From Desulfovibrio piger (lineage in GTDB: Bacteria > Desulfobacterota > Desulfovibrionia > Desulfovibrionales > Desulfovibrionaceae): DNA of 64,000 nt. Of this stretch, positions 1-64,000 are shown one piece after another. The notes under the pieces were generated by a model, which saw only the letters and a list, made by a program, of their open reading frames with translations, was not told the DNA's origin and searched no databases. The number at the start of each line of letters is the position of its first letter. The first letter of the stretch is position 1. The stretch lies in contig NZ_OX636706.1 in NCBI RefSeq assembly GCF_951793255.1, positions 1,075,001 through 1,139,000 on the forward strand, read 5' to 3'. Position numbers and translations under genes: made by a program.

Positions 1-1180
<1,180 letters not shown>

Positions 1181-1183
1181 GTG

Positions 1184-1735
1184 CTATTCACCCCTCTTGA
1201 ATGTCTCCCGAAGGATCGCCAACTGCGCGCGCAGACTTGCGTCCAGCACTCGATCACCAACCTTGAGCACCACGCCCCCAAGGATGGAAGCATCCACATC
1301 AAAGGCAAGCTCAATGCTCGCCCCCGCCTTCTTTTCAAGCTCGGCCTTGAGTTCGGCCCGCTTGTTATCCGTAAGCTCCACGGCGGTAGTGAGCGTACCA
1401 CGGATAATTCCTTTGGCGTCGTCAAGCAACTTGCCATACCAGCCGACAATCTCGCCGAGATAAGCCAGACGCTCTTTGTCGGCCAACAGCAGGCAGAAGT
1501 TGCTGACGGTTTTGTCCGCCTTGATTTTCTTAAGCAGCTTGCCCATCACAGCCTTTTTTTCATCGATGCTGATGACCGGGCTTTTCAGCGCGGCGTCCAG
1601 CTTCGGCGAGGCGGCAAGCATGTCTCCCAGCGCGGCGAGATCGCTCCCGTAACGCGAGAGGGCCTCATCCCCTTGTTGTTTGCCCAGCGCAAATATGGCG
1701 CCGGCATATCTGCGAGCAACTATCGCGTCCGTCAA
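1184..1735 (-). CDS. atpH: ATP synthase F1 subunit delta
   Basis: Subunit delta (OSCP-like) of 183 residues, linking the F1 head to the peripheral b/b' stalk. The start MTDAIVARRYAGAIFALGKQ matches the family N-terminus (IVARRYA-ALF) and the length is usual. The start codon is TTG at 1735-1733, overlapping the atpF stop codon in the string TTGA, a translational-coupling arrangement. No ATG is available at the conserved position. It lies between atpF (4-nt overlap) and atpA (3-nt gap). Confidence 0.95.
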   Translation of the reverse strand: MTDAIVARRYAGAIFALGKQQGDEALSRYGSDLAALGDMLAASPKLDAALKSPVISIDEKKAVMGKLLKKIKADKTVSNFCLLLADKERLAYLGEIVGWYGKLLDDAKGIIRGTLTTAVELTDNKRAELKAELEKKAGASIELAFDVDASILGGVVLKVGDRVLDASLRAQLAILRETFKRGE

Positions 1736-2319
1736 TGGAGCACCACCTTGTTGAGGGAGTTGGTAATGAGCTTTTCATGCTCGGCGGCGGTCAGCTTTTC
1801 AGCCAGGACCTTTTCCGCTGCGTCCACAATCTCATCGGCAATGGCGGCGCGCACTTCGGCCAGCATGGCGCGGCCTTCGTTCTCGGCAGTGCGACGAGCC
1901 TGTTGCACAATCTGTTCGGCCTGACGCTTGGCTTCTTCGACGACGGCCTGCTTCACGCTTTCGGCCTGAGCGAGGCTTTCATCAAGGATGGCCTTGCGTT
2001 CGGACTCAAGGTTGCTGATGCGCTTTTCCACTTCATCCAGGCGCTTCTGGGCTTCAGCGCGGCGGGCTTCCAGATCCTGGAGGTCCTGGCTGATGCGGGC
2101 GCGGCGGCCGGAGAAGAACTTGCGGGCCAGACCGCCCACGAAGTACCACAGGATACCGGCGAAGATGATGAAGTTGAGCACACGCCAGCCAAAGTCGCCC
2201 CAGCGCGGCGCGTCATGCCCTTCAGAGGCCTGCGCCCCCACGGCGAAAAGCAGCGTAAGCGCAAGGACAGGCACCATAACTCGCGTCAAGCCCAGCCCAG
2301 CGTGTTTCCATTTGCTCAA
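1732..2319 (-). CDS. atpF: ATP synthase Fo subunit b
   Basis: Peripheral-stalk subunit of about 195 residues. After a hydrophobic, signal-like N-terminal stretch (residues about 13-30, ending AVGAQA) there is a second membrane segment (about 41-60, LNFIIFAGILWYFV) and then a long charged coiled coil rich in Glu, Lys, Arg and Ala, as expected for b. I place the start at TTG 2319 because GGGGGTGG lies 5 nt upstream; the frame stays open further upstream to 2442, but that stretch (Cys, Arg and Ser rich) does not look coding. The extra N-terminal hydrophobic leader is longer than in E. coli b. It is coupled to atpH by a 4-nt overlap. Confidence 0.9.
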   Translation of the reverse strand: MSKWKHAGLGLTRVMVPVLALTLLFAVGAQASEGHDAPRWGDFGWRVLNFIIFAGILWYFVGGLARKFFSGRRARISQDLQDLEARRAEAQKRLDEVEKRISNLESERKAILDESLAQAESVKQAVVEEAKRQAEQIVQQARRTAENEGRAMLAEVRAAIADEIVDAAEKVLAEKLTAAEHEKLITNSLNKVVLH

Positions 2320-2425
2320 AGCCCACCCCCTTGATTGGGTTTCTCTTGATTCTTTACCCTCGCGGTCCGAAGACCGCCCGAAAAACCACCGAGCTCGCGC
2401 GTGGCACAGTGGCAGAAACGGCGTA

Positions 2426-2845
2426 CTAGCCACGCAGCACACGCTCGGCCAGCTGGCCGGAGAGCGTGGCGACCTGACCGCGCAGTTCCTTCAGGGAAGC
2501 ATCGGCTTCGGCCTGCAGGTTGCGACGGGTCTCGGCAATGATTTCCTGGGCGCGCTTCTGGGCTTCAGCCACCAGGCTGGCCTGTTCGGCGGCGCCGGCT
2601 TCGCGGGCCTTTTCGCGGTTCTGGCCTGCATCCTGACGGGCGCGGGTCAGCTGGTTGTCATAGTCGGAAAGGCGCTGTTCGGCCTGGTATTCGTAGGATT
2701 CGGATTCGCCGGACATATCGTCCATGACGGCTTTGCGTTTGCGGATGATTTCGCGGATGGGGCGAATCAGAAGGAGGTTCAGCACGTACAGTGCAATGAA
2801 GAAGTTCACCAACTGGAAAACCAAGGTGATATTAAGGTCCAACAT
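2426..2845 (-). CDS. atpF': ATP synthase Fo subunit b' (AtpX type)
   Basis: Second b-type stalk subunit, 139 residues: one N-terminal membrane helix (about residues 5-28, TLVFQLVNFFIALYVLNLLL) followed by an amphipathic charged helix. Having b' just upstream of b is the usual order in bacteria with heterodimeric stalks, including delta-proteobacteria. The ATG at 2845 has GGGAGGA 7 nt upstream, so the longer open frame to 2905 is not needed. It is the first gene of this half of the split atp locus; a strong promoter-like sequence lies about 45 nt upstream. Confidence 0.93.
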   Translation of the reverse strand: MLDLNITLVFQLVNFFIALYVLNLLLIRPIREIIRKRKAVMDDMSGESESYEYQAEQRLSDYDNQLTRARQDAGQNREKAREAGAAEQASLVAEAQKRAQEIIAETRRNLQAEADASLKELRGQVATLSGQLAERVLRG

Positions 2846-2889
2846 TACCGTATCCTCCCTCTGGACGGTGTGATGTTCAAAGCTTTTAT

Positions 2890-2918
2890 AAAATACCCTC
2901 AACAAGGGGTTATGTCAA
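2890..2918 (-). promoter_or_regulatory. Probable sigma70 promoter for atpF'FHA...
   Basis: Read on the minus strand there is a perfect TTGACA (complement of 2913-2918), a 17-nt spacer and TATTTT (complement of 2890-2895). Transcription would start near 2883, leaving a leader of about 38 nt before the b' gene. It sits in an AT-rich gap that contrasts with the GC-rich flanks. Confidence 0.7.
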
Positions 2919-2925
2919 AGGGTAT

Positions 2926-2943
2926 TGGTGACAAAATTCGCAA
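2926..2943. promoter_or_regulatory. Candidate Rex operator upstream of atpF'
   Basis: TGGTGACAAAATTCGCAA matches the Rex consensus TTGTGAA-N4-TTCACAA at 11 of 14 half-site positions, with correct spacing. It lies 7 nt upstream of the -35 hexamer. Rex is encoded in this window (47408-48052). The match and the inference are by eye only. Confidence 0.35.
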
Positions 2944-3148
2944 AGTCTTCGCATCTGCACAAACAATTTTATGATATTTTTCATATGTTTTCGTAAAAAT
3001 CAAGTAATTTTAAGCTATTATCTCAACAAATAAAAAGCGGGATCTCTTGGGAAAAATGCGCGGCCGCAAGGGCGAAAGAAGGCAGAGCGCGGCAGGAGCC
3101 GTCAATTTTTGGACAGCGGCTCACGCTTCGCGGACTATCCGGGACCTC

Positions 3149-4210
3149 TCAGACCAGCAGCCACTGCTCCGCATCATAGCCGGCGGCAGCCAGCCAGCGG
3201 GCGGCATCCTCGTCGGCGCCGTGGGCGGTGAGGGCGTTGAGCAGGAAACAGCGTCCCGGCCCGGGCAGTCCGTCCCGGCCGATGACCGGCACGCCGTGCA
3301 CCTTCTGCCCGATCTTTTTGGGATCGATGTCCACGAAAGCGGCCGCCTGCACGCCTTTTTCCCACAGGGGAGCCAGACGGCGGCGCGCCACCTTGCCCGC
3401 GCCCAGCAGGTAGACCCGCGGATGCCAGGGGTTGTGGCGTTCCAGCCAGCGGGCCAGCCAGAGGGCGCGCAACTGGTTGTTGGCGGCCTCGCAATAGCGG
3501 CTGTCGCTGCGGGTGGCCCGGCGCGGCGGATCGTTCCAGACCAGCAGCTCCTGCGGCAGCTTGGCCATGCGCACCCCGGCGTGCAGCCAGCGCAGCCACA
3601 ACTCCCAGTCCTCGGCAAAAAAGCCGTCGGCATAGCCGCCGTGCAGCCGGGGCAGCTCGCGCCGGAACATGACCGAAGGATGGCTGACGGGCGTATCGCG
3701 AAAACGGTTGCGGCTGATGGCCTCATGATCCAGCAGGCCGTTCTGCCAGTCCACGAAATGGGCAAAGCCGCGCGCGGTCTCGCGGTCGCCGCCAAAATGT
3801 ACCCGCGTGGCCAGCAGGCCCGTTTCGGGATGTTCCGCCATCCAGGCGGCCTGCAGGGCCAGGCGTTGCGGGTGGCAGACATCATCGGCGTCCATGCGGG
3901 CGATGAGCGCGCCCCGGGCGGCCTCCAGACCGGCGTTGAGCGCGCCGGGCAGGCCCTCATGCGGCCGGTGCAGGACGCGCAGGCAGGGATATTCCGCCGC
4001 CAGGGCATCCAGCAGGGCCGCCGTGCCGTCGGTGGAACCGTCATCGACGGCCAGCACCTCGAAGCCCGGTACGGGGGCGTCCGGCGCGGCTTCCTGCCGG
4101 GCCAGGGAACGGATGGCCACGCGCAGGGGCTCTTCCCCCTCTGCGGTCAGGGGCAGGGAAGCGCCGTTCCAGACCGGCAGCAGGACGGTCACCAGCGGGC
4201 TAGCAGACAT
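3149..4210 (-). CDS. Family 2 glycosyltransferase with C-terminal Rossmann-like domain
   Basis: A 353-residue cytoplasmic or membrane-associated protein. Residues 5-250 form a GT-A fold of family GT2: VDDGSTDG at 55-62 and the metal/nucleotide motif MDADD at 106-110, followed by an EDWELWLR motif typical of the catalytic-base region. From about residue 263 there is a second part beginning VYLLGAGKVA, with FVDIDPKKIG and HGVPVI, which resembles the dinucleotide-binding start of sugar acyltransferase/CoA-binding domains. The ATG at 4210 has GGGAGG 4 nt upstream; an in-frame ATG at 4231 is less well placed. A terminator hairpin for aroL ends right before this Shine-Dalgarno. Acceptor and donor sugars are unknown. 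Confidence 0.85.
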   Translation of the reverse strand: MSASPLVTVLLPVWNGASLPLTAEGEEPLRVAIRSLARQEAAPDAPVPGFEVLAVDDGSTDGTAALLDALAAEYPCLRVLHRPHEGLPGALNAGLEAARGALIARMDADDVCHPQRLALQAAWMAEHPETGLLATRVHFGGDRETARGFAHFVDWQNGLLDHEAISRNRFRDTPVSHPSVMFRRELPRLHGGYADGFFAEDWELWLRWLHAGVRMAKLPQELLVWNDPPRRATRSDSRYCEAANNQLRALWLARWLERHNPWHPRVYLLGAGKVARRRLAPLWEKGVQAAAFVDIDPKKIGQKVHGVPVIGRDGLPGPGRCFLLNALTAHGADEDAARWLAAAGYDAEQWLLV

Positions 4211-4220
4211 GTCTCCTCCC

Positions 4221-4273
4221 AAAAAACGCACGGGGAGCGCATCAGGCCGCTATGGGCGTGACGCGCTCCCCGT
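4221..4273 (-). terminator. Intrinsic terminator after aroL
   Basis: On the minus strand, CACGGGGAGCGC (from 4273) pairs with GCGCTCCCCGTG (to 4229) and is followed by CG and TTTTTT. The U tract runs straight into the GGGAGGAG ribosome site of the next gene, so read-through RNA would place that site just after a 12-bp stem. Confidence 0.75.
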
Positions 4274-4278
4274 GATGA

Positions 4279-4797
4279 TCAATGACGCAGCAGGGTCCGT
4301 ACTGCCAGGCACAGTTCCGTGATGCTCTGGCGGGCGTCCAGTTCGTGGTGGGCGGCGTCCCGGTAGAGGGGCAGGCGGGCTTCCAGCACCTCGCGCACTT
4401 CATCGTCCAGGCTCTTGCCGGTGAGGCTGGGGCGCTGGGCCTCCAGCGGATTGCGCCGCAGGCGGGCGGCCAGCACCTCCACGGGGGCGGACAAAAAAAA
4501 GACCCGGCCATGCTCGCGCATATAGCGCCGGTTGGCCTCCGCCAGCACCATGCCGCCGCCGGTGGCCACCACGCCACGGCCCGCCAGCTCCTCACTGGCC
4601 AGGCGCAGGGATTCGCTCTCGCGGCTGCGAAAGCCTTCCCAGCCCCAGCGCTCCACCATGGTCGCCACGTCCATGCCCAGACGCTCGCAGAGGTGGTGGT
4701 CCGTATCGCAGTAAGGCACGTCCAGCACTTCGGACAGGGCCTTGCCCAGCGTGGTCTTGCCGCAGGCCCGCGGGCCCACAAGGTAGATCAGGGACAT
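4279..4797 (-). CDS. aroL: Shikimate kinase, AroL type
   Basis: Phosphorylates shikimate with ATP in the chorismate pathway. The 172 residues include the P-loop GPRACGKTT (8-16), the shikimate-binding DTD (31-33), FRSRESE near 56-62 and ATGGGM near 77-82. The sequence follows E. coli AroL closely (for example the segment around RPSLTGKSL, where AroL has RPTLTGKPL) rather than AroK. ATG at 4797. It lies 9 nt downstream of the aminopeptidase gene and probably shares its transcript; a terminator follows at 4221-4273. Confidence 0.93.
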   Translation of the reverse strand: MSLIYLVGPRACGKTTLGKALSEVLDVPYCDTDHHLCERLGMDVATMVERWGWEGFRSRESESLRLASEELAGRGVVATGGGMVLAEANRRYMREHGRVFFLSAPVEVLAARLRRNPLEAQRPSLTGKSLDDEVREVLEARLPLYRDAAHHELDARQSITELCLAVRTLLRH

Positions 4798-4806
4798 GGT
4801 GCCTCC

Positions 4807-5886
4807 CTAGAGGATGCGGTTGCCGTCGGCCGTGATGAGCACCGTGTATTCCCAGCGGATGCCGCCCCATTGCGGATAGTAGAGGCCGGGCTCCACCGTG
4901 ACCACCATGCCTTCCTGCAGGACCTTGTCGCCGCGACGGCCCAGGCTGGGGGCCTCGTGCGTCTCCAGCCCCACGCCGTGGCCCAGGCCATGGGTGAACC
5001 AGGCCTCCACGCCCGCCTTCTCGAACACGCCCCGCGCCAGCGTATAGGCCTCGTGCAGGGGCAGGCCCGGCCGCATCTTGTCCAGGGCGGCCTGCTGGGC
5101 GTCACGCACCAGCTTCATGGTCTCGCGGAACTCCTTGTGCGGCGTGTCGCCCACCCAGAAGGTGCGCGTCTGGTCGGAGCAATAGCCGTCCACGCGGCAG
5201 CCCACGTCCACCAGCACCAGGCCGTTGTCCGGCAGCTTTTTCTCGCCGGGGATGGCGTGGGGCAGGGCCGCGTTCTGGTCCACGGCCACGATGGACGGGA
5301 AGGCCAGTTCCGAGGCGCCGTTGTCGCGGAAATATTTTTCGATGGCCCAGGCCAGCTCGGCTTCGCTGCGGCCCGGTTGCAGCTGGCTTTCCTCCAGCCA
5401 GCGCAGCATGGCGTGGTTGAGGGCGAAGGAGCGCTCCAGGGCTTTGATCTCGTCCGCATCCTTGATGACGCGCAGCTCTTCCACCAGGCCGTCGGCGGCC
5501 TGCAGACGCGCGCCGCGTCCCACGGCACGGCCCAGCGAGCGGGCGAAATTGAGGCTCACGATCTCCGCCTCCAGGCCCAGGCGGCTGCCGCAACGCCGCA
5601 TGAGCTGGCCGATCTCCGTGGCCGCGTCCGGGCCGTAGATGAGGATGCGGTCCTCGTCCCAGAGACGGGCCGCCGCATCCTTGTAGCGGGCGTCCGTGCA
5701 GAGCCAGTCCCGCCCGTCCGCGCAGATGACCAGGCGTCCCGCGCTCTCGTTGAGCTGCACGTCATGCAGCTCGAAGCCGGAAAGATAAAAACGGTTGGCA
5801 GCGTGGCTCACCAGCAGGGCATCCAGACCGCGGGCGCGCATCAGTTGGCGCAGGCGGTCGCGTCGGGCAGCATAGGGCGTGTTCAT
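4807..5886 (-). CDS. M24 family Xaa-Pro aminopeptidase
   Basis: Cytoplasmic metallopeptidase of about 359 residues removing N-terminal residues before proline. An N-terminal creatinase-like domain (residues 1-130, with RFYLSGFELHD) is followed by the pita-bread catalytic domain carrying the metal ligands: VDVGCRVDGYCSDQTRTF near 218-235, GLGHGVGLETHE near 298-309 and VTVEPGLYY further on. The ATG at 5886 is preceded by AAGGAACC; an open extension upstream to 6081 crosses a repeat and is not coding. PepQ/YpdF-like enzymes are alternatives. Confidence 0.9.
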   Translation of the reverse strand: MNTPYAARRDRLRQLMRARGLDALLVSHAANRFYLSGFELHDVQLNESAGRLVICADGRDWLCTDARYKDAAARLWDEDRILIYGPDAATEIGQLMRRCGSRLGLEAEIVSLNFARSLGRAVGRGARLQAADGLVEELRVIKDADEIKALERSFALNHAMLRWLEESQLQPGRSEAELAWAIEKYFRDNGASELAFPSIVAVDQNAALPHAIPGEKKLPDNGLVLVDVGCRVDGYCSDQTRTFWVGDTPHKEFRETMKLVRDAQQAALDKMRPGLPLHEAYTLARGVFEKAGVEAWFTHGLGHGVGLETHEAPSLGRRGDKVLQEGMVVTVEPGLYYPQWGGIRWEYTVLITADGNRIL

Positions 5887-5919
5887 GCGAGGTTCCTTTG
5901 CAGGGAAGGCAGAGAGGGA

Positions 5920-6000
5920 TGGGCGGGGGGAAGGGGGACCTTTTTGGAAAAAGGTCCCCCTTCCCCCCGGACTCCCCCAACCCTTCCAAAAACTTTTATT
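5920..6000 (+). repeat. Dispersed palindromic repeat, GG-loop subfamily
   Basis: Long hairpin GGGGGGAAGGGGGACCTTTT with its complement, joined by a GG loop (5924-5969), followed by a pyrimidine tail that ends CCAAAAACTTTTATT. Same tail as the copies at 35250 and 46108. Here it is not oriented with an adjacent gene: both flanking genes run on the minus strand. Confidence 0.75.
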
Positions 6001-6275
6001 CAGGCCGGTATGGCAGGTCCCCGTCTGGCGGACACAGGGCATGGCATCGTGCGCTGCCGTCGGGCGAGGCTTTGGGGACAAGGTGGCATCTTAGCCGCCG
6101 TCCGGCCCGGACGCAATGGCCGGGTTTGCGGAAGGAAATACGGCGGAGATACCGGGGCCGCTTTTCCTGCCGGAAGGTCATATTGGAGGCACAGGCGGCT
6201 CCACTCTGGCCCTGGCTGAGTATTTGGGGAAGGTTATGGATCAGTCTCCCGGCCTCTTTTCCATGAACTTCCCCC

Positions 6276-6315
6276 TGAAAAACAAGAAAGCCTGTGTCCC
6301 CGCAGGGACACAGGC
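6276..6315 (-). terminator. Intrinsic terminator downstream of mutT
   Basis: Minus-strand hairpin GCCTGTGTCCC / GGGACACAGGC with a 4-nt loop, then TTTCTTGTTTTT. It closes the minus-strand run from pyrK to mutT. Confidence 0.7.
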
Positions 6316-6318
6316 CGT

Positions 6319-6412
6319 GAAAGCGCGTTTGGGGAAGGATGGGGGGAGTTTGAGGGGGGGAAGGGAACCGCCTTTGTGCGCTAGCCAAAGGGGTTCCCTT
6401 CCCCCCTCAACA
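6319..6412 (-). repeat. Dispersed palindromic repeat, GCTNGCGC-loop subfamily
   Basis: On the minus strand: TTGAGGGGGGAAGGGAACC stem, a loop containing GGCTAGCGCACA, the return stem, then a tail ending TTCCCCAAACGCGCTTTC. It begins 27 nt after the mutT stop and is oriented with that gene. Confidence 0.75.
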
Positions 6413-6438
6413 AAATCACTCTTACAGAGCCTGACGCG

Positions 6439-6840
6439 CTACCGCGGCGCGCAGGCGGGCAGGCTGGCCACCAGATCGGCGTCGGCGGGCAGGAAGGGCA
6501 GGTCACGGGCCTGGGCGGGCGTGACCCAGCGCAGCTCCTGACGTTCCCGGGCGCAGGGCGTGCCGTCGAAGGCGGTGACGTGGAAGAAGTGCAGCTGCAC
6601 GTGCAGGTCGCGCTCGGCGTAATCGTGCTCCACGATCTGCCAGAGCCGGCAGGCGCGCACGCTGATGCCCAGCTCCTCACGCAGCTCGCGGCAAAGGGCC
6701 TGTTCGGCGGTCTCGCCGGGTTCGAGCTTGCCGCCGGGGAACTCCCAGTAACCGGCCATGGGCTTGCCTTGCGGGCGCAGGGCGGCCAGCAGGTGGTCGT
6801 CCTGCCAGATGATGCCGCCGGCCACGACGATGGAGGTCAT
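6439..6840 (-). CDS. mutT: MutT-like Nudix hydrolase (8-oxo-dGTP diphosphatase)
   Basis: A 133-residue Nudix protein, likely cleansing the nucleotide pool of 8-oxo-dGTP. The Nudix box G-x5-E-x7-REL-x-EELGI occupies residues 37-59, and the start (MTSIVVAGGIIWQDDHLLAA) and WEFPGGK segment are MutT-like. The ATG at 6840 overlaps the stop of the upstream ABC-F gene (ATGA), so the two are translationally coupled. Confidence 0.9.
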   Translation of the reverse strand: MTSIVVAGGIIWQDDHLLAALRPQGKPMAGYWEFPGGKLEPGETAEQALCRELREELGISVRACRLWQIVEHDYAERDLHVQLHFFHVTAFDGTPCARERQELRWVTPAQARDLPFLPADADLVASLPACAPR

Positions 6841-8843
6841 GCCAGATCCCCCATGCTGTCGATGTCGGCGCGCCTGGCTTCGATGGCGGCGATCTGTTCC
6901 TCCAGGGCGGCCATGTCTTCCATAAGGCGTTCGGTCAGGTCGCGCAGCTCGTTGAAGCGCTTGAGCAGCTCGGTGGAGCGGGCGCCGTCGGCGTAGACGG
7001 CCGGATCGGCCAGCTGGGTCTCCACGTCGGACTGTTCGTTCATGGCCTTTTCCAGCTCGCCTTCCAGCGCGGCGTATTTCTGCTGCAGGGGCTTGAGCTC
7101 CTTGTGCAGGGCGTTGCGGCGCTCGGCCTGCTCGCGCTTGAGGCGCTTCTGCTCCTCGCGGGAGAGGTTGGCGCGGGGCGCGTTGTCGGGCTTCTCGGCC
7201 TTGTTGGAGGCGTTGAGGCTGGGGCTGACGCTGCCGCTTTCCAGCGCGGCACGGCGGGCCGTGTCGTAGCTGGCGAAGTCGGGGTAGACGGTGATGCCTT
7301 TCTCGTCCAGGGCCCAGGCCTCGGCACCCACCTGCGAGAGCAGCCAGCGGTCGTGGGCCACCATGAGCAGGGTGCCGTCGAATTTTTGCAGGGCCGTGCC
7401 CAGGGCCTCGCGGCTTTCGAGGTCCAGATGGTTGGTGGGTTCGTCCAGCAGCAGGAAGTTGCAGCGCTTGAGGAACAGGCTGGCCAGCACCAGACGGCTC
7501 TTTTCACCGCCGGAGAGCTTGCTCACCTGCCGGTCGAAGTATTCCTGCCCCAGCAGGAAGAGGCCCAGCACGCTCATGAGCTCTTCTTCGGTGGTGCGGG
7601 GGTCGGACAGGCGCCGGATCTCGCCCAGCACGGTGGTGTCCGGGCGCAGGGTGTCCATCTGGTGCTGGGTGTAGTAGCCCAGGCGCATCTGGGGCGCGGT
7701 GACCACGTTGCCGCCGCAGCGTTCCAGGGTCCCGGCCAGCAGCTTGAGCAGGGTGGACTTGCCGCAGCCGTTGTGGCCCACCAGGGCCACGCGCTGGCCG
7801 TTGTAAAGGGTGAAGGTCAGCGGCGGCCACATCTGCTTGCCGTCCGGGAAGTGGAAGGCCAGATCGGCGGCGGCAAGGGCCACCTTTTCCATGTGCGGGG
7901 CTTCGGGCCAGGTGAAGTTCAGTTCCTTGCGCTTGGGCTCGGGACGGTAATCTTCCAGCTCTTTTTCCAGCTTTTTGGCCATCTTCTGGCGTGAACCGGC
8001 CTGACGGGCCTTGGTGGCCTTGGCGCGGAAGCGTTCCACAAAGGCCATCTTGCGGGCCAGTTCGTCCTGCAGGGCCTTGGCCTCGCGTTCGCGCTGGGCG
8101 TTGTATTCTTCCTGAAGGGAGAGGAACTGGGTGTAGGTGGCCTTGCGGAAGACCGGGCGGGACAGGCCCAGATAGAGCACGTGCGTGCCCACGCGGTCCA
8201 TGAACACGCGGTCGTGGGCCACGAAGACCAGAGCGCCCTTGAAGTCCATGAGGAAGGACTCCAGCCATTCCACGGCTTCCATGTCCAGATGGTTGGTGGG
8301 TTCGTCCAGCAGCAGCACGTCGGCCCCGGCGGTGAGCACGCGGGCCAGCTTGGCGCGTTCGCGCCAGCCGCCGGAGAGCTCGCGCAGGGTGCGCAGCCAC
8401 TTGCTTTCGGCAAAGCCCAGACCGGAGAGCACGGCCTTGGCGCGGTGCTCGGGATTGTAGCCGTGGGTGGCTTCCAGCTCGGCCTGGCGGTGCATGAGCT
8501 GGGTCAGGCGCGCCTCGTCCTTCTGCTGGGCGGCCTCTTCCCATTCGGCCCAGAACTCGTTCCAGTCATGGAGCACGTCCAGCACATAGGTCAGCAGGGG
8601 CGTGTCCAGGGCCTCTTCGGAAAGCTCCTGTTCCACGAAGCCCAGGCGGCAGCCCCTGGGCAGGATGACACGGCCGCCGTCGGCGGGTTCCACACCGGCC
8701 AGCAAGCGGAGGAGGGTGGATTTACCGGTCCCGTTGGGGCCGCAGACGCACAGACGCACGCCGGAATCCACTTCCAGCGAGAAATTGTTGAAGATGTCCC
8801 GTCCGCCAAAGGACTTGGACAGTTCCTGGATGGTTATTTTCAC
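6837..8843 (-). CDS. ABC-F family ATPase (Uup/YheS-like)
   Basis: Soluble double-ABC ATPase of 668 residues without membrane segments, so an ABC-F translation factor rather than a transporter. First cassette: Walker A GPNGTGKST (35-43), LSGGW near 150, Walker B LLLDEPTNHLD near 178. A charged linker (about 235-300) precedes the second cassette with GHNGCGKST near 355 and SGGEKS. Residues about 560-668 form a charged C-terminal coiled coil as in Uup and YheS. Overlaps with both neighbours (ATGA) place it in an operon with the SDR gene and mutT. Whether it acts in ribosome rescue, assembly or resistance cannot be read from sequence. Confidence 0.93.
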   Translation of the reverse strand: MKITIQELSKSFGGRDIFNNFSLEVDSGVRLCVCGPNGTGKSTLLRLLAGVEPADGGRVILPRGCRLGFVEQELSEEALDTPLLTYVLDVLHDWNEFWAEWEEAAQQKDEARLTQLMHRQAELEATHGYNPEHRAKAVLSGLGFAESKWLRTLRELSGGWRERAKLARVLTAGADVLLLDEPTNHLDMEAVEWLESFLMDFKGALVFVAHDRVFMDRVGTHVLYLGLSRPVFRKATYTQFLSLQEEYNAQREREAKALQDELARKMAFVERFRAKATKARQAGSRQKMAKKLEKELEDYRPEPKRKELNFTWPEAPHMEKVALAAADLAFHFPDGKQMWPPLTFTLYNGQRVALVGHNGCGKSTLLKLLAGTLERCGGNVVTAPQMRLGYYTQHQMDTLRPDTTVLGEIRRLSDPRTTEEELMSVLGLFLLGQEYFDRQVSKLSGGEKSRLVLASLFLKRCNFLLLDEPTNHLDLESREALGTALQKFDGTLLMVAHDRWLLSQVGAEAWALDEKGITVYPDFASYDTARRAALESGSVSPSLNASNKAEKPDNAPRANLSREEQKRLKREQAERRNALHKELKPLQQKYAALEGELEKAMNEQSDVETQLADPAVYADGARSTELLKRFNELRDLTERLMEDMAALEEQIAAIEARRADIDSMGDLA

Positions 8844-9892
8844 AGCAGGCCCTCGCGCCTGTAGCCTTCCACGGCTTCTTGCATGCCCTGGTCGAGCGTG
8901 AGGGCGGGGGCATAGCCGAGTTCCTCGCGCAGGCGCGACGCGTCGCAGGTCCAGCCGGACTGGCGGGCTTCGCGGTATTTGTCCAGATTCCAGTTGGGGG
9001 CGCGGCCCTTGCGTCCCAGCGCGGCCAGCAGGCTGCCGCCCAGGGTGGACAGCAGCGCGGTCAGGCCCAGGAAGCAGAGGGGCAGGCGCAGGATGCAGGC
9101 CTTTTTGCCCATGGCCCGGGCCATGGCTCGGTAAAAGTCGGCCATGGCGTAGCAGCCGCCGTCATTGACGTGATAGACGCCGTGCGCTTCGGGGCGGCAG
9201 CAGCAGACGATGGCGCGGCCCACGTCGCGACCATGCACGGCCGAGACCGGGAAGCGGCGGAACATGCCGGGCGTGACGGCCACGCCGTAGCGCAGGCCCT
9301 GGAACACGGGCAGCAGGCCGCGGTCGCCGGAGCCGTAGATGATGGGCGGCCGCAGGGTGACCATGCGCTCGCCCAGGGCACGGCCCAGTATCTGTTCCAC
9401 CATGAGCTTGGACCAGCCGTAGGCGGACACGGGCGCGCCGGGGGGGTCGTCGCCCCTGCCGGCGGCAGTGTCGCAGGGGCCGCTGGCGGCCAGACTGGAG
9501 ACCAGCACCATGCGCTGCGGGGCCTGGCCCTGCGCGTCGAGGCGCTGCCAGGCCGTGGCCAGGGCGCGGGCGGCCTCGCTGTTGGCACGCAGATAGTCCT
9601 GCCAGCCCAGACCGAAGAGCAGGGCGGCCATGTGGATGCAGATGTCCTGGCCGCGCAGGGCTTCTTCCAGCCCGGCGCCGCTGCGCAGGTCGGCGCGGAC
9701 AACCTCCACCCCGGCGGGCAGATGGTCGCGGCGGGACGTGGCGCGGGTGATGCAGGTGACGCGGGCCCCGGCAGCCACCAGCTGGGGCAGCAGGTGACGG
9801 CCCACGAAGCCGGTGCCGCCGGTGACGACGATTTTTTTGCCGTCCAGCCAGGGAGCGGGCATGCCCAGGGGAGTATCGGCGCTATGGCTCAT
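8840..9892 (-). CDS. Extended SDR, NAD(P)-dependent epimerase/dehydratase family
   Basis: A 350-residue Rossmann enzyme: nucleotide motif GGTGFVG at 25-31, DLR after the second strand, and the catalytic SAYGWSK near 158-164. The C-terminal third has a hydrophobic stretch (about 268-292, LRLPLCFLGLTALLSTLGG) suggesting membrane association, as in SDRs that act on lipid-linked or sterol/ceramide-like substrates. ATGA overlaps join it to the GNAT gene upstream and the ABC-F gene downstream. Substrate unknown; 3-beta-HSD-like, sugar epimerase and ceramide-reductase-like roles are possible. Confidence 0.85.
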   Translation of the reverse strand: MSHSADTPLGMPAPWLDGKKIVVTGGTGFVGRHLLPQLVAAGARVTCITRATSRRDHLPAGVEVVRADLRSGAGLEEALRGQDICIHMAALLFGLGWQDYLRANSEAARALATAWQRLDAQGQAPQRMVLVSSLAASGPCDTAAGRGDDPPGAPVSAYGWSKLMVEQILGRALGERMVTLRPPIIYGSGDRGLLPVFQGLRYGVAVTPGMFRRFPVSAVHGRDVGRAIVCCCRPEAHGVYHVNDGGCYAMADFYRAMARAMGKKACILRLPLCFLGLTALLSTLGGSLLAALGRKGRAPNWNLDKYREARQSGWTCDASRLREELGYAPALTLDQGMQEAVEGYRREGLL

Positions 9893-11022
9893 GACACGAT
9901 CTCCTTGCGGTACAGGCGGTAACGTTTGGTGATCCGCCCGGAAAAGTCTTCGATGAGGTCATTGACGGCCATGTTGTCCTCCAGCACCCACGAGCCTTCC
10001 ACCTGGCAGAACTCGGGATGGCGGCGGGCCTGTTCCAGCATGTAGTCCAGCAGGAGCAGGGGCAGGCCCAGCAGGCGGAACTCTTCGCGGATGCCGAAGA
10101 GGATCATGCGGTACTTGCCGCGCATCTCGCCGCGCGCCTGCCAGTAATGCCAGAGGGCGCTCAGGCCCAGCTTGCCGTTGAGGCGCTTGAGCAGGGGATT
10201 GAAGTCCGGCAGGGCCACCATGCCCGCGGCGGGCTCGCCGTCATGGAAGAAGAGGACGAAGAAATCGGGGTTGAGCAGGCCCTTGAGCTCCTTCACCAGC
10301 ACGTCGGCCTCGCCGTCGGAAAGGGGCGCGAAGCCCCAGTTGCCGGCCCACGAGATGCGGTAGAGGTCCAGCATGATGCGGATGTCCTCGGTGAGGGTGG
10401 CCTTGGAGGAGACGCGGCAGGTGAAGCGCTCCTGCTCCTTGAGGTGGAGGATCTCGTCCTTGAGCCAGTCCTCCACCCGCAGCTTGTCGCGCTCGATGAG
10501 GTAGGCGAACAGGTCCTGCTCCTTGCGCATGTGCCAGGATTCCAGCAGGGCGGGATAGTAGGGCGGGTTCCAGGGCATCATGAGCGCGGGGGCCTCGTCG
10601 AAGCCGTCCACCAGCATGGCGCAGGTGTAGTTGGTGGACGGATTGAGGGGCCCGCGCATGAAGGCCATGCCCTGGCGGCGCAGCCAGTCATGGGCGGCCT
10701 GCAGCAGGGCGTGGGCGGCCTCGCGGTCATCTTGGCATTCGAAGAAGCCGAAGGCCCCGCAGCGTTCGCCGGCATAGGCGTTGTATTTTTCGTCCACGAT
10801 GGCCGCGATGCGGCCCACGGGGCGGCCGTCGCGCAGGGCCAGGAACAGTTCGCGCCGGGCGGTCTTCCAGAAGGGATGCTCGCCGGGCGAGAGCAGCTCG
10901 CGGTCCTGCTTTTTCAGGTTGGGCACCCAGAGGGAATCCGGCGTGTAGATGCTCCAGGGCAGTTCGACGAAGCGGTCCAGGTCTTCCGCAGTGTTGACGG
11001 GGATGATGCTCAGTTCTGCCAC
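9889..11022 (-). CDS. GNAT-like N-acyltransferase, function unknown
   Basis: About 377 residues. The middle and C-terminal parts have acyltransferase-like features (GPLNPSTNYTCAMLVDGF, MPWNPPYYPALLE, and a second half with DFFVLFFHDGEPAAGMVALPD), consistent with one or two GNAT folds. The GTG at 11022 has GGAGG 5 nt upstream; an in-frame ATG at 11034 overlaps that site and is less likely. The frame stays open to 11568 but crosses the pyrD terminator and is antisense to nothing recognisable. Coupled to the downstream SDR by ATGA. The GNAT-SDR pairing recalls bacterial ceramide synthesis, but no serine palmitoyltransferase is in the window. Confidence 0.75.
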   Translation of the reverse strand: MAELSIIPVNTAEDLDRFVELPWSIYTPDSLWVPNLKKQDRELLSPGEHPFWKTARRELFLALRDGRPVGRIAAIVDEKYNAYAGERCGAFGFFECQDDREAAHALLQAAHDWLRRQGMAFMRGPLNPSTNYTCAMLVDGFDEAPALMMPWNPPYYPALLESWHMRKEQDLFAYLIERDKLRVEDWLKDEILHLKEQERFTCRVSSKATLTEDIRIMLDLYRISWAGNWGFAPLSDGEADVLVKELKGLLNPDFFVLFFHDGEPAAGMVALPDFNPLLKRLNGKLGLSALWHYWQARGEMRGKYRMILFGIREEFRLLGLPLLLLDYMLEQARRHPEFCQVEGSWVLEDNMAVNDLIEDFSGRITKRYRLYRKEIVS

Positions 11023-11154
11023 GCGGGCCTCCATGGAGCAGACTTGCAGGGGCTGCCGTACCCTGTTGCGGTTGGATCTTCGGGGCTGGCCGGGCCGTCC
11101 CGGCAGGCGCCGGGGCGCGAAAGCAAGGCCGGGACGGGGCGCAGTGCCCCGGAC

Positions 11155-11200
11155 AAAAAACACCGCGCGGGAGAGCGCCTTACGGTACCCTCCCGCACGG
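11155..11200 (-). terminator. Intrinsic terminator after pyrD
   Basis: Minus-strand CCGTGCGGGAG pairs with CTCCCGCGCGG (one G-U type mismatch) and is followed by TGTTTTTTG. It separates pyrKD from the GNAT-SDR-ABCF-mutT series, though some read-through is possible. Confidence 0.7.
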
Positions 11201-11219
11201 GAAAAGGAGCGGACGTGCG

Positions 11220-12161
11220 TTAGGCCGTCTTCAGGGAGCCGCGCAGCTCGTCCAGGCTGGTCACACCCAGCTGGCGGCAGACGGCGGGCAGTTCCTTGAC
11301 GATCTCGAAGGCGCGGTCGGGGCTGATGAAGTTGGCCGTGCCGATCTGGACGGCATGGGCACCCACCAGGATGAACTCCAGCACGTCTTCGGCGGAGCAG
11401 ATGCCGCCCAGGCCGATGACGGGGATGTCCACGGCCTTGCAGACCTGCCACACGCAGCGCAGGGCCACGGGCTTGATGGCCGGGCCGGACAGGCCGCCGA
11501 TGACATTGGCCAGGCGGGGCTTGCGCCGGGCCACGTCCACGGCCATGCCCGAAAGGGTGTTGATGCACGAGATCATGTCCGCACCGGCGTCCTGCACGCT
11601 GCGGGCCATGAGGGCGATGTCCGTGACATTGGGCGAAAGCTTGATGATGAGCGGCTTGTTGGGGGCCGCGTCACGGGCGGCGCGGGTGACGGCCGCGGCC
11701 AGCTTGGGGTCCTGCCCGAAGAGGATGCCGCCGCTCTTGACGTTGGGGCAGGAGACGTTCACTTCCAGCGCGGCCACGCCTTCCTCTTCATTGAGGCGGG
11801 CGGCCAGCTCGCCGAATTCGGCGGGGGAGGTGGCGTAAAGGTTGGCGATGACGGGCAGATGCTGCCAGGGCAGGCGGGGGAGCTTTTCCTTGCAGAAGGC
11901 TTCCACGCCGTCGTTCTGCAGGCCCACGGCATTGAGCATGCCGGCCGTGGTCTCCACGATGCGCGGGCAGGGGTTGCCGTCGCGGGGCAGCAGGGACAGG
12001 CCCTTGACGATGATGCCGCCCAGGCTGGTCAGATCGCCGTAGGGGGCGAATTCCATGCCGTAACCGAAGGTGCCGGAAGCCGTGAGCACCGGGTTCTTGA
12101 GGTGCAGGCTCTGCGTGGGCCCCTTGAGGGTGACGGAAAGATCCATAGAGTGCTGGTTCAT
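11220..12161 (-). CDS. pyrD: Dihydroorotate dehydrogenase B, catalytic subunit
   Basis: FMN enzyme oxidising dihydroorotate to orotate in pyrimidine synthesis; class 1B because it is paired with pyrK and reduces NAD through it. 313 residues with NPVLTASGTFGYG, the substrate-loop cysteine in VNVSCPNVKSGG, IIKLSPNV, GLSGPAIKP and GLGGICSAEDVLEF. The ATG at 12161 has GGGGGA upstream; the open extension to 12230 overlaps pyrK in another frame. It lies 13 nt after the pyrK stop. Confidence 0.95.
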   Translation of the reverse strand: MNQHSMDLSVTLKGPTQSLHLKNPVLTASGTFGYGMEFAPYGDLTSLGGIIVKGLSLLPRDGNPCPRIVETTAGMLNAVGLQNDGVEAFCKEKLPRLPWQHLPVIANLYATSPAEFGELAARLNEEEGVAALEVNVSCPNVKSGGILFGQDPKLAAAVTRAARDAAPNKPLIIKLSPNVTDIALMARSVQDAGADMISCINTLSGMAVDVARRKPRLANVIGGLSGPAIKPVALRCVWQVCKAVDIPVIGLGGICSAEDVLEFILVGAHAVQIGTANFISPDRAFEIVKELPAVCRQLGVTSLDELRGSLKTA

Positions 12162-12174
12162 GCTGTCCCCCGGC

Positions 12175-12984
12175 CTAGAGCTCGATCTGGTTGGCCCAGA
12201 ACACGGGGCCGTGGTTGCAGGTCTGGACAAGGCCGTTGCGCTTGTCGGCCACGGGCCATTCCTCGGTGGTGCGGGTCACGCAGCCAAGGCAGGCGCCCAC
12301 GCCGCAGGCCATGCGGTTTTCCAGCGAGAGCTGCACGCGGGCGTTGAGCTCACGGGCGAAGCCGTGCACGGTCTTGAGGAAGGGCAGGGGGCCGCAGGCC
12401 AGGATCAGGCCCTTCTGCTCGGCGTATTCGCGCATGCGTTCCTGGATGGTGAAGATGAAGTTGTCCAGGTCGCCGGGCACGGTCTCGCGCAGGCTGTCCA
12501 GGGGCACATGCTCGTTGATGCTGTCCACGGGGTAGCAGCTCAGCGGCTCGCGATGGCCAAAGAGCATGGTCACGTTCCACGGCTTGGGGTGCTCGCTCAC
12601 ATAGCCCACGAAGGGCACGATGCCCATGCCGCCGGCCAGCAGCAGGGTGGGGGTGTCGGGCTCCATGGCGAAGCCGTTGCCCAGGGGCCCCCAGACGCGC
12701 ACGGTGTCGCCGGCCTTGAGTTCGGCCATGCGACGGGTGCCGCGCCCCACGACCTGGAAGAAGCAGATCAGGTGGCGGGAAGTCATGTGGCAGATGCCGA
12801 AGGGACGGGCCCAGGGCATCTCGAGACCGAACGACGTGGGCCGCACCATCACGAACTGGCCGGGACGCCACGACGGCCAGTCGGGGCGGGTGAGGCGCAG
12901 GGCGAAGAAGCGGCTTTCCTGGCCGGTCTGGCCGAAGGGGACCAGATCCAGCACCGTAAGTAGGCAGGAGCTAGGTTGTGTCAT
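12175..12984 (-). CDS. pyrK: Dihydroorotate dehydrogenase B, electron-transfer subunit
   Basis: 269 residues with an FAD domain (RPFGICHM around 60), an NAD-binding segment GGMGIVPFVGY near 118 and a C-terminal [2Fe-2S] motif: ACGVGACLGC followed by a further Cys in VQTCNHG. It passes electrons from PyrD FMN to NAD. First gene of the pyrKD pair; the leader upstream is long and shared with the divergent asd. Confidence 0.95.
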   Translation of the reverse strand: MTQPSSCLLTVLDLVPFGQTGQESRFFALRLTRPDWPSWRPGQFVMVRPTSFGLEMPWARPFGICHMTSRHLICFFQVVGRGTRRMAELKAGDTVRVWGPLGNGFAMEPDTPTLLLAGGMGIVPFVGYVSEHPKPWNVTMLFGHREPLSCYPVDSINEHVPLDSLRETVPGDLDNFIFTIQERMREYAEQKGLILACGPLPFLKTVHGFARELNARVQLSLENRMACGVGACLGCVTRTTEEWPVADKRNGLVQTCNHGPVFWANQIEL

Positions 12985-13294
12985 CGCGCAAGTATAGGAG
13001 CTTGTGCCGGAGCGGTCAACATTCCGGGCCCGTCAGAAGCGGCCGGAAGGCGTTTTTTTCTGCCTGCGCCGCAAGCCGGGAAAAGCGCAGGCAAAAAGGC
13101 TCGGTCATGCCCCGGGGAGAGCCTGCGTCAGGGGGGCGGACGGCGGGCGTCCGGGCCGCGGGATGCTTTGCATATCCGTCCCGGCGGCGGTGCGGGAAGG
13201 ATGCGGAAAATCGTTTCGATTTCAGCGTGTTGCGACGCACCATGCCGCACGGTCGGCAAAAAGGGCGCTGCACTGCCGGAGCACTGCAGGATAA

Positions 13295-13312
13295 CTGTGT
13301 AATTTTTCACAC
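13295..13312. promoter_or_regulatory. Rex-box-like palindrome between pyrK and asd
   Basis: CTGTGTAATTTTTCACAC matches TTGTGAA-N4-TTCACAA at 11 of 14 positions and is itself a good palindrome. It overlaps the putative pyrK -10 and spacer on the minus strand. The assignment to Rex is inference. Confidence 0.3.
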
Positions 13313-13344
13313 GAAAATTGTCAGTACAGACGCGCCGTCACATC

Positions 13345-13373
13345 TTCCCTTTTGCCATGATGCCCGCTATAGT
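13345..13373 (+). promoter_or_regulatory. Possible asd promoter
   Basis: TTCCCT, a 17-nt spacer and TATAGT; transcription would begin near 13380, about 77 nt before the asd ATG. The -10 is good, the -35 weak. Confidence 0.4.
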
Positions 13374-13456
13374 CAGGTTTCTTTTGGGGCCGGGCCGGAA
13401 TGATGCTGCTGCAGACCCCGTATAGCCTTTGATTTGCCCTGCATGGAGAATTGAGC

Positions 13457-14503
13457 ATGAGCAAGAAGTTGACTGTTGCCGTTGTGGGCGCCACGGGCGC
13501 CGTGGGCCGTGAAATGCTGAAAACCCTGCACGATCGCCAGTTCCCGGCCACGGAAGTGCGTGCTTTCGCCTCGGCCCGTTCCGCCGGGACCAAGGTGCCT
13601 TTCGGCGATGACGAGCTGGTGGTGCAGGAACTGAAGGAAGATGTCTTCGAAGGTATCGACATCGCCATCTTCTCCGCCGGCGGCAGCACTTCCGAAAAAT
13701 TCGCTCCCCATGCCGCCCATGCCGGCTGTGTGGTGGTGGACAACTCCTCCCAGTGGCGCATGGACGACCGCTGCCCCCTGGTCGTCCCCGAAGTGAACCC
13801 CGAACACCTGGAAGGCCATCAGGGCATCATCGCCAACCCCAACTGCTCCACCATCCAGATGCTGGTGGCCCTCAAGCCCATCCATGACGCCGTGGGCATC
13901 AAGCGCATCGTGGTCTCCACCTATCAGGCCGTGTCCGGTACCGGCCAGAAGGGCCTGGAAGAACTGGAACGCCAGACCCGCGACCTGTTCAACATGCGCG
14001 AGCCCGAAAACAAGGTCTATCCTTACCGCATCGCCTTCAACGTGCTGCCGCACATCGACGTCTTCCTGGAGAACGACTACACCAAGGAAGAAATGAAGAT
14101 GGTCAACGAGACCGTGAAGATCTTCAACGATCCCACGGTCAAGGTGACCGCCACCTGCGTGCGCGTGCCCGTGTTCTACTGCCATGCCGAGTCCGTGAAC
14201 ATCGAGACCCACAAGAAGATGACCGCCAAGGAATGCCGCATCCTGCTCTCGCAGGCCCCCGGCGTGCGCGTCTTCGACAACCCGCGCGAAAAGATGTACC
14301 CCATGCCCGCCTACTGCGTGGGCGACGACGAGACCTATGTGGGCCGCATCCGCGAGGACGAGACCATCGAGAACGGCCTGAACCTCTGGATCGTGGCCGA
14401 CAACGTGCGCAAGGGCGCGGCCCTCAATGCCGTGCAGATCGCCGAGGAACTGCTCAAGCGCGATCTGGTGCGCGTGCCCGACAAGAACGTTTTCATGTCC
14501 TAG
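13457..14503 (+). CDS. asd: Aspartate-semialdehyde dehydrogenase
   Basis: Reduces aspartyl phosphate to aspartate semialdehyde, feeding lysine/diaminopimelate, threonine and methionine synthesis. 348 residues with the NADP motif GATGAVG at 11-17, the catalytic cysteine in NPNCSTIQM near 131 and substrate residues near VSTYQAVSGTG. The ATG at 13457 has GGAGAA 6 nt upstream; a TTG two codons earlier is in frame but less likely. Monocistronic by its own terminator. Confidence 0.96.
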   Translation: MSKKLTVAVVGATGAVGREMLKTLHDRQFPATEVRAFASARSAGTKVPFGDDELVVQELKEDVFEGIDIAIFSAGGSTSEKFAPHAAHAGCVVVDNSSQWRMDDRCPLVVPEVNPEHLEGHQGIIANPNCSTIQMLVALKPIHDAVGIKRIVVSTYQAVSGTGQKGLEELERQTRDLFNMREPENKVYPYRIAFNVLPHIDVFLENDYTKEEMKMVNETVKIFNDPTVKVTATCVRVPVFYCHAESVNIETHKKMTAKECRILLSQAPGVRVFDNPREKMYPMPAYCVGDDETYVGRIREDETIENGLNLWIVADNVRKGAALNAVQIAEELLKRDLVRVPDKNVFMS

Positions 14504-14525
14504 TCCGCAGCGACAGGATACGGAC

Positions 14526-14583
14526 AGCAGAGGGGGAGGGGCCCGTTCCCGCCGTGGCGGGGCAGGTCCTTCCCCCTGCTTTT
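14526..14583 (+). terminator. Terminator after asd
   Basis: AGCAG(A)GGGGGA pairs with TTCCCCCTGCT around an internal GGGGC/GCGGGG hairpin, followed by TTTTT. It resembles a degenerate copy of the dispersed palindromes. Confidence 0.6.
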
Positions 14584-14762
14584 TGCCCTGCGGCGCGCAG
14601 GCGCGGGCGTGATCCCCGGCAGCGGGGCAAGGTATTCCCCGCCGCTGCCGTTCGTGCTAGAAAAAGACGTTTCACCGGCGACAGCCGCCGGCAGGGGCCC
14701 TGCCCCCGATCAGCAACCACAACAGGCCGCTCCCGCGCGGGAGGGCCTTTCGCGGGGATGCC

Positions 14763-15713
14763 ATGAAGATTCTGGATGCCGATGCCTGGATGGCGGCCCT
14801 GATGGCCGCGCCCCGGCCCGGGGCCGACAAGATCCTGGCCTTTTACGATGCGCGTGTGGACGCCGTCTGCCGTGACGCGCGCTGTCTGCTCCTGCCCTTG
14901 GACGACCACATGTGCCACCGGGGCGATGCCCTGTTCGAGAGCCTGTGCTACCGCGAGGGCCGCATCTTTGCCCTTGAGGAACACCTGGCCCGCCTGCGCG
15001 ACGGCAGCCGCGCCCTTTCCCTGCTGCCGCCCTGTTCGTGGGACGAGCTGCGCGCCCGCATCCTGGACGTGGCCCGCGCTTCGGGCACCGATCATGGCGA
15101 CATCCGCGTGCTGGTGGGCCGCGGGCCCGGCGGTTTCGGCGTCTCGCCCGAGGAGTGCCCGCAGTCCAGCCTCTACATCGTGGCCCTGCGCAAGGCCCTG
15201 CCCACGGAAGCCTTTTACGAGAAGGGCCTCACGGCCTTTGCCAGCGCCATCCCGCCCAAGCAGGAATATCTGGCCCGCATCAAGAGCACCAACTATCTGC
15301 CCAACGTCTTCATGGCCGCCGAGGCCCGGCAGCGGGGCATGGACGTGGCCGTGACCTTTGACGAGGACGGCCATCTGGGCGAGGCCGCCATCGCCAATGT
15401 GGGCATCGTGGATGCCGAAGGCCGCCTGTGCTGTCCCGAAGGGCGCCGCATCCTGCCCGGCACCTCCATGCTGGCCGCCCGCAAGATCGCGCCGCAGCGC
15501 CTGCCCGTGGTGGAACGCCCCATCCGCCGCGAAGAGATCTTCACGGCCCGCGAGATGCTGCTCTTCACCAGCGCCAGCCTGTGCGTGGGCATCAGCCACT
15601 TCGAGGGCCGTCCCATCGGCCGGGGCCCCGACGCCGGCCGTCCCGGCCCCGTGGCCCGCTGGCTGCGTGACGCCCTGCTGGAACACATGCTGGCCACCGG
15701 CACGCCGTTCTAG
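14763..15713 (+). CDS. Class IV PLP aminotransferase (PabC/DAAT/BCAT fold)
   Basis: 316 residues of the fold-type IV PLP family. The PLP lysine is in RIKSTNYL near residue 173, RGDALFESL near 56 and the late GTSMLAARK / LLFTSASLCVG segments (phosphate and cofactor binding) are family features. Candidates are aminodeoxychorismate lyase, branched-chain or D-amino-acid aminotransferase; the motif set does not decide. The ATG at 14763 follows GCGGGGATGCC, a weak ribosome site. Confidence 0.87.
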   Translation: MKILDADAWMAALMAAPRPGADKILAFYDARVDAVCRDARCLLLPLDDHMCHRGDALFESLCYREGRIFALEEHLARLRDGSRALSLLPPCSWDELRARILDVARASGTDHGDIRVLVGRGPGGFGVSPEECPQSSLYIVALRKALPTEAFYEKGLTAFASAIPPKQEYLARIKSTNYLPNVFMAAEARQRGMDVAVTFDEDGHLGEAAIANVGIVDAEGRLCCPEGRRILPGTSMLAARKIAPQRLPVVERPIRREEIFTAREMLLFTSASLCVGISHFEGRPIGRGPDAGRPGPVARWLRDALLEHMLATGTPF

Positions 15714-15724
15714 GGGCATATTTG

Positions 15725-15775
15725 AGAGGGAAGGGGCCCCTTTCCTCAAACTCCCCTCTCCCCTGCGCACGTTAT
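15725..15775 (+). repeat. Degenerate dispersed palindrome
   Basis: TTGAGAGGGAAGGGG paired with CCCCTTTCCTCAA, followed by a pyrimidine tail CTCCCCTCTCCCCTGCGCAC. Same plan as the full repeats; begins 12 nt after the aminotransferase stop and is oriented with it. Confidence 0.55.
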
Positions 15776-15875
15776 CCGGGAAAGCCCCGCCATGTCAGAT
15801 GAACATGGTGAAAAGTTCCATACAGGGAAATAGCCATCCCTCATGGAGCATCCCGGTTTTCTTGAATTTGTATGT

Positions 15876-15955
15876 GCGGGTTTTGGGGAAGGAGGGGGAA
15901 TGGGGGAGGGAACCCCTTTTTGCCGCAAGCAAAAGGGGTTCCCTCTCCCATATAT
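15876..15955 (-). repeat. Dispersed palindromic repeat, reverse copy
   Basis: On the minus strand: TGGGAGAGGGAACCCCTTTT, loop with GCTTGCGGC, return stem, then tail TTCCCCAAAACCCGCACA. It lies between two plus-strand genes, so it is an exception to the usual orientation. Confidence 0.7.
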
Positions 15956-16095
15956 TTCTCCCGCTGGCCGTCGTCTGGACGCCGGGCGGGATGTTTCTTA
16001 TACAGGAAAGGCCCCGTGCGGGCTTTTTTCCTGTTTTTGCCATGACATGCCGCCGGAGCACGCCGGGGCATCCACTCTTTCCAAGGAAGACGCCA

Positions 16096-17004
16096 TTGAA
16101 ATGCAAGATCTGCAAGGCGACGGCCGTGGTGGCCCTGCGCAGCCACAACGCCGCCTTCTGCCCCGACTGTTACCTCAAGTTCTTTGCCCGTCAGGTGGAA
16201 AAGGGCATCGAAGGCCAAAAGCTCTTCACCCGTGACGAACGCATCCTGGTGGCCCTTTCGGGCGGCAAGGATTCGCTGGCCCTGATGCTGGAGCTTTCCC
16301 GGCAGGGCTATGACGTCACCGGCCTGCACATCGACCTGGGCATCCCGGAATCCTCGCCCGTGGCCCGCGGCGTGGTGGAGCGCTTTTGCGCCAAGCACGG
16401 CCTGAAGCTCATGGTCAAGGAACTGGCTGCCGAGGGCCTGGCCATCCCGCTGGTCAAGGAACGCCTCAACCGTCCCGTCTGCTCGGCCTGCGGCAAGATC
16501 AAACGGCATTTCTTCAACAAGGTGGCCCTGGACGAAGGTTTCGACGCCCTGGCCACGGGCCACAACCTGGATGACGAGGTGGCGCGCCTGTTCAGCAACA
16601 CCCTGCGCTGGGACACGGCCTATCTTTCGGACCAGGGCCCGCGCCTGGACGGCGAGGACGGCTTTGCCCGCAAGGTCAAGCCCCTGTGGCGCCTGACGGA
16701 GTTCGAGACCGCCAACTACGCCTTCCTCATGGGCATCGAGCACCACTATGCCCCCTGCCCCTACAGCCCCGGCGCCAGCTTCAGCACGCTCAAGGCCCTG
16801 TTGCAGCGTCTGGAAGCGGCCATGCCCGGCCGCAAACTGGACTTCTATCAGGGCTTCCTGGCCCGCGCCCGGCCGGTGTTCGCCCGGCGCGAGGCCGAAG
16901 AGGGCGTGGAACTGGCGCCCTGCACCAGCTGCGGCTATCCCACCTCGTCCGGCGACATGTGCGGCGTGTGCCGCATCCGTGAAGCCCTCAAGGACAGCAA
17001 ATAG
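16096..17004 (+). CDS. TtuA/Ncs6-like tRNA 2-thiolation PP-loop protein
   Basis: 302 residues. N-terminal zinc-ribbon cysteines C3, C6, C22, C25; ATP-pyrophosphatase loop LSGGKDS at 54-60; a CSACGKIKR motif near 133 whose cysteines would bind an Fe-S cluster or the persulfide; GHNLDDEVA near 155; and a C-terminal second ribbon CTSCGYPTSSGDMCGVC. This order is that of the TtuA/Ncs6/TtcA-group II tRNA thiolases. The start is TTG at 16096, with AAGGAAGA 5 nt upstream and the first zinc Cys at residue 3; the open frame reaching back to 15358 overlaps the aminotransferase gene and is not coding. The tRNA target position is not deducible. Confidence 0.88.
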   Translation: MKCKICKATAVVALRSHNAAFCPDCYLKFFARQVEKGIEGQKLFTRDERILVALSGGKDSLALMLELSRQGYDVTGLHIDLGIPESSPVARGVVERFCAKHGLKLMVKELAAEGLAIPLVKERLNRPVCSACGKIKRHFFNKVALDEGFDALATGHNLDDEVARLFSNTLRWDTAYLSDQGPRLDGEDGFARKVKPLWRLTEFETANYAFLMGIEHHYAPCPYSPGASFSTLKALLQRLEAAMPGRKLDFYQGFLARARPVFARREAEEGVELAPCTSCGYPTSSGDMCGVCRIREALKDSK

Positions 17005-17226
17005 CCTTGGCTGCTCCAGAAAGATCATGGCGGGGAGGGGCGGCGCCCCTCCCTGTCCTTGCCTTCTTCCCCGCCCGGAGACCGCTGCGCTCGTACAGGG
17101 CCGGAGATTTTCCCGGAGTACCGGCAGCCTTTCCCCGGCTGTCCTTGCGCCGGAGCCCCCATGCCCGGCCTTGTTTGACGGCAGGCTGTACGGCGGCCGG
17201 GGCCATGATCGTCAGGGAGGCCCGTC

Positions 17227-20200
17227 ATGGGCGTCGCTGAATATGTCCGGGCCCTGCTGGCCTCGGACAAGCTGGGGCCGCAGGTACGGCATCACCGCTG
17301 CGAGCCCGCGCGGGCGGCCGTCTATGCGGAAAGCCGCCTGCCCTGGCCCGCGGCCATCCGGCGCACGCTGGAGGAGCGCGGTCTGAGCGGCCTTTACAGC
17401 CATCAGACCCTGGCCACGGACCATATCCGCGCCGGGCATTCCGTGGTGGTGGCCACGCCCACGGCCAGCGGCAAGAGCCTCATCTACAATCTGCCGGTGC
17501 TGGAGCGCCATCTGCGCGACAGCGAGGCCCGCGCCCTCTATCTTTTCCCGCTCAAGGCCCTGGCCCAGGACCAGCTGGCCGGGCTGCAGCGCCTGGTCTC
17601 CGGCTGGCCCGAGGAGGCCCGGCCCACGGCCGCCCTCTATGACGGCGACACCAGCGACCATTTCCGGCGCAAGATCCGCCGCGACCCGCCCACGGTGCTC
17701 ATCAGCAATCCCGAGATGCTGCACCTGGCCCTGCTGCCGCACCATGAGCAGTGGGCCCCCTTCCTGGCCGGGCTGTCCCATATCGTGGTGGACGAGGCCC
17801 ATACCTACCGCGGCGTGTTCGGCGCGCACATGGCGGGCGTGTTCCGCCGTCTCAACCGGCTGGCCGCCCATTACGGCGCTACGCCGTCCTATGTTTTTTG
17901 CACGGCCACGGTGGGCAATCCCGGCGAGCTGGCCGCGTCGCTCTCCGGCCTCGACCTGCTGCCCGGCCGCCAGCCGCCCGTGGTGGTGGACCAGTCCGGC
18001 GCGCCGCAGGGCGCACGGCATTACGTCTTCCTCGATCCCGACCAGAGCCCGGCCACGGCGGCCATCGACCTGTTGCGGGCCGCGCTGGCGCGCAAGCTGC
18101 GCACCATCGTCTACTGCCGTTCCCGCCGCATGACCGAGCTGGTCAGCCTGTGGGCCGGGAGCCTTTCCGGGCCGTGGGCGGGCCGCATCTCCGCCTATCG
18201 TGCGGGATTCCTGCCCGAGGAACGCCGCCAGATCGAGGCCCGCATGGCCTCGGGCGAGCTGCTGGCCGTGGTCAGCACCAGCGCCCTGGAGCTGGGCATC
18301 GACATCGGCGGGCTGGATGTCTGCATTTTGGTGGGCTATCCGGGCACCATCATGTCCACCCTGCAGCGGGGCGGGCGCGTGGGCCGCGCGCAGCAGGAGT
18401 CGGCCGTGGTGCTGGTGGCGGGCGAGGACGCGCTGGACCAGTATTTCATGAGCCACCCCGAAGACTTTTTCAGCCGCCCGGCGGAAAAGGCCGTGGTCAA
18501 TCCCTGGAACGAGGTCATCCTGGCCCGGCATCTGGAGTGCGCGGCCGCCGAGCTGCCCCTGTCCGCCCGCGATCCCTGGCTGATCCCGGCCCCGGCGCAG
18601 GAGGCCCTGCGCGATCTGGCGGCCCAGGGGCGCCTGCTGCTCTCCGCCGACGGCAGCCAGTGGCTGGCCGCCCGCAAGCGGCCGCAGCGGCTGGTGGATC
18701 TGCGCGGGACGGGACAGAGTTTCGTCATCGAGGACAGCGAGGGCACGGTCATCGGTTCCGTTGACGGCTTCCGGGCCTGGCGCGAGACCCATGTGGGCGC
18801 GGTCTACCTGCACCGGGGCCGCAGCTATGTCATCGAGGAGATGGACCCGGCAGCGGGCCGGGTGCGGGCCCGTCAGGCCAAAGTGGACTGGTTCACGCGG
18901 GTGCGCGGCCACAAGAGCACGGACATCCTTGAAGAGCTGGAGCGCCGTCCCCTGGGGCGCGGCGTGGTCTGCCGGGGACGGCTGCGCATCATCGACACCA
19001 TCACCGGCTACGAGAAGCGCAGCACGCGCGACAACCGCCTGCTGACCATCGTGCCGCTGGAAGCGCCGCCGCAGATCTTCGAGACCGAGGGCCTGTGGTA
19101 TGTCATCCCCGAGAGCTGCCGCCAGCGTCTGGAAGAGGATTTCGTGCACTTCATGGGCTCCATCCATGCCTGCGAGCATACGGCCATCGGCATGCTGCCC
19201 CTGCTGGTCATGGCCGACCGCAACGATTTCGGCGGCATCTCCATCCCGCTCCATCCCCAGACCGGCCTGGCCTGCGTCTTCATCTACGACGGCCTGCCCG
19301 GCGGCGCGGGCCTGACGCGTCAGGCCTTCGGCCATGCCCGCGAGCTGCTAGAGGTCTGTGCGGCGGTCATCGAGGCCTGCCCCTGCGAGGACGGCTGTCC
19401 TTCCTGCGTGCATTCGCCCAAGTGCGGCTCGGGCAACCGGCCCATCAGCAAGGCCGGGGCCCTGCGCCTGATCCGCGATCTGCTGGCGCCCGGTGCGGAT
19501 GCCGAGGGCGAGGCCCTGTGCGCCGACCTGCGCATCAGCCCGCCGCCGGAACTGCTGCCGCCCCAACCTGTGGACGAGCCCGCGGCCCCGGTGCCGCCGC
19601 CCGTGCCGGACATGGCGGCCATCATGGCGGCCTGGGCCGGACAGGCCCCCGCCACGGCCCCGGCGGGCGCTGCGGGACAGGCCGGGCCGGGGGCCCGGAC
19701 AAGCGTCGCTGGAGCCGGAGGAGCCGGGACGGTGGCCTCGGAAGGCGTTCCTTCGCAGGAGGAGCGTATCGAGGGCCGCGGAGGAGAGGTCTTTGTGGCC
19801 GGTACGAGCCCGCAGACCAGCGCATCCGCCGCAGCCGGGAAGCCTTTCGGCAAACAGGTGGCCCTTCCGCCCCCGTCATCCCCGGTGGCAGGACGGAAGA
19901 CCGGCGGGGCCACGGCGGCAACAGCCACCCTGTCGATTATGCAAAAGCCGGGGCTCATGGCTCCCGCCGTAGCTGTCGGTGATGCGGGCAACGTCCGTGT
20001 CCGTCCCGAACCCGGTGTGGGGGCGGTGGGCAGGCCGCCGGAACATTATCTGGTCTTCGACGTGGAGACCCGGCGCAGCGCCGCCGAGGTGGGCGGCTGG
20101 AACAGGGCCGACCGCATGGGCGTGAGCATCGCCGTGGCCTATGACAGCCGGGCCGACGATTTCTTCACCTATACGCAGGAGGCCCTGCCGGAGCTCTTTG

Positions 20201-20577
20201 CCCGCATGCGGGCCGCGCAGCTGGTGGTGGGCTTCAACTCCTTCCGCTTCGATTACGCGGTGCTCTCGGCCTTCGCGCCCTTCGAGCTGCGGGCCCTGCC
20301 GGGCCTTGACCTCTTGCGCCGGGTGCAGGACAGTCTCAAGTACCGCGTGTCCCTGGACAATCTGGGGCAGGCGACCCTGGACGAGCCCAAGAGCGCCGAC
20401 GGCCTGCAGGCCCTGCGCTGGTGGCAGGAAGGGCGGCTGGACGACATCGCCGCCTACTGCCGCAAGGACGTGGACCTGACGCGGCGGCTCTACCTTTTCG
20501 GGCTGGAACACGGCTGGTTGCTTTTCACCAACAAGGCCGGGCAGCGTGTGCGCGTGCCCGTGGATTTCAGGCAGTGA
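17227..20577 (+). CDS. MrfA-type DNA helicase fused to MrfB-like DEDDy exonuclease
   Basis: A 1116-residue protein. Residues 1-765 form a superfamily 2 helicase of the MrfA/Hrq1/YprA group: Walker A ATPTASGKS near 75-83, VVDEAHTY near 187-194, motif VI QRGGRVGRAQQ near 380, then the DUF1998 zinc-cysteine cluster CPCEDGCPSC...SPKC near 718-736. Residues about 770-935 are a Pro/Ala/Gly-rich linker. Residues 940-1116 are an RNase H-like exonuclease of the YprB kind with FDVET (D945, E947), FRFDYAV (near 1008) and YCRKD (Y1077, D1081), i.e. a complete DEDDy set. MrfA and MrfB act together in mitomycin/crosslink repair in Bacillus subtilis. ATG with GGGAGG 7 nt upstream. Confidence 0.92.
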   Translation: MGVAEYVRALLASDKLGPQVRHHRCEPARAAVYAESRLPWPAAIRRTLEERGLSGLYSHQTLATDHIRAGHSVVVATPTASGKSLIYNLPVLERHLRDSEARALYLFPLKALAQDQLAGLQRLVSGWPEEARPTAALYDGDTSDHFRRKIRRDPPTVLISNPEMLHLALLPHHEQWAPFLAGLSHIVVDEAHTYRGVFGAHMAGVFRRLNRLAAHYGATPSYVFCTATVGNPGELAASLSGLDLLPGRQPPVVVDQSGAPQGARHYVFLDPDQSPATAAIDLLRAALARKLRTIVYCRSRRMTELVSLWAGSLSGPWAGRISAYRAGFLPEERRQIEARMASGELLAVVSTSALELGIDIGGLDVCILVGYPGTIMSTLQRGGRVGRAQQESAVVLVAGEDALDQYFMSHPEDFFSRPAEKAVVNPWNEVILARHLECAAAELPLSARDPWLIPAPAQEALRDLAAQGRLLLSADGSQWLAARKRPQRLVDLRGTGQSFVIEDSEGTVIGSVDGFRAWRETHVGAVYLHRGRSYVIEEMDPAAGRVRARQAKVDWFTRVRGHKSTDILEELERRPLGRGVVCRGRLRIIDTITGYEKRSTRDNRLLTIVPLEAPPQIFETEGLWYVIPESCRQRLEEDFVHFMGSIHACEHTAIGMLPLLVMADRNDFGGISIPLHPQTGLACVFIYDGLPGGAGLTRQAFGHARELLEVCAAVIEACPCEDGCPSCVHSPKCGSGNRPISKAGALRLIRDLLAPGADAEGEALCADLRISPPPELLPPQPVDEPAAPVPPPVPDMAAIMAAWAGQAPATAPAGAAGQAGPGARTSVAGAGGAGTVASEGVPSQEERIEGRGGEVFVAGTSPQTSASAAAGKPFGKQVALPPPSSPVAGRKTGGATAATATLSIMQKPGLMAPAVAVGDAGNVRVRPEPGVGAVGRPPEHYLVFDVETRRSAAEVGGWNRADRMGVSIAVAYDSRADDFFTYTQEALPELFARMRAAQLVVGFNSFRFDYAVLSAFAPFELRALPGLDLLRRVQDSLKYRVSLDNLGQATLDEPKSADGLQALRWWQEGRLDDIAAYCRKDVDLTRRLYLFGLEHGWLLFTNKAGQRVRVPVDFRQ

Positions 20578-20579
20578 CG

Positions 20580-21875
20580 ATGGAGACGGCGGAAAAGATC
20601 ATCCAATGGCGGCGGGAGCTGCACCGGCACCCGGAAGAAGGCTGGACGGAATTCTGGACCACGGGCTTCGTGGCCCGGCAGCTGGCGGACATGGGCCTTG
20701 CCCCGCATGTGGGGCAGGAGGTCATCGACCCTGCCGCACGCATGGGCCTGCCCGCGCCCGAGGTCGAAGCCCGGGCCCGGCAGCGGGCGCTGGCGGAAGG
20801 GCTGGAGCCGTACTGGCTGGAGCGCATGGGCCGGACCACGGGCCTGGTGGCCGATGTGGGCCCGGCGGACGCGCCGCTGGCGCTGGTGCTGCGCTGCGAC
20901 ATGGACGCCCTGCCGCTGATGGAAGCGCAGGAGGCTTCCCACCGGCCCGTGCGCGAGGGCTTCGTCTCCCGGCATGAAGGCCTGTGCCATGCCTGTGCCC
21001 ATGACGGGCATATGGCTCTGGGCCTTGGGCTGGCGGCCCTGCTGACGGCGCCGGACGCGGCCCCCCTGCGGCGGCGTGTGCGCCTGCTGTTCCAGCCTGC
21101 CGAGGAAGGCGTGCGCGGTGCGGCGTCCATGGTCTCCCATGTGGCGGGGGCGCGGCATTTCCTGGCCGTGCATATCGGTCTGGGGGCCCCGCACAGCGGC
21201 GATCTGGTCACCGGCGTGGGCGCTTTTCTGGCCACCAGCAAATTCGATGTCCGCTTTACGGGCCGGGCGGCCCATGCGGGCGCTGCCCCCGAACAGGGGC
21301 GGGATGCCCTCAAGGGTGCGGCGTCGGCCCTGCTGGGCCTGCACGCCCTGCCGCGTCATGGCCACGGCACCAGCCGCATCTGCGTGGGACGTCTGGAAGG
21401 CGGCAGCAGCCGCAATACCGTGCCTGCCTCGGCCTTCATGGCCTGCGAGACACGCGGCAACAACAGCGAGGTCAACGACGACATGCTGCGGCGTGCCCGG
21501 GACGTCATCGCGGGCGCGGCCGCCATGCACGGGCTGGAATGGCGGCTCGATGTGGTGGGCGGTGCGCCTTCGGCGGCGAGCGATGCGGTCTTCGCGGAGT
21601 TGCTGGCCCGCTGTGCCCGGGAACTGCCGCCTGATGCCCGGGGCGGGGGCTGCTTCCCGCTGCCCCGGATCCGTGAGCAGGGCGACATGGGCGCCAGCGA
21701 TGACGCCACGACCCTGATGCGGGCCGTGCAGGCAGAGGGGGGGCTGGCGGCCTATGCCTTCCTGGGGGCCGATCTGGCGGCCGGGCACCATCAGCCGGGC
21801 TTCGATTTCGACGAAGCCGTGCTCTGGCCCGGTGTGCGCTGGCTGGAAAAGATCTGCCGGGAGTTGGCCGGCTAG
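20580..21875 (+). CDS. M20 family metallohydrolase, AbgA-like
   Basis: 431 residues, two-domain M20 amidohydrolase. Metal-site segments: RCDMDALPL, HACAHDGHMALG, QPAEEGVRGA and, near the C-terminus, GADLAAGHHQPGFDFDE. Across its length it follows E. coli AbgA, the p-aminobenzoyl-glutamate hydrolase subunit (for instance WRRELHRHPEEGW where AbgA has WRRDFHHYAESGW, and SHRPVREGF). No abgB partner lies next to it. The ATG at 20580 begins 2 nt after the helicase stop, suggesting co-transcription. The exact amide substrate is uncertain. Confidence 0.87.
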   Translation: METAEKIIQWRRELHRHPEEGWTEFWTTGFVARQLADMGLAPHVGQEVIDPAARMGLPAPEVEARARQRALAEGLEPYWLERMGRTTGLVADVGPADAPLALVLRCDMDALPLMEAQEASHRPVREGFVSRHEGLCHACAHDGHMALGLGLAALLTAPDAAPLRRRVRLLFQPAEEGVRGAASMVSHVAGARHFLAVHIGLGAPHSGDLVTGVGAFLATSKFDVRFTGRAAHAGAAPEQGRDALKGAASALLGLHALPRHGHGTSRICVGRLEGGSSRNTVPASAFMACETRGNNSEVNDDMLRRARDVIAGAAAMHGLEWRLDVVGGAPSAASDAVFAELLARCARELPPDARGGGCFPLPRIREQGDMGASDDATTLMRAVQAEGGLAAYAFLGADLAAGHHQPGFDFDEAVLWPGVRWLEKICRELAG

Positions 21876-22283
21876 GACGTGGCCGTCCATGCGGAAGGGC
21901 CGCCTCTGGCGGGCTTGCGGGAAAAGCGACCGTTCGGAAGATGCCGTCGCGGCGACGGGAAAAGGCCCCGCAGGCCTGCGGGACCGGGGGATGCCGCCAC
22001 GTGATGCGCAGCTGCCCTGATTTTTCTACATTGGGGAATATTTTTTATAATTACCTGTATACGCAGGATAATTTTTTGATGGAGCCCCTGCCCTCATCGG
22101 CAGGGCCTGTGGAAAAATGCTGTTTTCCACATTCGGGTCGAAAAATAACAGCCCCTGCTGCTGTCTGTTCTGTCAATAGATTGAGATAACAGGAAAAATC
22201 TTTACGGCATGCCTTCTGCATCATGTCCGGTATCCCGGACGCCGCCATCCGGCAAAGGCGTCGGGCAGAGCAGGAGATACACG
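21876..22283. other. Intergenic region upstream of ggt
   Basis: No gene seen. A GC hairpin (GGCCCCGCAGGCCTGCGGG, 21963) may end the AbgA transcript. 22018-22085 is AT-rich with TATAAT at 22046. A perfect 9-bp inverted repeat lies at 22108-22131. The ggt leader follows. Confidence 0.55.
22108..22131. promoter_or_regulatory. Perfect inverted repeat upstream of ggt
   Basis: TGTGGAAAA - 6 nt - TTTTCCACA, centred about 165 nt before the ggt start in an AT-rich tract. It could be an operator or an RNA hairpin; no regulator is known to me for this sequence. Confidence 0.35.
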
Positions 22284-24041
22284 ATGGAAAGACGAAGGTT
22301 CCTGTATTCGGCACTGGCCGCAGCCTCGCTGGCGACCATCCCGGCCGTGCGGAGCAGCGCCGCCGCCACTACGACAGCACGCAGGGAAGGGAGCGCGCCC
22401 ATGACACCTTCCCAGAGACAGAACCCCATGAGCTGCAACGGCATGGTCACGTCGCCGCACTATCTGGCCAGCCAGGCCGGGCTGGACATCCTGCGGCGCG
22501 GCGGCACGGCCATCGACGCAGCTGTGGCCACGGCCGCCACCCTGGCCGTGGTCTATCCGCAGATGTGCACGCTGGGCGGCGACAATTTCTGGCTCATCTA
22601 TGATGCCCGTACGGGCAAGATGAAGGGCCTCAATGCCAGCGGCCGCGCCGGGGAAAAGGCCAGCATCGACTTTTACCGCAGCCGGGGGCTGAGCAAGGTG
22701 CCGGCGCGCGGCTATCTGGCCGCCAATACCGTACCGGGCGTGGTCTCGGGCTGGGACGAGGCCTGGAAGTACAGCCGGTCGGCCCTGGGCTCGCAGCTTT
22801 CCTTCGCCTCCCTGCTGGACACGGCGCGCGAGCTGGCAGAGAGGGGCTTCCCGGTCAGCACGTCACTGGCGTACTGGAGCGAGGTGGACACCGACCCCAC
22901 GGATCAGGAATTCCGCGATCTGCAGCGCTATCCGGGCTTTGCGGCCACCTATCTCAGGGATGGCAAGCCCTACGGGCTGGGCGAGGTCATGCGCCTGCCC
23001 GAGCTGGCGGCCACGCTGGCCCTGCTGGCGGACAAGGGCGCGGACGAATTCTACAAGGGCTCCATCGCCGCGGCCATAGCGGCGGATCTGGAAGAGAACG
23101 GCGGCCTGCTCACCGTGCGGGACTTTGCCCGGCATACGGCCGACTGGGTGGAGCCCATCTCCGTGCCGTACCGCGACTGCCGGGCCTGGAACCTGCCGCC
23201 CAACACCCAGGGCATGGCCTCGCTGGAGATCCTGAACATCCTCAACAACTTCGACCTGTCGCAGATACGGGAAGGCAGCGCGGACTATTACCATCTTATC
23301 ATCGAGGCCACCAAGGAGGCCTTCCTCGACCGCGATACCTACCTTTCCGACCCGGCCTTCGTGGACATCCCGCTGGAGCGCCTGCTCTCGGCCGGGCACG
23401 GCAAGCGGCAGGCCGCCCGCATCCGCATGGACAGGGCCGCCACCAGCCTTGCGCCGCTGGACCCCAAGGGCGACACCATCTGGCTGGGCGTGGTGGACGG
23501 GCAGGGCAATGCCGTTTCCCTGATCCAGAGCATCTACCATGACTTCGGCTCCGGCATCGTGCCCCGGGGCACGGGCGTGCTGCTCCAGAACCGGGGCAGC
23601 TTCTTCTCCCTCGACCCTGCGCACGTCAACCGCCTTGAGCCCGGCAAGCGCACCTTCCACACCCTGAACCCGGCCATGCTGACCAGGAACGGCAAGCCTT
23701 TCCTCGTCTACGGTACCATGGGCGGCGAGGGCCAGCCCCAGACGCAGGCCGCCATCGCCACCCGCGTGCTGGATTACGGCATGACCCCGCAGGAAGCCAT
23801 CGACGCGCCCCGCTGGCTGTACGGCCGCACCTGGGGCAAGTCCAGCAACGACCTCAAGCTGGAGGGCCGCATCTCCGCTGACGTGGCCGACGAGCTGGCC
23901 CGGCGCGGGCACCCCGTGCGCCGGGTGGAGGACTATACCGATACCATGGGCCATGCGGGTGCCATCCGCATCGACCCGCAGACAGGCGTGCTCCAGGGCG
24001 GTACGGACCCGCGCGGCGACGGCCTGGCCTGCGGCTATTAG
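22284..24041 (+). CDS. ggt: Gamma-glutamyltransferase, exported
   Basis: 585-residue Ntn-hydrolase precursor. The N-terminus MERRRFLYSALAAASLA has two to three arginines, then FL, and a hydrophobic core ending near SSAAA, suggesting a Tat signal and periplasmic location. The autoprocessing Thr is probably T398 in GDTIWLGVVDGQGNAVS, giving a large subunit (about 40-397) and a small one (398-585). LQNRGSFFSLD, GTMGGEGQPQ and the Gly-rich region near IYGG-like positions fit the family. It cleaves gamma-glutamyl amides such as glutathione or gamma-Glu-peptides. ATG with CAGGAGAT 7 nt upstream. Confidence 0.93.
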   Translation: MERRRFLYSALAAASLATIPAVRSSAAATTTARREGSAPMTPSQRQNPMSCNGMVTSPHYLASQAGLDILRRGGTAIDAAVATAATLAVVYPQMCTLGGDNFWLIYDARTGKMKGLNASGRAGEKASIDFYRSRGLSKVPARGYLAANTVPGVVSGWDEAWKYSRSALGSQLSFASLLDTARELAERGFPVSTSLAYWSEVDTDPTDQEFRDLQRYPGFAATYLRDGKPYGLGEVMRLPELAATLALLADKGADEFYKGSIAAAIAADLEENGGLLTVRDFARHTADWVEPISVPYRDCRAWNLPPNTQGMASLEILNILNNFDLSQIREGSADYYHLIIEATKEAFLDRDTYLSDPAFVDIPLERLLSAGHGKRQAARIRMDRAATSLAPLDPKGDTIWLGVVDGQGNAVSLIQSIYHDFGSGIVPRGTGVLLQNRGSFFSLDPAHVNRLEPGKRTFHTLNPAMLTRNGKPFLVYGTMGGEGQPQTQAAIATRVLDYGMTPQEAIDAPRWLYGRTWGKSSNDLKLEGRISADVADELARRGHPVRRVEDYTDTMGHAGAIRIDPQTGVLQGGTDPRGDGLACGY

Positions 24042-24171
24042 GCGGACGGCAGCTCCCTTTCCCGTGGAGCCGCTGCCGGTATGACGGCCGCGGCCGCCCG
24101 GGTTCCCGGACTGGACGCAGCACCCCCTCGGGAAGCGCTGTGAGGTAGAAAGGTCTCAACGAAACAAACAT

Positions 24172-24208
24172 AAAAAGCCCCGGCAATGCCGGGGCTTTCG
24201 TCTTTTTT
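24172..24208. terminator. Bidirectional terminator between ggt and panB
   Basis: AAAAGCCCCGGC - AAT - GCCGGGGCTTT with TCGTCTTTTTT on the plus strand and TTTTTATG on the minus strand; it serves the convergent ggt and panB transcripts. Confidence 0.85.
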
Positions 24209-24288
24209 AGCCGGTCCCGTGGGAAAGGGGGCCCTTCCCCCGGCAGCCGTTACGCATCGGCCTATGGGCAGTCCGCAGTGATGGCGGT

Positions 24289-25110
24289 TCAATACAGTTT
24301 TTCCAGATCCTTCTCATCCATGCCGTAGGTATGTTCCGTTGCCGGGAAGGTCCCTGCGCGAACCTCGTCGGCATAGGTCTGGAAAGCCTGGCGCATGGCC
24401 GCGCCCAGCTCGGCATAATGTTTGACGAATTTGGGCGAGAGACCGTCTACCATGCCCAGCATGTCCTGCCAGACCAGCACCTGGCCGTCGCAGTCCGGGC
24501 CCGCGCCGATACCGATGGTGGGCACGCTGACGCTGCGGCTGACCAGCGCGGCCAGTGGTGCGGGCACGCATTCCAGCACGATGGCGAAGACCCCCGCCTG
24601 TTCCAGTGCCCGGGCATCGTCCAGCAGGGCCTGTGCGGCTTCACGGCCCCGGCCCTGGACCTTGTAGCCGCCCATGCTGTGCAGGGATTGCGGCGTGAGA
24701 CCCAGATGCCCCATGACCGGGATGGACGCCTGCACGATGGCTTCCACCTGCGGGCAGAAATGGCGGCCGCCTTCCAGCTTCACGGCCTGGGCCCGGCCTT
24801 CCTGCACCAGGCGTCCGGCATTGGCGCAGGCCTGCTGCGGCGACAGGTGGTAGGACATGAAGGGCATGTCGCAGACCAGCAGGGGCTTGGTCAGGCCCCG
24901 GGACACGGCGGCGCTGTGATGGATCATCTGGTCCATGGTCACGCTCAGGGTATCGGGCTGCCCCAGCATGACCATGCCCAGTGAATCCCCCACCAGCACG
25001 GCATCCACATGATCGTCCATGAGCCGGGCGACGGTGGCGTCATAGGCCGTGAGCATGGCCAGTTTGCGTTGCCCCTTGGCCTGGCGGAAAGTGACGGCGG
25101 TCTGTTTCAT
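24289..25110 (-). CDS. panB: Ketopantoate hydroxymethyltransferase
   Basis: First committed step of pantothenate synthesis: transfers a hydroxymethyl group from methylene-THF to alpha-ketoisovalerate. 273 residues with LTAYDATVARLMDD, VGDSLGMVMLG (metal ligand Asp), VCDMPFMSY, GHLGLTPQS, IVLECVP (catalytic Glu) and IGIGAGPDCDGQ. ATG at 25110 after GGGAGCACTGCC; the open extension to 25203 is not needed. Confidence 0.96.
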   Translation of the reverse strand: MKQTAVTFRQAKGQRKLAMLTAYDATVARLMDDHVDAVLVGDSLGMVMLGQPDTLSVTMDQMIHHSAAVSRGLTKPLLVCDMPFMSYHLSPQQACANAGRLVQEGRAQAVKLEGGRHFCPQVEAIVQASIPVMGHLGLTPQSLHSMGGYKVQGRGREAAQALLDDARALEQAGVFAIVLECVPAPLAALVSRSVSVPTIGIGAGPDCDGQVLVWQDMLGMVDGLSPKFVKHYAELGAAMRQAFQTYADEVRAGTFPATEHTYGMDEKDLEKLY

Positions 25111-25175
25111 GGCAGTGCTCCCTTGCTGCGGGCGGGGCATGACCGCCCGGGAAAAACGGGCCGTGGCCCGGGTAG

Positions 25176-25217
25176 GAAAAGAAAAGGCGGGGAAAGGACG
25201 CATGTCCTTCCCCCGCC
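25176..25217 (-). terminator. Intrinsic terminator after purN
   Basis: Minus-strand GGCGGGGGAAGGACATG... pairs with GTCCTTTCCCCGCC and is followed by TTTTCTTTTCC. It separates the pepA-cobA/hemD-purN operon from panB. Confidence 0.75.
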
Positions 25218-25235
25218 CTGATATGGACAGGATGG

Positions 25236-25910
25236 CTAGAAGCCTTCTTCCAGCGGCGGCCAGACCAGCCAGGGGCCGTCAGGCGTCACGGTCTTGCGGT
25301 CGGCCGGGGCCAGGAAGACCTGGCGGCCTTCCACGCGCAGGCGGCCTTCGGCCAGCCATTGCAGGGCCTGCGGGTAGATGCGGTGCTCCAGCGGATGGAT
25401 GCGGTTCATGAGGTCGTCCAGTTCCTCGCCGGCATTGGCAGGCACGGCGGCCTGGATGATGACCGGGCCGCTGTCCACCAGTTCTTCCACGAAGTGCACG
25501 GTGCAGCCCGTGATCTTCACGCCGTAGGCCTGGGCATCGGGACCGCCGTGGGCGCCCGGGAAGCTGGGCAGGATGGCGGGATGGATGTTGATGACCCGGC
25601 CGGGGAAGGCCTGGAGGAAGGTGCTGGTCAGCATGCGCATATAGCCCGCCAGCACCACATATTCCGCGCCGGACGCCTTGATGGCGGCCACCATCTCGCG
25701 GTCGAAGCTCTCGCGGTCGGCAAAGGCCTTGTGGTCGATGCAGACATGCGGGATGCCGGCCTTTTCGGCGCGTTCGAAGACCTTGGCGCCGGGACGGTTG
25801 CCCGCGATGAGGCGGATGTCGATGTCCAGCACGCCCTGGGCGGCCTTGTCGATCATGGACTGGGCGTTGGTGCCGCTGCCGGAAGCCAGGATGGCGATTT
25901 TCAGGGCCAT
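25236..25910 (-). CDS. purN: Phosphoribosylglycinamide formyltransferase
   Basis: GAR transformylase of purine synthesis, 224 residues. ILASGSGTNAQSM (phosphate loop), LAGYMRMLT, and the catalytic NIHPAILPSFPGAHG with Asn and His; Asp lies in VDSGPVI. About 15-20 residues longer at the C-terminus than E. coli PurN (APADRKTVTPDG onward). It starts 3 nt after cobA-hemD and belongs to that operon. Confidence 0.95.
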   Translation of the reverse strand: MALKIAILASGSGTNAQSMIDKAAQGVLDIDIRLIAGNRPGAKVFERAEKAGIPHVCIDHKAFADRESFDREMVAAIKASGAEYVVLAGYMRMLTSTFLQAFPGRVINIHPAILPSFPGAHGGPDAQAYGVKITGCTVHFVEELVDSGPVIIQAAVPANAGEELDDLMNRIHPLEHRIYPQALQWLAEGRLRVEGRQVFLAPADRKTVTPDGPWLVWPPLEEGF

Positions 25911-25913
25911 GGT

Positions 25914-27431
25914 TTACCTCTGCGGGCTGTAGTGAGCTTTCAGGGCCTCCACCAGCGCGGGGATGGTGTAGGCCTCGGGCTGGATGTGGCAGGGCAGGCC
26001 GTTGTCGGCCAGGGTCTTGGCCGTGACCGGGCCGATGGCGGCCAGCTTCACTTCAGGATGGGCGCGCAGCTCGTCCGCCGGGATCAGGGAGAGGAAGTTC
26101 TCCACCGTGGAGGAAGAGCCGAAGGTCACGCAGTCCAGGGTGCCGTTCTGCATGGCGGCCAGCACTTCGTCCTTGCGGGCGGCGGCGGGCACGGTCTCGT
26201 AGGCGGCGATGACGTCCACCTGCGCCCCGGCCTTGCGCAGCTCGTCGGGCAGCACTTCGCGGGCCTTGGCGGCGCGGGGCAGGAGCATCTTGACGCCGGC
26301 CACGGGGCCCATGGCCAGCAGGCCTTCCACCACGCCCTCGGCCACATAGCGGGCCGGGATGAAGTCGGGCTCGATGCCGCGTTCGCGCAGGGCGTCGGCC
26401 GTGGCGGGGCCGATGGCCGCCACCTTGCACTGGCCGATGGCGCGGCTGTCACGGCCGCAGGTGGCCAGGCGCTTCCAGAAGTGACGCACGCCGTTGACCG
26501 AGGTGAAGATGATCCAGCCGTATTCGGCCAGACGGGCCACAGCGGCGTCCAGCTCGCTGTAATCGGCCAGGGGGCTGATCTCGATGGTGGGGCACTGGAT
26601 GACGTTGGCGCCCAGTTCGGTCAGGCTTTGGGCCAGGCCGCTGGCCTGTTCGCGGGCGCGGGTGACCACGATGCTGCGGCCGTACAGCGGGCGCTGTTCG
26701 AACCAGCCCAGCTGGTCGTGCAGGGAGCAGACCTTGCCCACCACGATGACCGAGGGATTGCTGAATTTGTTGTCCACGGCGGCCTGGGGCAGGGTGGAGA
26801 TGGTGGCCACCAGGCTGCGCTGGTAGGGCGTGGTGCCGCGGTAGACCAGAGCGGCCGGAGTGTCGGGATCCATGCCCGCGTCCAGCAGGTGCCGGGCGAT
26901 GTCGGGCAGGTTCTTCATGCCCATGACGAAGACCAGGGTGGAGGCGCTGGCGGCCAGGGCCTTCCAGTTGTGCACGGAACCGGGCTTGTCCGGGTTCTCG
27001 TGGCCGGTGATGATGGTCACCGACGAGGCGAAATTGCGGTGGGTCAGCGGGATGCCCGCATAGGCCGGGGCCGCGATGGTGCTGCTGATGCCGGGCACTT
27101 CCTCAAAAGGCACGCCGGCGGCCAGCAGTTCTTCGGCTTCTTCGCCGCCGCGGCCGAAGATGTAGGGGTCGCCGCCCTTGAGGCGGGCCACCACCTTGCC
27201 TTCCTTGGCCTTGCGCACCAGCAGGGCGTTGATCTCGTGCTGGGGCAGGGCATGGTTGCCCGCCACCTTGCCCACGTAGATGCGCTCCGCATCGGGGCGG
27301 GCATGGCCCAGCAGCGAGTCGTTGGCCAGTGCGTCATAGACCACCACGTCCGCGCAGGCCAGCGCGTCACGGCCCTTCAGGGTCAGCAGCCCGGCATCGC
27401 CGGGACCGGCTCCGATAAGATAGACCTTCAT
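25914..27431 (-). CDS. cobA-hemD: Uroporphyrinogen-III C-methyltransferase / uroporphyrinogen-III synthase fusion
   Basis: 505-residue bifunctional tetrapyrrole enzyme. Residues 1-245 are the SAM-dependent SUMT (CobA) with VYLIGAGPGDAGLLTLKG, VVYDALA, RLKGGDPYIFGRGGEE and GITSSTIAAP-like loop (PGISSTIAAPAYAGIPLTHR). Residues about 250-505 are HemD, with VVTRAREQA, FTSVNGVRHF and FGSSSTVENF. The fusion makes uroporphyrinogen III and methylates it to precorrin-2, entry to siroheme, cobalamin and the sirohydrochlorin-dependent heme route known in Desulfovibrio. Its ATG directly abuts the pepA stop (TAAATG). Confidence 0.95.
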   Translation of the reverse strand: MKVYLIGAGPGDAGLLTLKGRDALACADVVVYDALANDSLLGHARPDAERIYVGKVAGNHALPQHEINALLVRKAKEGKVVARLKGGDPYIFGRGGEEAEELLAAGVPFEEVPGISSTIAAPAYAGIPLTHRNFASSVTIITGHENPDKPGSVHNWKALAASASTLVFVMGMKNLPDIARHLLDAGMDPDTPAALVYRGTTPYQRSLVATISTLPQAAVDNKFSNPSVIVVGKVCSLHDQLGWFEQRPLYGRSIVVTRAREQASGLAQSLTELGANVIQCPTIEISPLADYSELDAAVARLAEYGWIIFTSVNGVRHFWKRLATCGRDSRAIGQCKVAAIGPATADALRERGIEPDFIPARYVAEGVVEGLLAMGPVAGVKMLLPRAAKAREVLPDELRKAGAQVDVIAAYETVPAAARKDEVLAAMQNGTLDCVTFGSSSTVENFLSLIPADELRAHPEVKLAAIGPVTAKTLADNGLPCHIQPEAYTIPALVEALKAHYSPQR

Positions 27432-28931
27432 TTATACGCCTCCACGCGCCAGTTCCAGCAAGGTGCGGGCGCCGAAGCCCGTGGAGCCCACGGGGCAGAG
27501 CGCCGTCTTCTTGGTTGCCCAGTCCACGCCGGCGATGTCCAGATGCGCCCAGCGCACGCCCTCACGCACGAAATGCTTGAGGAAGAGCGCCGCGTGGATG
27601 GCCCCGCCTTCGCGCGGGCCCATGTGGCAGATGTCCGCCACCTCGCTCTTGAGGTTGTCTTCGTAGCCCTTCCACAGGGGCAGGGGCCAGTAATTCTCAC
27701 CGCCCACGGCACCGGCGGCACGGATGTGCTCGGCCAGGGCGTCGTCATCGCAGAACAGGCCCGCCACCTGCGTGCCCAGGGCCACGGCGCAGGCGCCGGT
27801 CAGGGTGGCGATGTCCACCACGGCCGCGGGCGTCCACTGCTTCTGGGCGTAATCCAAGGCGTCGCACAGGGCCAGACGGCCTTCGGCGTCGGTGTTCTGG
27901 ATCTCCACGGTATCGCCGGAAGCGGCGCGCACCACGTCGCCGGGGCGCATGGCATTGCCGCCGGGCATGTTCTCGGCGCAGGCCATGATGCCCACCACGC
28001 GGCGGGGCAGCTCGTCCCCGGCGCAGGCCACCAGCGTGGCCAGCACGGCGGCGGCCCCGCTCATGTCGCCCTTCATGGCGTGCATGTTGGCAGCGGGCTT
28101 GAGGCAGATGCCGCCGGTATCGAAGGTGATGCCCTTGCCCACCAGCACCAGGGGCTTTTCCTGCTCATGGCCTTCGGGAGCATGCTCCAGCACGATGAGG
28201 CGCGGCGGACGGGCAGAGCCCTGGCCCACGGCCAGCAGGCAGCTCATGCCGGCTTCGGCCAGATCCTTCTCGTCCAGCACGGTGCACTTGAGACCGGCAT
28301 CGGCGGCCAGCTTCTGCGCTTCTTCGGCCAGCAGGGCGGGAGAGAGCAGGTTGGACGGCGTGTTGTCCAGACGGCGGGCCAGGCACACGGCCTCGGCCGC
28401 GCGTTCGCCGCGGCGGGCGGCCTGCTGGCCGCCGTCGGGCACGAAATCGCCCTCAAAGGCCACGGCCAGCCACTGGGGAGCCGCGGGGGCGTCCTTGGCG
28501 GGCTTTTTGAGATCGTATTTGTACAGGGCCAGGCAGGCGGCGTAGACGCTTTCTTCCACCAGGCGCTCACGGCCGCCGGGCAGGGTGGCCAGCTGGGGTT
28601 CCAGCAGCAGGATGGATTCCAGGCCCAGTTCGTGAGCACGCTGCACACCGGTGGCCACGGCCGTGCGGATGTCGTCCGTGGTCAGGTCTTCACGGGCGCC
28701 CAGGCCGATGGCCAGCACGCGCGGCACGCGCAGTTCGGGATGGCCGTGCAGTAGGGCCTGCTGGCCCTTCTTGCCCTGGAAGTCGCGCATGGCGGGCGCG
28801 ATGGCCAGCCAGGGAGCCAGATTGTCCAGCGCGGGGCAGGCTTCCAGCATGTTCTCGCCCTGGCAGACAGGCACTATGAGAATCTCGGCCTTCCACTGGT
28901 CGGGGCCGAGGCATTGAAAACGGATGTCCAT
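27432..28931 (-). CDS. pepA: Leucyl aminopeptidase
   Basis: M17 cytosolic aminopeptidase, 499 residues. N-terminal macro-like domain (1-165), then the di-metal catalytic domain with GKGITFDTGGICLKP, MKGDMSGAAAV and NTDAEGRLALCDAL, which hold the metal ligands and the catalytic Lys and Arg. ATG at 28931 with GGAG 7 nt upstream; the frame is open to 29039 but without a ribosome site. First gene of the operon with cobA-hemD and purN; divergent from hemW. Confidence 0.95.
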   Translation of the reverse strand: MDIRFQCLGPDQWKAEILIVPVCQGENMLEACPALDNLAPWLAIAPAMRDFQGKKGQQALLHGHPELRVPRVLAIGLGAREDLTTDDIRTAVATGVQRAHELGLESILLLEPQLATLPGGRERLVEESVYAACLALYKYDLKKPAKDAPAAPQWLAVAFEGDFVPDGGQQAARRGERAAEAVCLARRLDNTPSNLLSPALLAEEAQKLAADAGLKCTVLDEKDLAEAGMSCLLAVGQGSARPPRLIVLEHAPEGHEQEKPLVLVGKGITFDTGGICLKPAANMHAMKGDMSGAAAVLATLVACAGDELPRRVVGIMACAENMPGGNAMRPGDVVRAASGDTVEIQNTDAEGRLALCDALDYAQKQWTPAAVVDIATLTGACAVALGTQVAGLFCDDDALAEHIRAAGAVGGENYWPLPLWKGYEDNLKSEVADICHMGPREGGAIHAALFLKHFVREGVRWAHLDIAGVDWATKKTALCPVGSTGFGARTLLELARGGV

Positions 28932-29121
28932 AAATTTCTCCGAAGCATCGAGATGAACGGGCGTCCCGCAGCGCGGGACGGCGACGGCGGGTTGCCATCG
29001 CGAGGAGCAGAATATACGCTGTGCCGTCGTTTTTGCCAAGCCGCGAGGCGCTTTGCCGTCCCGGGGCCCTTTCCTCTCCGGCCTGTGCCGTCATCCCTGC
29101 CCATCCGCATCCCCTTTCGTC

Positions 29122-30288
29122 ATGCTCGTCTACATCCACGTCCCGTTCTGCCGCTCCCGCTGCCGCTACTGCGCCTTCCACTCCCTGCCGCTGGGCCCTG
29201 CCTCGCCCGACAGTTCGCCCCGGGTGGCGGCCTACCGGGACAGCCTGCTGCGCGAGCTGGATCTTTGGGCCGCGCGCCTGGGCAGGCGGCCGGTGGAGAG
29301 CGTCTTTTTCGGCGGCGGGACGCCCAGCCTGCTGCCGCCCGACTTCCAGGCCGCCGTGCTGGAGCGCATCGACCGGCATTTCCATCTGGCGGCCGGGGCC
29401 GAGATCAGCATGGAGGCCAATCCCGAATCCCTGCTGGCCCGCCGGGCCGTGGACGCCTATCTGGCCGCGGGCATCAACCGCATCTCCATGGGCGTGCAGA
29501 GCATGGACGACAGTTTCCTTTCCCTGCTGGGACGGCCGCACCGGCGCGCCGACGTGCTGCGGGCCGTGGAGCATCTGCGGGCCGCGGGCTGCCGCAATCT
29601 GGGGCTGGACCTCATGTGGGGCCTGCCGGGACAGGATACGGCCCACTGGCTGGCCACGCTGGAAGACGCCCTTGCCCTGGAGCCGGAGCATGTCTCGGCC
29701 TATGGCCTGACGCTGGAAGAGGGCACGCCGCTGGAACGCGACTGGAGCGCCGGGCGTCTTTCCCTGCCCGAAGATGACGAGCAGGAACGCATGTATCTGG
29801 AAGGCATCCGCCTGCTGGCCGCGCACGGCCTGGAACAGTACGAGATCTCCAACTACGCCCGCCCCGGCTTTTTCAGCCGCCATAATATGGGCTACTGGAC
29901 GGGTGCCGACTATCTGGGCCTGGGCCCGGCGGCCACGTCCACCCTGGAGGGCCGCCGCTGGACCGACACGCCCGATCAGGCGCGCTGGCAGGCCGACATC
30001 GACGCCGGACGTCCCGACCATGATGCCGAGGCCATCACGCCGCGCATCCGGCTGGAAGAGCGGCTCATGCTTTCCTTGCGTACCTGTGCGGGCTTCGGAC
30101 TGGCGGAATACACGTCCCTCAGCGACCGGGATTTCATGGCCGACCACGGCGACTGGTGCCGCGAGCTGGTCGCCGCCGGTCTGGCCCGTCTGGACGGGGT
30201 CAGGCTGGCGCTCACGCCGCAGGGCCTGCTGGTCTCCAATGCCGTGGTGGCCGATCTGTTCGAGCGTCTGGACGAGCTGGGGATGTAA
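29122..30288 (+). CDS. hemW: HemW-like radical SAM protein
   Basis: 388 residues. Cys motif CRSRCRYC (C-x3-C-x2-C) near residue 12-19, SVFFGGGTPSLL, SMEANPES, ISMGVQSM, and the HemW-specific YEISNYARPG with the C-terminal winged-helix-like domain. Formerly called oxygen-independent coproporphyrinogen oxidase; HemW proteins lack that activity and act in heme trafficking. The start MLVYIHVPFC is the family N-terminus; no good Shine-Dalgarno precedes it. A palindromic repeat carrying an IS30 element begins 18 nt after its stop. Confidence 0.93.
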   Translation: MLVYIHVPFCRSRCRYCAFHSLPLGPASPDSSPRVAAYRDSLLRELDLWAARLGRRPVESVFFGGGTPSLLPPDFQAAVLERIDRHFHLAAGAEISMEANPESLLARRAVDAYLAAGINRISMGVQSMDDSFLSLLGRPHRRADVLRAVEHLRAAGCRNLGLDLMWGLPGQDTAHWLATLEDALALEPEHVSAYGLTLEEGTPLERDWSAGRLSLPEDDEQERMYLEGIRLLAAHGLEQYEISNYARPGFFSRHNMGYWTGADYLGLGPAATSTLEGRRWTDTPDQARWQADIDAGRPDHDAEAITPRIRLEERLMLSLRTCAGFGLAEYTSLSDRDFMADHGDWCRELVAAGLARLDGVRLALTPQGLLVSNAVVADLFERLDELGM

Positions 30289-30305
30289 AATACGATGGGT
30301 GACGT

Positions 30306-30331
30306 GACGAGGGGAGAGGGACACCCTTTTG
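30306..30331 (+). repeat. Left part of a palindromic repeat split by IS30
   Basis: GACGAGGGGAGAGGGACACC plus CTTTTG, the left arm of the dispersed palindrome, oriented with hemW. The right arm resumes at 31439 as TGAAAAAGGGTGCTCCCTCT, so the arms pair across the insertion. Confidence 0.8.
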
Positions 30332-31438
30332 GGCAGATTGTCAAATGAATTGCACCGCAAGCAGGATACCCTTTTCCCGCAGCTGCTCGACAGTCGAAAG
30401 ATAACCGAACTTCTTTCTTGGGCGGTGGGTTATGAGAGCCACCGCCCTTGCTATCTCTTCATTGGTCAGCCGGGAAAAATCCCTCCTTCGGGGAAAGAAC
30501 TGCCGCAACAGGCCGTTGCTCTGTTCGTTCAGCGCACGTTCCCCCGGACAGCCCGGATGGCAGAAGTAACTTTTTACCTGAAGGGCCTCATCGACCTGCC
30601 GGAAGCCGAAGAACTCCTTGCCCCTGTCATAGGTCAAGGTGTGCCGATAGCGTGCGGGGACGCAGGAAAACAGCTCCTTCAGGCAGGAAGAGACGCACTC
30701 CACGTTTCGCGTCCGGCAAAATGCAGCCATGAGAAAGCCGCTTTTGCGTTCCACAGCCGTCAGGATATAGCCTGAATGCCGATGACCATGTATGAGATCG
30801 CATTCCCAGTGACCATAAATATTGGCGCCTGGGCGGTCGTCTATGTCCGGCAAATCGGGCAGATAGCGAACAGCGGACTTGGTGCGCCTGGAAAAGACTT
30901 TTCCTGGCCGCTTCAGACGAAGATATTTCCCATACCCCTTGAAAGGCCGTACCTTGCTGGAATCGCTGTCTTTCTGTATCCAACGGTAAATAGTCTTGAA
31001 ACTTATCAAGGGAAGGTTGAGGCAGGCGGCCTGCAGACGCAAGCGCCCCGCGATCTGTTCGGGAGACCAGCGTTCCCGGAGTTTTTCCTGGACGTAGGCC
31101 ACCAGCTCGGGTGTACGCCTGGAAGCCTTTTTGTCCTTCGTGTTCCGCCAGACAGCCTTGCGTTGCGCCATATCCGCCTGATATTTCCCGTCTTTCCCGC
31201 TGTTGCGTTTCAGCTCCCTGCTGATGCTGGAAGGCGCGTAGCCCAAGATCCCCGCTATTCTCCGAATGGAAAGATTCCCGGCAATGAGGCTGGCTAGTAT
31301 TTCCCGATGTGTTTGTGTAAGCTGGTGATGACCCACGACAGTCTCCTCATTGTGAGGTTTGTTTTTTTCCAACCTTGACTGTTGTGGGTCTTCCTGTTTT
31401 ACGCAAGCCCCGTGTTGCGTTTCAATTTACAATCTGCC
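30332..31438 (-). mobile_element. IS30-family insertion sequence, intact
   Basis: 1107 bp with imperfect terminal inverted repeats of about 23 bp: both ends begin GGCAGATTGT and share about 19 of 23 positions. A single transposase gene fills it. Flanks are TG on both sides, consistent with a 2-bp target duplication. The target is the loop of a dispersed palindrome. No second copy is in the window. Confidence 0.88.
30341..31372 (-). CDS. IS30-family transposase
   Basis: 343 residues. N-terminal helix-turn-helix (RREILASLIAGNLSIRRIAG-like segment, SSISRELKRN near 50) for end binding, a second HTH (WSPEQIAGRL near 100), then the DDE catalytic domain with WECDLIHG, TYDRGKEF and NEQSNGLLRQFFP. 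All three acidic residues are present and the frame is unbroken, so it is probably active. ATG at 31372 is close to the right end of the element. Confidence 0.93.
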   Translation of the reverse strand: MEKNKPHNEETVVGHHQLTQTHREILASLIAGNLSIRRIAGILGYAPSSISRELKRNSGKDGKYQADMAQRKAVWRNTKDKKASRRTPELVAYVQEKLRERWSPEQIAGRLRLQAACLNLPLISFKTIYRWIQKDSDSSKVRPFKGYGKYLRLKRPGKVFSRRTKSAVRYLPDLPDIDDRPGANIYGHWECDLIHGHRHSGYILTAVERKSGFLMAAFCRTRNVECVSSCLKELFSCVPARYRHTLTYDRGKEFFGFRQVDEALQVKSYFCHPGCPGERALNEQSNGLLRQFFPRRRDFSRLTNEEIARAVALITHRPRKKFGYLSTVEQLREKGILLAVQFI

Positions 31439-31497
31439 TGAAAAAGGGTGCTCCCTCTCCCCTCGTGCTCCCCTCTCCCTTCCCAAAACCTTTGCTC
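31439..31497 (+). repeat. Right part of the palindromic repeat split by IS30
   Basis: TGAAAAAGGGTGCTCCCTCT, then the pyrimidine tail ending TTCCCAAAACCTTTG. Together with 30306-30331 it rebuilds a complete repeat of the GG-loop subfamily plan. Confidence 0.78.
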
Positions 31498-31632
31498 CGG
31501 TCCCTGGACAATGCCGGGAGCGCCCCGGGCAGCCGTTGGCGTTGGTCTCCCGAAAGGTTTGGCGGGTGGAGGAGGCCGGACCCTTTCCTAAACAGGCTGC
31601 GGACAGGTTAAGCTGGCAGACATCGTCCCGAT

Positions 31633-31672
31633 AAAAACGGCCGGCATCCTGCAAAGGATGCCGGCCGTTTTT
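31633..31672. terminator. Bidirectional intrinsic terminator
   Basis: Perfect AAAAACGGCCGGCATCC - TGCAAA loop - GGATGCCGGCCGTTTTT. It serves asnS from the minus strand and anything reading out of hemW/IS30. Confidence 0.85.
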
Positions 31673-31734
31673 AGGTGTTGCGATGCTGTGGACCCGGGCG
31701 CCATCAGGATGGCGGGGGACACGTCCCTCCCGGC

Positions 31735-31785
31735 GAAAGTGCGCTGGAGAGGGAGTTTGAGGGGGCTCCCCTCAAACCATGCCTG
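31735..31785 (-). repeat. Degenerate dispersed palindrome after asnS
   Basis: Minus strand: GTTTGAGGGG - AGC - CCCCTCAAAC, then tail TCCCTCTCCAGCGCACTTTC. Same plan and tail as the GCTNGCGC-loop copies; oriented with asnS, 18 nt after its stop. Confidence 0.55.
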
Positions 31786-31803
31786 CCGCCGCAGGGCCCT
31801 TGC

Positions 31804-33168
<1,365 letters not shown>

Positions 33169-33422
33169 GACGACTCCTTGTGTCGCAAAAAGGTAGAATG
33201 TGTATGGATAAGGCTCTTGCCGTATGTTCGGGACAGGGGACGCGGTCCTGTGAGCGGAACGCACCCCAACACGCTACTATAACGGCAAAGACGGCGCCCT
33301 TCAAGGCCGGGAGCCGGGGCGGCGCCGGGGGATGGAGCTTGGTTTTTGGGCGGGAACGTGCTTAGATGGAGGGATAGGACTGCCCTCCATCCCCGGCAGT
33401 CATGAAACAAGGAGACTCGGAC

Positions 33423-33893
33423 ATGAAAAAGATCGCCACGCTGGCCCTGTGCGTCCTGATGCTGGCCCTGACGGCCCCCGTGATCCAGGCGGCCACCCCC
33501 CAGGCCGGAGCGCCCAAGGCCGACAAGCCCGCCAAAGTCGATGCCCGCAGCACGCCCGTCTGGGTGGAGCTGGAAGGGACGGACAGCATCGGTGCCCGCC
33601 TGGGCATGCGCCTCAAGGAAGCCTTCAACGGCAGCAACCTCTTCAGCCTCACGGACAAGGACATGCCCAAGATGCGCCTGCTGGTGAGCACGCAGTCCGA
33701 ATTCCCCGGCCGTCCGGGCGTGGGCTCCGTGTACTCCATCTGCTGGACCTTCACCCAGGGCGAAGGCTACCTGGGCTATCTGCTGGCCCGCGAAGTGGGC
33801 ACCCTGACCTATGAGGAGATCGACACCCTGGTCAACCGGCTGGTGGAGCGCACCGACGGTCTCTCGGTCAAGTACAGCAACCTCTGGAAGTAG
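33423..33893 (+). CDS. Secreted protein of unknown function
   Basis: 156 residues with a clear Sec signal (MKKIATLALCVLMLALTAP, cleavage likely after VIQAA near 28). The mature part has VWVELEGTDSIGARLGMRLKE and MRLLVSTQSEF, with two conserved-looking halves but no motif I recognise. Likely periplasmic. ATG at 33423 with AAGGAG 8 nt upstream. Followed by a strong terminator, so monocistronic. Confidence 0.75.
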   Translation: MKKIATLALCVLMLALTAPVIQAATPQAGAPKADKPAKVDARSTPVWVELEGTDSIGARLGMRLKEAFNGSNLFSLTDKDMPKMRLLVSTQSEFPGRPGVGSVYSICWTFTQGEGYLGYLLAREVGTLTYEEIDTLVNRLVERTDGLSVKYSNLWK

Positions 33894-33926
33894 TTTTTTC
33901 TGGGAAAAGCTCGCTCTGCGCTGTTG

Positions 33927-33962
33927 AAAAAGCCGCTGTCCCCTTGGGGACGGCGGCTTTTT
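33927..33962 (+). terminator. Intrinsic terminator
   Basis: AAAAAGCCGCTGTCCCC - TT - GGGGACGGCGGCTTTTT, one G-U pair; immediately follows the secreted-protein gene. Confidence 0.85.
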
Positions 33963-33993
33963 GCATGGCAGGACATGCACGCGGGAAGATGTG

Positions 33994-34083
33994 TTGACGA
34001 GGGGAAAGGAGGCCCTTTTGGCTGGCGCGACAAAAGGGCCTCCTTCCCCCTCGTGCTCCCCCTTCCTCCCCAAAACGCGCTCA
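33994..34083 (+). repeat. Dispersed palindromic repeat, GCTNGCGC-loop subfamily
   Basis: GACGAGGGGAAAGGAGGCCC stem, loop GGCTGGCGCGACA, return stem, tail ending TCCCCAAAACGCGCTCA. Oriented with the upstream plus-strand gene. Confidence 0.75.
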
Positions 34084-34204
34084 TGGCGTCCCGTGCTCCG
34101 CCAGGACGCGGATATCCGTCATGACGGGTGGTCGGGGGAGCTGCAAGCAGCCGTGCCGTCATGGGGCAGACCGGGACAGACGCAGGAAGCGGAGGGGAAA
34201 AAGG

Positions 34205-35098
34205 TCAGTTCCCCATGCGGGTGACGTGCAAGCGGGCGGCCAGGGCCTCCAGCACGCGGGCGGGCGTGACGTTGAAGCCCAGGGCCTCCTGCGCCTCGTT
34301 GAACCAGAAGCAGCACTGGACGCGCTTCTCGCGGGGCAGCAGGGCCAGGGCCGTGTCCAGGGGGCAAAGGGCGTCGTCATTGCCGGACATGACCCGGCTC
34401 ATGGATTTCTGGCAGGCCAGCAGTATCTGCCCGGCCAGACGGGCGTCCAGGGCGTTGCGGGCGCCGGTGCGCTCGAACAGGCCGCGACCGCTGGTGATGA
34501 ACAGGGCCAGGGCCTCTTCCCAGGGCTGGAGGGCCGGATCACGGGAGAGGCTGTCGGGCCAGGGCAGGGTCAGGCAGAGGGAGCGCGAGACCAGCGTGGG
34601 CAGGAGCTGTTCGCGCTGGGCGGCCAGCAGGACGAAGCAGGAGGAGGGCGAGGGTTCTTCCAGCGCCTTGAGCAGGGCATTGGCCGCATTGCTGCGGTTC
34701 TGTTCCACGCCCATGAGCAGCACCACGCGGCGGCCCTGGCCGTGGGGAGCGTCGCGCAGCTTTTGCTTGAGCTCGCGGATGTTGTCCATGTTCAGGGCGC
34801 GGATGGGGCCGGGATGGGCCTCGTCGTCGGCATTGCTGATGCGGCCGTCGTAGGCCAGCACGTCCAGATGCTCACCGGCATCGATCTGCATGCAGGTGGG
34901 GCAGATGAGGCAGGGCCCGCCCTCGCCGCCCGGCTGCTGGCAGTTGGCGCAGGCGGCCCAGTAACGGGCCGCGGCCAGGCGCTGGGGCTCGGTGCCGCCT
35001 TCCAGCAGCAGGACCTGCGGCGGGTTGGCGGCCAGGCGGTGGAGCACCTCGCGGATGCGGTCGAAGTCCGGCGTGCTGATGTCCTGGAAAAGCGGCAT
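34205..35098 (-). CDS. holB: DNA polymerase III subunit delta prime
   Basis: Clamp-loader subunit, 297 residues. The zinc module CANCQQ...CLICPTC lies near residues 50-69. The P-loop region is degenerate (LLLEGGTEPQRLAAA), as expected for the non-catalytic delta'. NALLKALEEPSPSS and the following TLVSRSLCLTL correspond to the sensor region, with SRS in place of the usual SRC arginine-finger motif. ATG at 35098 with GAGGG 5 nt upstream. Confidence 0.88.
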   Translation of the reverse strand: MPLFQDISTPDFDRIREVLHRLAANPPQVLLLEGGTEPQRLAAARYWAACANCQQPGGEGGPCLICPTCMQIDAGEHLDVLAYDGRISNADDEAHPGPIRALNMDNIRELKQKLRDAPHGQGRRVVLLMGVEQNRSNAANALLKALEEPSPSSCFVLLAAQREQLLPTLVSRSLCLTLPWPDSLSRDPALQPWEEALALFITSGRGLFERTGARNALDARLAGQILLACQKSMSRVMSGNDDALCPLDTALALLPREKRVQCCFWFNEAQEALGFNVTPARVLEALAARLHVTRMGN

Positions 35099-35249
35099 GG
35101 CGTCCCTCGCGGTGCGGGAGCGTGACGGTCACGCACATGGCAGGACTGCCCTGATGCGCCTCAGGCTCCACCAAAGATGGTTGGAAGGAAAAGGACCGGC
35201 CGGACAGGGCGGCATACGCCGCCGGCCGTCATGGTCCAAGCTCCCCCTG

Positions 35250-35336
35250 ATAAAAGTTTTTGGAAAAGAGAGGGGGGAGCGCGAGGGGGGAGAGGGAGAA
35301 CCTTTTTTCAAAAAGGTTTCCCTCTCCCCCCTCGCA
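35250..35336 (-). repeat. Dispersed palindromic repeat, GG/GA-loop subfamily
   Basis: Minus strand: CGAGGGGGGAGAGGGAAACC with TTTTTGAAAAAA at the turn, return stem, tail ending TTTTCCAAAAACTTTTATC. Starts 23 nt after the purA stop and is oriented with it; probably serves as its 3'-end hairpin. Confidence 0.8.
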
Positions 35337-35359
35337 GGATCTATCTCAAGCGCGAACGC

Positions 35360-36718
<1,359 letters not shown>

Positions 36719-36855
36719 CTAAGGGGAACAACGTTGGCCGCAATGCCTTAGTTTTTTCTAGCCGCTAACAGCGGACAAGTCAAATGCCGGGGCCGCCGGG
36801 GGAGAAAAATGGGTAAAATTTTATGAGATCCGCGTTCCGGCAGGGCCGGGGCCGC

Positions 36856-36904
36856 GAAAAAAGGGGGAAAGGGACATCCCTGCCGGGATGCTCCTTCCCC
36901 CCTT
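36856..36904 (-). terminator. Terminator after the YidC-like fusion gene
   Basis: Minus strand: GGGGGGAAGGAGCATCCC - GGCA - GGGATGTCCCTTTCCCCC, then TTTTTTCG. It resembles a tail-less relative of the dispersed palindromes. Confidence 0.7.
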
Positions 36905-36932
36905 TCATGACGCTGCCGGAGCAGCGGGACCG

Positions 36933-39473
36933 TTATTGGTAGGCGCCTTCACGCGTGCACTTGGAGGCATCGAACAGGGTGCCTTCCATGCGGTACTGTT
37001 CGAAGATGTAGGCGTTCTCCTTGTGCTCGCTCCAGCGCGCGCCGCCGCAGGCATGGGTGAGGATGCGCGGCTTGGGCAGGGCGGCCGGGTCACGCATCTC
37101 GAACTCGTCGGAGGCACCCACGCCCTGCAGGGCCAGGGTGGGCACGTCGGCGCTGGACATGAAGGCATCGCTGATGCGCAGCTCGCCGCGCTGATGGGGT
37201 TCCTTGACCATCAGGAGGGCGTGGGGACGGCCGGGAGCGTAGGTCGCGGTCTGGAAGACGGTACCGTCGGGGTATTCCTTGCCGTCGTTGTAGGCACGCT
37301 GCACCATGGGGCTGTCGCTCTCGCCGTGGTCGGAGACCAGGATGATGCGCGTGTTGTCGTAGATGCCGGCTTCCTTGAGCTGGTCGAAGAAGATCATCAG
37401 ATAACGCAGCAGGTGGCGTTCGGCGTAGTAGTGTTCGGGCAGCAGGCCGTCGACGAAGAAGAGCTGGCCCACGGTGGCCGGATAGGGGTCGGCCACGATC
37501 TCGGGCTGGCCGTCCTTGAGGTCGGGGGCGTAGTGCCACATGTAGTGGGACAGCATGGTGTAGAAGACCTTGGCCGTGCTGCGCGGGGCATCGGTGGTGA
37601 TGCCCGAGGTGAAGGCGAAGCGGAAGAAGGCGTCGCCCGCGCGGCAGGCGTCCATGCTGGCCACCAGGATGCCGTCGCCGGCGTCATGCCAGTTGCCGTC
37701 GTCGTAGATCTTCTGCTTGATGATGTTGGGCGAGGCCTGGAACAGGCCCAGCATGGCGAAGAAGCTGCTGAAGTCCCGCAGGCTGGTGCCCTGGTGGTAC
37801 TTGAGCTGGAAGTCGTCCTTGACCTGGGGCACGGTGGTGACGTTCTCCACCTTGCCGAGGTGACGCTCATAGAAGTCCTGGTTGAAGAACTCCAGGCCGT
37901 TGAGCATGCAGACATCGTAGCCGTGGGCCGCGAAGTTGCGGGGCATCACGGCAAAGGCGCTGTTGATGTTCTCTTCCAGGGTCACGTCGCGGCGGGCGTT
38001 GACGGCCGCCGGGCTGTAGGCGTGGCCGCCGTAGATGCTGGGCAGGCTCATGACCGTGGCGTCGGCCATGGAGATGGTGTCGGGGTACCAGACGAAGCCG
38101 TCCATGCCCTTGCGGAAGCCGTTGGTGAACCAGGGGTCGTCCAGCATCCGCTCGATATGGCCGCCGGTGAACATGTCCATGACGATGACGATGACGTTTT
38201 CGCCGTCCTTGGAATAGGACTGCATGTCAGCCACATAGGCGGGCGGGGTGAAGCTGGTCTTGGCCTGTTCGGGCTCTTCGGCGGTCAGGGCGTTCCAGGC
38301 CGTGAGGGCCACCAGGGAGAACACGGCGATGGAGAGCACGCGCGGCAGCTGCAGGCGCACCTTGGGGAAGGCGAACAGCAGGGCCGTCAGGCCCAGGGCC
38401 ACCAGCACGGGCAGCAGGCCGTCCTTGAAGGTGCTCATGGGGCCGGTGAGGGCGGCCTCACGCAGGAAGCGGATGCCGTCCAGGGCGCCGAAGTGGCCGG
38501 GCAGCACGAAAAGGTTCACGAAGGCGAGGCTCAGGGCCCAGAAGGCCACGAAGGCCGGGATGGTCTTGGCCTTGGCCGGGAACCAGAGCCAGAGCACGAA
38601 GACCACGAAGAAGGTCAGCGAAAGGTAGCGCACCATGCCCAGCAGCACGTCCAGGGGACCGGCGGCGAAGAAGTTGGGGTCGCTGGCGTAGGACTGGAAG
38701 GGCACGTACAGGAAGATCAGGATGGCCAGACCGGCGCAGGACAGGCTGTAGACCGAGCGCATGGTGGCGGCCATGACGGTGTTCATGCCGCCCTGGGCAA
38801 AGCCGGGCTTGCGGAAACGGGGCAGGCGGATGGGCAGGCGCAGGTTCTGGAGCAGGAAGAAGACGTTGTTCATGGTCCAGAAGATGAGCAGGGCCGAGGC
38901 CGCGTTGTACAGCAGCGCCAGGAAGAAGAAGGCGATGATGATGGCCTGCAGGGTGTCCTTGCGCGTCAGGCCCGGGGTGGTCAGCGTGGCGATGATGTTG
39001 ACCACGGTCATGACGATGGGCAGGGCGTTGACGCCCCAGAGCAGGCCGTCGGGCTGCGAAAGGTCGGGGATCATCAGGCAGGGCTGGCCCTGCAGCTGGG
39101 TGAGCCCCAGGATCATGTAGTACGCGCCGGTCAGGAAGGGGATCTGCAGGGCCACGCCGAAGGCCGAACGGACGGCCAGCAGCGGATGGTAGGCATAGCG
39201 CTTGTAGAGGTTGTTGATGCGGCGCTGGCGTTCGGCCCCCTTGGATTCCTTGCGGATGCGGGCCAGCTGCGGGGCCATGATCATCTGGAGTTTCTTTTCC
39301 CGGGCCTGGGTGCCCACGGCCAGACGTCCCAGGGGGATGAAGGCCACGGCGCTGATGCAGGACAGGACGAGGATGCTCAGGCCGTAGTTGTGGGTGAACT
39401 GGAGGCTGCCGAGATAGATGGCCCGGTAGATGATCTCGATGGGCAGGATGAATATTTCATACAGAAGCGACAT
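36933..39473 (-). CDS. YidC/Oxa1-like membrane domain fused to alkaline-phosphatase-superfamily phosphotransferase
   Basis: 846 residues. Residues 1-230 look like the insertase core of YidC: NYGLSILVL after an amphipathic start, a charged cytoplasmic loop (KLQMIMAPQLARIRKESKG), LYKRYAYHPL, VALQIPFLTGAYYMI, CLMIPDLSQPDGLLWG, ALPIVM and TMNNVFFLLQN. Residues about 245-415 add further hydrophobic helices. Residues about 420-846 are a sulfatase/EptA/LtaS-type domain: VIVIVMDMFTG (about 425-435, metal Asp), ADATVMSLPSIYGG (about 470, candidate nucleophile Thr), RIILVSDHGES (about 705-714, metal Asp-His) and RPHALLMVKEPH. The catalytic part should face the periplasm. Third gene of the cluster after the glycerophosphotransferase (36-nt gap). 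Function not known. Confidence 0.85.
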   Translation of the reverse strand: MSLLYEIFILPIEIIYRAIYLGSLQFTHNYGLSILVLSCISAVAFIPLGRLAVGTQAREKKLQMIMAPQLARIRKESKGAERQRRINNLYKRYAYHPLLAVRSAFGVALQIPFLTGAYYMILGLTQLQGQPCLMIPDLSQPDGLLWGVNALPIVMTVVNIIATLTTPGLTRKDTLQAIIIAFFFLALLYNAASALLIFWTMNNVFFLLQNLRLPIRLPRFRKPGFAQGGMNTVMAATMRSVYSLSCAGLAILIFLYVPFQSYASDPNFFAAGPLDVLLGMVRYLSLTFFVVFVLWLWFPAKAKTIPAFVAFWALSLAFVNLFVLPGHFGALDGIRFLREAALTGPMSTFKDGLLPVLVALGLTALLFAFPKVRLQLPRVLSIAVFSLVALTAWNALTAEEPEQAKTSFTPPAYVADMQSYSKDGENVIVIVMDMFTGGHIERMLDDPWFTNGFRKGMDGFVWYPDTISMADATVMSLPSIYGGHAYSPAAVNARRDVTLEENINSAFAVMPRNFAAHGYDVCMLNGLEFFNQDFYERHLGKVENVTTVPQVKDDFQLKYHQGTSLRDFSSFFAMLGLFQASPNIIKQKIYDDGNWHDAGDGILVASMDACRAGDAFFRFAFTSGITTDAPRSTAKVFYTMLSHYMWHYAPDLKDGQPEIVADPYPATVGQLFFVDGLLPEHYYAERHLLRYLMIFFDQLKEAGIYDNTRIILVSDHGESDSPMVQRAYNDGKEYPDGTVFQTATYAPGRPHALLMVKEPHQRGELRISDAFMSSADVPTLALQGVGASDEFEMRDPAALPKPRILTHACGGARWSEHKENAYIFEQYRMEGTLFDASKCTREGAYQ

Positions 39474-39509
39474 GGCGTTTCCTTGAAAGCATATCCGGCA
39501 AGGGCCGTG

Positions 39510-40844
39510 CTATTTCGTTTTGGTGGCGGCAGCTTCGGCCGCGTGTTCGGCGTCCATGCGGGCCAGGGTGTCCACGGTCCACTGGGCGATGGCTTCACCG
39601 CTCCGGCCCCAGCAGGCCACGGATTCCTCGCGGAAGGCGGCGATGGCGGAGGAAGGCGTCTTGAGGGCGCGTTCCACCACGGGCACGATGTTGTTGAAGT
39701 CCTCGGGCGAGACCACTTCGCCCAGACGGGCGGCCACGGTGTCTTCCCAGATGACGCCCAGGTCCGCCACCTCGTAGAGTTCGGGGTTGCGCACGGGGAT
39801 GTCCAGGGTGATGACGGGCTTCTCGTAAAGGAAGGCGAAGTCGAAGCGCACGCACGACTTGTCCGAGATCATGACGTCGGCCCGGCTCATGGAGGCGGTG
39901 GCATCCATCTCGGTATCGAAGCTGACGTTGGGGTAGTCGCGCAGCATCTCGTGGATGGTGTCCAGCATCTCGGTCTCCACCTTGAGGGACTGGGGATGCG
40001 GGCGCAGGATCACGTCATAGCCGGCCTTGGCCAGATCCAGCAGGAAGTTGGGGCCGCAGATGTTGAGGCAGCCCTTGTTGCCCCACGAGGGGGCCACCAG
40101 CACCACGGGCGGGGTGCTCCGGCCTTCCTTCTTGCGGGCTTTGGCGGCCAGCTCGTCCAGATAGGGCAGGCCCAGGGAGACGCATTCCTTGGGCGGCAGG
40201 CCGCGCAGCTCTTCCACCTTGCGGATGCTGGGCAGCATGAAGTCGCCCACCATCAGGACGGCGTCGTAATGGTCCAGGGAGCCTTTCTGGTACATGGCGA
40301 TGTCGCCCACGCCGTGGCAGATATGGGCCAGGTTGGTCACGCGGCGCGGACGCGGCATGGGGAAGCCGGGCGTGCCGATGTTGGGCGTGGTGGAGAGCAT
40401 GATGTCGGCGCGGCGACCGGCGGCGCGGGCAAAGGCCGCGGAACCCGTGCCGATGTAGCGCGAGTTCATGAGGTCGTTCTCGATGGTCAGGGCCGGGTCT
40501 TCCACATCCATGGTGATGTAGGAGAAGGGCACGCCGCGGCGCAGGAAGGCGTCGATGACGGGCTTGAAGGTGTAATAGTAGCTGCGGCCTTCGGAGAACA
40601 TGAGGATGCGCTCGTGGTGCAGCTGCTTTTCGGGACGGCGCTCACCCTTGGCCCTGCCCATGATGGCGTAGACGATGTTCTTGACGAAATAGAGCACCGT
40701 ACCCACCAGGCTGATGGCCAGGTAGACCAGCACGTTGCCCGTGCCGGGGTCGAGGTAGGCGTAGGAGGGCGCGGGGAACAGGGCTTCCAGCACCAGCCAG
40801 AGCCCCAGATAGGCGCCCACGGAAATCAGAAAACCGCGCTTCAT
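39510..40844 (-). CDS. CDP-glycerol glycerophosphotransferase family protein
   Basis: 444 residues. N-terminal hydrophobic leader (about 5-22) with the sequence AYLDPGTGNVLVY and a second membrane helix (LAISLVGTVLYFVKNIVYAI), then a GT-B-like domain of the TagF/TagB family: ILMFSEGRSYYYTFKPV, NLAHICHGVGD, VLVAPSWGNKG, RPHPQS near 280 and SDKSCVRFDFAF near 325. The family transfers polyol-phosphate from CDP-polyols onto a growing chain or lipid. ATG at 40844 overlaps the stop of the upstream LicC-LicA gene (ATGA). In a Gram-negative a capsule or LPS substituent is likelier than teichoic acid. Confidence 0.87.
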   Translation of the reverse strand: MKRGFLISVGAYLGLWLVLEALFPAPSYAYLDPGTGNVLVYLAISLVGTVLYFVKNIVYAIMGRAKGERRPEKQLHHERILMFSEGRSYYYTFKPVIDAFLRRGVPFSYITMDVEDPALTIENDLMNSRYIGTGSAAFARAAGRRADIMLSTTPNIGTPGFPMPRPRRVTNLAHICHGVGDIAMYQKGSLDHYDAVLMVGDFMLPSIRKVEELRGLPPKECVSLGLPYLDELAAKARKKEGRSTPPVVLVAPSWGNKGCLNICGPNFLLDLAKAGYDVILRPHPQSLKVETEMLDTIHEMLRDYPNVSFDTEMDATASMSRADVMISDKSCVRFDFAFLYEKPVITLDIPVRNPELYEVADLGVIWEDTVAARLGEVVSPEDFNNIVPVVERALKTPSSAIAAFREESVACWGRSGEAIAQWTVDTLARMDAEHAAEAAATKTK

Positions 40845-42319
40845 GCCAGTTGTTCTCCGCGTTGCAGCAGTTTCAGGTTGCGGTCCATTTCCGCGATGCG
40901 GCCACGACCGTAGTCGATGCACTCGCGGTAGAAGCCCCACAGGCCCCAGATGTAATCCACGATGATCATGGCCTTGAGCAGGCGGGTGCGGTCCGCGCCG
41001 CTGGCTTCGATAAAGGCGTCCAGCAGGGGGCCGGAAAGACGGGTCTCGGTGACGAAGCTGGCGTAGTCCCAGTAGGGCGAGCAGAAGCAGGCGTACTCGA
41101 AGTCGATGAGCTTGATGTCGTCGCCCTTGCGCAGAATGTTCTCCAGCACGAAGTCGCGATGGCAGAAGCGCTTCTCGTCGCTGTCCATCTCGCGGGCGAA
41201 ATCGTAGAACAGGCTGCGCTCATGGTCGGCCAGCAGGTTGACGCCGCTCTGGCGTTCGTAGAGCTTGACCTCGGAAAGCACGGAGAGCACGGCGCTGGGG
41301 CCGTACTTTTCGCGGAAGCCTTCGGGCATGCGGATGTCATGCAGGCGGCGCATGATGTCCACCACCCCGCGCACCTCGAACCGGTCCAGGGTGTCGTGGT
41401 TCAGGATGCGGTAGCCTTCCAGAAAGTCCGTGGTCTTGATGCCGCCCGCGTAGAAGTGGCACTCGGGCGTGATGTCCAGATCCTTCACCATCTCCAGCAT
41501 GGCCGCTTCCACGCTGCGGTCGATGATCTGGTCGGTGCCCTGGCCGGGGATGCGCAGCACAAGGCCCTTGCCGTCCAGCTGGATGTGATAGGTGTCGTTG
41601 GTCAGGCCCTTGAGCTTTTCGGCCATCTGGGTCTCGGAGCACTGGTCGGCCAGTTCGTCGGGCGTCAGCAGGCCCAGGGAAAGGGCGTCGCTCAGGCTGT
41701 CGATCTCGCAGAGCAGCATCTTCACCCGCGTGGCGTAGACGGGCACGCGGTCCAGGATGCGGATGACGGAGTCTTCCCAGTAGTCGTCCGGGCCGCTCCT
41801 GTCCAGTTCCTCGCGGATGAGGGCCGCGGCCTCCTCGGTCCAGTAGGAGACGCCGGACATGCAGTAGCCCGAGGGCGAATCCTTGCGCACGGAGACCACG
41901 CGGTCGTCGGCATCGGTGATCAGCTCCCATTCATGGCCCTGCTGGGTCTGCTGGCAGATGAACTGCGAGACCCCGGGACGCACCAGGGGCACCACCGGAC
42001 GGCGGATGTAGGTGTCACCGTCGATGACCAGGCTGTCGCCCAGGCGGTGGGCCACCAGCTGGAGGGAGGAATAGTTGTTGGCCGTGGCATACTGCGCCGA
42101 GATGATGAGCTGGACGCCGTATTTGTCCACAAGATAGTTGAAGCATTCGTGCTTGTAACCGACCACCAGGGCGATGTCGGTGACGCCGTCGGCATGGAGC
42201 TGGCGGATGGTACGTTCCACCAGCGGATATCCGCCGATGTTGAGCAGGGGCTTGGGCTTCAGATAGGTGAAGGGGCGCAGACGCGTCCCGAAGCCGGCAC
42301 AAAGAATGTTGGCACGCAT
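40841..42319 (-). CDS. LicC-like nucleotidyltransferase fused to LicA/choline-kinase-like domain
   Basis: 492 residues. Residues 1-230: sugar/choline-phosphate nucleotidyltransferase with CAGFGTRLRPFT (7-18), KPKPLLNIGGYPLVERTI, VVGYKHE, NNYSSLQL and DGDTYI. Residues about 265-490: kinase of the choline/ethanolamine type with NDTYHI, GKGLVLRIPGQGT, CHRDFVLENIL near 384 (Brenner-like motif) and IKLIDFEYACF near 400. The two activities would phosphorylate a small alcohol and couple it to CTP. The N-terminal GxGTR and Lys residues are intact. ATG at 42319 with AGGAG 8 nt upstream. First gene of the cluster. Substrate (choline, ethanolamine or other) is not decided by the sequence. Confidence 0.87.
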   Translation of the reverse strand: MRANILCAGFGTRLRPFTYLKPKPLLNIGGYPLVERTIRQLHADGVTDIALVVGYKHECFNYLVDKYGVQLIISAQYATANNYSSLQLVAHRLGDSLVIDGDTYIRRPVVPLVRPGVSQFICQQTQQGHEWELITDADDRVVSVRKDSPSGYCMSGVSYWTEEAAALIREELDRSGPDDYWEDSVIRILDRVPVYATRVKMLLCEIDSLSDALSLGLLTPDELADQCSETQMAEKLKGLTNDTYHIQLDGKGLVLRIPGQGTDQIIDRSVEAAMLEMVKDLDITPECHFYAGGIKTTDFLEGYRILNHDTLDRFEVRGVVDIMRRLHDIRMPEGFREKYGPSAVLSVLSEVKLYERQSGVNLLADHERSLFYDFAREMDSDEKRFCHRDFVLENILRKGDDIKLIDFEYACFCSPYWDYASFVTETRLSGPLLDAFIEASGADRTRLLKAMIIVDYIWGLWGFYRECIDYGRGRIAEMDRNLKLLQRGEQLA

Positions 42320-42602
42320 GGGAACCACTCCTGTGCGTTGTGCAGGGATGTGACGGACATCCCCGATGCTGGTGAGGGGGACTGCGCTTGCGCAGGAAAA
42401 CCTTATCCCCCGGGGTTCGCGATCCCGGATGCCGTATCCGGGGTGCGGAGGTTTCTCACGACACGCAAAAAAAGGCAAGGGCTGTCTGGCGGTTGTCGCC
42501 GGACGGGGCAGGCCGGGAGGTGCGGAAGACGGCCCGGCCCATGCTGTACAAGGCGAAGCGTTAGTTTTTTGTGAGCGGGATGCAGCGCGGGAAGGGCCCG
42601 GC
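42320..42602. other. Intergenic region upstream of the LicC-LicA gene
   Basis: No gene recognised. It should hold the promoter of the three-gene surface cluster; no clear -35/-10 pair was found by eye. Confidence 0.4.
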
Positions 42603-42965
42603 TCAGTCGTCCTTGCGGGAGGGGGCCGTATCTCCCGGCGCGGGGCGGAACGAAAGGACGCGGCAGCGGTGCGGCGCGGGAGCTTCCGCCTGGCCCTGCA
42701 TCAGGTCGAAGTCGGGGGCCAGGGGCTGGGCCGCGGGGGCGGGGCCGTCTTCATGCGGCTGGGCCTGCTGTGCCCAATAATAGTTGAACAGCTGGTTCTT
42801 GTAGCGTTTGGCCTGGATCATGGAAAAGACCAGGACGGCCTCTTCCCAGCGCTGGGTCGGTTCGAAACGGCTGGCGATGGTGGCGTACTTGCTCCACAGC
42901 GACATGAGCGACGCCTCGTCGAGGGCGTCCAGCTGGCGGGCAAGGCGGGTGAGCAGTTTTTCCAT
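42603..42965 (-). CDS. Small conserved-looking protein of unknown function
   Basis: 120 residues. The first 75 are ordered and charged (MEKLLTRLARQLDALDEASL, then ...YATIASRFEPTQRWEEAVLVFSMI), the last 45 are Pro/Ala-rich. No transmembrane segment or known motif. The ATG at 42965 has an ideal GGAGGAAACC upstream, which is why I accept it and drop the long upstream open frame to 43301, which would run antisense into the AICAR transformylase gene. Confidence 0.7.
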   Translation of the reverse strand: MEKLLTRLARQLDALDEASLMSLWSKYATIASRFEPTQRWEEAVLVFSMIQAKRYKNQLFNYYWAQQAQPHEDGPAPAAQPLAPDFDLMQGQAEAPAPHRCRVLSFRPAPGDTAPSRKDD

Positions 42966-43179
42966 GGTTTCCTCCGGCAGAAGCGCGTATATCGCGCCGT
43001 CGTTATGGCCCATTTGCGGGCCTGCGTCAAATCCGGCGCCCCTCCGGGCCGGGAAGGCGCCTGCCGGCGGGCCTTTCTCCCCCCGGGGGACGCACTGGTG
43101 GAGAGGGGCGTTTTGTGCTACACCATTGCCGCGCCGCGAAGCGCTTTCACCTTTTTTGCTAGGCATACCTGGAGGCATC

Positions 43180-44460
43180 ATGACGACCGACCTGAAGGCC
43201 ATGTACAAGAAAGTCCACAAGGACGCTTTTCCCGAGACCATGACCATTTTGCTGGGTGACGAAAAGCTTGTGTACCACAAGCGCGTCTGGACCCTGGACA
43301 ACGAGGAAAAAGGTCTGCGCTACGGCGAAAACCCCGACCAGCCCGCTGCCCTGTATGAACTGCGTGAAGGTGGCATCACCTGCGGCGGCCTGCGCTGGCG
43401 TGGCCCCGGTCAGGGCATCGTGTCGGCCATGACCGAAGCCCAGATGATCCAGGCCGGCAAGCATCCCGGCAAGACCAACCTCACCGACGTGGACAACGGT
43501 GCCAACATCCTGCAGTACCTCAGCGAGCGTCCCGCGGCCATCATCCTCAAGCACAACAACCCCTGCGGCGCTGCCTGGGACGACGGCGGCGTGGCCGCTG
43601 CCCTGGACAAGGCCTTCTGGTGCGACCGCATCGCCGCTTTCGGCGGCGCGGTGGTGGTCAACCGTCCCTTCACCCGCGAGGCCGCCGAGATGGTGGCCGC
43701 CAGCTACTTCGAAGTGGTGGCCGCTCCTGCCTATGAAGAAGGCGCCGTGGAGATCCTCAAGGGCCGCAAGAACCTGCGCATCATGGAACTGCCCGGCCTG
43801 GGCCGCCTGGACGAACTGACGCAGTCCGCCTTCCTGGACATCAAGAGCCTGGCCGACGGCGGCATCGTGGTGCAGAAATCTTTCGTGAACCGCATCCTCA
43901 CCGATGCCGACTTCCTGCCCGCCGAAGCCACGGACAAGAACGGCGTCACCGTCACCGCCCGCAAGCCCAACGCCCAGGAAATGGCCGACCTGCGCTTTGC
44001 CTGGGCCGTGGAAGCCGGCGTGACCTCCAACTCGGTCATCTTTGCCCGCAACGGCGCCACCGTGGCCATCGGCACCGGTGAACAGGACCGCGTGGGCTGC
44101 GTGGAACTGGCCATCCACAAGGCCTACACCAAGTACGCCGATACCCTGGCCTTCCGCGAGCACAACCTCTCCTTCTACGAGCTCAAGCAGAAGGCCGCCA
44201 CCGACGCCGCCCTCAAAGCCGCTCTGGACGACATCCAGGCCCGTACCCAGGAAGCCCGCGGCGGTCTGCCCGGCACGGTGCTGATCTCCGACGGCTTCTT
44301 CCCCTTCCGTGACGGCGTGGACGCCGCCATGGCCCAGGGCGTCACCGCCATCGGCCAGCCCGGCGGCTCCATGCGTGACACCGAAGTCATCGCGGCCTGC
44401 AACGAAGCCAGCCCGCAGGTGGCCATGGTCTTCACCGGTCAGCGTTCCTTCAAGCACTAG
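43180..44460 (+). CDS. purH: AICAR transformylase, stand-alone
   Basis: 426 residues equivalent to the C-terminal transformylase domain of PurH without the N-terminal IMP cyclohydrolase. Landmarks: [25 protein letters not shown] (catalytic Lys-His region), [35 protein letters not shown] and [24 protein letters not shown]. It formylates AICAR to FAICAR. The cyclohydrolase must be encoded elsewhere. ATG at 43180 with GGAGG 5 nt upstream. Confidence 0.93.
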
Positions 44461-44469
44461 TCTCCCGCA

Positions 44470-44502
44470 GGGCACGACACCGGCCGGTGTCGTGCCCTTT
44501 TT
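44470..44502 (+). terminator. Intrinsic terminator after AICAR transformylase
   Basis: GGGCACGACACC - GGCC - GGTGTCGTGCCC followed by TTTTTT, starting 9 nt after the stop. Confidence 0.9.
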
Positions 44503-44549
44503 TCATACCCGCGGCCCTGCCGCCTTCCCGTCAGCCAAGGATGCCCGCC

Positions 44550-46100
44550 GTGTCTTCCCATCCCCGCACGCCCCGCGCAGGGGCCTCGTCCGCCCGTATC
44601 TGCATCTCCGCCCTGTCCGGGGGCGGCGGCAAGACCCTGCTCTCGCTGGGCCTGGCGCGGGCCTTTTCCCGGCAGGGGCTGGCCGTCCAGCCCTTCAAGA
44701 AAGGCCCGGACTATATCGACGCGGCCTGGCTCTCGCTGGCGGCCGGACGGCAGGCCAGCAATCTGGACCCCTATTTCCTGTCCCCCGCGCGTCTGCGGGC
44801 CCTGTTCCGTCATGTGATGGGGCGCAGCGGGGCCCGGCTGGCCCTGCTGGAAGGCAACCGCGGCCTTTTTGACGGCATGGACGTGCGCGGCTCCTGCGCC
44901 ACGGCCGAACTGGCCCGCACGCTGGACTGCCCGGTGCTGCTCAGTCTGGATTGTACCAAGATGACCCGCACGGCCGCTGCCCTGGTGGCCGGGGTACGGA
45001 ATTTCGAGCCCGGCCTGCGTCTGGCGGGCGTGGTGCTCAATCAGGTGGCCTCGGCCCGGCATGAAGGCATTTTGCGTGAGGCCATCACCACCTACACGGA
45101 CGTGCCCGTGCTGGGGGCCATTCCCCGCCTGCGCGAGAACCCCCTGCCGGAACGGCACATGGGGCTCGCCTCGCTGTGCGGTGACGATCTGAGCCCGCAG
45201 GCCCAAGAGATATTGGAAAAACTGGCCGATGTGGTGCGCGACCATGTGGATATGGACCGCGTGTTGTCCATCGCCGACGACCTGCCCGCTCTGCCCGAAG
45301 AGCCGGATTTCTGGGACGAGACCGCCTGGGCCGGGGAGGGCGCTGTGGCCTCTTCCGGCGAAGGGCAGCCTGTGGTCTGCTCCGAGGCTCCGGCCCCCGC
45401 TGCCGGGGCTGGGACGTCCCCCCGGGCGGATGCCCCGCGCATCGGCTATGTGCGCGACCGGGCCCTGTGGTTCTATTATGAGGAGAACCTCGAAGCCCTG
45501 CGCCGGGCCGGTGCGGAGCTGGTACGCCTTTCCCTGCTGGATGACGCGGCGTGGCCGGAGCTGGACGGCCTGTATCTGGGCGGCGGTTTCCCCGAAGACT
45601 GGGCCCGGGAGCTGTCCGCTTCGCCGCATCTGGCCCGGCTGGGTACACTGGCCGCCAGGGGCTTGCCCATCTACGCCGAATGCGGCGGCTTCATGGTCCT
45701 GGCTTCGGCTCTGGAGCGCGACGGACAGCGCTGGCCCATGAGCGGCATCTTTCCCGTGGAGACCCGCTTCTGCCCCAAGCCGCAGGGCCTGGGCTATGTG
45801 CGGGCCGACGTGGTGTTGCCCAATCCCTATTTTCCCCAGGGCTCTGTCCTGCGCGGACATGAGTTCCACTACTCCCTCTGCCACGAGCCTGCCGCCGTCA
45901 GCGGCCGTCTGGATCATGCCCTGCGCCTGCGCAAGGGCACGGGCATGGGCCGCGATGCCGAGGGCCACGGCCGGGATGGTCTGGTGAGCGGCCGGGTCTG
46001 GGCCGCCTATTGTCATATCTTTGCCCCGGCAGTGCCCGGATGGGCCCCCCGTTTCGTGGAGCTGGCCCGTTGCTACCGCCAGGAACGGATGGGAGGATAG
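44550..46100 (+). CDS. cbiA: Cobyrinate a,c-diamide synthase
   Basis: Amidates carboxylates a and c of cobyrinate in cobalamin synthesis with glutamine and ATP. 516 residues: N-terminal P-loop NTPase with ALSGGGGKTLLSLGLARAF, PFKKGPDYIDAAWLSLAAGR and LLEGNRGLFDG; C-terminal class I glutamine amidotransferase with LDGLYLGGGFPEDWA and the nucleophile Cys in YAECGGFMVL, His in GHEFHYS. A Pro/Ala-rich linker (about 255-300) joins them. The GTG at 44550 has AAGGA 8 nt upstream; an ATG at 44541 in frame sits on that site. The enzyme fits corrin use by a sulfate reducer. Confidence 0.92.
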   Translation: MSSHPRTPRAGASSARICISALSGGGGKTLLSLGLARAFSRQGLAVQPFKKGPDYIDAAWLSLAAGRQASNLDPYFLSPARLRALFRHVMGRSGARLALLEGNRGLFDGMDVRGSCATAELARTLDCPVLLSLDCTKMTRTAAALVAGVRNFEPGLRLAGVVLNQVASARHEGILREAITTYTDVPVLGAIPRLRENPLPERHMGLASLCGDDLSPQAQEILEKLADVVRDHVDMDRVLSIADDLPALPEEPDFWDETAWAGEGAVASSGEGQPVVCSEAPAPAAGAGTSPRADAPRIGYVRDRALWFYYEENLEALRRAGAELVRLSLLDDAAWPELDGLYLGGGFPEDWARELSASPHLARLGTLAARGLPIYAECGGFMVLASALERDGQRWPMSGIFPVETRFCPKPQGLGYVRADVVLPNPYFPQGSVLRGHEFHYSLCHEPAAVSGRLDHALRLRKGTGMGRDAEGHGRDGLVSGRVWAAYCHIFAPAVPGWAPRFVELARCYRQERMGG

Positions 46101-46107
46101 CATTTTT

Positions 46108-46194
46108 ATGAGGGGGGAGAGGGACACCTTTTTGGAAAAAGGTTCTCCCTCTCCCCCCTCATGCTCCCCCCTTTCCCTTCCAAAAACTTTTATC
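46108..46194 (+). repeat. Dispersed palindromic repeat, GG-loop subfamily (best copy)
   Basis: ATGAGGGGGGAGAGGGACAC, CTTTTTGGAAAAAGG turn, return arm ending CTCCCCCCTCAT: a stem of about 26 bp with one bulge. Tail CTTTCCCTTCCAAAAACTTT. Starts 7 nt after the cbiA stop and is oriented with it. Confidence 0.85.
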
Positions 46195-46288
46195 AGGAGG
46201 CGTCGCAGGATATGGCGGGCCTGCTGACAGTGCTATGGCGGGTACGATCAACGGATAGCGGCCTGTCTGGTGTTGATGAGATGGAAAA

Positions 46289-46332
46289 GGCAGCGTTCCC
46301 GGAATATTGGCTCCGGGAACGCTGCCTTTTTT
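46289..46332. terminator. Bidirectional intrinsic terminator
   Basis: GGCAGCGTTCCCGGA - ATATTGGC - TCCGGGAACGCTGCC with TTTTTT on the plus side and TTTTCC on the minus side; serves convergent cbiA and the nitroreductase. Confidence 0.88.
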
Positions 46333-46469
46333 GCTGTGGGGGAACGGAGGATGCGGGAAGGGAGCGGTGACCGGAGGCAGCCCGAAGGGCCTGCCCATGG
46401 TTGATGCAGGCCTCTTGTGGGGCCCGGCAGCAGAGATATGGGGCTCCCCCCAGTGTGTCCTGTGCGTTC

Positions 46470-47048
46470 CTAAAAACGGTTCAGGATGAGCTTGTCCAGG
46501 GCCAGCTTGGGCACATAGTGCACCTGTTCGGCGTCACGCCAGTAGCCCAGGGCGCCGCTTTCGGGTACGTCGGCCACGCGGCGCACTTCCTTGGCCACGC
46601 CAAGGCCCAGGACCAGCGTGGGGCGCAGCTCGTCGGGAAGCTGGACCAGCTCGCTCACGCCGCTATGGTCGAACGAGGCGATCATGCAGCAGCCCCAGTC
46701 ACGGCTGGAGGCCGCCAGCTGGATGGTCTGGGCCGCGATGCCGGTATCCAGCCAGACCAGGTCGCCCGCGTTCTTGGGCATGCTCATGACGATGAAGCCC
46801 GTGGGGCGCTCACCGGGGAAGGGCCCCCCCCAGTCCTTGAGGGCCGCCGCCCATTTGGTCATGCCGAACAGACGCCGGCAGGTCTCGCCGGGACCCACGA
46901 GGCTGTAGCGCAGTTGCTGGGCGTTACGGGCGCAGGGGGTCAGGCGGGCGCAGTCTACCAGCCATTCCAGATCCGCCATCTGCAGCGGACGCTCTTCTTC
47001 GAAACGGCGGCAGGTACGGGCCGCCAGTGCCAGTTGCTTGAAATCCAT
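46470..47048 (-). CDS. Nitroreductase family protein
   Basis: 192 residues, FMN-dependent NAD(P)H oxidoreductase fold. MDFKQLALAARTCRRFEEE (arginine-Arg FMN phosphate motif CRRF), RLTPCARNAQQLRY, a DTGIAAQTIQLAASSRDWGCCMI segment and LGLGVAKEVRR near the C-terminus. Short two-subunit type. The physiological acceptor is unknown. ATG at 47048 with GGAG 6 nt upstream; the open extension to 47315 is not needed. Confidence 0.9.
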   Translation of the reverse strand: MDFKQLALAARTCRRFEEERPLQMADLEWLVDCARLTPCARNAQQLRYSLVGPGETCRRLFGMTKWAAALKDWGGPFPGERPTGFIVMSMPKNAGDLVWLDTGIAAQTIQLAASSRDWGCCMIASFDHSGVSELVQLPDELRPTLVLGLGVAKEVRRVADVPESGALGYWRDAEQVHYVPKLALDKLILNRF

Positions 47049-47407
47049 ATGGGCTCCGCAGGTGAGAAGGGATCGCCGGGATCGCCCGGCGGGGAGGAGA
47101 AAAAAATAGCACCTGCCGGAGCACGCGTCTACCGTGGGCAGAGCGGCTGCGGCGAAGCGGAAGGCATGGTCGGGATACGATGTGGCGACACGGCCGGGAA
47201 ATGCTGGCGGCAGGGCGAACAGACCGGCAGTCACGCAAACGGGGCCGCGGAAGTTGCCTGCGCTGGGCCGTAGGGGAGCCATCGTGCCGTCCGCAGCTCT
47301 CGGGCACGGCGCCATGCAGAGCCTGGGCGTATGGCCTGTGGGCGGTCAAAGATAAGAAAGGGGAGACGCCTGTGGGCATCCCCCCTGAAAAATCATGGCG
47401 GCCTGGC
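47049..47407. other. Intergenic region between nitroreductase and rex
   Basis: No gene seen; open frames here lack ribosome sites. A hairpin at 47360-47385 probably terminates rex, and the nitroreductase promoter must lie to its left. Confidence 0.5.
47360..47385 (-). terminator. Probable terminator after rex
   Basis: Minus strand: GGGGGATGCC - CACA - GGCGTCTCCCC, then TTTCTTATC. Imperfect stem, short U tract. Confidence 0.5.
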
Positions 47408-48052
47408 CTAGCGGTGCTGGCTCGTGTGATCGAAGGCCAGGGCGTAGAGATGGTGGAAAAAGTCCACATACTCCACATGCACATGGTCCGGGGTCTTGAT
47501 GCGCGCCGGGGCGAAATTGAGGATGGAGGTGATGCCCGCATCCATCAGGTGCTGGGCCGCACGCTGGGCGCGTTCGGGCGGCGTGGTGATGATGCCGATC
47601 TCGATGTTCTGCTCGGCCACCATGGCCTTGAGGTCCTTGGTGCAGTGCACTTCCAGACCGTGGACGATCTCACCGATCTTGAAGGGGTCGCAGTCGAAGA
47701 TGCCCACGATGTTGAAGCCGCGGGCGCGGAATTCACCGTGGTTCAGGATGGCTTTGCCCAGGTTGCCGACGCCCACGAGCGCCATGCGCCATTCGCGGTC
47801 GACCCCCAGGGAGGAGGTGATGGCCGCAATAAGGGAGGTTATGTGATAGCCCACGCCGCGGATGCCGAATTCGCCGAAGTAAGCCAGGTCCTTGCGGACC
47901 TGGGAGCCGTTGACCCCGCAGGCTTCGGCCAGGGGGTTGGAGGAGATGACTTCAACGCCGTCGCGCGCAAAATTTTCCAGCACCTGCACATAGGTGGCCA
48001 GGCGCTGGATCGTGGCGCGGGGGATGTGTTTGCTTTTGGGTTCCGTGGGCAT
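47408..48052 (-). CDS. rex: Redox-sensing transcriptional repressor Rex
   Basis: 214 residues. N-terminal winged helix (about 10-80: PRATIQRLATYVQVLENFA, SSNPLAEACGVNGSQVRKDLAYFGEFGIRGVGY), then a Rossmann domain with ALVGVGNLGKAIL and a C-terminal swapped helix (HVEYVDFFHHLYAL). Rex senses NADH/NAD and binds TTGTGAA-N4-TTCACAA type sites, repressing energy-metabolism genes; in Desulfovibrio it is linked to sat and, by prediction, ATP synthase. The ATG at 48052 with AGG 10 nt upstream is chosen over TTG 48058. Confidence 0.95.
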   Translation of the reverse strand: MPTEPKSKHIPRATIQRLATYVQVLENFARDGVEVISSNPLAEACGVNGSQVRKDLAYFGEFGIRGVGYHITSLIAAITSSLGVDREWRMALVGVGNLGKAILNHGEFRARGFNIVGIFDCDPFKIGEIVHGLEVHCTKDLKAMVAEQNIEIGIITTPPERAQRAAQHLMDAGITSILNFAPARIKTPDHVHVEYVDFFHHLYALAFDHTSQHR

Positions 48053-48377
48053 AATCAATACCTGCTCAAGCTTGTGATGCTTTTGTGAAATTTAGTCTTT
48101 TCAATTTACTGGAAAAAAAAAGAATCCGCAAGCACCGGAAATACAACCTTTATTCCTTGCATGCCCGGGCTGGCGAAATGATATGCCAATATAATCAGTC
48201 TGCTGGCGGTGTGAATGGGGGAAAAGGAAAAAAGTTGGATTTTAGAAAATATTTTTAAAAGTTTAGGGACATCCTTTCAGCACCCGGGGTTGAGGCCGGT
48301 CCGCAGAAAAAAAGACATTTTGTTACATTATGAAATAATTCCGTGAAGGGGCGAACAACCACGGCCTGCGCAGGATC
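48053..48377. other. AT-rich intergenic region upstream of rex
   Basis: No gene seen. Strongly AT-rich compared with flanks. Two direct TTGTGAT/TTGTGAA half-sites (48072 and 48083) lie just before rex and could take part in autoregulation, but they are not a palindrome. Confidence 0.45.
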
Positions 48378-48406
48378 AAAAAAAAGGGGGGACCGAAGTC
48401 CCCCCG
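48378..48406 (-). terminator. Intrinsic terminator after atpE
   Basis: Minus strand: GGGGGGACTTCGGTCCCCCC with a TTCG tetraloop followed by TTTTTTTTG; ends the atpZIBE operon 25 nt after the atpE stop. Confidence 0.93.
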
Positions 48407-48430
48407 TTGCAGCATTACTGCCTGGACGGC

Positions 48431-48841
<411 letters not shown>

Positions 48842-49546
48842 TTAATGTTCCGGGGCCTCGATGGCGCCCTTGATGTAGAACATGGTCAGCATGAAGAACA
48901 CAAAGGCCTGCATGGTCTTGCCCAGCAGGAACAGGGCGTAGATCGGGATGGTGCCCAGGATGGGAGCCATGATGAAGAAGAGCACCATAACGATTTCTTC
49001 ACCGCGGATGTTACCGAAAAGACGGAGAGACAGAGAGACGGGACGCGACAGGTGCGACACGATCTCCAGGGGGAACATCAGCGGGATGAGGAACTTGGAG
49101 GGCCCGGTGAAGTGGTGCACGTAGTGCGCCTTCCAGCGGATGATGCCCAGGGCGTTGTAGAACACGAGCACGAACAGGGCCATGCTCACGGTGGTGTTCA
49201 GGTTGGCCGTGGGGGCGTCGAAGCCGGGGATCAGGCCCAGCAGGTTCATGCCGAAAATGTAGATGAACATACCGGCCAGCAGCGGCACGAAACGGCGGCC
49301 GGCCTCGCCCATCGTGTTGCAGATGAAGTTCTCGATGGTGTCGATGAGAGCTTCAAAGAAGTTCTGCATGCCTCCGGGCACCAGGGTCAGGCGACGGCGC
49401 ACGAGATAGGCCACCACGAAGAGCACGGCCATACAGACCCAGGAGTAGAAGACATGTTTGAATTCCACCACCTGTCCGCCGATCGTGATCTGGTCCATGT
49501 TGCAGAACGTGGAGAGTAATACCGGATGCGGCAAACCACCAGCCAT
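48842..49546 (-). CDS. atpB: ATP synthase Fo subunit a
   Basis: 234 residues, five to six membrane helices; the proton channel subunit. The essential Arg lies in [14 protein letters not shown], with NLLGLIPGF earlier. C-terminus [15 protein letters not shown] at 49546 with AGGAGG about 8-10 nt upstream; another ATG 7 nt before is in a different frame and gives a short unrelated peptide. Between atpI and atpE in the operon. Confidence 0.95.
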
Positions 49547-49586
49547 GAGACATGCCTCCTGCTCGGTTAAGGTGAAAAATCCGGCG

Positions 49587-50015
49587 CTAGCGCTTTCCGG
49601 CCGCGCGGCTTGCCCACGCGTAGGTAATGAGCGCCAATGCCGTGGCGGCGGCCAACCCTCCCAGCAGGGCCGTCAGCGGCGCCCCGCACACTGCAAGGGC
49701 CACATAGGTCACCACGGCCAGTACGGCCAGTCTGCCTCCCCAGCGCAAGAGCACCACGCGCAGGAACGCCGTACTGTATTCACCAAGGGGCTGCCGCAAG
49801 AAAAAGCGGGCCAATCCCCAAAAAGTCCAAGTAATCATTGCCGCGCCCACGCCAAACCAGAACAGGCCGGGCATGTGCGCATAACCGACGCCGCCCATCC
49901 CAAGGCAAATGCCGGTAAACAAAATCAAATTCCGCACCAGCGGCAGAATGACCGGATGACTTATACCCCGACGCCAGAGCCAGTTGTCAATATCTTTCAG
50001 CAAGGGTCCCAACAT
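49587..50015 (-). CDS. atpI: ATP synthase subunit I (AtpI-like)
   Basis: 142 residues with four predicted membrane helices ([70 protein letters not shown]). The AtpI family is weakly conserved; the assignment rests mainly on topology and its place between atpZ and atpB. Suggested roles are c-ring assembly and Mg2+ handling. Its ATG shares one base with the atpZ stop (TAATG). Confidence 0.8.
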
Positions 50016-50491
50016 TATCCGTCATTGCGGTCGTGACCGCCGGTCTTCGTGCCTTCGCCCTCGGGGGCTTCCGGGCTGGTCGTGCCGGTGCGCAGCTGCG
50101 CACTGGGGGCCCTGCCGCCGGTTTCCCGGCTGACGGCGGCGGTTTCCGCCGCGCAGGCCCGGGCGATGCTGTCCGGGACGACCGTTTTTTTCTTCACCGT
50201 GACGCGCTCCGGCCTGTCGGCCAGGGCTTCGGCACGTTTTTGTTCTTCTTCGCGGGACATCTTGCGCAGCAGACGCTGGGTATCCTCATAGACGTTCATG
50301 AAACCGGCGATGATCCCGATGACCAGGAAGACCAGCTTCAGCCAGGGACCCGTCTCCAGCCAGGCGTCGAGTCCGTAGCCTATGGCGAAACCCACCAGCG
50401 GGCCGCTCACCATATGCATGCCGATGGTGCCCGTGGTGGCAAGGGATTCCATGCCCTTGCTCTGCTGTTTGAAAATGTCCTTCAGTGACAC
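50015..50491 (-). CDS. atpZ: AtpZ/AtpQ-like ATP synthase accessory protein
   Basis: 158 residues: short cytoplasmic start, two membrane helices (MHMVSGPLVGFAIGYGLDAWL and LKLVFLVIGIIAGFMNVY), then a charged Lys/Glu/Arg tail ending in a Pro/Gly-rich stretch. This is the two-helix AtpZ fold found at the head of many atp operons. The GTG at 50491 with GGAG 6 nt upstream is preferred; the open frame to 50602 includes the promoter region. Confidence 0.82.
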   Translation of the reverse strand: MSLKDIFKQQSKGMESLATTGTIGMHMVSGPLVGFAIGYGLDAWLETGPWLKLVFLVIGIIAGFMNVYEDTQRLLRKMSREEEQKRAEALADRPERVTVKKKTVVPDSIARACAAETAAVSRETGGRAPSAQLRTGTTSPEAPEGEGTKTGGHDRNDG

Positions 50492-50568
50492 GTTTTCTCC
50501 TGCCTTCGGCTGTGATGACGGGCGGGTGAGGATCGCAAAATCCTTTGGACCCCCTGAAGCCGTGTCAA

Positions 50569-50586
50569 TGTACAAATTATCACAAT
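50569..50586. promoter_or_regulatory. Candidate Rex operator at the atpZIBE promoter
   Basis: On the minus strand TTGTGAT-AATT-TGTACAT matches the Rex consensus at 10 of 14 positions (left half 6 of 7) and covers the -10 hexamer. Confidence 0.35.
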
Positions 50587-50603
50587 GGCATCGCTGCGTC
50601 AAT
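50577..50603 (-). promoter_or_regulatory. Probable promoter for atpZIBE
   Basis: Minus strand TTGACG (complement 50598-50603), 15-nt spacer, GATAAT (complement 50577-50582). The spacer is short, the hexamers good; leader about 80 nt. Confidence 0.5.
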
Positions 50604-50775
50604 GCAATTTGTGGATTTGCACCGGCTCCCCGTCTGGAAGACCTTGTGAAGTGTTGCGCTATCTTATTGAAAAATAAATTGTTTTTTAACTATCTGACAT
50701 ATTTTATAAAAAGGATCGAAAACCCCGGAAGCGTCAAAAATCCGTACCGTGCGACACCGGCAAAAGCGGGCCGTC

Positions 50776-52314
50776 TCAGGCGCGACGCTGCCAGCAGCTC
50801 ACGCTTTCCACGTGCGGGCTGTGGGGGAAGAGGTCCAGGGGCGTCACCTGCACCAGCTCATAATCGGCGGACAGCATCCGGGCATCGCGGGCCAGGGTGG
50901 CCGGGTTGCACGAGATGTAGACCAGGCGCTCCGGAGCCAGATGGAGCAGGGCCTCCAGCGCTTCCGGGGCCACACCGCCGCGCGGCGGGTCCAGCAGGGC
51001 ATGATCCCAGTGCCCGGGGCCGTGCTTGCGGGCCAGGGCCGTCAGCAGGCGGGCGGCGTCCCCGGCCTCGTAGCGGCAATGGCCGAAGCCGAAACGGCGG
51101 GCATTGCGCTCCGCCAGGAGCACGGCGCGGCGGTCGTACTCCATGCCCAGCACCTCTTCAAAGTGTCCTGCGGCCAGCAGGCCAGGAGCCCCCGCACCGC
51201 AATAGACATCCAGCAGACGGCGGGGCGTCACGCCCGCCTGGGGGGAGAGGAGCAGATCCACGGCCGTGGCGGCCAGCAATTCGGCGGCCCGGCTGTTGAC
51301 CTGGAAAAAGGATGCGGGATCGATACCGAACCAGCGGCCGCCCAGGGGGAGATACAGCGGCGCTCCGTCGTCCGGCAGGGCCTCGTCCCGGCGGTCGAGG
51401 CAGAGCACGCGCGTCTCTCCGGCCACCAGAGCGTCAGGGGTGGCACGTTCCTCATGGACGAAGGCCTGGATGTGCGGGAAGGCGTCCAGCAGTTCCCGGC
51501 CCATACGGGCCACGGTACGGCGCTGTTCCGCCGTGCCCGGGCTGGTGACGCAGGTGAGCCACCAGCGGCGTCCCGGAGCATCGTCCGCGGCGGCCTGTGC
51601 CGGAGCGGGATCGGGCCAGCCGTAGCGCACCACCAGGAAGCGCCAGAAACCGCAGTCTTCCGTAGCCGGGCGTTCCCGCCGGGGGCGGCGCCCGCGATTC
51701 TTTTCCGCCCGGGGCCGCAGGCGGCCTTCCTCGGCGGCGCTGCGCGGCGGCACATAGGCGGGCAGGCCGCTGCGGGCGGCCAGATCGGCGCAGGCCCTGA
51801 CCAGCTCCAGCCCCTCGCCGGGCGGCAGGGCGCAGCCGGGCACCGGCAGCACCTGCAGGCCGCCGCGTCGGCGCAGGCCCAGGCACAGGCCGCTGCCGTC
51901 GGCAGGGCCGAAGGCGAATTCCATCTTGTTGCGGAAGGCCCGCTGTTCCGGGGAGCCCAGAGCGGGCCGCAGGGGCAGGGCCGCATCACGGCCCAGACCG
52001 CCGATGCGCTCCAGGGCATCGCGTACCAGCTGGCCTTTCCAGCGCAGCTGGGCCGCATAGGGCAGGCGCTGCCAGGGGCAGCCGCCGCAATCCTCGCCGT
52101 GGGGACAGATGTCCGCCGCCAGGGCCACGTCCTCCAGCACCGCCGTACGCTGGGCCTCCCAGAAGCGTTTCTGGCGGCGGATGATGCGGGCCCGTACCGT
52201 CTGGCCGGGCAGGGAGCCCGCGACGAAAATGACAGGCCCGCCGTCCTCGGGGCGGTGCAGGCCGCGGCCGTCGTGGCTCAGGGCGTCGATGCGGCAAACG
52301 ATCTCATCGGTCAT
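50776..52314 (-). CDS. TrmA/RumA-family RNA 5-methyluridine methyltransferase
   Basis: 512 residues. N-terminal TRAM-like start (IVCRIDALSHDGRGLHRP), Fe-S cysteines CPHGEDCGGCPWQ near 75-87, then the SAM domain with LDVYCGAGAPGLLA, LLDPPRGGV and the catalytic VYISCNPATLARD near the C-terminus. The family methylates uracil C5 in 23S rRNA (RlmC/D) or tRNA (TrmA); the Fe-S motif favours the Rlm type, not proven. It carries an Arg-rich insertion (around RPRAEKNRGRRPRRER). ATG at 52314; the upstream open extension is not coding. Confidence 0.9.
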   Translation of the reverse strand: MTDEIVCRIDALSHDGRGLHRPEDGGPVIFVAGSLPGQTVRARIIRRQKRFWEAQRTAVLEDVALAADICPHGEDCGGCPWQRLPYAAQLRWKGQLVRDALERIGGLGRDAALPLRPALGSPEQRAFRNKMEFAFGPADGSGLCLGLRRRGGLQVLPVPGCALPPGEGLELVRACADLAARSGLPAYVPPRSAAEEGRLRPRAEKNRGRRPRRERPATEDCGFWRFLVVRYGWPDPAPAQAAADDAPGRRWWLTCVTSPGTAEQRRTVARMGRELLDAFPHIQAFVHEERATPDALVAGETRVLCLDRRDEALPDDGAPLYLPLGGRWFGIDPASFFQVNSRAAELLAATAVDLLLSPQAGVTPRRLLDVYCGAGAPGLLAAGHFEEVLGMEYDRRAVLLAERNARRFGFGHCRYEAGDAARLLTALARKHGPGHWDHALLDPPRGGVAPEALEALLHLAPERLVYISCNPATLARDARMLSADYELVQVTPLDLFPHSPHVESVSCWQRRA

Positions 52315-52680
52315 GGCGGAACAGGGGGTTGGAGTGGCGGGGAACAGGCCGGAGAGGCCTGCGGCACGATGATCTTTCTTGTAGCGGCTTTGCCCCGGGC
52401 TGGCAATGCGCGGCAGGGCGGAGCAAAGGGGGACAGCCGTCCCTCTGCGGCGGGAAAAGCGCGTCCGGCGCGGAAAAAAAGCGGCGGAAGGCAAAAAAGC
52501 ATTGCCTCCCGGCGCTTCCTGTGCTATGCAACGCAACTGGCCTACGCCTCTGTCTGGCCCCGACTACCGCGCGTCCCACCACAGGATGCGTGGCCTGTGG
52601 CGCGGCCAAGAACAAAAATCACTTGACTTTTCTTGTAGCATGAGGCAAACAGGCCTCTCTCTTTTCGGAGGTTTAAGAGC
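52315..52680. other. Divergent intergenic region, methyltransferase / rplU
   Basis: No gene seen. A TTGACT at 52623 could be the rplU -35, without a convincing -10 at 17 nt. A GGAGG ribosome site precedes rplU. Confidence 0.4.
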
Positions 52681-52989
52681 ATGTACGCTATTATTGAAAC
52701 GGGCGGCAAACAGTACCGCGTCGAAGAAGGTTCCAAGATCGTTGTGGAAAAGCTCGCTGGCGAAGCCGGCAGCGAAATCAAGCTGGACAAGGTGCTGATG
52801 CTTGGCGGCGCCGACGTGAAAGTGGGCGCTCCCTATGTGGAAAACGCTGCCGTGACCGCCGAAGTGGTGGAACAGGGCCGCGGCGCCAAGGTCATGGTGT
52901 TCAAGCGCTGGCGTCGTAACGACTCGCGCAAGCTGCGCGGTCATCGTCAGGACTGCACCACCATCCGCGTCAAAAGCATTAACGGCTAG
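52681..52989 (+). CDS. rplU: 50S ribosomal protein L21
   Basis: 102 residues, complete family pattern: MYAIIETGGKQYRVEEGSKI at the start, then ...VLMLGGADVKVG, and the C-terminal KVMVFKRWRRN, KLRGHRQDCTTIRV. ATG with CGGAGG 11 nt upstream. First gene of the rplU-rpmA-obgE series. Confidence 0.98.
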   Translation: MYAIIETGGKQYRVEEGSKIVVEKLAGEAGSEIKLDKVLMLGGADVKVGAPYVENAAVTAEVVEQGRGAKVMVFKRWRRNDSRKLRGHRQDCTTIRVKSING

Positions 52990-53045
52990 CTTGACGGCGT
53001 GTCCCTGCGGGGACGCACGGCAATCTGCCTTGTAAGGAGTATACC

Positions 53046-53318
53046 ATGGCTCATAAGAAAGCAGGCGGCTCTTCGCGTAACGGCCGCGACAGTGCGGGCC
53101 AAAGACGCGGCGTGAAGCGCTTTGGCGGCCAGAACGTGCTGGCTGGCAACATCATCGTGCGTCAGCTCGGCACCAAGATCTATCCCGGCACCAACGTGGG
53201 CATGGGCAGGGACTACACCCTGTTCGCCAAGGTTGACGGCGTGGTGCGTTTTGAAAAGTACATCCGCAAGCGTCGCGTGCTCACCCGCGTGCATGTGGAA
53301 GCCCCCGTTGCCGAATAA
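53046..53318 (+). CDS. rpmA: 50S ribosomal protein L27
   Basis: 90 residues starting [20 protein letters not shown], so without the cleavable N-terminal extension of Firmicutes. Ends [13 protein letters not shown] with TAAGGAG 8 nt upstream. 56 nt after rplU, with a small GTGTCCCTGCGGGGACGCAC hairpin between. Confidence 0.98.
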
Positions 53319-53341
53319 CGGCGCGGCAAGGCGTGATTTTT

Positions 53342-53376
53342 GAAGGGAAGAGGCCGCAGGGCTTCTTCCCTTTTTT
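53342..53376 (+). terminator. Terminator or attenuator between rpmA and obgE
   Basis: GGGAAGAGGCC - GCAG - GGCTTCTTCCC followed by TTTTTTGCTTTTTT, 24 nt after rpmA. It would reduce obgE expression relative to the ribosomal proteins. Confidence 0.8.
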
Positions 53377-53457
53377 GCTTTTTTCAGGCCCCTGTGGCCT
53401 GCGGTACGCCCGCAAGGCGTCCCGAAGATCAGGGTGGTGACACCCGGGAGATTTTTC

Positions 53458-54561
<1,104 letters not shown>

Positions 54562-54641
54562 TGCGTGCGGGGCAGGGATGCGGGACCGCCGCTTGGCAGG
54601 CCGCGTTCCTGCCCCGTTTTTCGTCACTCAGGAGGAGAAGC

Positions 54642-55067
54642 ATGAAACATATCCTTCTGTCCTGCCTCCTGCTGCTGGCCCTGTGCGCCACCGCTCTGGC
54701 CGCCCCTGTGGAGAAGCAGACCTTCCGCGTGGTCGCCCCCGAGGGCTGGACCGTGACCGCCGTGCCGGACGTGAGCGAAGGCGTGGTGCTGGTGGCCCCG
54801 GACAAATCCGTGAGCGTCACCATCGTCACCGCCGCCAGCGGGACCATGACGCCGGAACAGCTGGCGGCCGATTACGAGCAGAAGCTGCACGCCGCCCGTG
54901 TGGCGCAGAACGGCAACTATTACGGCCTCAAGGGCATGGCGGGCGATCTGCCGCTGGAGGTCTGCCTCTGGACCTTCGACGGCATGCACGGCGTGGCCAG
55001 CATCGTGGGCCGTACCGGCCATCCCGCCCTGCAGGGCATCGTGGACTCGCTGGAGTTCTACAAGTAG
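54642..55067 (+). CDS. Secreted protein of unknown function
   Basis: 141 residues. Signal peptide MKHILLSCLLLLALCATALA, probably cleaved after ALA near 20. The mature part, starting APVEKQTFRV with VAPEGWTVTAV, looks like a small beta-rich periplasmic domain (PsbP/DcrB-like in its EGWT start and late HPALQGIVDSLEFYK), but the match is weak. ATG with GGAGGAG 6 nt upstream; 80 nt after obgE, possibly the same transcript. Confidence 0.75.
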   Translation: MKHILLSCLLLLALCATALAAPVEKQTFRVVAPEGWTVTAVPDVSEGVVLVAPDKSVSVTIVTAASGTMTPEQLAADYEQKLHAARVAQNGNYYGLKGMAGDLPLEVCLWTFDGMHGVASIVGRTGHPALQGIVDSLEFYK

Positions 55068-55616
55068 TCCCGTACCCCAGTGTTTTATGAGGGCGGGGGG
55101 ACTTTGTTCTGCTGTCGCTGCCCGTAACGCCCGTATGGTAACGGGCACGGCCCTCCGGGCCGCCTTTCGGCCGCTCTGCAGAAAAGTCCCTCCGCCTTCA
55201 TGCCTTCTCACCCCTTCAAAAATGTTGTCCGAATCCCTGTGAGGAAGACGGGAAACGGCAGGGCCCCGGCCTTCTGTCTTCCGTGCTGCCTTCAGCAGCC
55301 ATCGAGCAGGGGGATGCATAGCTGCCTGTGCTCCCCTGTGCCGGGAAAAGTCTCGCAGGCTGCCGGATGGGATGCTTCCGAAGGACATGCGCCTCTAAGG
55401 GCATAGGAAGGCCTCCCTCGCGCGCCGGCAAATGGCGGCCCCTCCGGGACAGCGCCCGCTGGATGCAGAACACTGCGGATACCGGCAGCCGCTATAGGCG
55501 CCTTCTTCGCTGGCGCGGCCGCAGGGTGCTGGCTGTTTGTCGTGCTTTGGGCTATGGTCAGGCGGCGTCCGCCGGAGGCGGACAGGAATTTTTTAGAGCC
55601 CTTGTTAGGAGCGATC
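55068..55616. other. Intergenic region upstream of proB
   Basis: No gene accepted; open frames here have no ribosome site. It includes a stretched repeat copy (55083-55226). The stretch 55230-55600 holds nothing recognised apart from the proB leader. Confidence 0.55.
55083..55226 (+). repeat. Dispersed palindromic repeat with enlarged loop
   Basis: Arms TTATGAGGGCGGGGGGACTT and AAAGTCCCTCCGCCTTCATG, tail ending CACCCCTTCAAAAATGTTG; the loop of about 75 nt carries its own small hairpins (CCCGT...ACGGG, GGCCCTCCGGGCC). Oriented with the upstream gene, 16 nt after its stop. Confidence 0.65.
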
Positions 55617-56804
55617 ATGGAAAGACAGGCCGATTGGCGACAGGAAAAAGCACAGGCGCTGGCCCGTGCCCGTGTGGTGGTCATCAAGGTGGGCAGTGCG
55701 GTATTGACCGATGCCCAGGGGCTGAGCACGCCCGTGCTGGAAAGCCTGGCCCGTCAGATGGCCGCCCTGCGCACCGCGCCGGACGGGCATGAGCGCCGTC
55801 TGGTGCTGGTCTCTTCCGGGGCCGTGGCGGCCGGTCGCGCCGTCCTGCGCGCCCACGGCCACAGCGGCGAGACCTCCGGCCTGTCCGCCCGCCAGGCGGC
55901 TGCCGCCGTGGGACAGGGCCAGCTCATGCGCGCCTGGGACGAGGTCTTCCGGGCCTATGATTTCCCCACCTCGCAGGTGCTGCTCACCCGTGACGACCTG
56001 CGCGCCCGCCAGCGTTTCCTCAATGCCCGCAACACCTTCGCCGAGCTCATGGACTGGGGCGTGCTGCCCATCGTCAACGAGAACGACACGGTCTCGGTCA
56101 GCGAGCTGAAATTCGGCGACAACGACTGTCTGGCCAGCCTGCTGGTCAACCTCATCGGTGCCGACCTCTACATCAACCTGACCTCGGCCCCGGGCGTCTA
56201 CGCGGCCAATCCGCAGGAAGTGCCCGACGCGGGCATCCTGGAATGCGTGGAGGACGTGGCGGGCCTCGATCTGGGCCGCATGTGCGGCGGCAAGACCAGC
56301 GTGGGCACCGGCGGCATGTACTCCAAGCTGCAGGCCGCGCGCCGCGCCGCCCAGCTGGGCGTGCCCACCCTCATCCTGCCCGGTCGCGAAACGGACGTGC
56401 TGGCGCGCGCCTTTGCCGGTGAGGCCGTGGGCACCTGGGTCCGTCCCGAGGAACACGCCATCCCGCGGCGCAAGTTCTGGCTGGCCTACCAGTCCGATCC
56501 GGCGGGCACGGTGCTGGTGGATGCCGGTGCGGCCGAGGCCCTGCTCAGCAAGGGCAGCAGCCTGCTGCCCGGCGGTGTGCGTCAGGTGCTGGGCAATTTT
56601 CAGAAGGGCGCGCTGGTGCGTGTGGCCCGTCTGGGCGAAAGCGACGGCCACGCCAGCCTGGGCGTGGGCCTGTCCAATTACAGCGCGGCGGACCTGCGCA
56701 AGATCATGGGCCTGCGGCGCCATGAGGTGGCCGCCATCCTGGGCGATGCCCACTATCCCGAGGTCATCCATCGCGACAACCTGCTCATGGATGCCGCCAT
56801 CTAG
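55617..56804 (+). CDS. proB: Glutamate 5-kinase
   Basis: First step of proline synthesis, 395 residues: amino-acid kinase domain (VVVIKVGSAVLTD, VSSGAVAAGRAVL, LPIVNENDTVSVSELKFGDND, SVGTGGMYSKLQAA) and a C-terminal PUA domain (about 295-375, GTVLVDAGAAEALLSKGSSLLPGG). The proA partner is not adjacent. ATG at 55617; TTAGGAGCGATC upstream. Confidence 0.96.
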   Translation: MERQADWRQEKAQALARARVVVIKVGSAVLTDAQGLSTPVLESLARQMAALRTAPDGHERRLVLVSSGAVAAGRAVLRAHGHSGETSGLSARQAAAAVGQGQLMRAWDEVFRAYDFPTSQVLLTRDDLRARQRFLNARNTFAELMDWGVLPIVNENDTVSVSELKFGDNDCLASLLVNLIGADLYINLTSAPGVYAANPQEVPDAGILECVEDVAGLDLGRMCGGKTSVGTGGMYSKLQAARRAAQLGVPTLILPGRETDVLARAFAGEAVGTWVRPEEHAIPRRKFWLAYQSDPAGTVLVDAGAAEALLSKGSSLLPGGVRQVLGNFQKGALVRVARLGESDGHASLGVGLSNYSAADLRKIMGLRRHEVAAILGDAHYPEVIHRDNLLMDAAI

Positions 56805-56952
56805 GCAGCAGCGTTTGCCGGGCGGCAGGGCGTATCCGTAGGGCATGCAGCGCTGAAGAGCGGGGCTTGGCCCGACGGCGGGAGCCGGAGCGGCTTCCCT
56901 CCTTGGGCGGAGGAGCCCGGAAGACGGGCAGATCCTTAGGAGTTGGTGAGCG

Positions 56953-57516
56953 ATGGTCATATTGATCGCAGGGGAGAGCCATACGGGAAAGACCCTGCTG
57001 GCGCAGAAGCTGCTGGAGGCATACCGCTATCCCTGCCTGTCGCTGGATCACCTGAAGATGGGGCTCATCAGGAGCGGCCAGTGCGCGCTGTCTCCTGAAA
57101 GCGATGGTGCCGAGCTCACACGCTACCTGTGGCCCATCGTCAGGGAGATGATCAAGACATGCATAGAGAACCGCGAGAACATGATCATCGAGGGATGCTA
57201 TATCCCCTTTGGCTGGGAAAATGATTTCCCGGACGAGTACAGAAAAGAAATCGCCTATGTCTGCCTCGTGTTCAGCGAGGGCTACATCAAAGAACGATAT
57301 GCGGACATAGCCAGATATGAAAGCGTGATCGAAAACAGGAAAGAAGCATGTCCTGCGCCTGAGAGCCTGCTTGAGGGAAATCGGCGCAATTTGCGGCAGT
57401 GCATCCTGCATTCCTATAAGTACATTCTGATGGACAAAGACTATGCCCTGGATATCGAAATGATACGGCGGCTCCTGCATACGGCAGCGCCCAAGGCCGA
57501 TGCCGTTGCGGGATAA
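56953..57516 (+). CDS. P-loop kinase-like protein, possibly acquired
   Basis: 187 residues. Walker A GESHTGKTLL (7-16), an LSLDHLKMGLI segment typical of small-molecule kinases, an IIEGCYIPFGW motif and RYADIARYESVIENRKE. The fold is that of adenylate-kinase-like/2-phosphoglycerate-kinase-like proteins. Its richness in Ile, Lys, Tyr and Glu and lower third-position GC differ from the neighbours, pointing to a lower-GC origin. ATG with AGGAGTTGGTGAGCG upstream. Substrate unknown. Confidence 0.75.
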   Translation: MVILIAGESHTGKTLLAQKLLEAYRYPCLSLDHLKMGLIRSGQCALSPESDGAELTRYLWPIVREMIKTCIENRENMIIEGCYIPFGWENDFPDEYRKEIAYVCLVFSEGYIKERYADIARYESVIENRKEACPAPESLLEGNRRNLRQCILHSYKYILMDKDYALDIEMIRRLLHTAAPKADAVAG

Positions 57517-57603
57517 TGAAGTCTTTTTCCCGTGCGCCTGCCCCAGCAGGCAGGGCATAGAGGCATCCTGCAATCCACTGCTCTCTGTCATCAAGGAGGG
57601 ACC

Positions 57604-58101
57604 ATGTCCGGCAAAACAACTGTCATGAAACCCGGTGCGGCCATCGCCGCCTGCTTCGGCAAATTCGCCCGCTGCTACGGTCGCAGCTGCCGGGCCGAGT
57701 TCATCTGGTTCCTGCTGTTCTTCCTGGTGCTGGGGGCGCTGGCCGTGTGGTTCACCTCGCCCATGATCGTGGGCATGCTCTGGGCCCTGCTGATGATCCC
57801 GCTCAGCTCCGTGGGCATCCGCCGTCTGCACGACCTGAACCTGCCCGGCGGCATCTGGACGGTCTGGCTGACCATCACCGTCATCCTGCCCATGTTCGGC
57901 CTTTCCAACTACATGAACAATGAAGGGCATTTGTCGGACTACATGCTCTATCTGCACTATGCCTGGCTGTTCGTCACCGGTACCTTGCTGCTTTTCCTCT
58001 GCTTCGCCAGCGGTCAGGAAGGCCCCAACAAGTACGGTCCGGCGCCGTGCGTGAAGGCCGCCGTCGCTGCGGACGAGGAAAAAACGGCCAAGGAAGACTA
58101 A
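57604..58101 (+). CDS. DUF805 membrane protein
   Basis: 165 residues. The signature CYGRSCRAEFIWFLLFF with four membrane helices and SVGIRRLHDLNLPGG (the RRLHD motif) define DUF805, a family of inner-membrane proteins without known function. The charged C-terminal tail (AADEEKTAKED) is cytoplasmic. ATG at 57604 with GGAGG 4 nt upstream. Followed by a terminator. Confidence 0.87.
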   Translation: MSGKTTVMKPGAAIAACFGKFARCYGRSCRAEFIWFLLFFLVLGALAVWFTSPMIVGMLWALLMIPLSSVGIRRLHDLNLPGGIWTVWLTITVILPMFGLSNYMNNEGHLSDYMLYLHYAWLFVTGTLLLFLCFASGQEGPNKYGPAPCVKAAVAADEEKTAKED

Positions 58102-58135
58102 CCATCTTTTCCTGTTCGATACATTACATGATGAA

Positions 58136-58160
58136 GCGGAGCCCTCGGGCTCCGCTTTTT
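58136..58160 (+). terminator. Intrinsic terminator after the DUF805 gene
   Basis: GCGGAGCC - CTC - GGGCTCCGC followed by TTTTTT. Confidence 0.85.
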
Positions 58161-58287
58161 TCATGGCGCACGGGGCGGCCCTAAAGAGGCCCCGCATCTT
58201 TGTGCGAGCTCTTCATATCCGCAATGGCCGGGCTGCCCCATGAGCGGCCATCCGTCATCTTGCGCATCGACTTTTTTGCCTGTCATC

Positions 58288-58326
58288 AAAAAAGGCCCGC
58301 GGCCCGCCATCTGGCGGGACGTGGGC
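58288..58326 (-). terminator. Intrinsic terminator of the kor operon
   Basis: Minus strand: GGCCCACGTCCCGCC - AGAT - GGCGGGCCGCGGGCC, followed by TTTTTTGATG. It lies past the repeat at 58332-58411. Confidence 0.8.
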
Positions 58327-58331
58327 CTTGG

Positions 58332-58411
58332 TAAAGCGCGCTGGGGAGGGATGGGGGTACGGGGGAAGGGGACACCTCTCGCGCCAGCAGAGGGGGCCCC
58401 TTCCCCCGTCC
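58332..58411 (-). repeat. Dispersed palindromic repeat, GCTNGCGC-loop subfamily
   Basis: Minus strand: ACGGGGGAAGGGGCCCCCTC, loop TGCTGGCGCGAG, return stem, tail ending CTCCCCAGCGCGCTTTACC. Starts 7 nt after the korC stop and is oriented with it. Confidence 0.75.
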
Positions 58412-58417
58412 AGTTCG

Positions 58418-58957
58418 TTACGCGAAGTCGTAGCCGGCCTGCAGGGCCTTGGCGTTGACCGGGATCAGTTTGGCGTAGTGGGCGCTGACCACGCGGTTGA
58501 GGGCTTCCTGCACGGCTTCCAGGGGCAGGGCGCCGGTGGCCTTGATCCAGGCGCCCAGGGCCACCATGTTGGCCAGTTTCACATTGCCCAGTTCGTGGGC
58601 GATGTCGTTGACCGGGATGTAGACCGTGCGGTGCTTGCCGTCCAGCAGGCCTTCGGAGATGAGCGAGGCGTTGACGATCTGCACGCCGTCGGGATGCAGC
58701 CGGGGCTGGAACTTGGCCAGCGAGGGCTCGTTGAGCACGATGATGGAGCGGGGCGTGTTGACCAGGGGCGAACCCACGGGATGCTCGTCCAGCACCACGG
58801 TGCAGTTGGCGGTACCGCCGCGCATCTCGGCGCCGTAGACCGGGATGAAGCTCACTTCGAGGCCGTGTTCCATACCGGCCTGGGCCAGCAGGTTGCCGAT
58901 GAGCATGACGCCCTGGCCGCCGAAACCGGCGATGATGACGTCCTGATACTTAGCCAT
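58418..58957 (-). CDS. korC: 2-oxoacid:ferredoxin oxidoreductase, gamma subunit
   Basis: 179 residues, pyruvate-ferredoxin-oxidoreductase gamma type: IIAGFGGQGVMLIGNLLAQA at the start, then SFIPVYGAEMRGGTANC. Forms the catalytic complex with alpha and beta. Its start overlaps the beta-subunit end by 8 nt. Last gene of the korDABC operon; the order and the four separate subunits match the 2-oxoglutarate enzyme (OorDABC), while a branched-chain 2-oxoacid enzyme remains possible. Confidence 0.9.
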   Translation of the reverse strand: MAKYQDVIIAGFGGQGVMLIGNLLAQAGMEHGLEVSFIPVYGAEMRGGTANCTVVLDEHPVGSPLVNTPRSIIVLNEPSLAKFQPRLHPDGVQIVNASLISEGLLDGKHRTVYIPVNDIAHELGNVKLANMVALGAWIKATGALPLEAVQEALNRVVSAHYAKLIPVNAKALQAGYDFA

Positions 58958-59765
58958 GCTGCACCTCGCTTTCGGCCGGGGCGGTCACGTCTTTGTACAC
59001 GCCCAGAGGGAATACAGGGATCATGGCCTCGCTGATGCGCTTGTTGGCGCTGACGGGGTCCATATGCCAGTTGGTGGGGCAGCCGGAGAGCAGCTCCACG
59101 AAGCCGAAGCCCAGGCCCTGCAGCTGTACTTCGAAGGCCTTGCGCAGGGCCTTCTTGGCCGCGCGCACATGCTTGACGCTGTCCAGGGCGCAGCGTTCGG
59201 AATAGGCCACGCCCGAGAGCTGGGCCATGAGCTCGGCCATGCGGATGGGGCCGCCTTCGTGGCGGGCCATGTCGCGGCCGCGGGGGCTGGTGGTGGTCTT
59301 CTGGCCCAGCAGGGTGGTGGGGGCCATCTGGCCGCCGGTCATGCCGTAGACGGTGTTGTTGATGAAGATGCCGGTGATGAGTTCGCCGCGGTTGGCCGCG
59401 TGGATGGACTCGGCCAGACCGATGGCGCCCATGTCGCCGTCGCCCTGATAGGTGAAGACAACGCTTTCGGGGCGGGCACGGCGCACGCCGGTGGCCACGG
59501 CGCAGGCACGGCCGTGGGGGGCTTCGAGGCCGTCCACGTTGAAGTAGTCGTAAGTGAAGGTGGCGCAGCCCACGGAGGCCACCAGGATGGTCCTGTCGGC
59601 CACGCCCAGCTCGTGCAGCACCTCGCTCACCAGGCGGTGGGCGATGCCGTGGTGGCAGCCGGGGCAGTAGTGGGTCACGCGCTCGTTGAGCACGGGATTG
59701 GTGTCGAAGACCAGGGTCTCGCCATCCTGGGGCACAAGGGCCTGTTCAAGTTCGTGCGCGTGCAT
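58950..59765 (-). CDS. korB: 2-oxoacid:ferredoxin oxidoreductase, beta subunit (TPP-binding)
   Basis: 271 residues carrying the thiamine diphosphate site: YCPGCHHGIAHRL at the start (first Cys of the cluster), VGCATFTY, GDGDMGAIG and FINNTVYGMTGGQM, the usual GDG...N...TGGQ order. Ends with YKDV. ATG at 59765 with AAGGAG 7 nt upstream, 1 nt before the alpha stop. Confidence 0.93.
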   Translation of the reverse strand: MHAHELEQALVPQDGETLVFDTNPVLNERVTHYCPGCHHGIAHRLVSEVLHELGVADRTILVASVGCATFTYDYFNVDGLEAPHGRACAVATGVRRARPESVVFTYQGDGDMGAIGLAESIHAANRGELITGIFINNTVYGMTGGQMAPTTLLGQKTTTSPRGRDMARHEGGPIRMAELMAQLSGVAYSERCALDSVKHVRAAKKALRKAFEVQLQGLGFGFVELLSGCPTNWHMDPVSANKRISEAMIPVFPLGVYKDVTAPAESEVQHG

Positions 59766-59766
59766 C

Positions 59767-60855
59767 TTAGTTCTCCTTGCAGGCCTGACGGATGGGATCT
59801 TCCAGGGCATCGGCGCCGATGAACAGGCCGGGCATGACGCCGTGCCAGTCCACCTTGGCGTTCTCGCCCATCAGGGACAGGCGCACATCTTCCACCATCT
59901 GGCCGGTGTTCTGTTCGATGACCAGGAAGCGGCGGCCCGGAGCCAGGGCGCGCAGGGCGTCGGCCGGGAAGGGATAGAGCGTCTTGGGACGGAACAGGCC
60001 CGCCTTGAGGCCTTCTTCGCGCAGCTTGCGGATGGCGCTGCGGGCGATGCGGGCCATGGAGCCGAAGGCCACCACCACGAGTTCGGCGTCGTCGGTGTTC
60101 CAGCATTCGGCGCAGGCTTCGGCCTGCATGGCGGCGTACTTTTCCATGAGCAGGCGGTTGCGGGCGGCCAGGGCGCCTTCGGCCAGGTACACGGACTTGA
60201 GCAGACGGGGCTTGGCGCCGGGGCCGCGCTTGCCGTAGCCTTCCATGCGCCAGGGCGCGGCCAGTTCGGCCAGGGCCTCGGGGCTCAGGGCGTCGGCCGG
60301 GGGCTGACGGCGCACGGGCTCCTTGATCTGGGCCACGATGGCGTCACCCAGCAGCATGACCGGGTTGGCGTACTTGAAGGCCAGAGCGAAGGCGCGGAAC
60401 ATCATGTCGTAGCATTCCTGCGCGGTGGAGGGGGCCAGCACCAGGTTGCGGTGGTCGCCGTGACCGCCGCCCTTGACGGCCTGGAAGTAGTCGCCCTGCG
60501 AGGGACCGATATCGCCCAGGCCCGGGCCGCCGCGTTCCATATTGACGATGACGGCCGGGATATGGCTGCCCGCCATGTAGGAGATGCCTTCCTGCATCAG
60601 CGAGATGCCGCAGCTGGACGAAGAGGTCATGGCCGGGATGCCGCAGGCGCCGGCGCCCAGCAGCATGTTGATGGCGGCCACTTCGCTTTCGGCCTGCACG
60701 AACTGGCCGCCGCATTCGGGCAGCCGGAGGGACATGGTCTCGGGGATCTCGTTCTGCGGCGTGATGGGATAGCCGAAATAGCAGCGGCAGCCGGCGTCCA
60801 GGGCGCCAAAGGCCACAGCTTCATTGCCCTTGATGAGAATGCGGTCGTGACTCAT
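59767..60855 (-). CDS. korA: 2-oxoacid:ferredoxin oxidoreductase, alpha subunit
   Basis: 362 residues: KGNEAVAFGALDAGCRCYFGYPITPQ start typical of alpha subunits, AESEVAAINMLLGAGACG, TSSSSCGISLMQEGI, GGPGLGDIGPSQGD, and a C-terminal transketolase-like region (VAFGSMARIARSAI, FLVIEQNTGQM). ATG at 60855 overlaps the stop of the ferredoxin subunit (ATGA). Confidence 0.93.
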   Translation of the reverse strand: MSHDRILIKGNEAVAFGALDAGCRCYFGYPITPQNEIPETMSLRLPECGGQFVQAESEVAAINMLLGAGACGIPAMTSSSSCGISLMQEGISYMAGSHIPAVIVNMERGGPGLGDIGPSQGDYFQAVKGGGHGDHRNLVLAPSTAQECYDMMFRAFALAFKYANPVMLLGDAIVAQIKEPVRRQPPADALSPEALAELAAPWRMEGYGKRGPGAKPRLLKSVYLAEGALAARNRLLMEKYAAMQAEACAECWNTDDAELVVVAFGSMARIARSAIRKLREEGLKAGLFRPKTLYPFPADALRALAPGRRFLVIEQNTGQMVEDVRLSLMGENAKVDWHGVMPGLFIGADALEDPIRQACKEN

Positions 60856-61073
60856 GCGGTCTTCTCCGTTTTTTTGGATTTGAAGACACGGATGGCCACG
60901 TCCGGGCACATGAGCGCACAGGAGGCGCAGCCCGTACAGCGGCCTTCGGTTTCCATCACCTCATAGCCCTGGCGGTTGAACCGTCCCGAGGGGCGAATGA
61001 TGTGCGCCGGGCAGACCGTTACACACAGGCCGCAGCCTTTGCAGCGTTCTTCCAGAAAAACAATTCGCGACAT
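60852..61073 (-). CDS. korD: 2-oxoacid:ferredoxin oxidoreductase, delta subunit (2x[4Fe-4S])
   Basis: 73 residues with two Cys motifs: CKGCGLCVTVCP near 11-22 and CTGCASCALMCP near 46-57, a small bacterial ferredoxin fold. It carries electrons to external ferredoxin. First gene of the operon; ATG at 61073 with AGGGGAAC 8 nt upstream. Confidence 0.92.
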   Translation of the reverse strand: MSRIVFLEERCKGCGLCVTVCPAHIIRPSGRFNRQGYEVMETEGRCTGCASCALMCPDVAIRVFKSKKTEKTA

Positions 61074-61228
61074 GCTGTTCCCCTGATCGATACAGATTGC
61101 ACATGGCGCGGCATCCTGCCACAGGGTGCCGCACCATGCGGTGTTGACACTTATCATGCCCCGAAGGGCCGGTTGCGGATGCGTCCGGCTCCGTCCGTAC
61201 CGGAAAGCCGGGCAGCCGCAAAAAACGC

Positions 61229-62341
61229 CTACCGGATGAGCATGGCATCCCCGTAGGAGAAGAAGCGGTAGCCTTCCTTCACGGCCTCCTGATAGGCTTC
61301 CAGGATGCGTTTGCGGCCCGCGAAGGCCGAGACCAGCATCAGCAGGGAGGACTCGGGCAGGTGGAAATTGGTGATGATCCCGTCCACCACGCGGAAGGGA
61401 CGGCCGGGGTAGAGGAAGATGTCCGTCCAGCCGGCAAAGGGCTGGGCACGGCCGCAGACCTGGGCCACGCCTTCCAGCGTGCGCACCGAGGTGGTGCCCA
61501 CGGCGATGACGGGCCGGTGCCGGGCCTTGGCCTCGGCGATGGCGTTGGCCGTCTCTTCGGGCAGTTCCACGTATTCCCGGTGCATCTGGTGGTTGCGGAT
61601 GTCTTCGCAGCGCACGGGGCTGAAGGTGCCGTAGCCCACATAGAGCGTCACTTCGGCCCACTGGAAGCCGCGCCGGCGCAGGGTCTCGCGCAGCTCGTCG
61701 GTAAAGTGCAGGCCCGCCGTGGGCGCGGCCACGGAACCGGTCTTCTCCTCGCGGGAGTAGATGGTCTGGTAACGGCTGAAATCTTCTTCGGCGTCGGAAC
61801 GCTTGATGTAGGGCGGCAGGGGGATGTGCCCGGTGGCGGCAAAGGCGTCGGCCACGTCGCCCTTCCAGCACATGCGCACACGCCGGTGGCCGAAGGTGCC
61901 GCATTCAAGGATGGTCACGCTGATGCCCGCGCCGAAGTGCAGGGTCTCGCCTTCGCGCACGCTGCCCCCGGAACGGACCAGGCCGTTGACCTCGGCGCTC
62001 CAGGTGTCCTCACGGCCCTTGACGGGCGTGGCGGCGGCCCGCACCAGCGGCAGGGGCGTCAGCAGTAGGAATTCCACCTTGCCGCCGGTACTGCGGCTGC
62101 CCAGCAGGCGGGCCTGCAGCACGCGGGAGTTGTTGGCCACCAGCAGGGAGCCTTCGGGCAGGCAGTCCGGCAGGTCGCTGAACATGTGGTGCTCCAGGTC
62201 CAGGGCGCCGTTGCGGCGCATGGTCAGCAGGCGCGACGTGCCCCGCTGCTCCGGCGGATACTGGGCTATCTGCTCCTGAGGCAGCTCGTAGGTATAGTTT
62301 TGCAGCAGAAAATCATCTTCGGAAACGAAAACAGGCGGCAT
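61229..62341 (-). CDS. queA: S-adenosylmethionine:tRNA ribosyltransferase-isomerase
   Basis: Converts preQ1 in tRNA to epoxyqueuosine. 370 residues with YELPQEQIAQYP at the start, LLVANNSRVLQARL, HIPLPPYIKR, GSVAAPTAGLHFT, VGTTSVRTLEG and TNFHLPESSLLMLVSAF, the complete QueA series. ATG at 62341 with AAGGA 8 nt upstream. The start region is divergent from the lipoprotein gene. Confidence 0.96.
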   Translation of the reverse strand: MPPVFVSEDDFLLQNYTYELPQEQIAQYPPEQRGTSRLLTMRRNGALDLEHHMFSDLPDCLPEGSLLVANNSRVLQARLLGSRSTGGKVEFLLLTPLPLVRAAATPVKGREDTWSAEVNGLVRSGGSVREGETLHFGAGISVTILECGTFGHRRVRMCWKGDVADAFAATGHIPLPPYIKRSDAEEDFSRYQTIYSREEKTGSVAAPTAGLHFTDELRETLRRRGFQWAEVTLYVGYGTFSPVRCEDIRNHQMHREYVELPEETANAIAEAKARHRPVIAVGTTSVRTLEGVAQVCGRAQPFAGWTDIFLYPGRPFRVVDGIITNFHLPESSLLMLVSAFAGRKRILEAYQEAVKEGYRFFSYGDAMLIR

Positions 62342-62546
62342 GGGTCTTTTCCTTCACTTCTCTTCGGGCCGCGTGGCGGCCGCAACATCTGCCGTCGGAC
62401 AGGGCCGGGCGATGCCGTTTTCCATGCCCGCCCCGCAGGGGGAGGGGCAGCCGGGCAGCCGGAGAGACGCTTGTCAGTCCGTGCCGGAGAGGCTATCCTT
62501 TTCGGGCTGTCCGGCCTTCCGGACGACAGTTGAAGGAGTATAGCCA

Positions 62547-63215
62547 ATGCGACGCCTACTTGTCACCTTGATCCTTGGGGTCTTCCTGGCCAGCGCCGCC
62601 GGTTGCGCGGACCTGGGCATCAGCAACCCCTTTGAATCCACGCCGACCGCCGCAAACAGCCAGCTTTTGGGCATCAGTCTGCCTGCGGGCATGGAACTTT
62701 CCACGCAGCACTGCGCCCGCACCACCGGCAGCGACGGCCAGCCCCAGGGCATGGAGACCGCGTACGGTCAGGCCGACCGGATGCAGGTGGCGCAGAGCCT
62801 GTTCAACAACATGCAGGGGGCGGGCTGGAACGTGCGCATGAGCCTGCGCAAGGCCGACCGCATCATGCTGGCCTTTGAGAACGGCAACCGTCTTGCCGTG
62901 ATCAGCCTGTATTCGCAGACGGTCTACAGCTGCGTGGCCGAGATCTGGGTCTCGGAAAAGATGGCCGACGGTTCCTCCCTGAACCTCCTGCCCCTGCGCG
63001 GTGAGGGCGGCCAGAACAGCGGCGGTTTCGGCGGCTTTGGCGGCAGCTCCGACGGTGTTTCCGGCGGCGGCTTCGAAAGCAACGGCCCCGCCACGGGCGG
63101 CGGTTTCGAGACGCCCGACGGCGGCAGCACGCCGCCTCCGGTGGGCAACAGCGGGGGCTGGGGCTCCTCTTCGGGCGGCAGCAGCGGCAGCGGTCTGCAG
63201 GAGCGTCTGCTGTGA
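62547..63215 (+). CDS. Probable lipoprotein with Gly/Ser-rich tail
   Basis: 222 residues. Signal MRRLLVTLILGVFLASAAGC with a lipobox-like SAAGC, so Cys20 would be lipidated. The ordered part (30-150, LGISLPAGMEL, MQVAQSLFNNMQGAG) resembles a small alpha/beta domain of unknown role; residues 152-220 are low-complexity Gly/Ser/Phe repeats (GGFGGFGGSSDG) ending near LQERLL. ATG with GAAGGAG 8 nt upstream; the coaBC GTG overlaps its stop. Confidence 0.75.
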   Translation: MRRLLVTLILGVFLASAAGCADLGISNPFESTPTAANSQLLGISLPAGMELSTQHCARTTGSDGQPQGMETAYGQADRMQVAQSLFNNMQGAGWNVRMSLRKADRIMLAFENGNRLAVISLYSQTVYSCVAEIWVSEKMADGSSLNLLPLRGEGGQNSGGFGGFGGSSDGVSGGGFESNGPATGGGFETPDGGSTPPPVGNSGGWGSSSGGSSGSGLQERLL

Positions 63216-64000
63216 GCGCGTCGCCCTTCCACAACAGCCGCCGTTTCGCGGGCAAGCGTCTGCATCTGGGCGTGTGCGGCTCCATCGCCTGCTACAAGGC
63301 GCTGGATCTGCTGCGCGCCCTGCACGCCCTGGACATCCACGTTTCCGTCACCCTCACCGACGGCGCGCGCCGTTTCGTGACGCCCCTGCTTTTCGAGGCC
63401 CTGGGCGCCATGCCGGTCTATGGCCGCATGTTCGAGGGCGACGAGGTCTTCGATCATCTGGAGCCGGGCCAGCGGGCCCAGGCCATGCTGGTGGCCCCGG
63501 CCTCGGCCGATGCCCTGTCGCGTCTGGCGGCCGGAGCGGCGTCGGACATGCTCTCGGCGCAGGCGCTGGCCTTTGACGGGCCGCTGGTGGTGGCCCCGGC
63601 CATGAACCCGCGCATGTGGCGGCACCCGGCCACCCAGGACAATGTGGCCACCCTGCGGCGGCGCGGGGCCCGGGTCGTCGTGCCCGGCTGCGGCGGCACG
63701 GCCTGCGGCGATACCGGCCAGGGCCGTCTGGCCCCGGTGGAGGATCTTTTTCTGGCCGCCCTGCGTGCCCTTTCGCCGCAGGACATGGCGGGACAGCGCG
63801 TCATGCTGACTATGGGCCCCACCCGCGAAAAGTGGGACGGCGTGCGCTACTGGACCAATCCCAGCAGCGGCACCATGGGTGCGGCGCTGGCCACCTCCGC
63901 CTGGCTGCGCGGGGCCGAGGTCACGGCCGTGTGCGGGCCCGGCTGCCCCGACCTGCCCGCCGGGGTGGAGCGCATCGGCGTGGGCAGTGCCCGCGAGATG
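63212..64000 (+). CDS. coaBC: Phosphopantothenoylcysteine decarboxylase/synthetase (3' end outside window)
   Basis: First about 263 residues of the bifunctional coenzyme A enzyme (CoaBC/Dfp). The CoaC part has VCGSIACYKALDLL, TDGARRFVTPLLFEAL, VAPASADALSRLAAGAASD and the substrate-clamp VAPAMNPRMW near 128-138; the CoaB part starts at VMLTMGPTREKWDGVRYWTN. The GTG at 63212 has AGGAG 8 nt upstream and overlaps the lipoprotein stop (GTGA). Confidence 0.95.
   Translation, partial: MSASPFHNSRRFAGKRLHLGVCGSIACYKALDLLRALHALDIHVSVTLTDGARRFVTPLLFEALGAMPVYGRMFEGDEVFDHLEPGQRAQAMLVAPASADALSRLAAGAASDMLSAQALAFDGPLVVAPAMNPRMWRHPATQDNVATLRRRGARVVVPGCGGTACGDTGQGRLAPVEDLFLAALRALSPQDMAGQRVMLTMGPTREKWDGVRYWTNPSSGTMGAALATSAWLRGAEVTAVCGPGCPDLPAGVERIGVGSAREM

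Follow-up and report, generated by a model that had tools for sequence, protein, structure and literature searches.

The window analysed here, a 64,000-nucleotide stretch of a Desulfovibrio piger genome (contig NZ_OX636706.1), contains a gene whose frame is open from ATG to stop and encodes one protein of 846 residues, as a sequence-only reading of the locus had proposed. Along this protein, a YidC-like domain is followed by further membrane helices and then by an alkaline-phosphatase-superfamily (AP) domain. The N-terminal YidC-like domain claimed by that reading was recovered both by Pfam 60KD_IMP (PF02096; residues 30-211, E 6.8e-18, 65.6 bits against a cut-off of 35) and by a sequence search against solved structures, in which residues 25-210 matched YidC (3wvf, E 5.5e-8). 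The C-terminal AP domain also held up, with a match to Pfam Sulfatase (PF00884; residues 426-781, E 1.3e-6, 28.4 bits against a cut-off of 25) and its catalytic residues kept; the histidine of "RPHALLM", listed there among the usual motifs, did not, as it occurs in about 10 of 40 family rows (judged by eye) and is no family-wide motif. A profile built from the fusion family matched YidC (8e-14) and LtaS (2e-10) among solved structures. Hydropathy and charge alone, with overlapping peaks merged by eye, suggest that five helices separate the YidC-like part from the AP part, and agree with an outward AP domain. The transferases LtaS and EptA are laid out with several membrane helices ahead of an outward AP domain.

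Table 1. Features of the fusion locus (positions within the window)
Feature	Position	Strand	Evidence
YidC-like/AP-superfamily fusion, 846 aa	36933..39473	(-)	open ATG-to-stop frame; PF02096 and PF00884 above cut-off; full-length relatives
YidC-like domain, residues 29-212	38838..39389	(-)	Pfam, solved-structure and family-profile matches
Residue 42 (Ala), at the YidC groove Arg position	39348-39350	(-)	residue comparison
AP-superfamily domain, residues 424-790 (D433, T473, H643, D715, H716)	37104..38204	(-)	Pfam, profile matches, residue counts
gpt, PF04464-like (CDP-glycerol glycerophosphotransferase-like)	39510..40844	(-)	Pfam 22.9 bits, cut-off 22.1
LicC-LicA fusion	40841..42319	(-)	1jyk and 4r77 solved-structure matches; Pfam

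Two further genes share the locus (Table 1). The first, gpt, likely starts at an ATG at 40844 that overlaps the upstream stop (ATGA), and the second, LicC-LicA, likely starts at the Met at 42319; the open reading frame list places these starts at 40940 and 42478, respectively.

The YidC-like/AP fusion is a family of its own. A search for the same domain order, suggested as a check by the earlier reading, found it recurring across phyla: the fusion is present at 78 loci, which represent at least five phyla and are not all independent (L024, L025 and L032 look like near-duplicates). A set of 19 other genomes, reached via 20 loci picked partly for varied context, gave 65 fusion-type matches. Open frames of 839 aa or more hold 62 of them; of the remaining three, one is an interrupted copy of 432 aa and two match the domains only in part, in frames of 710 and 759 aa. 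Save for these three, no stand-alone YidC-like copy occurred among the 65 matches; the number of fusion copies ranged from 1 to 10 per genome. A chimera or frameshift merging two ordinary genes could be suspected from interrupted copies in at least three of the 78 loci (L009, L031 and L078) and from eight listed AP relatives without a YidC-like domain, but it is refuted by the full-length relatives, the recurrence of the domain order across phyla and the long open frames, which leave such an artefact a practically negligible chance and show no local frameshift of the kind the earlier reading had asked about. Our literature search found no published account of a YidC-like/AP fusion, in line with the earlier remark that such a fusion is not known to have a described function.

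Exceptions to the domain order are few. The best 120 of 489 AP-only matches included 109 new ones, eight of which lacked a YidC-like domain by profile. In most of these eight, the start seems to fall among the helices or inside the AP domain. One of them, P0112 (623 aa), has five hydrophobic peaks followed by an AP domain and may be a true unfused AP relative, so the link between the two domains is near-obligate, not absolute. Seven proteins (P0046, P0048, P0050, P0054, P0073, P0074 and P0076) share the YidC-like domain and carry a different C-terminal part, which the AP profile missed. Its similarity to the AP domain is weak (HHalign probability 8.6), and in the six proteins other than P0054 Pfam Sulfatase was below cut-off in three and absent in three. 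P0073 seems shortened.

Conservation in the fusion is highest in the YidC-like domain, which exceeds the AP domain in this respect in 1274 of 1275 pairs (51 sequences). The family shares with YidC/Oxa1 proteins (PF02096) the core helices and residues Q110, P112, D137, D142, W199 and N203. In E. coli YidC, R366 is the basic residue of the groove and is important. Whether this arginine is kept had been posed as a check, and the answer was negative: query residue 42 is Ala, and a basic residue occurs in 0 of 225 family rows (near-copies and the query included; 107 rows after thinning), versus 24 of 27 canonical YidC rows, one of which (L031) is a fragment of an interrupted fusion and is gapped at the column compared. 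Among canonical rows from the same genomes as the fusions, 16 of 17 have it. The fusion family mostly has N, S, T or A at this position, and R/K102, N149, T156 and N159 are newly conserved. T156 (222/225 rows) and N159 (223/225) lie in a predicted membrane helix and are mostly not conserved in canonical YidC. The fusion rows also branch apart from canonical YidC with an SH-aLRT of 100 (62 fusion versus 14 canonical rows, the latter a narrow sample to which relatives of the window contributed ten and a protein search four), and, unlike in YidC/Oxa1, their YidC-like domain is almost always followed by an AP domain. The NCBIfam model for the YidC C-terminal domain, TIGR03592, missed its cut-off (62.3 versus 84.3 bits).

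A second housekeeping YidC was rejected as the main reading, since a normal YidC is encoded separately in the window's genome and the fusion no longer has the groove residue. The clear YidC homology, including W199, N203, Q110, D137 and D142 in common with canonical rows, would suit a more specialised insertase or chaperone that inserts segments of membrane proteins, such as the helices and AP domain downstream of it or the partner protein. We consider this quite unlikely in view of the missing basic groove residue, the normal YidC found also in 18 of 19 fusion-bearing genomes, and a copy number that would be odd for a chaperone.

In the AP domain, the conserved set comprises D433, T473, H643, D715 and H716. 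D433, T/S473, D715 and H716 are jointly kept in 205 of 209 sequences, and from their roles in the AP superfamily we take them to be metal ligands and the Thr nucleophile, T473 presumably being the nucleophile by analogy to EptA/LtaS. As in EptA/MCR and LtaS, predicted helices are followed by an AP domain, probably outward, with the D, Thr and DH set; unlike these proteins, the fusion bears a YidC-like domain in front and misses the cut-off of the LtaS NCBIfam model (14.7 of 970 bits). The EptA model was absent among the 15 NCBIfam families matched at E up to 1. Assignment as strictly EptA or strictly LtaS was not adopted, because the AP profile also matches phosphonate monoester hydrolases and sulfatases (E values between 1.6e-7 and 9e-4), the best of which outscores LtaS (3.9e-4). 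The same matches would agree with a remodelling hydrolase that cuts phosphodiesters or phosphonate esters off surface polymers with no transfer. Such an enzyme appears improbable here: the recurrent neighbour genes build activated donors, and the order of helices and an outward AP domain is, as noted above, a transferase layout.

The gpt product, the sole homologue found in the window's genome, has an N-terminal hydrophobic stretch, a DPGTG motif and an RPHP motif. It resembles TagF/TagB-type CDP-glycerol glycerophosphotransferases (PF04464) in narrowly exceeding the Pfam cut-off (a relative in L076 reaches 31.9 bits) and in the R-x-H-P motif, present in 60 of 60 cluster members; it differs from them in an N-terminal DPG[TS]G (57/60) and in giving no match in a sequence search against solved structures. 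This PF04464-like gene is a partner of the fusion. Counted genome-wide in the 19 genomes, after removal of one short match (G072, 66 residues), every one of the 36 gpt homologues has the YidC-like domain of a fusion no more than 8 kb away, and 33 have one within 3 kb, versus 0.39 expected under uniform placement. Longest-frame gene calling missed L003, L004 and L011, and neighbour counts were therefore redone with tblastn on all 78 loci: gpt lies within 400 bp of the fusion on the same strand in 54, and it is missing from 17, in nine of which the available sequence extends about 9 kb or further to either side. Within the 19 genomes, gpt is absent from the surrounding 3 kb for 29 of the 65 fusions. 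A clade-wide loss of gpt was rejected, as the four gpt-less tree rows are scattered (4 changes). The excess of fusions (65) over gpt genes (36) is compatible with a single donor-maker that supplies several transferases with different acceptors.

So tight a gene partnership could also mean that the YidC-like domain transports nothing and acts as a docking module, with its basic cytoplasmic loop and conserved helices holding gpt in such a way that what gpt makes inside reaches the AP domain, and another flippase doing the crossing. The loop at residues 58-97 is indeed strongly basic (12 K/R versus 3 D/E) and contains the conserved Gly79 (222/225 family rows) and Tyr95 (224/225). The conservation of T156 and N159 within a predicted membrane helix would, however, be needless for a docking loop, and the fusions of the 17 gpt-less loci have no gpt nearby; we regard docking as unlikely, though far from negligible.

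By sequence, LicC-LicA is a CTP:phosphocholine cytidylyltransferase-like domain joined to a choline-kinase-like domain, with matches to 1jyk (E 4.1e-34) and 4r77 (E 3.9e-19) in the search against solved structures. The window resembles the Lic-1 phosphocholine pathway (LicA, LicB, LicC, LicD) in having LicA- and LicC-like domains, here in one protein. Unlike in Lic-1, LicD (PF04991) had no match in the window's genome, and gpt and the fusion would stand at its place. LicD was absent in 13 of 24 fusion-bearing genomes, where draft or metagenome absences may reflect missing sequence, and present in 11. The surface-phosphopolymer context invoked by the earlier reading proved narrower, consisting of a linked gpt and of enzymes for CDP- or CMP-activated head-groups near the fusion in 35 of 78 loci; the other 43 have no head-group enzyme. 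PepM-like (14 of 78 loci), phosphonopyruvate-decarboxylase-like (12), CobD-like (16) and class V aminotransferase (8) genes recur, and L016 has the operon-like order fusion-fusion-gpt-PepM-Ppd-PntC/AEPT. PepM had no match above cut-off in the window's genome (best 20.1 bits versus 31.5), so a phosphonate version of the system rests on relatives. The PepM and LicD figures in the fusion-bearing genomes are no unbiased survey, and the 13 matches of PF13714 need not all be true PepM, because the model has matches in 6 of 14 control genomes as well. A defence system was rejected, with no PADLOC match for the fusion, gpt or LicC-LicA.

Starting from the architecture, residue conservation, gene partnership and recurrent head-group enzymes, all of which can be read from the sequences, we infer a lipid-linked donor, groove transport, an acceptor and the exact head-group. 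We give about an even chance to the proposal that the fusion, gpt and LicC-LicA form a LicD-independent pathway that equips the cell surface with small head-groups bearing phosphate. In the window's genome, LicC-LicA would make CDP-choline or a similar CDP-alcohol, and membrane-anchored gpt would take the phospho-head-group off its CDP carrier and attach it to a lipid at the cytoplasmic face of the membrane. The YidC-like groove, in which the basic residue is gone and other polar residues have appeared, would carry the lipid's head-group across the membrane. Outside, the AP domain would use Thr473 to hand it to a glycan of the surface, much as EptA draws on phosphatidylethanolamine. Elsewhere, the same gpt-fusion pair may serve CMP-phosphonates (2-aminoethyl- or hydroxyethylphosphonate) or the product of a CobD-like decarboxylase. 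This pathway is favoured by the gpt-fusion linkage, the head-group neighbours, LicC/LicA without LicD, the intact AP residues, the conservation of the YidC-like domain and the probable outward position of the AP domain. Against it we count the gpt-less loci, the loci without a head-group enzyme, an AP profile unspecific for transferases, and LicD in 11 of 24 genomes.

The earlier suggestion of a groove feeding a periplasmic transferase is, as a putative function, the idea that fits best, because the YidC-like domain is best conserved, has polar helix residues of its own and has lost the basic residue, and because YidC, like Oxa1 and Get1, scrambles lipids in vitro according to excerpts of PMC10491306. 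The fusion probably acts as a missing final step of bacterial surface decoration. More tentatively, and somewhat short of even odds, a YidC branch may have left protein insertion to become the built-in head-group translocating groove of a surface phospho- or phosphonotransferase, which with gpt would form a LicD-independent route common to phosphocholine-like and phosphonate decoration and fill the missing transfer step of many bacterial phosphonate pathways.

Relatives resemble the Pnt pathway with PntC (PMC6697681) in having PepM-like, Ppd-like and PntC-like nucleotidyltransferase-aminotransferase genes beside gpt and the fusion. Excerpts of PMC6697681 call the transfer step of phosphonate tailoring enigmatic and name LicD-like phosphotransferases or glycosyltransferases for tailoring; by term counts, that paper has no mention of YidC, insertase, Oxa1, sulfatase or alkaline phosphatase. 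If our proposal is true, the fusion is a candidate for this step, accounts for surface decoration in bacteria with LicA/LicC but without LicD, and represents a YidC-fold protein with a job besides protein insertion. The family would also be a naturally occurring case in which to ask whether lipid transport can be the main function of an insertase groove. Several of its members carry the source name "YidC/Oxa1 family membrane protein insertase", although these members are probably surface transferases.

The YidC-like/AP (alkaline-phosphatase superfamily) fusion is a protein family and not an accident. A search with the full fusion (8000 scored candidates, 5.8 billion proteins) returned 65 matches, comprising six canonical YidCs and 59 proteins of the fusion type, the latter including P0006 to P0008, which are shorter near-identical pieces. 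Residues 1–225 alone recovered 81 proteins, of which 71 carried an AP domain by profile; the other ten were seven proteins with another C-terminal part, two pieces and P0111, in which a partial YidC-like domain on a 2.4-kb contig is followed by an MFS domain and which is perhaps a chimera. The AP part alone gave 489 matches, the best 120 of which included 109 new proteins, 101 of them with a YidC-like domain by profile. Among the longer proteins, P0018 and P0058 have additional C-terminal regions (weakly DUF7024 in P0018), and P0090 has an extended middle part. A text search of the open-licence PMC literature, judged by its listing, found no description of a YidC-like/AP fusion.

On genome contigs, at least 591 stretches fit the family pattern, and 588 of these were confirmed relatives. 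The best 80 of the at least 588 confirmed matches, in 78 loci, served as the locus set; their titles name Desulfovibrio, Treponema and other Spirochaetia, Clostridia, Gastranaerophilales, Photobacterium and a Tannerellaceae MAG. Within the window's order the fusion occurs sporadically, being present in 5 of 61 genomes (G000, G006, G007, G008 and G031). Nineteen fusion-bearing genomes yielded 83 PF02096 matches, 18 classed as canonical (343–634 aa) and 65 as fusion-type, with 1 to 10 fusion-type copies per genome; among these matches, no canonical copy was found in one genome, G070. The sequence-only reading of a single-frame fusion holds beyond this locus: 62 of the 65 fusion-type matches have frames 839 aa or longer, so the domain order is not the product of a local frameshift. 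Interrupted or split copies were seen in loci L009, L031 and L078, and intact copies were found elsewhere.

In the window, the fusion gene closes a run of three consecutive genes. The first two share an ATGA overlap, taking the likely starts, and the fusion follows the second after 36 bases; an adenylosuccinate synthetase gene lies ~295 bases beyond the run. The fusion protein is 99% identical to that of L003, a Desulfovibrio piger locus. A transposase-like gene (HTH_38 and rve integrase core) lies ~5.6 kb from the cluster.

Features of the fusion locus in the window
Feature	Position	Strand	Place
LicC-LicA-like gene	40841-42319	-	first of three consecutive genes
gpt, PF04464-like	39510-40844	-	second of three consecutive genes
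YidC-like/AP fusion gene	36933-39473	-	third of three consecutive genes
Transposase-like gene	30341-31372	-	

Pfam 60KD_IMP spans fusion residues 30–211 (E 6.8e-18) and Pfam Sulfatase residues 426–781 (E 1.3e-6). By sequence search the N-terminal part matched solved YidC structures; the family profile likewise matched YidC, with LtaS, sulfatases and MCR-1 matched by its C-terminal part. After overlapping peaks had been merged by eye, hydropathy and charge were compatible with five helices of YidC type, a positive cytoplasmic loop at residues 58–97, five more helices and an outward AP domain. The window's genome also encodes a separate normal YidC of 558 aa.

Key residues of the YidC-like domain are altered relative to canonical YidC. 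We took E. coli R366 as the important groove residue and read its position from the alignment. Whether this arginine is kept had been left as a question by the sequence-only reading, and it is not: Arg or Lys occupies the column in 0 of 225 family rows versus 24 of 27 canonical rows, the family residues being mainly Asn (75), Ser (60) and Thr (56). When the family was thinned at 70% identity to 107 rows, a second alignment gave Asn 38, Thr 29, Ser 25, Ala 6 and a few others; Arg or Lys was present in 16 of 17 canonical YidCs of the same genomes (17 of 18 having been recovered) and in 24 of 26 further canonical rows (20 from the window's relatives, six from the protein search). Family rows instead carry Arg or Lys at residue 102 (203/225), T156 (222/225), N159 (223/225) and N149 (219/225), states mostly unlike those of canonical rows, although a few of these have T156, N159 or N149; since most canonical rows in the second alignment are gapped opposite residue 102, the YidC counterpart of that residue is uncertain. 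The domain forms one clade (support 100) against a narrow sample of 14 canonical rows. Of the 1275 pairs among 51 sequences, 1274 show stronger conservation of this domain than of the AP domain (median identity 41.6% versus 24.8%), which would be unexpected for a mere anchor.

The AP domain looks active from its residues: among 209 rows, D433 is present in 206, T473 and H643 in all 209, and D715 with H716 in 208. Superfamily membership is clear. The AP profile alone matched phosphonate monoester hydrolases, sulfatases and LtaS, every match being weak, and thus assigns the superfamily and not a specific reaction. Seven proteins (P0046, P0048, P0050, P0054, P0073, P0074 and P0076) share the YidC-like N-domain and have a different, weakly AP-similar C-terminal part; they are nested in the fusion tree, and by eye several have Ser instead of Thr.

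The partner gene gpt is closely linked to the fusion. In 54 of 78 loci a homologue lies on the same strand no more than 400 bp away, and 61 have one anywhere in the locus; among the 41 loci flanked by at least 5 kb on either side, the figures are 28 and 32. It was not found in 17 of 78 loci, in eight of which one flank is short and in nine of which both flanks reach ~9 kb or more. Searched genome-wide, the 19 genomes contain 36 gpt homologues, every one within 8 kb of a fusion's YidC-like domain and 33 within 3 kb, where uniform placement predicts 0.39; conversely, 36 of 65 fusions have a gpt within 3 kb. The single gpt of the window's genome is the fusion's neighbour. R-x-H-P occurs in 60 of 60 gpt cluster members, and 57 of them have DPG[TS]G close to the start.

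Of the 78 loci, 35 contain a nucleotidyl activation or phosphonate enzyme: NTP-transferase in 32, CobD-like aminotransferase-fold in 16, PepM-like in 14, Ppd-like in 12, class V aminotransferase in eight and LicA-like in five. Domains were assigned for ten chosen neighbours. One (L016:16631-18478) is an NTP-transferase fused to Aminotran_5 (class V), the layout of PntC 6pd1; two (L037:12640-14442 and L070:5529-7520) are NTP-transferases fused to Aminotran_1_2 (class I/II, CobD-like) and are perhaps CDP-ethanolamine-type head-group enzymes. The L037 Aminotran_1_2 part is closest to the threonine-phosphate decarboxylase-like 6oux (4e-44), so this enzyme may make a phosphoethanolamine-like head-group. 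L016 and L018 have a PEP mutase carrying one or two cytidylyltransferase domains, and a TPP enzyme and an Fe-ADH were also assigned. We read as cassettes gene orders such as fusion-gpt-PepM-Ppd-PntC/AEPT-fusion (L064) and gpt-fusion-NTPT/CobD-fusion-fusion-fusion-PepM-FeADH-Ppd-gpt (L034).

With donor activation inside and a catalytic Thr outside, separated by a conserved groove-type membrane domain, something would have to cross the membrane. PMC10491306 reports in vitro lipid scrambling by YidC, Oxa1 and Get1, with the insertion groove as the path in simulation. Together with that report, the crossing requirement favours a model in which gpt would make a lipid-linked head-group, the YidC-like groove would move it and the AP domain would transfer it. 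Judged by LicA/LicC similarity only, the head-group in the window's genome would be choline or ethanolamine. PMC10434233 describes Lic-1 and places PptA in the AP superfamily, and PMC6697681 calls later phosphonate tailoring steps enigmatic, with LicD-like proteins or glycosyltransferases as candidates. A LicD-family enzyme that transfers phosphocholine from CDP-choline to a glycolipid (PMC11982090) offers a precedent, from another family, for the lipid step.

LicD was not found in the window's genome or the other four fusion-bearing relatives; in a small, partly chosen sample with assembly completeness not stated, it was present in 11 of 24 fusion-bearing genomes and not seen in 13. PF13714 (PepM) matched in 13 genomes, within 10 kb of a fusion in eight. 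Five of these eight (G064, G067, G068, G076 and G077) show no LicD, G074 has it on a different contig, and in G066 and G075 it also lies within 8 kb of PepM. Among the five other genomes, G078 shows no LicD, G071 has it on other contigs, and in G069, G072 and G073 it lies within 8 kb of PepM.
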